This document shows, one piece after another, positions 1 through 25,427 of a stretch of 25,427 bases of DNA. Location: positions 1-25,427 of IMG/VR virus record IMGVR_UViG_3300028361_000115. One strand, 5' to 3'. Below the pieces are notes generated by a model, which saw only the letters and a program-made list of their open reading frames with translations, had not been told where the DNA came from and did no database searches. The translations under genes and the position numbers were made by a program. The stretch's first letter is position 1. Every line of letters begins with the position of its first letter. The stretch comes from a virus.

Positions 1-13
1 ATTTATAATCGCC

Positions 14-57
14 AAAACAAATTGTACACAAAATTAAAACAAAATGTACATTTTCAG
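14..57. repeat. Two tandem 22-bp direct repeats, each with a TGTACA core
   Basis: Two adjacent 22-bp units (14-35 and 36-57) share 14 of their first 15 bases (aaaacaaa, then t or a, then tgtaca). The TGTACA cores lie at 23-28 and 45-50, exactly 22 bp apart. The second core is the centre of a perfect 14-bp palindrome at 41-54. The repeats lie outside the last phage gene. Transposable phages of the Mu type carry arrays of about 22-bp transposase-binding sites at their ends, so a phage terminus near position 23 is possible. That is inference from spacing and location only. Confidence 0.4.
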
Positions 58-66
58 AATAAATTT

Positions 67-99
67 AAAGCCTGCTTAGACAATATATAAGCAGGCTTT
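67..99 (-). terminator. Perfect 12-bp hairpin after the methyltransferase remnant
   Basis: The arms aaagcctgctta (67-78) and taagcaggcttt (88-99) are perfectly complementary around a 9-nt loop. The hairpin follows the leftward stop codon at 106-108. Read leftward, the stem is followed by an A/T-rich stretch with short T runs rather than a long T tract. It probably ends leftward transcription, and its symmetry would let it act in both directions. Confidence 0.6.
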
Positions 100-105
100 C
101 TCAGT

Positions 106-502
106 CTATCTCTTCAAGTGATACATGATATCAGTATAAGAATTATTAGCTGACGTTCTATTGGTAGTTGTACTACAAGCAGCTTCCTTAAAAGGATTTG
201 CATTATTAGCAGTTCTAGTTTCAACCCACTCGCAAACCTCTAAGGCTCTCAAGTATTAGATTAGTTTCAGGAATAGCTTTCAAACGCTTGCTATAATTGT
301 CAAAATCATTGAAAACAACATTTGCTTCTGGGTGAATATGCCTAACGGAATGACTTAGCAGACCAGAACCGCCAAACAAATCTACATAGGTAGCATTTGA
401 TGGATAGTCGTTTAGTAACTCCTTAAACTTTTTCACAAAAAAACGCTTCTGACCCTGAAAAGGCAAGGGAGCTGATTTAAAATTTTTACTCATTTTATTC
501 AT
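106..502 (-). pseudogene. D12-class DNA adenine methyltransferase, internally deleted and frameshifted
   Basis: The first 87 or so codons from 502 match the N-terminus of a phage D12-class N6-adenine methyltransferase: PLPFQGQK (the PFxGxK SAM-binding motif), YVDLFGGSGLLS (motif I) and FNDFDNY. The frame then hits a stop at 221-223. Shifted by one base at about 235-245, the reading continues as LEVCEWVETRT, NPFKEAAC and NNSYTDIMYHLKR, stopping at 106-108. This closely resembles the usual C-terminus of the same family (ELCEW, NPFK, SYTDIM). Some 100 or more central residues, including the catalytic DPPY motif, are missing; full-length relatives are about 250-280 residues. I infer one out-of-frame internal deletion. 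The enzyme would have protected phage DNA from restriction and cannot be active in this form. Position beyond lysis at the end of the late region parallels mom in Mu. Confidence 0.85.
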
Positions 503-535
503 ATATAATTTTTGTTATTTACTATTTTTGCAGTT

Positions 536-650
536 CTGAGGGATTAAAATAAAAAAAGCCAAACGACATAGAAGACTTTGTGTCCTCCGTAGTCGTTTGG
601 CTCATGTTTTAAATCCCTCAGAAAGTTTTAAAAGCGGAGGACATTTTTTT
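536..650. ncRNA. Three-helix, pseudoknot-capable sequence at the end of the leftward late operon
   Basis: Three long complementary pairs fill the gap between the spanin and the methyltransferase remnant. Helix 1 is 536-545 with 612-621 (10 bp), extended by 546-549 with 607-610 around one bulged base. Helix 2 is 557-567 with 592-602 (11 bp, perfect). Helix 3 is 581-589 with 635-643 (9 bp, perfect): it joins the loop of helix 2 to sequence outside helix 1, so it forms a pseudoknot. Read leftward, helix 2 is followed directly by seven T residues, so a complex terminator is the simplest reading. Read rightward, helix 3 is also followed by seven T. A stable small RNA or cis-acting element remains possible. 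No ORF of note is present. Confidence 0.55.
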
Positions 651-681
651 AATCCTAACCTCCATTGGATTTAAACAGCAA

Positions 682-1215
682 TTAAAAGAGTTTTAAACGC
701 CAGCTCAAAAACAATAGAACTAGCAACAATGCAATAATTAACCATAGCTTAAATCTAGCCCAAAATCCACCTCCAGTTATTTCGCTTTCAGTTTCAATTT
801 TTGTACTTATGTTTGTATCTGTATTTCCTGAATAATTCAAATTACTAGTACCTGATGTAGCTGTACTATCTTTTTTTATAGTTTGTTTTTCAGTTTCTTC
901 AATATCTTCTGTTATTTCTTCTAATGAAGCTCCTGTAAGCTCTATTTGCCTTGTTACAACACCATGCCTTAACTCACTATAACTTATTGGCTGTACAACA
1001 CCATTACTGTCTAAAACAGGCGTTAAAAATAATCTTGTATTTTGTTGCTTCCTGTTTTTCTCAATTTCTTCAACCAAACTTTCATTTATTTGGTGAATAC
1101 TATCAACTACCTCAATCAACTCACTAACGCTTTGTGTTAGCTCCTGATTTACGCTAGTTTTTGTTGATTTGCACGAAACCAGCATCAACATAAAAAATAA
1201 ATAAACATATCTCAT
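682..1215 (-). CDS. Probable unimolecular spanin (lipoprotein with C-terminal membrane anchor)
   Basis: This 177-residue protein begins with a lipoprotein signal peptide (FFMLMLVSC, lipidation expected at Cys15). A polar, Glu/Gln/Thr-rich, partly coiled-coil-like middle follows (about 20-150), and the end is a strongly hydrophobic segment (about 156-174) with a short basic tail. An outer-membrane lipoprotein at one end and an inner-membrane anchor at the other is the defining layout of one-piece spanins such as T1 gp11, which fuse the two membranes in the last step of lysis. The gene lies six bases downstream of the endolysin gene in the same direction, exactly where a spanin is expected. There is no separate Rz/Rz1 pair. 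The assignment rests on topology and context, because spanins share little sequence. Confidence 0.7.
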   Translation of the reverse strand: MRYVYLFFMLMLVSCKSTKTSVNQELTQSVSELIEVVDSIHQINESLVEEIEKNRKQQNTRLFLTPVLDSNGVVQPISYSELRHGVVTRQIELTGASLEEITEDIEETEKQTIKKDSTATSGTSNLNYSGNTDTNISTKIETESEITGGGFWARFKLWLIIALLLVLLFLSWRLKLF

Positions 1216-1221
1216 AACTTC

Positions 1222-1668
1222 CTATTTTGAAAAATAAAGCTCTATTTCTGCTTTCCTACGCCTTGTAAGGCCTCTTAAAACTCGACCTCTAGATTTATTC
1301 CAACGCTTAAATTGATACGATATACCTGCATCATTTGGATTCGCATTCACCAAACGCAATAGAGTTGAATTTCTAAAAGCACGAATTCCCACGTTATAAG
1401 CAAAACTCACTAGTGCAGAAAATTGATAGTCATTCAGTTTTACTTTTAGGCTTTTCAAAACTTCACGAGAAAAATAATCAACAATATTTGCAAACAACTC
1501 ATCAGCTCGTTTTTTTGTAATTACATCTCCCAATTTCACCTTTGCGCCATTTTCATAGTAGGTATTGCCCCAACCAATGGTAGGAACTCCAGCAGGACAC
1601 AAATAAGCTTCTAGCCGTAAAGCTTCAAACTCGTGCAGTATATTAATCCCTTCTTTTAGCAATTTCAT
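1222..1668 (-). CDS. Phage endolysin, T4-lysozyme type (GH24 muramidase)
   Basis: The 148-residue protein has the usual length of GH24 lysozymes, which cut the glycan chains of peptidoglycan. The active-site block is at the N-terminus: HEFEALRLEAY holds the catalytic Glu15, Cys24 stands where T4 lysozyme has Asp, and Thr30 lies in PTIGWGNT. Glu-Cys-Thr triads are known in this family (for example P1 Lyz). The later FSALVSFAYNVG segment is also typical. There is no signal peptide or SAR anchor, so release into the periplasm needs a holin. It sits between a small fibre-associated gene and the spanin-like gene, forming the lysis module. Confidence 0.93.
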   Translation of the reverse strand: MKLLKEGINILHEFEALRLEAYLCPAGVPTIGWGNTYYENGAKVKLGDVITKKRADELFANIVDYFSREVLKSLKVKLNDYQFSALVSFAYNVGIRAFRNSTLLRLVNANPNDAGISYQFKRWNKSRGRVLRGLTRRRKAEIELYFSK

Positions 1669-1670
1669 AA

Positions 1671-2027
1671 CTAAGTACTTTGAGGTTGAGTATATTCAGC
1701 TAAAACTGCATCAAATTCAGATTGAGCATTAACTGCACTTTCACCCATTCTATTTATTAAATCAATTTCTGCACTTAAATACAGTAGTTGATTCTTTAAA
1801 AATTTTCTTTTGGCGTAGTATTTCAAATCCAGTTCCTGAGACAAATCAACATCAATTTCTTTTGTCGTGGCATTGTAAGTAACAAATGTATTTTCAGACA
1901 CTATTTGTAGGTAATTTTCATATTCAACCTTCGTAATTTCAATAAATCCAGCAGGCAAAGTGGCTAATCCTCTAAATCTTGAAATAGCTTCAATAGTGCC
2001 GTTATCATGCTTAATTCCGTACATCAT
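1671..2027 (-). CDS. Small protein downstream of a fibre gene; possible fibre assembly chaperone
   Basis: This 118-residue protein opens with a compact strand-rich half (YGIKHDNGTIEAI, then LPAGFIEIT) and ends in a predicted helical half with many Leu, Glu and Tyr residues. It starts at tandem ATG codons four bases after the stop of the fibre-like gene and ends two bases before the endolysin start. Genes of this size and layout just after a tail fibre gene are often assembly chaperones (Tfa-like), but I see no diagnostic motif. Function is inferred from position only. Confidence 0.5.
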   Translation of the reverse strand: MMYGIKHDNGTIEAISRFRGLATLPAGFIEITKVEYENYLQIVSENTFVTYNATTKEIDVDLSQELDLKYYAKRKFLKNQLLYLSAEIDLINRMGESAVNAQSEFDAVLAEYTQPQST

Positions 2028-2031
2028 AATA

Positions 2032-2790
2032 TTATTTTTTGATTAGATTAATTTGATAGTTTGCCTGGCCAGTCTGAAGAAATATTGGCAAATCAGTTGA
2101 TTGCAGTATCAAGTCAAATGAAGTAGTCGTTTTGTTAAAAACAAAATAATCAAGACTTAGAGCTGCAACCAAAAGCGTTGAGCCAGTAAGCTCCTCGGTT
2201 TGCGGGTCTATAGGTAAACATATAACATCATAATCGGTATCTATTTCTTCAAACTCAATTTGAAACAATAGAGCATTACCTGCTTGCTGTCCAGGAGCAT
2301 CTGCCAAATCATTATTTGCAACACCTGTAAAATCTCCAGTAACAAAAAATGAAACTGTACTTGGAATAAGACTAAATGTGCCACTTCGTGAAACGCCACC
2401 AACCAAATTTTCATACCGCTCAAATTCTGCAAAAGGAATATTGCCTTCAGCTACAGAAGTAAACAGGGCAAAACGATTAAAATAAGCATCCACCATATCG
2501 CCAATACCATTGTTATCGGTATCTGCCAAATACTGTACCTGCTCAACGTTTTCAACTATTCTTACATGAGAATTCTCATTACCACCTACAAAGGGGTACA
2601 ATTCCCCATCTATAACCACCCATCCACTACTCATTAAGCCATCTACAAACTCAACTCCCGATATGATTACTCTATCTCTTCCAGCCATTTGTGCAACCGC
2701 AGCTGCTACCTGTTCTGTCATTTCTGCTAAATGCTGAAATGTTTTTGTTGTGCCCGGGAAACCCCCATTAATAAGATTTATTTTTTTCAT
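2032..2790 (-). CDS. Putative tail fibre or tail tip protein
   Basis: This 252-residue protein starts MKKINLINGGFPGTTKTFQH, followed by a short helix, then a beta-rich body with many Gly, Asn and Thr residues. I recognise the opening as similar to phage tail or receptor-binding proteins of Bacteroidota phages, where the N-terminus probably docks to the baseplate. It directly follows the gpI-like gene (1-bp overlap of start and stop), the place where Mu and P2 carry their fibre gene. No enzymatic motif is visible. It may work beside the YadA-like fibre encoded at 5592-7331, which would give this phage two adsorption proteins. Confidence 0.6.
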   Translation of the reverse strand: MKKINLINGGFPGTTKTFQHLAEMTEQVAAAVAQMAGRDRVIISGVEFVDGLMSSGWVVIDGELYPFVGGNENSHVRIVENVEQVQYLADTDNNGIGDMVDAYFNRFALFTSVAEGNIPFAEFERYENLVGGVSRSGTFSLIPSTVSFFVTGDFTGVANNDLADAPGQQAGNALLFQIEFEEIDTDYDVICLPIDPQTEELTGSTLLVAALSLDYFVFNKTTTSFDLILQSTDLPIFLQTGQANYQINLIKK

Positions 2791-3299
2791 TATACATATA
2801 TTATTTGATACGTCTTATCTGGAAGACGGTAATAGTTAATTAAGCTATCTAGCTTGTTTCTGTTGTTACTTCCAATTTCAAAAAAGCCTTGATAAGACAA
2901 AGGCAAATGCACTATGAAGTCCACAGAAGTATTAGCAGCATCATTTTCACCAAAAAAATATACCGGATTATTCTCATTAGGTCCAAAAATATAAACTGGT
3001 AATTCTTCATCTGGAGTAAAAAAATACAATTGCTCCGTATATTCCCCATCCTCAATATAAATGCGGTGCAGCACATCGTCAAACTCCTCATTCAGCACCT
3101 TTTCAATTGCGTAGACTTGTGGAGTGTGTTCTATACGGTATATAGCATCTAGTCTATACTCCAAAAATTGAGCATGCAAAAGCTGAATAGGATAAACCAA
3201 AGAATTAAGCCAGGCTAACATCTTGGGCCCACGTAAAAACGTAGGCAACAAAAGTGCAGTTAGGCTATTCCAATTGATATTATAAATATTCCCACTCAT
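2790..3299 (-). CDS. Baseplate protein gpI-like (wedge to fibre connector)
   Basis: The 169-residue protein begins with a hydrophobic helical block (LTALLLPTFLRGPKMLAWLN, then a segment ending LHAQFLEYRL). Next come VLNEEFDDVLHRIYIEDGEY and a C-terminus ending INYYRLPDKTYQIIYV. This pattern matches a family found straight after the gpJ-like gene in contractile prophages of Bacteroidota and equivalent by position to P2 gpI, which links the wedge to the fibres. Start and stop overlap both neighbours by one base, indicating translational coupling. Family assignment is from memory of the pattern together with order. Confidence 0.72.
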   Translation of the reverse strand: MSGNIYNINWNSLTALLLPTFLRGPKMLAWLNSLVYPIQLLHAQFLEYRLDAIYRIEHTPQVYAIEKVLNEEFDDVLHRIYIEDGEYTEQLYFFTPDEELPVYIFGPNENNPVYFFGENDAANTSVDFIVHLPLSYQGFFEIGSNNRNKLDSLINYYRLPDKTYQIIYV

Positions 3300-4141
3300 T
3301 ATATTTGCACGTTTTTGGGTATAAATTCAATATTCAAATTTTCTTCAGTAATTTCCATATATCCAGCGTTTGCTACATAACCGCTGCTTATTTCTTGAAA
3401 TTCTGCCAATGTTCCATACCTTATGGAAGCTTCATCAATGTACAGCTCTCTATTGGAACAACCATCAAGGTTCTGTAAGCCATCGACTAAAGCAGACAAT
3501 CTAAACTCCCCATTAAAAGGCAAATTCTTTATGAAATTTCTAATCGCATTTTGTACCGGAACATCATCCGTTCCATCTATACGGCTTCCAGAACTATCCA
3601 ATAAAAGCGGATTATAGAAAAACCGAATTACCAGCTTCAATTCATCTGCTGGAGCAGTGAAGATGATTATCTTAGTGCCAGCTGGCTTAATTCTACCAAA
3701 ATATTGCTCCAATCCCAACTTAACAGCTTCACTCACTTCTACAAAAGCATTATCTACCTCAGAAGCAACTTTTATAAACAGGTGCTTCCTGTTTTGTAAC
3801 TCCAACTCTATTACAGCAGCTTGCTTAACTGGTGTATCGGTTTCATCTCCTGGATCATTTTCATAGACATCGCTATACTCAGGCAAATCTTCTCCATGCC
3901 TATATAGCAATGCTTTTTCTCTAAACCAAAGTAAGGAATACTGCTTTTGCTCCCGAATTAACTGATTAACATCTCCCTTAAAACCTGTAAAAAACTCGTA
4001 TTGCAACCAAATCACAAAAGCCACAACATACGCCCACAGCCTATATATTGCCACATTAGACGTACTGTCTAAGCCACTAAGCTCATTTTGTTCCTGGGCT
4101 TTAGTTAGAATTTGATTTTGTATTTCCAGTATTGTTGGCAT
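3299..4141 (-). CDS. Baseplate wedge protein gpJ-like
   Basis: This 280-residue protein carries the N-terminal helical region seen in Bacteroidota phage gpJ-like proteins (RLWAYVVAFVIWLQYEFF, then REQKQYSLLWFREKALLYRHG). An alpha/beta middle follows, and then a segment DGTDDVPVQNAIRNFIKNLPF typical of the family's C-terminal half. In P2 and Mu the J protein forms the wedge that rings the baseplate hub and triggers sheath contraction. The downstream partner is gpI-like, as expected. Oddly the gpW-like gene is not adjacent: about 4.5 kb of other genes separate them (see 4148-8653). Confidence 0.75.
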   Translation of the reverse strand: MPTILEIQNQILTKAQEQNELSGLDSTSNVAIYRLWAYVVAFVIWLQYEFFTGFKGDVNQLIREQKQYSLLWFREKALLYRHGEDLPEYSDVYENDPGDETDTPVKQAAVIELELQNRKHLFIKVASEVDNAFVEVSEAVKLGLEQYFGRIKPAGTKIIIFTAPADELKLVIRFFYNPLLLDSSGSRIDGTDDVPVQNAIRNFIKNLPFNGEFRLSALVDGLQNLDGCSNRELYIDEASIRYGTLAEFQEISSGYVANAGYMEITEENLNIEFIPKNVQI

Positions 4142-4147
4142 TGTTGT

Positions 4148-4489
4148 TTATTTTAGATGAAAAAATACCATAATAAGCCAGAAACTGTGTAGCCTAATCC
4201 TGAAAAAGACATCTATGTAGCTAAATTTAGTTTTTGAATTCCTACCTAATATGCTCAAATAATACATTAATTGCATTACTTTTTTGTTTGAATTTGTGCC
4301 AGATAATTTCATTTGTACCCATTCAAATATTGCTCCCCACCAAAGCCCAGCTGCAAAACAAATCACTGTAAAACCGATAATTCCTAAGCTTTCAAAATCA
4401 AAAAGGAAAGTTAGAGGAAAGAATAAAATAGCACCTAAAAAAAGATGTGCTGTAATTTTGAAAGTTTTTGTTTTGAATATTTTTTTCAT
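4148..4489 (-). CDS. Small membrane protein, 3' end possibly frameshifted
   Basis: This 113-residue protein has two clear membrane segments (about 12-30 and 35-55; LFLGAILFFPLTFLF and IIGFTVICFAAGLWWGAIF) followed by EWVQMKLSGTNSN. Its small size and position in the adhesion/lysis half make a holin or accessory membrane role possible but unproven. After residue 70 the composition looks less orderly. At a run of five A (4203-4207, T on the coding strand), a one-base deletion would exchange the ending RIRLHSFWLIMVFFHLK for SGLGYTVSGLLWYFFI plus stop, a smooth third membrane helix. Either the gene has suffered a homopolymer frameshift or this is a sequencing error. Confidence 0.55.
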   Translation of the reverse strand: MKKIFKTKTFKITAHLFLGAILFFPLTFLFDFESLGIIGFTVICFAAGLWWGAIFEWVQMKLSGTNSNKKVMQLMYYLSILGRNSKTKFSYIDVFFRIRLHSFWLIMVFFHLK

Positions 4490-4512
4490 TTTGTTTGTTT
4501 TAAATTATTATA

Positions 4513-5037
4513 TTAAGGGCATGTACCCCATGCTGGGCGATTTGCTACTGTTAATGCGCTTCTTGTGTCAAATCCTAATGGTACACTTGGAATAAGCGGA
4601 ACGCACCATCCTGATAAGTCTTGATTGAATACTGATGTATTAAAAAACATATATCTTGCATTTACTTCAGTAAGTAATGGAAATTTCCACTTACCTATAT
4701 CCTGATTAAATGAAAAAGCTTGATTAAACATACGGTCAGTTCTAACAACATTAGATGTGTCCCAAGAACTTATATCCTGATTAAATGAAGTAGCACCAGA
4801 ATAAAGCCTTTCAAAAGTAGTAACTAGGCTTGTAACAACTTTCGTAAAATCGTCTACATCTACATCCATTGCAAACAAAGTAGTGTTATCTAGTGCGGTA
4901 TAAGTTTCACCACTAGCCAAATGTACACCTGTATCACCCACTAGATTTCCCGTGTATTCAATCGTAATTCCGTTTTCTTTGTAACGAAATAATGGATTTG
5001 AAAACGCAGGAACTATTCCAGACTTGACTAGCATCAT
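4513..5037 (-). CDS. DUF285/BspA-like repeat protein in the tail cassette
   Basis: The protein (about 174 residues from the start chosen) contains copies of the DUF285 repeat: TSFNQDISSWDTSNV, FSFNQDIGKW and SVFNQDLSGW, with aromatic and Asn/Asp residues at regular spacing. DUF285 repeats are common in surface proteins of mycoplasmas and Bacteroidota and resemble the leucine-rich BspA adhesins. The start was set at the ATG at 5035-5037, one base after the stop of the upstream gene, because the longer reading from 5073 would overlap that gene by 35 bases. No signal peptide is present, so it is more likely a virion component, perhaps touching the host surface, than a secreted protein. Function is inferred. 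Confidence 0.75.
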   Translation of the reverse strand: MMLVKSGIVPAFSNPLFRYKENGITIEYTGNLVGDTGVHLASGETYTALDNTTLFAMDVDVDDFTKVVTSLVTTFERLYSGATSFNQDISSWDTSNVVRTDRMFNQAFSFNQDIGKWKFPLLTEVNARYMFFNTSVFNQDLSGWCVPLIPSVPLGFDTRSALTVANRPAWGTCP

Positions 5038-5038
5038 A

Positions 5039-5590
5039 TTACGCATCCCCATAAGATTTAAAAATGTTATCAATATCTACTTCCATTAGACCAAACAAAG
5101 GCGCAAGCTCATATAGCAACGGGTGCTGAAAATCAAACACAGCACTTGCATTCATAAACATGACTATTTCTGCTTTTTTGTTGGCATCTGTCATTTGAGC
5201 TACAAAGTCGCTAACCGCTACTAAGGAGATTTGGTGTTCTTTTTTAAGAATTTGCCAAAACGCCAAAACAGGTATTGACTTAGGTATTTTGGATAATTCT
5301 AATTTTTCAATTTCTTCTGGTGTAAGATTTTCTATCTCAAAACTAAACCCTGTAGATGTCTCAATAATTTCGCCTAATCTTTGCGTTTTTTCGTTGATTT
5401 CAGGAATTACGACATCTCCAATACCATCTAGCAAGTGTAAGTCTACTCTTTTCTTGTAGTTGTACATACGCGTACTTTGAGAAACTAATACATCTGGTAT
5501 TTGAAATTCAAAAATAGCACCCACTTCAAAATCTTTGAAAAGTTTTGGGTTTTCATCTTTTACTATTTGTTTAAGTTTGATTGCTTTCAT
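5039..5590 (-). CDS. Protein of unknown function in the fibre cassette
   Basis: This protein of about 183 residues starts MKAIKLKQIVKDENPKLFKD. The start at 5590 is preferred over 5617 because it follows the stop of the YadA-like fibre gene (5592-5594). It is mixed alpha/beta, with an acidic stretch ENLTPEEIEKLELSKIPKS near the middle and a hydrophobic C-terminal half (FDFQHPLLYELAPLFGLMEV). I recognise no family. Lying between a fibre gene and a surface-repeat gene, both co-directional and within a few bases, it could be an assembly factor or connector for one of them. Confidence 0.6.
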   Translation of the reverse strand: MKAIKLKQIVKDENPKLFKDFEVGAIFEFQIPDVLVSQSTRMYNYKKRVDLHLLDGIGDVVIPEINEKTQRLGEIIETSTGFSFEIENLTPEEIEKLELSKIPKSIPVLAFWQILKKEHQISLVAVSDFVAQMTDANKKAEIVMFMNASAVFDFQHPLLYELAPLFGLMEVDIDNIFKSYGDA

Positions 5591-5591
5591 T

Positions 5592-7331
5592 TTAATTGAA
5601 TTGATTAATGAATACATCTACTTCTAAGCCACTAGCATTATAATGAGCAAACTCCATAGCAAATTTATTTCTTTCATCTGCTTGAAAGTTTCCTGAATAG
5701 TGGTAATTATTAGCACTCGGTAGGCCTAAACTCTGAGTACCATCTGCCGTAGTTACAGCCATAGTTATAGCTTTTGTCTCTTGGTCTGTTGGTGTATTAA
5801 TGAAGTTGATTACAGTATTACCTGTTAGGTGTAATTTTATGCTTGAATATAAGCTTACATCTATGTTAATTATGCCTGTGGTAATTAGGTTTTCGTATGT
5901 TTTTTGTTGTAATTCATCCTTATAAGCTAAGCCTTTCCAAGCTTCACCATTGTGTATTGTTGGTCTGTTAGCATTTTGATTATCTAAACCAAACATACCA
6001 GTTATACCTCCGGGTATATTAGGGTTAAATACACTATTTTTAACATCAATAGGTCTAAATTTGATGAGACCAGATTTGAAAACCATGAATTGGCTTAATC
6101 GTGGACCATGAATAAACGCTGTACCAATATGAAATGCTAAATCTCTTATGTCATTTGATGTAGCAGACATTGGGGTTACATCGTAAGAATTAACACCAAC
6201 TACAACTTCACCACCTGCTCTTGTTTTATTTTTTACACCTATTGCTGAACTTGCGACACCTTGACAAACATTATTCTCACCAATAGCTAAGGATTTTTCA
6301 GCTTCAATTTTATTAGCTCTGCCAAATGCTTGTCCGTAATTTGCATTAATTTCATTAATATGACCGCTTGCAAAGCTATAATCTGATTTAATTATTTTAT
6401 TTCCGATTCCAGAAGCAAAAGAATACATGCCGTCTACAATGTTTAATCTACCAGTAGCGAAAGAGTAATGGCTTAGCACTTTATTTAAATATCCAATAAC
6501 ACCAGAAGCAAAACCAGAAACTATGTTGTCTAATCCTATACATATAGCATAACTACCACTTGCGCCATAAAGTTCAGAAAAATCTAATACATCACTAAAA
6601 TCTAAAGAACCAAAACCGATATTCAAGTATTTATCTGGGTCTCTTCCTTTTAATCGCCAACCTATCCCATTACCTTCATCAAGTGCTTCCAGTCCTGTTG
6701 AAGCTTCAATTAAATCATTACTAACCTCCAAAACTTCCAACTCATTAGCCGTTATCTCATTATCATTTACCCCATAGGTTTCTAAATCTCCAACATAGAT
6801 GTAAGATTCTGGACTATCATTCACAATGGATTTTATAATCGTTAGATTTGTAGCAGTAGCTACAATTTCTACACCCGGGTCTAAAGCATTAATGTGCGCT
6901 ATAACCGTAGTAGCTCCTATATCTCCATAATCTAAAATTACAGGTGTAGTTTCCAGTAAATCGTATTCATTTACTTTCCGTTTGATAATGAATTCTAAAT
7001 GATTTGCAGTTATGGCTTGACCACCAGTTCCAAAGTTCCCTGAAACTAGTTTGGGAACATTTGCACTACTTGTTTTCAATCTATGCAGCTCAATAGAAAC
7101 GGGAACACTACTGCTTCCATCATAATTCAAAATCTTGAAAAATGTTCCAGCAGGATTTTCCAGAAAAAAAGCGTTTGCGGTGTTAATGCTTTGTACCACA
7201 CTTACACTTTCAAGTTTAGTGAATAATATGGTTTTTGAGTATAATGCCAACTTATCATGTATGGCATTGATGTCTACTTGCGTTAGTTCTGCTTCATTTG
7301 CAATGTTTGCGTTTGCTTTTTTTAGTGCCAT
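5592..7331 (-). CDS. Tail fibre/adhesin with YadA-like head repeats
   Basis: This 579-residue protein has a helical start (1-40), a beta-rich stretch (about 45-230), then a block (about 255-385) of 14-20-residue repeats of the form S-Y/F-A-x-G-x-x-N: YSFATGRLNI, YSFASGIGNK, YSFASGHINE, YGQAFGRANK and SLAIGENNV. Such repeats build the left-handed parallel beta-roll head of trimeric YadA-type adhesins and occur in phage fibres and spikes. The last 100 residues (GIINIDVSLYSSIKLHL, DERNKFAMEF) look like a trimeric tip domain. It has no signal peptide and lies among tail genes, so it is most likely the receptor-binding fibre. It overlaps the stop of the LysM-like gene by one base. Confidence 0.8.
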   Translation of the reverse strand: MALKKANANIANEAELTQVDINAIHDKLALYSKTILFTKLESVSVVQSINTANAFFLENPAGTFFKILNYDGSSSVPVSIELHRLKTSSANVPKLVSGNFGTGGQAITANHLEFIIKRKVNEYDLLETTPVILDYGDIGATTVIAHINALDPGVEIVATATNLTIIKSIVNDSPESYIYVGDLETYGVNDNEITANELEVLEVSNDLIEASTGLEALDEGNGIGWRLKGRDPDKYLNIGFGSLDFSDVLDFSELYGASGSYAICIGLDNIVSGFASGVIGYLNKVLSHYSFATGRLNIVDGMYSFASGIGNKIIKSDYSFASGHINEINANYGQAFGRANKIEAEKSLAIGENNVCQGVASSAIGVKNKTRAGGEVVVGVNSYDVTPMSATSNDIRDLAFHIGTAFIHGPRLSQFMVFKSGLIKFRPIDVKNSVFNPNIPGGITGMFGLDNQNANRPTIHNGEAWKGLAYKDELQQKTYENLITTGIINIDVSLYSSIKLHLTGNTVINFINTPTDQETKAITMAVTTADGTQSLGLPSANNYHYSGNFQADERNKFAMEFAHYNASGLEVDVFINQFN

Positions 7332-7648
7332 TAGTCTATTGTTATAGCATTTGCACCTATTGTAAGGGCTAAGCCGTTAATTATTAGTATTTGTCCTTGT
7401 ATAGTTGCTGGAGGCATTGGTTCAGCTTCAAAACCAGTAGCAGGCTTAATCCCTTTTCTGGAGTAATAGCTAACTATATCTTGAGTAATTTCTATACCCT
7501 CAGGAATAGTAAAGCTCATCCCTACAGGAATTTCATCAGCCATAGAGATAGCATTTGCTCTTAGAAACTGCACAACACCATTTAGGTTTCCAGTTCCTTG
7601 AAGCAATAGGTCTAATACGCTTTGATTTGCCTGTTTAATAATTTTCAT
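7331..7648 (-). CDS. LysM-like tail protein (gpX-like)
   Basis: The first half of this 105-residue protein resembles a LysM fold: QSVLDLLLQGTGNLNGVVQF, then LRANAISMADEIPVGMSFTIPEG, matching the usual pattern of two helices with a final VG..L.IP strand. In contractile phages LysM-like proteins (P2 gpX and relatives) reinforce the tube-baseplate joint. Here the gene comes directly before the fibre gene and begins a new group after a 115-bp gap, so it may instead mount the fibre on the baseplate. Not a peptidoglycan hydrolase: no catalytic domain is present. Confidence 0.6.
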   Translation of the reverse strand: MKIIKQANQSVLDLLLQGTGNLNGVVQFLRANAISMADEIPVGMSFTIPEGIEITQDIVSYYSRKGIKPATGFEAEPMPPATIQGQILIINGLALTIGANAITID

Positions 7649-7691
7649 TTCTACCTACTTTAATTTACTTTTTTAGTTATCTTTGTAATGC

Positions 7692-7743
7692 ATTCGTTTT
7701 ATAATAGTAGAATAGATTTCTATTCGTTTTCTAATAGTAGAAT
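7692..7743. repeat. Two 22-bp direct repeats, 30 bp apart, ahead of the fibre cassette
   Basis: The 22-bp units at 7692-7713 and 7722-7743 (attcgtttt, then a or c, then taatagtagaat) differ at one base. Their start-to-start distance is 30 bp, close to three helical turns, so a protein bound at both would contact the same face. They lie in the only gap over 100 bp within the leftward late operon (7649-7762), upstream of the LysM-like and fibre genes. A regulator-binding site or a recombination scar from cassette insertion are both possible. No terminator or tRNA is visible in the gap. Confidence 0.5.
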
Positions 7744-7762
7744 GCTTTTTTTATGTCTATAA

Positions 7763-8224
7763 TTAAAGTTCTAAGCGTAACCAAATTTTTTCATTTTTGC
7801 CTAGCAATTGCCTTAGTTCATAGATATTTCTCACATTTTTAGCAGCCAATTTTTTATTTTTATCATAATAAATGACTGTACCAAATGCATTAATTACAAC
7901 AAATGCTTTATTGTATTTTTTCACATAATAGTGCTCTGTAAACGATCTATAATTAAATTCATCCTGATTTGCCAAAAAAGTTGTTTTACTAAAATCCACC
8001 ATATCTATTGATAGAACAAATCCTTCTTTAAGCAAATTGGCCTTGTTAATAATCGGTGTAAAAAAAACCTTCAACTTATCATTCTCATATCTATATTGCA
8101 AAGAATGAGTATAACCCGGTATTTCTTGCTGCATAAACTCTTTTAGCATTTCCCGTTCTATATTACTTCTAGCTTCTATATTGAGCTTTAGATGTCCATC
8201 CTCCTGTTTAAAATTTGTTTCCAT
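7763..8224 (-). CDS. Protein of unknown function in the inserted cassette
   Basis: This 153-residue, Lys-rich soluble protein has no signal peptide or membrane segment. A helical N-terminal third (EREMLKEFMQQEI) is followed by strand-rich sequence (KLKVFFTPI, EGFVLSIDMVDF, KAFVVINAFGTVIYY) and a short helical close ending KIWLRLEL. I recognise no family. It is the last gene before the 115-bp gap with direct repeats, so it ends the first transcription group of the inserted cassette. Confidence 0.6.
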   Translation of the reverse strand: METNFKQEDGHLKLNIEARSNIEREMLKEFMQQEIPGYTHSLQYRYENDKLKVFFTPIINKANLLKEGFVLSIDMVDFSKTTFLANQDEFNYRSFTEHYYVKKYNKAFVVINAFGTVIYYDKNKKLAAKNVRNIYELRQLLGKNEKIWLRLEL

Positions 8225-8230
8225 AGCTAT

Positions 8231-8653
8231 TTACTTATTCAATTTTTCATATTTCCCTTTCCAATATTCAAGGTTCTGCCTAAGATTTTCAACTTTTTTC
8301 TTGAGCTTAATAATCTCACTATCTTTTTCATTTTTCAGCTCCTCATATTTGGCTTCAAAGTTGAGTTTCAAATCTCCATGTCTTCTTTCAAATTCTGCAT
8401 TCATGTATTCATATCGCTCCTCATACCTCACTTTCAAATCGTCCAATGCTTCTTGGTACAAGTCCATTATACGCTTAGAACTATCTACTTTTGCTTTGGC
8501 CACTTCCGCTTGCAGAGCTTCCACCTCCGTTTCCTTTTTGGCCAATTCTGCCTTGGTCGCTTTCTTACTAAATAACCAAGTTGCAAAACCAGAGGCTAAT
8601 CCTGCTAGGAGTAGTGCAATGGGTTCGTAGATGTGTTTGTATAGTTCGGTCAT
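8231..8653 (-). CDS. Membrane-anchored coiled-coil protein
   Basis: The 140-residue protein has one membrane segment near the N-terminus (about 10-29, PIALLLAGLASGFATWLF). A long charged region with heptad character (about 33-140; KKETEVEALQAEVAKAK, KDSEIIKLKKKVENLRQNL) fills the rest and probably forms a coiled coil about 15 nm long. The start overlaps the stop of the gpW-like gene by four bases. Such proteins could act as an inner-membrane lysis or spanin component, or as a host-interaction moron. No motif decides between these. Confidence 0.6.
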   Translation of the reverse strand: MTELYKHIYEPIALLLAGLASGFATWLFSKKATKAELAKKETEVEALQAEVAKAKVDSSKRIMDLYQEALDDLKVRYEERYEYMNAEFERRHGDLKLNFEAKYEELKNEKDSEIIKLKKKVENLRQNLEYWKGKYEKLNK

Positions 8654-8937
8654 ACTTCAATTTTTACTACTTGAGCATTATTCTCAAGTATGATGTTCGG
8701 ATTTTTATAGCCATCATAGCTTAATTGTATTCTTATTTCTCTTTTAAGCTCCAGTTCTTTTCCTGTTGTTTTTAGATATTTGCTTATGCCAATCCCTACT
8801 TGTGGATGGGCTTTATATTCCCCTTTGTGCGCTCTCAAAATATGGTCTACATGCTGCATGTCTGATGCTGCTATCACAAAATCGCCATTCTCAATTTGTA
8901 AATCGAGCTCATCATCTAATATTATGTCGTTACTCAT
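8650..8937 (-). CDS. Baseplate wedge protein gpW / gp25-like
   Basis: The 95-residue length and pattern fit gp25/gpW wedge proteins: an acidic start (MSNDIILDDELDLQIENGDF), a central helix (DMQHVDHILRAHKGEY) and a second helix KELELKREIRIQLSYDGY followed by a closing strand VVKIEV. The protein forms the inner wedge of the contractile baseplate and nucleates sheath assembly. In P2 and Mu it is followed directly by gpJ; here seven other genes intervene. Confidence 0.8.
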   Translation of the reverse strand: MSNDIILDDELDLQIENGDFVIAASDMQHVDHILRAHKGEYKAHPQVGIGISKYLKTTGKELELKREIRIQLSYDGYKNPNIILENNAQVVKIEV

Positions 8938-8938
8938 A

Positions 8939-9142
8939 TCAACTAATTATTCCAACTCCTGTAAAAGGCCCTACTGGGCTAGTTCCAGTAATAGTTACCG
9001 TACCTGTGCTTAAATAAGCCTTAAAAGCAGCTACCATCATGTCTGCATATAGTTCTTTAGAAGCTTCATAGTTATCTTGTGTAAGCATAGCATCTGTAAT
9101 GCTTATTATACTATTTTTTAAGAGTGCATCGTTTAGTGGCAT
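8939..9142 (-). CDS. Small conserved-looking baseplate-region protein
   Basis: A 67-residue protein, MPLNDALLKNSIISITDAML and onward: an amphipathic helical half, then a Gly/Thr-rich end (GTVTITGTSPVGPFTGVGII). The start codon overlaps the stop of the spike gene (TAATG), and one base separates its stop from the gpW start. Tight packing between spike and wedge genes suggests a baseplate part or assembly factor. I know small proteins of this shape from Bacteroidota prophages but no assigned function. Confidence 0.6.
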   Translation of the reverse strand: MPLNDALLKNSIISITDAMLTQDNYEASKELYADMMVAAFKAYLSTGTVTITGTSPVGPFTGVGIIS

Positions 9143-9630
9143 TAGCTTAGTAGGTTTAGGGTTTTTTGTTCTATTTCTGTAAAATTGGTTACGTTTTGTG
9201 GTGAAAAACCACCGGGACCGGCAGGTGTTTGAATTATAGCAGCCTTTAGTTCTACTAATAATGAGGTTAAAATATCTTTTAGGGAAGCACTTTCATTTTC
9301 TACTTTCAATTTCCCTTCAGACACATTTACTTCCAATCCATCAATCAGTAGCTGAAGCTTGCTTATTTTGGTGTATTTTATGATACAGGTTTCTTCTTTT
9401 GCCCCCTGTATTTCTGCACAAATTACTTCGCTTCCTAGCGCTGGAACTATCAGTAGAAAATTGCCCGAAGTTTCTATAATGGCTTCTAGTCGCACATCGG
9501 TTAAAGTGGGTAGGTTCTCTCTAACAACTACACAAGTATTGCCTTCAACCTTAGAAACCTTACCCATACTGGTAAGCATCTTTCTAGTTTCAAGAGCTTT
9601 TAGTGCCTGTTTAAATTTATCTCCTCCCAT
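9142..9630 (-). CDS. Baseplate spike protein gpV-like
   Basis: In this 162-residue protein, residues about 20-75 read as an OB-fold (MGKVSKVEGNTCVVVREN, DVRLEAIIE, FLLIVPALGSEVI), the typical N-terminal domain of gpV/gp5 spike proteins that sits on the hub. The C-terminal part is short and contains ILTSLLVELKAAIIQTPAGP, which resembles the end of other phage baseplate assembly proteins of this group. The trimer would form the membrane-puncturing tip beneath gpD. It lies one base downstream of the gpD-like gene, the normal pairing. Confidence 0.75.
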   Translation of the reverse strand: MGGDKFKQALKALETRKMLTSMGKVSKVEGNTCVVVRENLPTLTDVRLEAIIETSGNFLLIVPALGSEVICAEIQGAKEETCIIKYTKISKLQLLIDGLEVNVSEGKLKVENESASLKDILTSLLVELKAAIIQTPAGPGGFSPQNVTNFTEIEQKTLNLLS

Positions 9631-9631
9631 C

Positions 9632-10603
9632 TTACAGCTTTATGCTTATTTTGTTACTTCGTTTTATTCCGTTAGATTCATCTACATTAATCCCCACCTC
9701 TTCAATTAGAAACTTACCATCTCTTTTTTGATTTGGGTAATTTGGGTCTACCAATTCTAAAAGATCTCCAGCTTTTGTTCTCGGTATGCACCAGCCATCT
9801 ACATTGCCTTCATAGCCTTCAAAAACAATAGTTTTATAGTAATTTTCCGCCCATTCTTTTAGTTCAGCACTACTTAGATTTAGCGGTGCATGCAAGGTTC
9901 TTTCACCATTTACATTTGTACCAAACTCGTATATTGTTTTTTTAGAACTTCCTTTTTGGATTGAAATAGCTTTAATTTTTAAATCTTTTTTATCCTTAGA
10001 AACGTATTTTAAATCGGAGCTTTCTCTTATATTCTTACCAAATTGATAAGAGTGTATGTTGTTTTCAGCTAGATCTAACACCGTTCCTGCTTTTAGAACC
10101 TTACCTACAAACCAACATTTTATGCCAAATTTTCGTAAATCTTCTAAAACCTCATAAGCGGTAGCATTTTGTATACTCAACTTTCCAAGGCTTATTTGTG
10201 AACATGCTAAGGTATATCCGGCAGCTATTTCAGATAATAAATCTTCTAGGCTAATGCTTTCAAAATTCAAATTGAATTTTTTGCTTTTCTTTAGCTTAGA
10301 CATTTCATCTTCACACCTAATTACTGTGGGTATTTCTGCACCAATTTCTGTAATATAACCGGTAAACTCAGTCTGTAAATCTTCATTGTAACCTAGCTTA
10401 ATTTCTACTGGCATATCTTTTTGAATGAAGTCTAAAAGATGTTTACCTCTAAAATCGGTATTGCTATTTAACCTAAATTCTCTAGGTAATGTTATTGTAG
10501 CTGTATCTATAAGACTATTCAGGCTGTTTTCTATCTGTATAGCTATTACATTTGTAATTACTAAATCACCAATAGTTACTGAAACGTCTATGTTTACATA
10601 CAT
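9632..10603 (-). CDS. Baseplate hub protein gpD-like (late control D family)
   Basis: This 323-residue protein shows the hub layout: an N-terminal beta domain (SLIDTATITLPREF, GKHLLDFIQKDMPVEIKLGY, TEFTGYITEI), a middle domain with YEVLEDLRKFGIKCWFVG, and a C-terminal beta domain (PRTKAGDLLELVDP, GKFLIEEVGINV). These are hallmarks of the gpD/gp44/gp27 family, a trimer at the tail tip that adapts the sixfold tube to the threefold spike. The following gene is gpV-like, as in P2 and Mu. The start overlaps the stop of the DUF6046-like gene by one base. Confidence 0.82.
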   Translation of the reverse strand: MYVNIDVSVTIGDLVITNVIAIQIENSLNSLIDTATITLPREFRLNSNTDFRGKHLLDFIQKDMPVEIKLGYNEDLQTEFTGYITEIGAEIPTVIRCEDEMSKLKKSKKFNLNFESISLEDLLSEIAAGYTLACSQISLGKLSIQNATAYEVLEDLRKFGIKCWFVGKVLKAGTVLDLAENNIHSYQFGKNIRESSDLKYVSKDKKDLKIKAISIQKGSSKKTIYEFGTNVNGERTLHAPLNLSSAELKEWAENYYKTIVFEGYEGNVDGWCIPRTKAGDLLELVDPNYPNQKRDGKFLIEEVGINVDESNGIKRSNKISIKL

Positions 10604-11190
10604 TAGCTAAATACATTAAATTCTACTGGCTTAATACTTTTTGCACTCAACACAATTTGAAGTGTATCTGAAAAGCCTTCCAGAGGTTCTATTCGTATAG
10701 ATTGAAAATAAATAGAATCAATCTTTTTGTCTTCAAATTGAATTCCCTCTACATCTATGATGTCATTAATTTCAAAGAAACGAGTAAGCTCTTCTATTTG
10801 GCTTTGTGGGTAGACTTTGTTTTCCATATCTACCAAAAGCCCTCGCATCTCAATTGTCCAAGGTTTAGTTCCCCAACGCTCAACTATGATGTTATCACTT
10901 CCGTTTACTTGGGATTCTATGAGTTGTTTTTCTCTTTGAAATTCCAATAGCAAAGGAGGAGATAGCACATTGGTTTGTGCGCCTGTAAGCATTTGCCCGA
11001 ATTTTATTTCTTGAGTTTCATGCTTAAATGTCAACTCTTCTAGTATGGCATTGTCCTTAGGGTAAAAATCGAAACCATAATCATTTTCATTGGCTTCTAT
11101 AACCGCTGTGTTAAAACTGTTATTGATTGCTAAAACTCCAAAAGCTGCGGCATATCTAGCGGCTAAATCTATAACTATGGTTCTACTCAC
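10603..11190 (-). CDS. DUF6046-like tail/baseplate protein
   Basis: This 195-residue protein contains VERWGTKPWTIEMRGLLVD and an internal FEINDIIDVEGIQF, a pattern I associate with DUF6046, a family in Bacteroidota prophages between the chaperone and hub genes. By position it may replace the tape-measure-proximal or distal tail proteins of Mu. The start is GTG (11188-11190), and the chaperone frameshift extension ends inside it: the bases gtgagtag hold both the start and the overlapping TAG. This overlap is evidence that the hidden reading frame upstream is translated. Confidence 0.65.
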   Translation of the reverse strand: MSRTIVIDLAARYAAAFGVLAINNSFNTAVIEANENDYGFDFYPKDNAILEELTFKHETQEIKFGQMLTGAQTNVLSPPLLLEFQREKQLIESQVNGSDNIIVERWGTKPWTIEMRGLLVDMENKVYPQSQIEELTRFFEINDIIDVEGIQFEDKKIDSIYFQSIRIEPLEGFSDTLQIVLSAKSIKPVEFNVFS

Positions 11191-11724
11191 TTTTTTTTAG
11201 TTTTACATTAAGGTGTCCCGTTTCGCCTAACCAAGCTATTTGCGCTAGCTTAATACTCCAAGTATCATCGTCCAGTTCTTCTGGAAAAGGAATACCCAAA
11301 TAAAAGCTAATGAGTGCATCTGCTTTAAGAAACAAGTCGCCTCCTTTTTCATAGCTTAGACCAGGACAAGCTTCTAAAGCCTTCTGGACTTTCCCTCTCT
11401 AATAGGAATAAGGTCAGACAATGCAATAACTGTGGCGTAAAACAAGCCATCGTCTGCAATTACTTCATCCTTAGAAGTAAGCAAGCATTGTTTTACCAAT
11501 ATTTCTTGAGCCTTCTTAGGATCTTGGTTTTTGAACCTTTGGAACTGTGCAACCACAGAACGATTGGGAACAATAGCAAGCACTTCTAGTATTTCTTCGT
11601 AATCGTCATCTTTTGGCAGCTCCAATATTCTTAGTTTGTCGCCGTATTTTACTTTGTTAGCTTCAACTACTTCTTTGGGTATTTGCAGTGTTGCGCTACT
11701 GATATTTTCTACTTCTTTTTTCAT
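11183..11724 (-). CDS. Tail assembly chaperone, -1 frameshift fusion product
   Basis: Ribosomes slipping back one base at GGGAAAG (11389-11395) would leave the 116-codon frame after codon 112 and add 68 residues, giving a 180-residue fusion. The extension reads VQKALEACPGLSYEKGGDLF, then LKADALISFYLGIPFPEELD, ending HLNVKLKKSE with TAG at 11183-11185. It is protein-like, has no start codon of its own (a stop lies just upstream in its frame) and ends overlapping the next gene's start. Long-tailed phages use this device (lambda gpG-gpGT, P2 gpE-E') to make a short and a long chaperone in fixed ratio for loading the tape measure. Lambda uses the identical heptamer. Confidence 0.85.
11361..11395 (-). 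promoter_or_regulatory. Programmed -1 ribosomal frameshift site
   Basis: In the zero frame the codons are GAG GGA AAG, so G GGA AAG is a canonical X XXY YYZ slippery heptamer (11389-11395). After a 6-nt spacer, AGGCTT (11377-11382) can pair with AAGCTT (11368-11373), including one G-U pair. The three-base loop is the zero-frame stop codon TAG. An outer 4-bp pairing (11384-11387 with 11361-11364) could lengthen the stem. The heptamer is certain; the stimulating hairpin is plausible but short. Confidence 0.8.
11374..11724 (-). CDS. Tail assembly chaperone, short (zero-frame) product
   Basis: The 116-residue protein is helical in its second half (RFKNQDPKKAQEILVKQCLL, then YATVIALSDLIPIREGK) after a short strand-rich start (VKYGDKLRILELP). 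It lies 28 bases after the tube gene, the position of gpE/gpG-type chaperones. Their short form is made in excess and coats the tape measure before tube assembly. Its own stop (11374-11376) lies 12 bases after the slippery heptamer, as expected for a -1 shift. The tape measure it should serve is encoded 10 kb away on the other strand. Confidence 0.8.
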   Translation of the reverse strand: MKKEVENISSATLQIPKEVVEANKVKYGDKLRILELPKDDDYEEILEVLAIVPNRSVVAQFQRFKNQDPKKAQEILVKQCLLTSKDEVIADDGLFYATVIALSDLIPIREGKSRRL

Positions 11725-11752
11725 TTTTAAAAGTCTTTAATTGGTGATTAAA

Positions 11753-12169
11753 TTAGGATGCAACATTAAGTTGAACGTCTAAGGCAAACAATGGGTATTG
11801 CATTTCAAGTCCCATCTCTCCAGTTACGTTTCTTCCCTCGTTTTGGAACTTAGCTAGTATCTTGTCTACAATGATAAGGTTATACTCGTTAGCAAATTCT
11901 ACCGTAATTACAAATGGCTTGATGCTTAACAAATCTCCACCAGAAGCAATTTCTAATGGTGTTACATCACCCATCATTAAATTGATAGAGGCGGTTGGCG
12001 TAATTTTGCCTTTACTCCAACTTGTAGCTCGTTCACCTAAGGTGTGGTTGAGCTGATGTTCCTGCTCATTGTTATACTCAATAGATTTAACTTCAATAGG
12101 TAAACCATTAATTTGAACATAAACATCTGCACTATCGTAAGCTTTGCCATTTCTGTTTATTCTAGCCAT
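11753..12169 (-). CDS. Tail tube protein
   Basis: This 138-residue protein starts MARINRNGKAYDSADV and has the beta-rich pattern of contractile tail tube proteins: INGLPIEVKSIEYNNEQEHQ, TSWSKGKITPTASINLMMGD and a closing LFALDVQLNVAS. It follows the sheath gene with a one-base overlap, the invariable sheath-tube order. The product stacks as hexameric rings to form the inner tube through which DNA passes. Confidence 0.85.
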   Translation of the reverse strand: MARINRNGKAYDSADVYVQINGLPIEVKSIEYNNEQEHQLNHTLGERATSWSKGKITPTASINLMMGDVTPLEIASGGDLLSIKPFVITVEFANEYNLIIVDKILAKFQNEGRNVTGEMGLEMQYPLFALDVQLNVAS

Positions 12170-13404
12170 TATTCTCTGGTTTTAAGATTAAGCGTTCCAT
12201 TTATCTCATTAATTGTTCCTTTGGGAACAATTACATAACTTACTCGTAGTATTTTCTCTACCAATAAATCGCTTTCAGGATTAATCTTTGTTTTGCCAAA
12301 GCTTATTTCCCCTCTAGCAAACATATCTTGAAAAACATTATCTCCAATATCTTCCAATGCTACAATAGTTCCACTTGTTAGTTTTCCAGTAGCACTATCT
12401 ACATTCCAAGTCGTTTTTGCTTTTGGTAAATAAGCGGTTCTTAATTCTCTCACCGCTTTGTCTGCAACACGACCATACGCAATAGTATGCTCGTTTATAT
12501 TGTTGTCATCATCCAAAATTTTAGGAGTACATACATGATCGTTGTTAAATCTTGCACCAGCTAAGCCAATGTAATTCACTCCAAAAATGTAACCTTTAGC
12601 ATCCAATGTTTCTAATTGTTCTGCAAGTTCTGTATTTGTAGTATGATTAGATAAGCCGGGTTCTAACCAAGCTCCACGTGTTGCATCTGTTAGATTATAT
12701 TGCTCATTGTCGCCAATGTTTTCATGTACTTTTGCTCTAGCTAAAACGCCCAATGCTGTACCTACATCTGCATAACTACGTATGGATTGTGGTAAAGTAG
12801 CTGCATAAGTATAATCCTGTCCAATTACCAAGCTTACTTTGTCTGCTTGCAAATCTGGAATAGCTCTCAAATCTAAAACAGTTGCAGCACTAGCTATTGT
12901 GTAACATTCCAGTAAAATCTGCAAAGGCATAAAATTAGCAAACGCCCAATTGTATAATCCTTGTGCAAGTGGGATTGCATTGTGTACTTCTGTAGGTATG
13001 CCATCTAACAACACCACTTCAGGTGCAGTCTCTACATCTTTAGCGTTGATAAATGCAATTTGTCTAATTTCACCTTTGGCTTCATTCAAAATGTTTCTAG
13101 CTTGATCTAAAGAACCTATTAAGTCTTCATCCCAATTAAAGAGAAACAACTTAGTACCTTCACCAGCATTTCGGAAGAATTCCTTACAATGCCGGTGTGC
13201 AATGGTAAGGTTTTCATCATCATAGGCTTGTGTAATGCCCAATGCTTCCACATCGCTCATAGTGTAGGCTACGTATAGTCTACCTATTTCAAAGTCATCA
13301 GGCGCATCCAAGTGAACAAATACCATAGCACTCACGCTATCATTACTGCCTAATCGGTTAGCACCAATTCTACCTTTGCTTATATTTACAGCATTAAGAC
13401 TCAT
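12169..13404 (-). CDS. Contractile tail sheath protein (DUF2586 type)
   Basis: The 411-residue protein begins SLNAVNISKGRIGANRLGSN and continues with an alpha/beta domain (GEGTKLFLFNWDEDLIG, GEIRQIAFINAKDV), the Bacteroidota-type sheath that I know as DUF2586. Its C-terminal part (GEISFGKTKINPESDLLVEK, then LRVSYVIVPKGTINEI) matches the conserved sheath core domain that interlocks neighbouring subunits through extended arms. It is followed directly by the tube gene. The 11-bp overlap with the preceding small gene suggests coupling. The presence of a sheath establishes a myovirus-type tail. Confidence 0.85.
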   Translation of the reverse strand: MSLNAVNISKGRIGANRLGSNDSVSAMVFVHLDAPDDFEIGRLYVAYTMSDVEALGITQAYDDENLTIAHRHCKEFFRNAGEGTKLFLFNWDEDLIGSLDQARNILNEAKGEIRQIAFINAKDVETAPEVVLLDGIPTEVHNAIPLAQGLYNWAFANFMPLQILLECYTIASAATVLDLRAIPDLQADKVSLVIGQDYTYAATLPQSIRSYADVGTALGVLARAKVHENIGDNEQYNLTDATRGAWLEPGLSNHTTNTELAEQLETLDAKGYIFGVNYIGLAGARFNNDHVCTPKILDDDNNINEHTIAYGRVADKAVRELRTAYLPKAKTTWNVDSATGKLTSGTIVALEDIGDNVFQDMFARGEISFGKTKINPESDLLVEKILRVSYVIVPKGTINEINGTLNLKTRE

Positions 13405-13747
13405 CTAGTGCAGCATTTAGGTCGTTAATTTTTTGTTGGATGGCTTCTTTGGCAGTTTTTCGGTTTTTGCCGTTTTGCTCATCTAGGAGTAATTGTTCTG
13501 CAACTGGCAATGCAACTACACCATCCAACTCTTTTTGCAAATCTTGAACCGTAAAATCAGTTGCTTTTTCAGCTTCTGGAGTTACAACTTCCCGTTTCAC
13601 AACTTGGTATTTTTCGCCTTTACTCAAACTGTTTGTTGCTAAATCTGCGGTAGTAAAAAACTCCCCTTTAGGATTTAGATATAGTTCTTTCAGTTTTGGA
13701 TAACGGCTAAATATTTCATTAGCCGTATTTTTTTGTTTTGTATTCAT
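13394..13747 (-). CDS. Small protein between capsid and sheath genes
   Basis: This 117-residue protein starts with NEIFSRYPKLKELYLNPKGE followed by FFTTADLATNSL. This resembles a group of small phage proteins in which a short helix and hairpin (a sequence like YP.VKEL....G..FF...DA..HA) precede a charged tail. Its C-terminal half is helical and acidic/basic (DLQKELDGVV, KEAIQQKINDLNAALDES). In Mu-like phages small proteins in this place belong to the head-tail region. No defined function can be assigned. Confidence 0.6.
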   Translation of the reverse strand: MNTKQKNTANEIFSRYPKLKELYLNPKGEFFTTADLATNSLSKGEKYQVVKREVVTPEAEKATDFTVQDLQKELDGVVALPVAEQLLLDEQNGKNRKTAKEAIQQKINDLNAALDES

Positions 13748-13788
13748 TTTTTAGAATTTAAACCTAGCCAATTAAGGCTAGGAAAAGA

Positions 13789-14886
13789 TTAAACACTTGC
13801 ACTTACTATACATCCAATAGCTCTTTGCTTTCTTGGTAACACAATATAATTGTGTCTAGCATTGTACATCCAAGACTGCAATTGTGTACCCGGTTCATCG
13901 GTGTAATTTTTGGTGAAGCCCGATGCTCTAAACATATCTGGCGCATAAAATGCAGTAGATACTTGGTAATCTCCAGCTACTGGCTCAGCTCCAAAACTTT
14001 TCTTAGTCAAGGTGCTTAACGTAACATAAGGCGCATCTACATACCAGTACACCTTAAAGCCATACAAACGTCCATTTAACAAACCACCTACTTCATCAGA
14101 AAACTGACCGTTAAATTGAGTTTTACCCAAGGCATCTTCTAGCAAATCATTGTAATGGTCGCTGCATAATACCAAGATACGTTTGTCCCCTGGTATCTTT
14201 TGTCCATCAAAAGCACGCTTTAGTTTCAAGATGTCTTTTAAAGTCATTTTTTTACGTCCAGTTCCATCATCAGCTCCAGTAGTGGTAACCATTGGCGTGT
14301 TTGAGGTTTCTGAGCCTGGCGTAAGTGCATGTAATGCTTTATTGTGCTTTACACGCATAATGGCGTTTTTGTGCTTTTCTTGCACCAGTCTAATCTTATC
14401 ATAAGCAATAAACTGTATTTCATCGTCCGTAACTTGTGTAGCTTTGGTTTTGTAGCTATCTAAAGAAATAGGTATTGCACCGTCTACTTGTTGTTGGAAT
14501 CCAATAGGGTAGGTGATGTTATTTATCATTACCTCTGGGTCCGCTCCAACATCTACTAGATGGATTATTTCATTCTCACCTCTAGTGGCAGTTACAAATC
14601 TACTTTCATCTGTTATTTCGCCTAAAAAGGAAGCCTCTTCCGTTGCCCTAAAATCTTGTACCAATACATCTGTCCATATTTGCTGATTTAAAGCATTTGC
14701 CAAAGCACTAATCGGGATTATATTGGTTTTAGTTACCAATTGTATTCCTGTGCCTACAGCAAAAACTACACCTCCAGCAACTATGGGATGCACACCTATA
14801 ATTGTGGAAAATAATACACCTACCAATACAGATAGGAATAAGTTAATAACTACGGCTGACCATTTTAATTTTCTACTTGTTTTCAT
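13789..14886 (-). CDS. Major capsid protein with an unusual hydrophobic N-terminus
   Basis: The 365-residue protein contains a coat-protein body from about residue 60: QQIWTDVLVQDFRATEEASF, ITYPIGFQQQVDGAIPISLD, then KRILVLCSDHYNDLLEDALG, GGLLNGRLYGFKVYW and a C-terminal aromatic strand region. It lies immediately after the protease-scaffold gene and before sheath and tube, the place of the major capsid protein. The first 55 residues are odd: after a basic start (MKTSRKLKWS) come two hydrophobic segments (about 10-27 and 34-50) that look like a membrane hairpin. Coat proteins normally start with a scaffold-like or polar arm. The segment may be a cleaved delta-domain or a membrane-targeting element. 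Confidence 0.8.
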   Translation of the reverse strand: MKTSRKLKWSAVVINLFLSVLVGVLFSTIIGVHPIVAGGVVFAVGTGIQLVTKTNIIPISALANALNQQIWTDVLVQDFRATEEASFLGEITDESRFVTATRGENEIIHLVDVGADPEVMINNITYPIGFQQQVDGAIPISLDSYKTKATQVTDDEIQFIAYDKIRLVQEKHKNAIMRVKHNKALHALTPGSETSNTPMVTTTGADDGTGRKKMTLKDILKLKRAFDGQKIPGDKRILVLCSDHYNDLLEDALGKTQFNGQFSDEVGGLLNGRLYGFKVYWYVDAPYVTLSTLTKKSFGAEPVAGDYQVSTAFYAPDMFRASGFTKNYTDEPGTQLQSWMYNARHNYIVLPRKQRAIGCIVSASV

Positions 14887-14889
14887 TCT

Positions 14890-15369
14890 TTAGTTGTATT
14901 TTTTGTTAAACAATTCATTCCACTCCTCAGCATTATCAGATGCCATGGTTTCTAAACCTCTTGGATCTTCTTTTTGCCATTTGTCCCAGTCCCAACCTGC
15001 ACGGGTTGCATCAGCTTGCTTACCAGCATTCATCATGCCTGTAAAGTTTGGGGCTTGCGGTTTTTGCGTACCCGTTTCCAAAACGGCTTGTAAAGCTTCT
15101 ATTCCAGAAGTTTTACCAATGTTTTCAAAAACTTTCTTTTTCTCGTCATCAATCTTGTTTTGCTTAGCATAAGCTTCCACAATTTGTGAGATTTGGTTAT
15201 CCTGAAAAGCACTTAAACTGGTTTGAGCTACAACCAATGCAGCTTCAGCATCTTTTTTGTCCTTTTTAAAGGCATTTACCTTTTCTTTTACTGCCTCTAG
15301 TACAGCCGTATCAGAACTTTCCTCTGTAACCATAGCTAAGGCAAATAATGCAATCAACTCTTTTTTCAT
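14890..15369 (-). CDS. Possible separate scaffold protein from an internal start
   Basis: Within the protease gene, Met208 (ATG at 15367-15369) begins the helical region MKKELIALFALAMVTEESSD and is preceded by an A/T-rich, TAAA-containing stretch that suits flavobacterial initiation. Starting here would give a 159-residue scaffold without the protease. Phages Mu and lambda make scaffold from an in-frame internal start in exactly this way (Mu Z within I, lambda Nu3 within C). The existence of the product is inferred. Confidence 0.45.
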   Translation of the reverse strand: MKKELIALFALAMVTEESSDTAVLEAVKEKVNAFKKDKKDAEAALVVAQTSLSAFQDNQISQIVEAYAKQNKIDDEKKKVFENIGKTSGIEALQAVLETGTQKPQAPNFTGMMNAGKQADATRAGWDWDKWQKEDPRGLETMASDNAEEWNELFNKKYN

Positions 15370-15990
15370 ATTTGTGTTTAATTTGGGTTTGTTCTCTGTT
15401 GTTGTAATCATGGAAGCATAAGCATTGTAAACTTCTAGTTGCCCTAAGCTTGCTGGCTCTTCCAATCCTATTTTTGGCACTACTACGGCACTCAATTCTT
15501 TAGTTGCTATACCAAGTTGCAGCGCTTCTTTTGCATCTATCCAGTTATCTCCTTGCATATATGCTTGCGCTTTGGCCTTTGGTAAGCCTGTACGTTGCAT
15601 AATTTTAGAAACAAAATTCTCTTCCATTTTATCCAACAGCTTAGCCGCCTTTTTTAATTCTTCAGATGTACCTCTACTTCCAGATTGTGGAGCATGGATC
15701 ATGATGTAGCCATTTTCTACAATATGTACATGGGGTGTAGCCATCAGTAATAAAGCGCCCATAGATGCAGCAACGCCTTGCACTTCTATAGTAATTTTTG
15801 TTTTTGAACTGTTTATGGCGTTAAACATGAGATTGCCATCAAATACAGAACCTCCATAGGTGTGGAGTTTTATAATAATTTCGTCATAGCTTGCTGCCAA
15901 ACGATTTAATTGATACATAAATTCAATACCATTGCCTTCCCATATTTGGCCAAAACAACTCAAGGTATTTTTTTCGCTTCTAAATATCAT
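14890..15990 (-). CDS. Head maturation protease (ClpP/S14 type) joined to scaffold
   Basis: Residues 1-170 of this 366-residue protein form a ClpP-type serine protease: YGGSVFDGNLMFNAI, then GVAASMGALLLMA with the nucleophile Ser76, then YIMIHAP with His99. Asp148 or Asp152 in QGDNWIDAKEALQLGIA could complete the triad. Residues 208-366 are mostly helical and charged, ending WNELFNKKYN, and look like a scaffold. The protein guides procapsid assembly and then cleaves scaffold and capsid termini. It is the first gene of the leftward convoy and lies four bases ahead of the capsid gene. Confidence 0.85.
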   Translation of the reverse strand: MIFRSEKNTLSCFGQIWEGNGIEFMYQLNRLAASYDEIIIKLHTYGGSVFDGNLMFNAINSSKTKITIEVQGVAASMGALLLMATPHVHIVENGYIMIHAPQSGSRGTSEELKKAAKLLDKMEENFVSKIMQRTGLPKAKAQAYMQGDNWIDAKEALQLGIATKELSAVVVPKIGLEEPASLGQLEVYNAYASMITTTENKPKLNTNMKKELIALFALAMVTEESSDTAVLEAVKEKVNAFKKDKKDAEAALVVAQTSLSAFQDNQISQIVEAYAKQNKIDDEKKKVFENIGKTSGIEALQAVLETGTQKPQAPNFTGMMNAGKQADATRAGWDWDKWQKEDPRGLETMASDNAEEWNELFNKKYN

Positions 15991-16117
15991 TTATATGCTT
16001 TATTTTGAGCAAACTTATAATCAATTATCTGCATCCTAAAAAAAGCTTGCAACACTTGCAGACTTATATTTAAAAGGCCTTTATCTTTTAGATATTTGTA
16101 TAAAATGTAAAGATGTA
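15991..16117. promoter_or_regulatory. Divergent late control region
   Basis: This 127-bp gap separates the two convoys and must carry both start signals. Leftward, TAAGTTTG on the minus strand (16010-16017) fits the Bacteroidota -7 consensus TAnnTTTG. Rightward, GATATTTG (16091-16098) fits with one mismatch, 20 bases before the small terminase start. No convincing -33 TTTG box stands at the right distance from either, so an activator may be needed. The middle holds two close copies of cttgca (about 16045-16060) and a 10-bp palindrome aaaggccttt (about 16073-16082), candidates for a shared activator site. Confidence 0.5.
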
Positions 16118-16549
16118 ATGAGTTTAGCAAAGAGTAAAACAAAGCTTAAAGGTCTAGCCGAACGGATGTTTATTGAGGACGGAATGACTGCAAAAGCGGT
16201 CTCTGAAACTATTGGCGTTACTGAAAAAACTATAGGCAACTGGAGAAGAGATGGAAATTGGGATGACAAGCGCAAAACCTTTCTAGCTACACCCCACAAC
16301 ATCAAACGTCAAATTGCAAACGAGCTTTCCAAACTAGTAAGTGGTGAAAAAGGCACGCTAGAAATGAAAGCCATTAATGAAGCTATAAGAGCTTTACAAC
16401 AAATGACTAGTGAAACTTCTACAGAAGTAGTGTTTACGGTATTTCGAGAATTTGACAACTGGATGGCAGACCAAGACCCACAAATGGCAATTACCTTTTT
16501 GGAGTGGCACAAGCTATTCTTATTACAAAAAGCACAACAAGAAGTATAA
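16118..16549 (+). CDS. Terminase small subunit (DNA-binding)
   Basis: The 143-residue protein has a helix-turn-helix near the N-terminus (AERMFIEDGMTAKAVSETIG, then VTEKTIGNWRRDGNWDDKRK), as in small terminases that recognise phage DNA before packaging. The rest is helical (LSKLVSGEK, INEAIRALQQM), consistent with oligomerisation. It is the first gene of the rightward convoy, and its stop overlaps the start of the large subunit (TAATG). The size and HTH are typical for Mu-like small terminases. Confidence 0.78.
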   Translation: MSLAKSKTKLKGLAERMFIEDGMTAKAVSETIGVTEKTIGNWRRDGNWDDKRKTFLATPHNIKRQIANELSKLVSGEKGTLEMKAINEAIRALQQMTSETSTEVVFTVFREFDNWMADQDPQMAITFLEWHKLFLLQKAQQEV

Positions 16550-18132
16550 TGGCATCCACAAAAATAAGTAAAGCTCTTGAAAAAATGCTCCGTAATTACG
16601 AAGAGCATTGCCGTTCTATTGAGCAAATTACACACGTAAATGCTAATGAAACGCCTGCTGAAAGAAGAAAAACAAGGCTGGAACTAGAAAAAGATTATGT
16701 CTCTTGGTTTGAAGCTATATTTCCACAATATGCGGAAGTACCTAGCGCATGGTTTCATAAAAAACTAGCCAAAATAATCATTAAAAAAGATGTGGTAAAT
16801 GTGCTGGCAGAAATCTATCGCTCGGGAGCAAAATCGGTTCATTTAGATTTAGGCATACCCATGTATTTGTATGTTACTGGGAAGCTTCATTTTATGTTAC
16901 TAGTAGGACAAACCGAAAACAAAGCCAAAAAATTAATTTCAGACATACAAGCTCAACTAAGCCACAACCGTAAGTTTATACACTACTACGGTAAAAAATT
17001 CAAATTTGGAGATTGGTCTAATGGAGATTTTACCACTACAGATGGGGTTAAGTTTATGGCTATTGGTGCTGGACAATCTCCAAGAGGTTTAAGGGAAGCA
17101 AACCAACGTCCGGACTATATTATTATAGATGATATAGACACCGCTAAGAGATGCCAAAATGATGACCTTAGTGGGAAACTACTGGAATGGGCTTGGGAAG
17201 ATTTAAGAGGTACATTTAACGAGGGTGGAAAGTATAGACGTTTTATTGTAGCCAATAACAATTTCCACAAAAACACCTTAATCAATCAACTTAAAGTTGA
17301 GTTTGAGCAATACAACCAACGAGCTAGAGAAAACAACTTTAAAAAAGAACACTATATTGTAAGTGTTACTGCCGTAAAAGATTTAGAAACTTTTGAACCC
17401 AACTGGCCAGAAAAAACAAGTGCCAAATATTGGCGTAAAAAATTCCTTACTACACCTTACAGAAGCTTTATGCGGGAGTACATGCACAAGCATATAATAG
17501 AAGGTGCAATATTTAAGAATGAGCAAATACACTACAAGCCTAGAAAGCAGTTTAGAAGTTATGATGCCTTGGTATTCTACGGGGATTTATCGTACAAAGA
17601 TGCTGGAGATTACAAGGCTATGGTGTTAATGGGTAAAACAGGAAGAGAGTTCCATGTACTAGATTGCTTTGTGAGACAAACAAGCAGAAACAATGTAGCC
17701 GTGTGGCTCTATGATTTTGTTGAAGACAACCAATTACTAAAAAGTAATGTAAAATACCTAGTGGAGGGATTGTTTGCACAAGATGAATTTGTAAACGATT
17801 TTGACCTAGAAGGAGATGTAAGAGGTTGGTATATTCCTGTAGTAGCAGACAAAAAAACAAAAGCCGGTAAATTTGATAGAATAGAAAGCATGGCAGGCTA
17901 TTTTGAGCGTGGCAATGTTTTCTTTAATGAGCAACTAGAAAAGTCGCCAGACTGCAAAGAACTCATTAACCAATTGCTTGCATTTCAAAAAGGAAGTGGT
18001 GCGCATGACGATGCTCCAGATGCAATGCAAAGTTGCATAGGTGAGCTTAATGTTGCAGCCATCATCAATTCTGTACCTCCAAAAGTTACAAGTAGAAAAG
18101 ATTGGATTAACAAAAGCAAAAACAGATACTAA
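16549..18132 (+). CDS. Terminase large subunit (ATPase-nuclease)
   Basis: The 527-residue protein packages DNA into the procapsid. A deviant Walker A reads YRSGAKSVH (Lys95); Walker B reads YIIIDDID (Asp194, Asp195). The C-terminal RNase H-like nuclease shows YGDLSYKDAGD (Asp346) and HDDAPDA (Asp487, Asp488, Asp491), expected metal ligands. The start at 16549 is chosen because it overlaps the small subunit stop (TAATG). A longer reading from 16504 lies inside the small subunit. It resembles the headful large subunits of Mu-like phages. The next gene also overlaps by TAATG. Confidence 0.9.
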   Translation: MASTKISKALEKMLRNYEEHCRSIEQITHVNANETPAERRKTRLELEKDYVSWFEAIFPQYAEVPSAWFHKKLAKIIIKKDVVNVLAEIYRSGAKSVHLDLGIPMYLYVTGKLHFMLLVGQTENKAKKLISDIQAQLSHNRKFIHYYGKKFKFGDWSNGDFTTTDGVKFMAIGAGQSPRGLREANQRPDYIIIDDIDTAKRCQNDDLSGKLLEWAWEDLRGTFNEGGKYRRFIVANNNFHKNTLINQLKVEFEQYNQRARENNFKKEHYIVSVTAVKDLETFEPNWPEKTSAKYWRKKFLTTPYRSFMREYMHKHIIEGAIFKNEQIHYKPRKQFRSYDALVFYGDLSYKDAGDYKAMVLMGKTGREFHVLDCFVRQTSRNNVAVWLYDFVEDNQLLKSNVKYLVEGLFAQDEFVNDFDLEGDVRGWYIPVVADKKTKAGKFDRIESMAGYFERGNVFFNEQLEKSPDCKELINQLLAFQKGSGAHDDAPDAMQSCIGELNVAAIINSVPPKVTSRKDWINKSKNRY

Positions 18133-18554
18133 TGTTTATTACTCAAGAAGATTATAGTGCGCTAATTAGGGAAGAAATTAAAGCCCTACTGCAAGAAGGA
18201 TATAGTGATACAAAAATAATAGCCGCAGAAAACATGGCCATAAGTCAAGTAAAAAATTACCTAGCAGGTAGGTATGACGTGCATACTATATTTAGCCAGG
18301 AAGAAAACGACAGAAATAGCCATGTAGTAATGATTACTATAGATTTAGTCTTATACCACTTGTATACCTCTTCTATTCCAGATAGAATGCCAACCATAAG
18401 AGCAGAACGCTATCAAGATGCAATAGATTGGCTAAAACTATTGGCTAGTGGAGATGCAATGGCAGATTTGCCAAAGCTAATAAGCGAAACTGGTGAACCT
18501 CTAACTGCCCTAAAAATTAGTAGCAAGCACAAAACCAATAACCATAGATGGTAA
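18132..18554 (+). CDS. Mu gp36-like head-tail protein (DUF1320)
   Basis: This 140-residue protein begins MFITQEDYSALIREEIKALL and has the central segment VVMITIDLVLYHLYTSSIPDR followed by YQDAIDWLKLLASGDAMADL. These are typical of DUF1320 proteins such as Mu gp36, thought to act in head completion or head-tail joining. In Mu the gene lies next to capsid genes; here it lies between terminase and portal and starts by overlapping the terminase stop. The family match is good; the exact role is unsettled. Confidence 0.82.
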   Translation: MFITQEDYSALIREEIKALLQEGYSDTKIIAAENMAISQVKNYLAGRYDVHTIFSQEENDRNSHVVMITIDLVLYHLYTSSIPDRMPTIRAERYQDAIDWLKLLASGDAMADLPKLISETGEPLTALKISSKHKTNNHRW

Positions 18555-18596
18555 TATTTAAAAAGCAATTAATTAGCGTGTAATACCAATTTAAAC

Positions 18597-21125
18597 ATGA
18601 GTAACCACTATACACAAAATCAAAACGGACTGTTTTTGCCACAAGCAAAAGCAAGTACGCGTAAAAAAGTAAATCCAAAAGTAATTGAAATTGTAGAGGG
18701 CTTTAAAGATCGTTCAAGAAAAGACATAGACAAGTGGCGTAGAGCCATTCAATATACTCAGTTTACCGGACAACAAAACCCACGTTTTGACTTTTACCAT
18801 GACCTTGTAGACGATTTGCTTACAGATGGGCATTTGCAATCTCAAATAATGATGAGATTAACGGCTACTACAAATACAGATTTTCATATTCTAAACCGAA
18901 AAACAGGAAAAGAAAATGAAGATTTGACCTTCCTATTTAGACAACAATGGTTTTTTGAAGTATTAGAAGCTTTCCTAATGCAAATTATTAGAGGATTTCA
19001 ATTGGTAGAATTCACCTCTTTTGAAGATTACAATATAAAACTAAACCTAATCCCACAAAGGCACGTTACTCCAACAAAAGGGCAAATTATACCCGATTTA
19101 ACATTGATTAATAACAGCATAGATTTTGACAATCCAGCCTTTGACCAATGGTTGCTAAAATTAGGTAAAAGACAAAACCTTGGCATAATAAACAATATTA
19201 TTCCTGCTATTATTTGGAAGAGAAATGTAGCCCAGTCCTGGGCAGAATTCTGTGAGCGTTTTGGCATACCCCTAATTACTGCAACCACAGCTGCTAGAGA
19301 TAACAAAACAATAAACGATGTGCATGACATGCTTATTGGTGTTGGCGAAGCTAGTGTAGGAACGTTCCCACAAGGTACAGATATACAATTGCATGAAGCC
19401 AACAGAACAGACGCCTTTAGAGTATACAAAGAATTTATCCAACTCAATACAGACGAGATAAGCAAACTCTTAGTAGGCTCTACCATGTTAAGCGACCAAG
19501 GATCTAACCGTAGCCAAACCGAAGTGCATGAAAGAAGCCTTGACAATAAAATAGCAGCATCAGACAAGCGTAATGTGCTTTTTATGATAAACAATCAGCT
19601 ATTGCCACTATTACAATTGCACGGATATGCCGTTTCTGAAGATGATGTATTTGAATTTAAAACCGCAGAACAAGAGGTGAACCTTGAGGAGCTTTGGACT
19701 ATTTCTAGTGGTTTATTGAATCACGGTTTTCCAGTAGAACAAAAATGGTTATCAGAAACCTTTAACATTCCTTTTGATGGCATACGTACCATAAAAAAAG
19801 AGGATGAAAAAAAAAACCCTGACCTGAAACCCTTAGCGCATTTGTATCCTGAAAAATACCCCATAAGTTGCTGCGAAGAAAGTCTACCCACAGCAAGCTT
19901 TAGCACTAGCGTTTCTCAAAAAATAATCCAGCTCACCAAAGAATTAGCCCTAGGCTTACTCACCAAAGCAGATGTTTCTGCTATTATAGGTAAGCTTATT
20001 GTTACAGAAGCATTACAGCTTACTGCTGGGCTTTATAGCGGTTTTGGAAAAACAGAAAGCTACACATCTCCAGATAACTTGGTTTTACAAATGATGGAAT
20101 ACAACCTTTTTGATTTTGCAGCAAGCAAAACAGAAGCTAGAAGCTATGCCATTGCACAACGGATTATAGACTACGAAAAAGGAGCAATAAAAAACCGAAG
20201 TACCTTTTTACAAGAAGCTCTAGCAGATAATGAGATGCTTAACACTACCTATCTTAAAACCGAGTATGATACCGCCGTTGCTACTGGTCAAAACTCAGCA
20301 GCTTATGTTAGACAACTTAAAGAAGCAAAAGAGGGAAGACAAAGATACCTCCAGTACCAAACCATAGGAGATGCTTCAGTAAGAAGTTCTCACAGAGCTT
20401 TGGACGGCAAAATATTTGATATACTTGAAGAAGGTGCTAAAAACGTTTACCCTCCAAATGGCTACAATTGCCGTTGTGAATTTGTACCCTACACTGGACA
20501 AATAAATGAAAGTAATAAAATGACATGGGACAAAGCTGAAGGCATGTTAGCCAACTCAGATCAATCTTACATAAAAGCGGGTTTCAATATAAATAGAGGA
20601 GATTTAAAACAAGTATTTACACAAAAACAATTTTACAGAGATATAAAAGGTTTGCCAGATAATATAAATAAAATGACTTATGATAAGTATGGCTTAGGAA
20701 CTTGGGAAGAAATAAAAGGGAAATTTGCTGAATTAAATATAGACCAAAGCATTACACAGAAAAATGCAGACGAGTTATTTAAAGCACTACCAGACAACAA
20801 AAAGCGAATGGGTTTTACAGATTACCTTGGACGTAATTTACTTTTAACAAAAACAAGCTTTAATAGACATAAAAAAAGAGCAGAATACTTCCCTTTTGTA
20901 AAAGACATATTGGCAAAACCTGATGAAGTATGGTTAACAAAGCACTACAAAAAAGGCTATCAGACCAATTACATAAAACATTACGCTAATAAAAGCTTGT
21001 TGGTTTCAACAACTTTAGGTGAAGGTATGGAAGGAATACAAATTGAAACTTGGTTTGATATAGACTATACTAAACCTTTAAATAGAAGAACTGGATTATT
21101 AATTAAAAAAGGGAAGGAATTATGA
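18597..21125 (+). CDS. Portal (DUF935) - MuF - nuclease toxin fusion
   Basis: Three parts appear in this 842-residue protein. Residues 1-425 match the Mu gp29-type portal (DUF935), the ring through which DNA enters the head. Residues about 430-630 match Mu gpF (gp30-like) and carry its signature near GDASVRSSHRALDG (His599) and YPPNGYNCRC (Cys625, Cys627). After a linker, residues about 735-840 resemble the phage Barnase-EndoU-ColicinE5/D-RelE-like (PBECR) nuclease group: LTKTSFNRHKKR (His758), YFPFVKDILAKPDEVWL, NYIKHYANKSLLVSTT and RTGLLIKKG. MuF proteins often carry C-terminal toxins that are packaged in the head and injected. Portal and MuF are separate genes in Mu. No immunity gene follows in the 115-bp gap. 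The 3' end looks more AT-rich than the portal part. Confidence 0.85.
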   Translation: MSNHYTQNQNGLFLPQAKASTRKKVNPKVIEIVEGFKDRSRKDIDKWRRAIQYTQFTGQQNPRFDFYHDLVDDLLTDGHLQSQIMMRLTATTNTDFHILNRKTGKENEDLTFLFRQQWFFEVLEAFLMQIIRGFQLVEFTSFEDYNIKLNLIPQRHVTPTKGQIIPDLTLINNSIDFDNPAFDQWLLKLGKRQNLGIINNIIPAIIWKRNVAQSWAEFCERFGIPLITATTAARDNKTINDVHDMLIGVGEASVGTFPQGTDIQLHEANRTDAFRVYKEFIQLNTDEISKLLVGSTMLSDQGSNRSQTEVHERSLDNKIAASDKRNVLFMINNQLLPLLQLHGYAVSEDDVFEFKTAEQEVNLEELWTISSGLLNHGFPVEQKWLSETFNIPFDGIRTIKKEDEKKNPDLKPLAHLYPEKYPISCCEESLPTASFSTSVSQKIIQLTKELALGLLTKADVSAIIGKLIVTEALQLTAGLYSGFGKTESYTSPDNLVLQMMEYNLFDFAASKTEARSYAIAQRIIDYEKGAIKNRSTFLQEALADNEMLNTTYLKTEYDTAVATGQNSAAYVRQLKEAKEGRQRYLQYQTIGDASVRSSHRALDGKIFDILEEGAKNVYPPNGYNCRCEFVPYTGQINESNKMTWDKAEGMLANSDQSYIKAGFNINRGDLKQVFTQKQFYRDIKGLPDNINKMTYDKYGLGTWEEIKGKFAELNIDQSITQKNADELFKALPDNKKRMGFTDYLGRNLLLTKTSFNRHKKRAEYFPFVKDILAKPDEVWLTKHYKKGYQTNYIKHYANKSLLVSTTLGEGMEGIQIETWFDIDYTKPLNRRTGLLIKKGKEL

Positions 21126-21240
21126 TAGCGTCCTCTCAACAGGCACTTTGCGTTACTTATGACCTCCCTTAAAACCATAAGTGCATCATCAAGCATACAT
21201 AAAACTTAGGGAATACAAATATAACAAATACTAGACCATT

Positions 21241-23115
21241 ATGGCAGCAAAAAGCAAAATTACCTTACTTATGGATTTATCAGACAAGCTATTTTCTGAT
21301 AAGCTAGACAAACTACAAGGCAAATTTGATAAAAAAATAGACAAGCTTGGGCAAAAGCTAGGCATGGAAAACGCTACACAAAAACTGCAAAAAGGGATTA
21401 AAGTTGCTGCTATTGCAGGTATAGCCGCTTTGGGTGTGTTAGGCACAAAAGGGGTGCAAGCTGCAGAACGCTTTGATTCTGCATTTTTGCCCATTAGACA
21501 ACTTAATCTAGACAAGTCCAAAAGCGAAATGGATGCTTTTAGAGAACAAATACGAGATGCTTCTTATGAAATGGGTACAGATTTGCAAGCTTCTACCAAT
21601 GCGGTTTACGATTTGCAATCTGCTACTGGAACTTTTGGAGATGATGCTATTTCTATATTTCAAAAAGTAGGCAGGTACTCCATTGCAACCGGAGCAAATA
21701 TAAACGATGCCATGAACTCTACTACCAAAGCCATGAAAGCTTTTGGGCTAGAAGTAAAAGACATAGACCAGCTCTTAGAAAGCAACGCAAAAACCGTACA
21801 AACAGGGATTACCACTTTTGATGAATTGGCAAAAGTACAAACCGAATATGCTGGAGCTGCAAGCGCAGCTGGTCAAGATGTAGATTCTGCAAACAAAATA
21901 TTTGCCATGTTTACCAGTATAGCCAAAAACTCTGATGTAGGTGCAGGTATGACCAAAAGCTTTTTTGAAGGACTAGGACAGCAAGCCAGTAAATTTGAAA
22001 GCACATTAGGCATATCTGTATTTGATGAAGATGGAAGCATGCGAGCTGCGGATAACATCTTAAAAGATGTTGCAAAAAGCTTTGAAAGCATGAACGATAA
22101 ACAGATATCCGAAGCCATAAATAAAATAGGTGGTCCAGATGGGTTAAGAGGAGCTTTGTCTAAAGTTTCTAAAGGAGCTGAAGACATGATCGCTACTTTT
22201 GATGCCTTTGATGCATCCCAATTTAGCCTTGCAGATGCGCTGAGTAATGCTGAAGGTGATTATGGTAAAATGAGAGAAATCTTCTTTAACCGGATTGATA
22301 TTGTGTTGAGCAAATTAGGTGAAAAGGTTATACCTATGCTAGCTAAATTGTTTGATACCTTAACTCCTGTACTTGGTTTTATAAATGACAATATGGAATG
22401 GCTATTGCCTGTTTTTGGTACTTTTATTGGCTTGCTTGGTGCAGCAAGTATAGCCATGTGGGCTTTAAATTCTGCCATGTTTGCCAATCCTGTAGTTTGG
22501 ATAGTTGCAGCCGTAGGCGGACTTATAGCACTTATAGCAGTAGCCATAAACAAGTTTGATGAGTGGGGCGCAGGAATCTTAGCACTTATGGGACCAATAG
22601 GTTGGCTAGTAATTGGAATTAAAAAACTGGCTGAACATTGGGACGGTATTGTAGAGGCATTTGAAAGCGATGGTATTATGGGAGGTATAAAACGGATAGG
22701 ACTATTTTTGCTAGATGCTTTAATTACACCTGTAGACCAGCTCTTAAAAATGCTTGCAAAAATACCCGGCTTAGGTAATCTAGCAGCAAAAGGAACTGCT
22801 TATATAGAAGGTATGAAAAGTGCCTTAGATGTAGAACTAGGCAGAAACCAAAAAGAAGAAACAAACGAGCAGGATAGCTTAATTCCTGAAAAAGAAAAGA
22901 AAAAAAACACTGGGAATGGCACGCTAGAAAATACCATAAAAGGAGTTACTCAATCTGCTACCAGTGCCAAAACCATAAACATAAAAATAGAAGCACTCAT
23001 GAAAGGAGATGTGAATGTGAATGAGGGAAGTGGCAAAAAAATAAACTTTACCGAGTTTGAAGGAATGTTTAATGATATGATGATGCGTATAGTGCGCAAT
23101 GCAGAACTAAGCTAA
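21241..23115 (+). CDS. Tail tape measure protein
   Basis: In this 624-residue protein, residues 1-75 form a helical, Lys-rich start with a hydrophobic stretch (VAAIAGIAALGVLG). Residues about 80-330 form the conserved core of TIGR01760-type tape measures (AFREQIRDASYEMGTDLQAS, GRYSIATGANINDAMNSTTK, TVQTGITTFDELAKVQTEYA). Residues about 386-463 hold long hydrophobic helices that may enter the host membrane. The rule of about 1.5 angstroms per residue suggests a tail around 90-95 nm. It lies on the opposite strand from tube, chaperone and sheath, 9 kb away, which is unusual. A 115-bp gap precedes it, without an obvious promoter. Confidence 0.88.
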   Translation: MAAKSKITLLMDLSDKLFSDKLDKLQGKFDKKIDKLGQKLGMENATQKLQKGIKVAAIAGIAALGVLGTKGVQAAERFDSAFLPIRQLNLDKSKSEMDAFREQIRDASYEMGTDLQASTNAVYDLQSATGTFGDDAISIFQKVGRYSIATGANINDAMNSTTKAMKAFGLEVKDIDQLLESNAKTVQTGITTFDELAKVQTEYAGAASAAGQDVDSANKIFAMFTSIAKNSDVGAGMTKSFFEGLGQQASKFESTLGISVFDEDGSMRAADNILKDVAKSFESMNDKQISEAINKIGGPDGLRGALSKVSKGAEDMIATFDAFDASQFSLADALSNAEGDYGKMREIFFNRIDIVLSKLGEKVIPMLAKLFDTLTPVLGFINDNMEWLLPVFGTFIGLLGAASIAMWALNSAMFANPVVWIVAAVGGLIALIAVAINKFDEWGAGILALMGPIGWLVIGIKKLAEHWDGIVEAFESDGIMGGIKRIGLFLLDALITPVDQLLKMLAKIPGLGNLAAKGTAYIEGMKSALDVELGRNQKEETNEQDSLIPEKEKKKNTGNGTLENTIKGVTQSATSAKTINIKIEALMKGDVNVNEGSGKKINFTEFEGMFNDMMMRIVRNAELS

Positions 23116-23116
23116 T

Positions 23117-23677
23117 ATGGCAAATCTACACTTACAGGGAGATAAGGCCTTTTGGGATAAAATTAAAAAAACAGCAAGCCCAATAGTAAAACGAAAGCTC
23201 ATAGATGAAGCAGGTATACGTGCATTGCGTTTTAGCAAAGAACGCTTTAGACAAAAAAACTGGGTAGACAAAAACATGCCAACTGCTTGGGATAAACGCA
23301 AAAAAAAAGCAAGAGGCTCTATCTTAGTACAAAGTGGTAGGCTAAAGCGTTCTATACGCATTACAGCAAAAGGAAGGTATTTTGTAGAAATAGGTACAGA
23401 TGTAACCTACGCAAAAATACATAACGAAGGAGGTAAGATAACTCAAACCGTTAGCGTAAAAGCGCACAAACGCACTAAAAGCATTGCTAAATCTTCTAAC
23501 ATAAGAAGCCGTAAAGCCTCTAGGCAAAGAGTAAAAGCAGGAACTACCACAGTAAGAGAACACAGCCGCAAAATGAACCTAAGTATACCACAAAGACAGT
23601 TTTTAGGTGAATCTAGCGCACTAGCTAGAAAGATTGAAAAGCAAATGAAAAAAATAGTAGATAACCACTTAAAATAA
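23117..23677 (+). CDS. Virion morphogenesis protein, Mu gpG / P2 gpS-like
   Basis: This 186-residue, very basic protein (many Lys and Arg) contains RLKRSIRITAKGRYFVEIGT and DVTYAKIHNEGGKI, then a C-terminal IPQRQFLGESSALARKIEKQ. This is the signature of the phage virion morphogenesis/tail completion family: the VEIGTDVTYAKIHNEGG and PQR.FLG blocks are well conserved. The protein completes the tail end that meets the head. It starts one base after the tape measure stop. Function follows from the family. Confidence 0.85.
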   Translation: MANLHLQGDKAFWDKIKKTASPIVKRKLIDEAGIRALRFSKERFRQKNWVDKNMPTAWDKRKKKARGSILVQSGRLKRSIRITAKGRYFVEIGTDVTYAKIHNEGGKITQTVSVKAHKRTKSIAKSSNIRSRKASRQRVKAGTTTVREHSRKMNLSIPQRQFLGESSALARKIEKQMKKIVDNHLK

Positions 23678-23682
23678 AACAG

Positions 23683-24192
23683 ATGAAAGCCTTTTACATT
23701 GCCTTACTAGATTATTTTGAAGCCAACCAAAATAGATTTACAGACCTTAACCTAAAACCTATAAAACATATAGATTTTTATGCAGGACAAGACCAGGACC
23801 CGGAAAGCTTCCCTAACTTGTTTTTCCCAAGTTTGCTTTTTTCATGGAGCATAAACTACGAAACCGAACCTGCAACGGTAAACTTAGAATTTAGAATTGT
23901 GTTTGAAAACCTAAGAGATACTTCTAATCTAAGCCAAAATAAAGAGAAAGCCTTGCTTTTCTTTGACATGGCAAAGCTTGTAGACAACCTACTTAAAGAA
24001 ATGGATATTGAAGAGCTTGGAGCTTTGCATTTGGTGTTTGAAGGCTTAGAAACGCAACCTACCGTTACCGATGTGTATTTGCTGAATTATGAAGCGAATA
24101 TTTGCAAACTAAAAACTAGAACTAGAACATATCTGGAGGTAGATATTGAAGAACTGGAGCTAGCTGGTGAGTTAAAAACAAAAAAGCCCTAA
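23683..24192 (+). CDS. Possible tail terminator or connector protein (Mu gp37-like position)
   Basis: This 169-residue acidic protein starts MKAFYIALLDYFEANQNRFT and has beta-strand segments (FPSLLFSWSINYETEPATVN, LEFRIVFENL) and a closing acidic helix. Placement directly after the gpG-like gene, and a size near 160-170, match tail terminator proteins that cap the tube before head attachment. The sequence lacks a motif that I can tie to one family. It is the last gene of the rightward convoy, and its 3' end overlaps a terminator of the opposing gene. Confidence 0.55.
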   Translation: MKAFYIALLDYFEANQNRFTDLNLKPIKHIDFYAGQDQDPESFPNLFFPSLLFSWSINYETEPATVNLEFRIVFENLRDTSNLSQNKEKALLFFDMAKLVDNLLKEMDIEELGALHLVFEGLETQPTVTDVYLLNYEANICKLKTRTRTYLEVDIEELELAGELKTKKP

Positions 24193-24205
24193 ACCTATGG
24201 GGCTT
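24176..24205 (-). terminator. Rho-independent terminator of the secreted-protein gene, inside the opposing gene's 3' end
   Basis: The arms aagccc (24184-24189) and gggctt (24200-24205) pair around a 10-nt loop. Read leftward, the stem is followed by an uninterrupted run of T and then GTTTTT (24176-24183). The hairpin spans the stop codons of both converging genes (24190-24192 and 24195-24197). It should end leftward transcription efficiently and rightward only weakly. Confidence 0.75.
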
Positions 24206-24524
24206 CTGTAATTCTTCTACCTTCAACCCAAATATAGCCTTGTCTTTTCTCAAGCTTTAGTTTGTACTTTCCAAATCTATCATACTTATTACTAAAGCTT
24301 CTTTTAAAAAAAAGCTCTACGGCATCTTTGTATGCCTTATCTATCTCTTGGTCTCGGTAAGTAAGCCTGTATAAAGTTCTAGTTACCTCTATGGTAGTTT
24401 CTCTAGTGTCTTGACTTGGATTGCTATTGTAAGCCCTAAAGACTTCACCCCTTAATTGTTGAGGCGTTTCTTGTGCTGCACCTATAAAAGGCAAAAACAG
24501 GAATAAGTATAGTATATTTTTCAT
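24195..24524 (-). CDS. Small secreted protein of unknown function
   Basis: This 109-residue protein has a clear signal peptide (MKNILYLFLFLPFIGAAQ, cleavage near Ala17/Gln18), typical in style for Flavobacteriia. The mature part is basic and mixed alpha/beta (TIEVTRTLYRLTYRDQEIDK, then YKDAVELFFKRSFSNKYDRF) and ends with a strand segment ending YIWVEGRRI. It would be periplasmic or exported. It is transcribed against the rightward convoy and bracketed by two terminators, so it forms its own unit, perhaps a lysogenic-conversion moron. No family recognised. Confidence 0.65.
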   Translation of the reverse strand: MKNILYLFLFLPFIGAAQETPQQLRGEVFRAYNSNPSQDTRETTIEVTRTLYRLTYRDQEIDKAYKDAVELFFKRSFSNKYDRFGKYKLKLEKRQGYIWVEGRRITEAP

Positions 24525-24550
24525 ACTAAGTATTAAGCAATAGACGTGCC

Positions 24551-24590
24551 AAAAACAAAAAAACCCGCCTTTTTTAAAAAGACGGGTTGG
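24551..24590 (-). terminator. Rho-independent terminator after the zinc-binding protein gene
   Basis: Read leftward, AACCCGTCTTTT (24577-24588) pairs with AAAAGGCGGGTT (about 24562-24573) with one mismatch, and a run of seven T then GTTTTT follows. It lies between the gene starting at 25008 and the secreted-protein gene and should end transcription from the former. The strong stem and T tract make this a confident call. Confidence 0.8.
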
Positions 24591-24605
24591 ACGACTAAAT
24601 TTATT

Positions 24606-24668
24606 ATTATCCGCTCTAGAGCGGATAATCTTAATTATCTGCTTAGGAGCGGATAATTGCTATATTTG
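24606..24668 (+). promoter_or_regulatory. Twin 24-bp palindromic operators beside a TATATTTG promoter box
   Basis: The first site (24606-24629) is a perfect 24-bp palindrome with half-site attatccgctct. The second (24634-24657) is a close, imperfect copy with halves attatctgctta and ggagcggataat. Their centres are 28 bp apart. TATATTTG, a perfect match to the Bacteroidota -7 consensus, follows at 24661-24668, so a repressor bound here would cover the -33 region of a rightward promoter. No rightward ORF follows; the next gene, 24691-25008, is leftward. The sites could instead control the leftward genes on either side. Confidence 0.6.
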
Positions 24669-24690
24669 TATTTCAACACCTTTGATATTA

Positions 24691-25008
24691 TCATAAATCG
24701 TTATTTTTAATGAAGTTAACCATTCGTTTAGCAAATTTTATTTGCATATCACCAACTTGACCATCGTTTATATTTTCCATTTCGTCAACTAATTTTATTA
24801 GTTTTTCAACATAACAGTCAGGGCTACAAACTTGGTTTCGCTCAATACTTTCATAACTATCATTTCCCCATTCATTGTGTCCGCTACGAAATTGATGCCA
24901 TTCGTCAGGGAAACGTGTTTGGCTTACTTCTTTACCGCAGTTATCACATTTATAGCCTATCACTACATTTTTAACTTTGGTTACTTGTTTTTCAATTTTT
25001 ATTTCCAT
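24691..25008 (-). CDS. Small protein with a zinc-binding Cys4 motif
   Basis: This 105-residue protein has two paired cysteine motifs: YKCDNCGKE near residue 20 and VCSPDC near residue 61, expected to bind one zinc ion. Between them lies DEWHQFRSGHNEWGNDSYES, rich in Trp and His. The C-terminal third is helical (EKLIKLVDEMENIN, IKFAKRMVNFIKNNDL). Such zinc-ribbon-like proteins occur as accessory genes in phages and mobile elements, but I know no function for this one. It has its own terminator at 24551-24590. Confidence 0.65.
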   Translation of the reverse strand: MEIKIEKQVTKVKNVVIGYKCDNCGKEVSQTRFPDEWHQFRSGHNEWGNDSYESIERNQVCSPDCYVEKLIKLVDEMENINDGQVGDMQIKFAKRMVNFIKNNDL

Positions 25009-25051
25009 AGCTGAAAAAATATTTAATTATTAGCTCTGTTGTTAATAAAAG

Positions 25052-25110
25052 TTAGTGCGGTGCAAGGTAACGCAATATCGCCGAAAAGGCGAGACTGCAT
25101 ATAACACTAA
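25052..25110. repeat. Imperfect fold-back sequence adjoining the 205-bp element
   Basis: ttagtg (25052-25057) is complementary to cactaa (25105-25110). Inside these are two tgca tetramers (25061-25064, 25096-25099) and a central hairpin TCGCC-gaaaa-GGCGA (25078-25092). Nested short pairings with unpaired spacers recall the layout of integron attC sites, but the attC consensus ends are not present. The cactaa arm is also part of the left inverted repeat of the neighbouring element. Confidence 0.35.
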
Positions 25111-25306
25111 GCTAAAACAACTAAACCACCCTGCACTAAAAGTGCAGGGGTTTATTAATAAGGACTGAAAGTCCATTATTTCTTATATTTGAACTCATAT
25201 ATGCGAATGTATAGATTTTTTCGCATAACTAAAGTACTGCAATGAAATTGCAGGGTTTTAGACCCTAATTTGAGACCAATAAAAAACTTGTTTTAGCTTA
25301 GTGTTA
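25102..25306. repeat. 205-bp element with perfect 19-bp inverted ends and nested hairpins
   Basis: The ends 25102-25120 and 25288-25306 are perfect 19-bp inverted repeats (taacactaagctaaaacaa). Inside: a 9-bp hairpin 25129-25149 with a 3-nt loop; a hairpin 25162-25174 (5 bp, extended by 5 bp past a bulge); a hairpin with arms 25200-25207 and 25220-25227; and a 7-bp hairpin 25237-25253 with loop gaa, overlapping an alternative at 25252-25266. A promoter-like TATATTTG lies at 25184-25191. No ORF is evident. It may be a structured RNA gene or a small non-autonomous element; no target duplication was found at its edges. Confidence 0.6.
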
Positions 25307-25344
25307 CCCAAAATAAAAAAGGGCGACCAATCTTTTTAGCTCAC

Positions 25345-25427
25345 TCAATCGGAACACATTCCAGAAGTACATCCGCTTCCTGTTCCATATATAAAATCTT
25401 TTGGCAAATCCATTTTTTCAATTTCAT
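25345..25427 (-). CDS. 3' end of an unidentified leftward gene
   Basis: An open frame enters from the right edge and ends at 25345-25347, reading EIEKMDLPKDF, then IYGTGSGCTSGMCSD. The Gly/Ser/Cys-rich end looks like a real, possibly metal- or disulphide-binding, C-terminus. An internal ATG would allow a 22-residue peptide, but the frame is open to the window edge, so a longer gene is more likely. Codon use is compatible with a coding region. Whether this is host or phage cannot be decided here. Confidence 0.45.
   Translation of the reverse strand, partial: EIEKMDLPKDFIYGTGSGCTSGMCSD

Follow-up and report, generated by a model that had tools for sequence, protein, structure and literature searches.

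Based on the analysis reported here, we suggest that the minus-strand locus at 11724-11183 of the window, i.e. the whole 25,427-base virus record that was analysed, is almost certainly a tail assembly chaperone frameshift gene of the G/GT type, carried by a Mu-like, contractile-tailed phage related to the Winoviridae of Bacteroidota. In this model, most ribosomes would read the zero frame to its end and synthesize a G-like protein of 116 residues, while a minority would slip by -1 on the heptamer G GGA AAG and continue into a GT-like fusion of 180 residues. During the slip, the P-site tRNA-Gly would re-pair from GGA to GGG and the A-site tRNA-Lys from AAG to AAA. By analogy to lambda, the G part would coat the tape measure protein and the T part, which is encoded in the -1 frame, would recruit tail tube subunits; both parts would be absent from the finished virion. 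That the shift takes place in vivo, how efficient it is and what the two products bind are inferences. Programmed frameshifting in a chaperone gene is itself a well-known phage mechanism. The -1 frameshift predicted here to yield a G/GT pair is well supported and, in the literature that we searched, appears to be new for this phage group.

The locus consists of the following elements:

11724-11374, minus strand: zero-frame ORF (G-like), ATG to TAG, 116 amino acids, matching phrog_19076 (unknown function)
11395-11389, minus strand: candidate slippery heptamer G GGA AAG, within zero-frame codons GAG GGA AAG and in X XXY YYZ phase
11389-11183, minus strand: -1 frame extension (T-like), 68 codons and a TAG stop, joined after zero-frame codon 112

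The 3' end of the ORF reads CTT ATT CCT ATT AGA GAG GGA AAG TCC AGA AGG CTT TAG. Translation of the -1 frame after the slip gives VQKALEACPGLSYEKGGDLFLKADALISFYLGIPFPEELDDDTWSIKLAQIAWLGETGHLNVKLKKSE, followed by TAG at 11185-11183, and the predicted fusion has 112+68 = 180 residues. The initial annotation had proposed this ORF, the in-phase heptamer, the 68-codon -1 frame and the 180-residue fusion, and its coordinates hold on re-reading. It had also placed the end of the -1 frame inside the GTG start of the next gene. The two genes do overlap; the wording is slightly loose in that the -1 stop lies over codons 2-3 of the downstream DUF6046 gene, the GTG of which is at 11190-11188. In a relative that is 99% identical to the window (L002), the downstream gene starts with ATG. 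In the window itself, the -1 frame lacks ATG, and the first codons at which translation could initiate are two TTGs (tail codons 18 and 30).

Relatives were gathered from viral contigs, Bacteroidota species genomes and annotated phage records, giving a survey of 39 loci including the window, 35 of which are non-redundant (<85% identity). A Mariniflexile locus (L043) and a locus in which the chaperone was not identifiable (L012) were excluded, and a wide sheath alignment proved too diverse to be used for collection scans. It had been argued that a broken -1 frame or an unconserved heptamer in relatives would speak against a frameshift. Neither was found: the -1 frame is open in 39/39 loci, and in 36/39 the heptamer is either kept or swapped for another canonical one. 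A canonical X XXY YYZ heptamer thus lies in phase near the zero-frame end in 36/39 loci and in 32/35 of the non-redundant ones, whereas shuffling the codons of each ORF in the 35 loci predicts 3.8 (Poisson-binomial P about 3e-30, a value that ignores shared ancestry). The 32 heptamers comprise AAAAAAG (19), GGGAAAG (8), AAAAAAA (3) and AAAAAAC (2). In 7/35 loci, with the window counted, GGGAAAG occurs at the window's position (12 nt ahead of the zero-frame stop), while 25 more have a canonical heptamer elsewhere or with other letters; a DNA alignment of GGGAAAG users (nine rows) shows no variation within the heptamer. The three exceptions among the 35 are L010 and L037, which have G GAA AAG instead, and L011, in which no obvious shift site was found. 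At all three, the tail is conserved in the absence of a canonical heptamer (L011 6551-7179, L037 4446-4954, L010 4849-5339), and non-standard shift sites are possible there.

In a protein tree built with the slip-adjacent residues removed, the window groups with Riemerella columbipharyngis (97/98) inside a 13-member clade (100/100). The heptamers of this clade are GGGAAAG in eight members, AAAAAAG in four and the non-canonical G GAA AAG in one (L037), and within the clade the distance between the site and the zero-frame stop changes from 12 to 3 nt. About nine changes of heptamer type are needed across the whole tree. Thus, the letters of the heptamer changed several times while the shift site was kept. 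Several relatives have a second, out-of-phase GGGAAAG (TTT GGG AAA GT) just 3' of the in-phase one (L016 and L018, both 4798-4813; L033 4790-4805; L026 2332-2347). These copies are near the position of the only in-phase site of L036, and could possibly be relics or precursors of a relocation of the site.

The heptamer is of a type known to be prone to shifting. In Escherichia coli, G_GGA_AAG and A_AAG are both shift-prone, and G_GGA_AAG highly so (PMC5009743). The lysine codon at the heptamer of the window is AAG, though the genes of the window use AAA three times as often as AAG (126 vs 43). Riemerella columbipharyngis, which is the host of the nearest relative found in a bacterial genome (L025), carries tRNA-Lys(UUU) in two gene copies and lacks tRNA-Lys(CUU). 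E. coli likewise has only tRNA-Lys(UUU) for lysine, which makes A AAG slippery. By the same reasoning, an AAG codon in the A-site should be slippery in R. columbipharyngis too.

The -1 tails behave as coding sequence. Similar, alignable tails are present in all 39 loci. Between the window and the Riemerella locus L025, pS is 0.94, pN 0.17 and pN/pS 0.18 for the tail (pairwise, beyond the zero-frame stop). In saturated pairs, tail pN/pS ranges from 0.18 to 0.35, and in unsaturated pairs dN/dS ranges from 0.03 to 0.24, with one exception of 0.50 (L006/L040). The tails are thus under purifying selection, and the remaining frames across them contain several stops. An AF2 model of the tail has moderate confidence (pLDDT 76) with two main helices. 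Database searches with the T tail gave no informative match, so a role like that of lambda T would follow from its position and the architecture of the locus.

Conserved coding in a second frame could also arise if the -1 frame were a separate gene with its own internal start, e.g. the TTG at tail codon 18, and the heptamer were incidental. In the window, AAGGAGGCGACTTG provides a Shine-Dalgarno-like stretch (AGGAGG) in front of this in-frame TTG, and short genes of such a kind were called by the annotators of fF4 and pippi8-1. However, residues that recur among the tails are encoded 5' of the TTG, and 32/35 in-phase heptamers would be left unexplained. Moreover, a start codon is not conserved in the first part of the tail: up to and including tail codon 5, 0/35 loci have an ATG and 3/35 have a start codon of any kind, which disfavors independent initiation. 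We consider a separate gene very improbable. About as improbable is a change of frame by transcriptional rather than ribosomal slippage at a homopolymer-like run. Some relatives do have long runs of A (nine in L049), but the window and its nearest kin have GGGAAAG with no long run, and the codon phase of the heptamer, which such slippage does not need, is kept in 32/35 loci. If the locus of the window were read alone, it would also allow for an ancestral gene split by a frame-breaking mutation or a sequencing error; the relatives refute this explanation, to which we assign a negligible probability, because the two-frame layout is shared by 39 loci, which come from metagenomes, prophages and isolates, the functional phage fF4 among them. 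A programmed -1 ribosomal frameshift is our preferred reading.

Several lines of evidence support that the zero-frame protein is a tail assembly chaperone, an identity that the initial annotation had assumed. In a profile search, the protein matches PDB 3FGX (RBSTP2171) with E=2.4e-4. An AF2 model of the 116-residue protein (pLDDT 88.6) also has 3FGX as its top Foldseek match (E=9e-4, TM 0.61/0.72). HK97 gp13 (2OB9; prob 0.87, E 0.08) is the second match and YqbN (3KLU; prob 0.80, E 0.28) the fourth, each of them weak alone. RBSTP2171, HK97 gp13 and YqbN have been grouped as phage tail assembly chaperones (PMC9603447). It is the joint agreement of this set of matches, and not the HK97 and YqbN matches alone, that supports the identification. 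DUF6848 is matched weakly in three relatives; in Pfam, no family scored above the cut-off for the G protein. A weak Pfam match of this protein to MazE was judged to be due to chance. phrog_19076 was matched by all 30 zero-frame homologues that we scanned. The family is listed as "unknown"; the present reading would assign it a function, and would add a gene product that had been missing.

The predicted system resembles known chaperone frameshift genes to different degrees. The heptamer of lambda itself is G GGA AAG, identical to that of the window. As in lambda gpG/gpGT, the -1 shift would take place near the end of a short chaperone gene and give a minor fusion (PMC5009743), and conservation of the G-T frameshift is widespread among long-tailed phages (PMC5009743). 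The chaperone gene is next to the tail tube gene, as it is in lambda. Unlike lambda, the window phage is contractile-tailed, Mu-like and of Bacteroidota, and the tape measure gene of its clade is in an opposite-strand module rather than downstream; the searches made gave no hit to the sequences of lambda G or T. HK97 gp13, Bacillus YqbN and Geobacillus RBSTP2171 (3FGX, DUF6848) are similar in predicted fold, with a profile match to 3FGX, whereas identity to them is about 6-17%. Phage Mu has its frameshifted chaperone in the same functional slot, and the window has the head genes Portal_Mu and Mu F; however, the shift in Mu is -2 (PMC5009743), while the family described here uses X XXY YYZ heptamers for a predicted shift of -1. 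Among annotated phages, the pair QHJ72923/QHJ72924 of fF4 is orthologous and has its heptamer at the identical position, but is annotated as two hypothetical genes.

The extension had been described as hidden from ordinary gene calling, and this is borne out by the records examined: the tail end is annotated as a separate small hypothetical gene in fF4 and pippi8-1, and is left as a gap in the Peternella and FPSV-S1 records. In the papers on fF4, Peternella and pippi8-1/Baltic Flavobacterium phages, the words "frameshift" and "chaperone" are not used once. We found no earlier report of a frameshift in these phages in the literature searched, a body of literature that most subscription papers fall outside. 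Thus, a conserved protein of Winoviridae-like phages is either absent from their records or wrongly split in them. The survey also supplies some 35 naturally occurring variants of a -1 shift site from Bacteroidota, which could help to determine what signals act as stimulators of frameshifting there.

The genes around the chaperone locus, and the tape measure gene, are as follows:

12169-13404, minus strand: tail sheath (DUF2586; PF10758 E=9e-31; phrog_907 tail sheath)
11753-12169, minus strand: tail tube protein, assigned by position and phrog_4579 "tail protein"; the PHROG that it matches best is named major head protein
10603-11190, minus strand: DUF6046 protein, baseplate hub-like (PF19512 E=1e-34; PHROG baseplate hub)
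21241-23115, plus strand: tape measure protein, 624 amino acids (PF10145 E=3.5e-21; phrog_28 E=3e-41)

Wherever a tube gene was identified in the relatives, the chaperone gene follows it directly. In the window, baseplate genes lie downstream of the chaperone gene in addition to DUF6046. The tape measure gene of the window is apart from the chaperone gene, in the head-gene module on the opposite strand. A split arrangement of the tape measure gene is also present in fF4 (MN850656 12078-14078, minus strand), and L037 has an opposite-strand match; in a sister clade, the gene order is sheath-tube-chaperone-tape measure-DUF6046. The tape measure protein of fF4 has 666 residues (2,001 bases), and a tape measure accounts for ~0.15 nm of tail length per residue, giving about 100 nm. 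fF4 is a spontaneously induced, plaque-forming functional myovirus with a tail of ~95 nm (PMC7761591), in agreement with a role of the displaced gene as the ruler. According to the paper on fF4, the position of the tape measure gene varies among such prophages.

With respect to RNA structure, two candidate elements overlap the end of the zero frame:

11368-11382, minus strand: hairpin AGGCUU-UAG-AAGCUU, 6 nt after the heptamer
11355-11378, minus strand: alternative stem with 5' arm UUUAGA (11378-11373, holding the zero-frame stop) and 3' arm UCUAAG (11360-11355)

The first of these, together with its 6-nt spacer, was part of the initial annotation. Both are present as letters, while the stability and conservation of the hairpin are not borne out (z = 0.08 vs shuffles). 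We rejected it as a conserved element: 55.6% of cells are paired in the relatives, and covariation is not above that in shuffles. The alternative stem, of the UUUAGA/UCUAAA type in the GGGAAAG clade, agrees better with the relatives than the hairpin does, and has 79% of cells paired at its register vs <=46% when slid. It is short in the window and longer in L016, L018 and L033; no double-sided covariation was found for it in the GGGAAAG clade, and the predicted folds of neither the window nor fF4 favor it. Hairpins following the heptamer have a mean z of -0.89 vs -0.53 and -0.36 at control positions, and 12/35 loci are below -1.5. Thus, strong hairpins follow the site in several relatives; in the window, a hairpin stronger than at control positions was not found after the heptamer, and there is no convincing stimulatory structure. 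A low shift efficiency such as that of lambda may not need a stimulator.

We consider it possible, if somewhat doubtful, that three features go together in these phages: the tape measure gene, in an opposite-strand operon, would be uncoupled from the chaperone frameshift; the slip signal would be fluid, with GGGAAAG and AAAAAAG interchanging and the distance of the site from the stop changing by 9 nt (12 nt to 3 nt) without loss of the -1 frame; and the zero-frame stop would lie in the 5' arm of a stem that may stimulate the shift.

Gene content indicates that the window is a Mu-like, contractile-tailed phage. It has CLP_protease (Clp protease), Phage_capsid_4 (capsid) and lysozyme genes in addition to the DUF2586 sheath, Portal_Mu and Mu F. 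The Winoviridae share a core of Clp protease, capsid, sheath and Mu-like structural proteins (PMC8776804). The nearest named relative is Flavobacterium phage fF4, which is filed under Winoviridae and has the same heptamer and tail, with 51% protein identity.

The analysis also led to observations on other genes. In the window, an ORF of 842 amino acids (18597-21122, plus strand) combines Portal_Mu and Mu F with a C-terminal PBECR2 nuclease-like domain. An ORF of 93 amino acids (221-502, minus strand) matches only the first 57/253 positions of the D12 adenine methyltransferase model and therefore looks truncated. Between the baseplate genes and the left end, the ORF at 4513-5073 (minus strand) matches DUF285. 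In L043 from Mariniflexile gromovii (3874-5354), DUF6046 comes right after the capsid gene, with the sheath, tube, chaperone and tape measure genes absent between them; this locus is possibly a decayed prophage.
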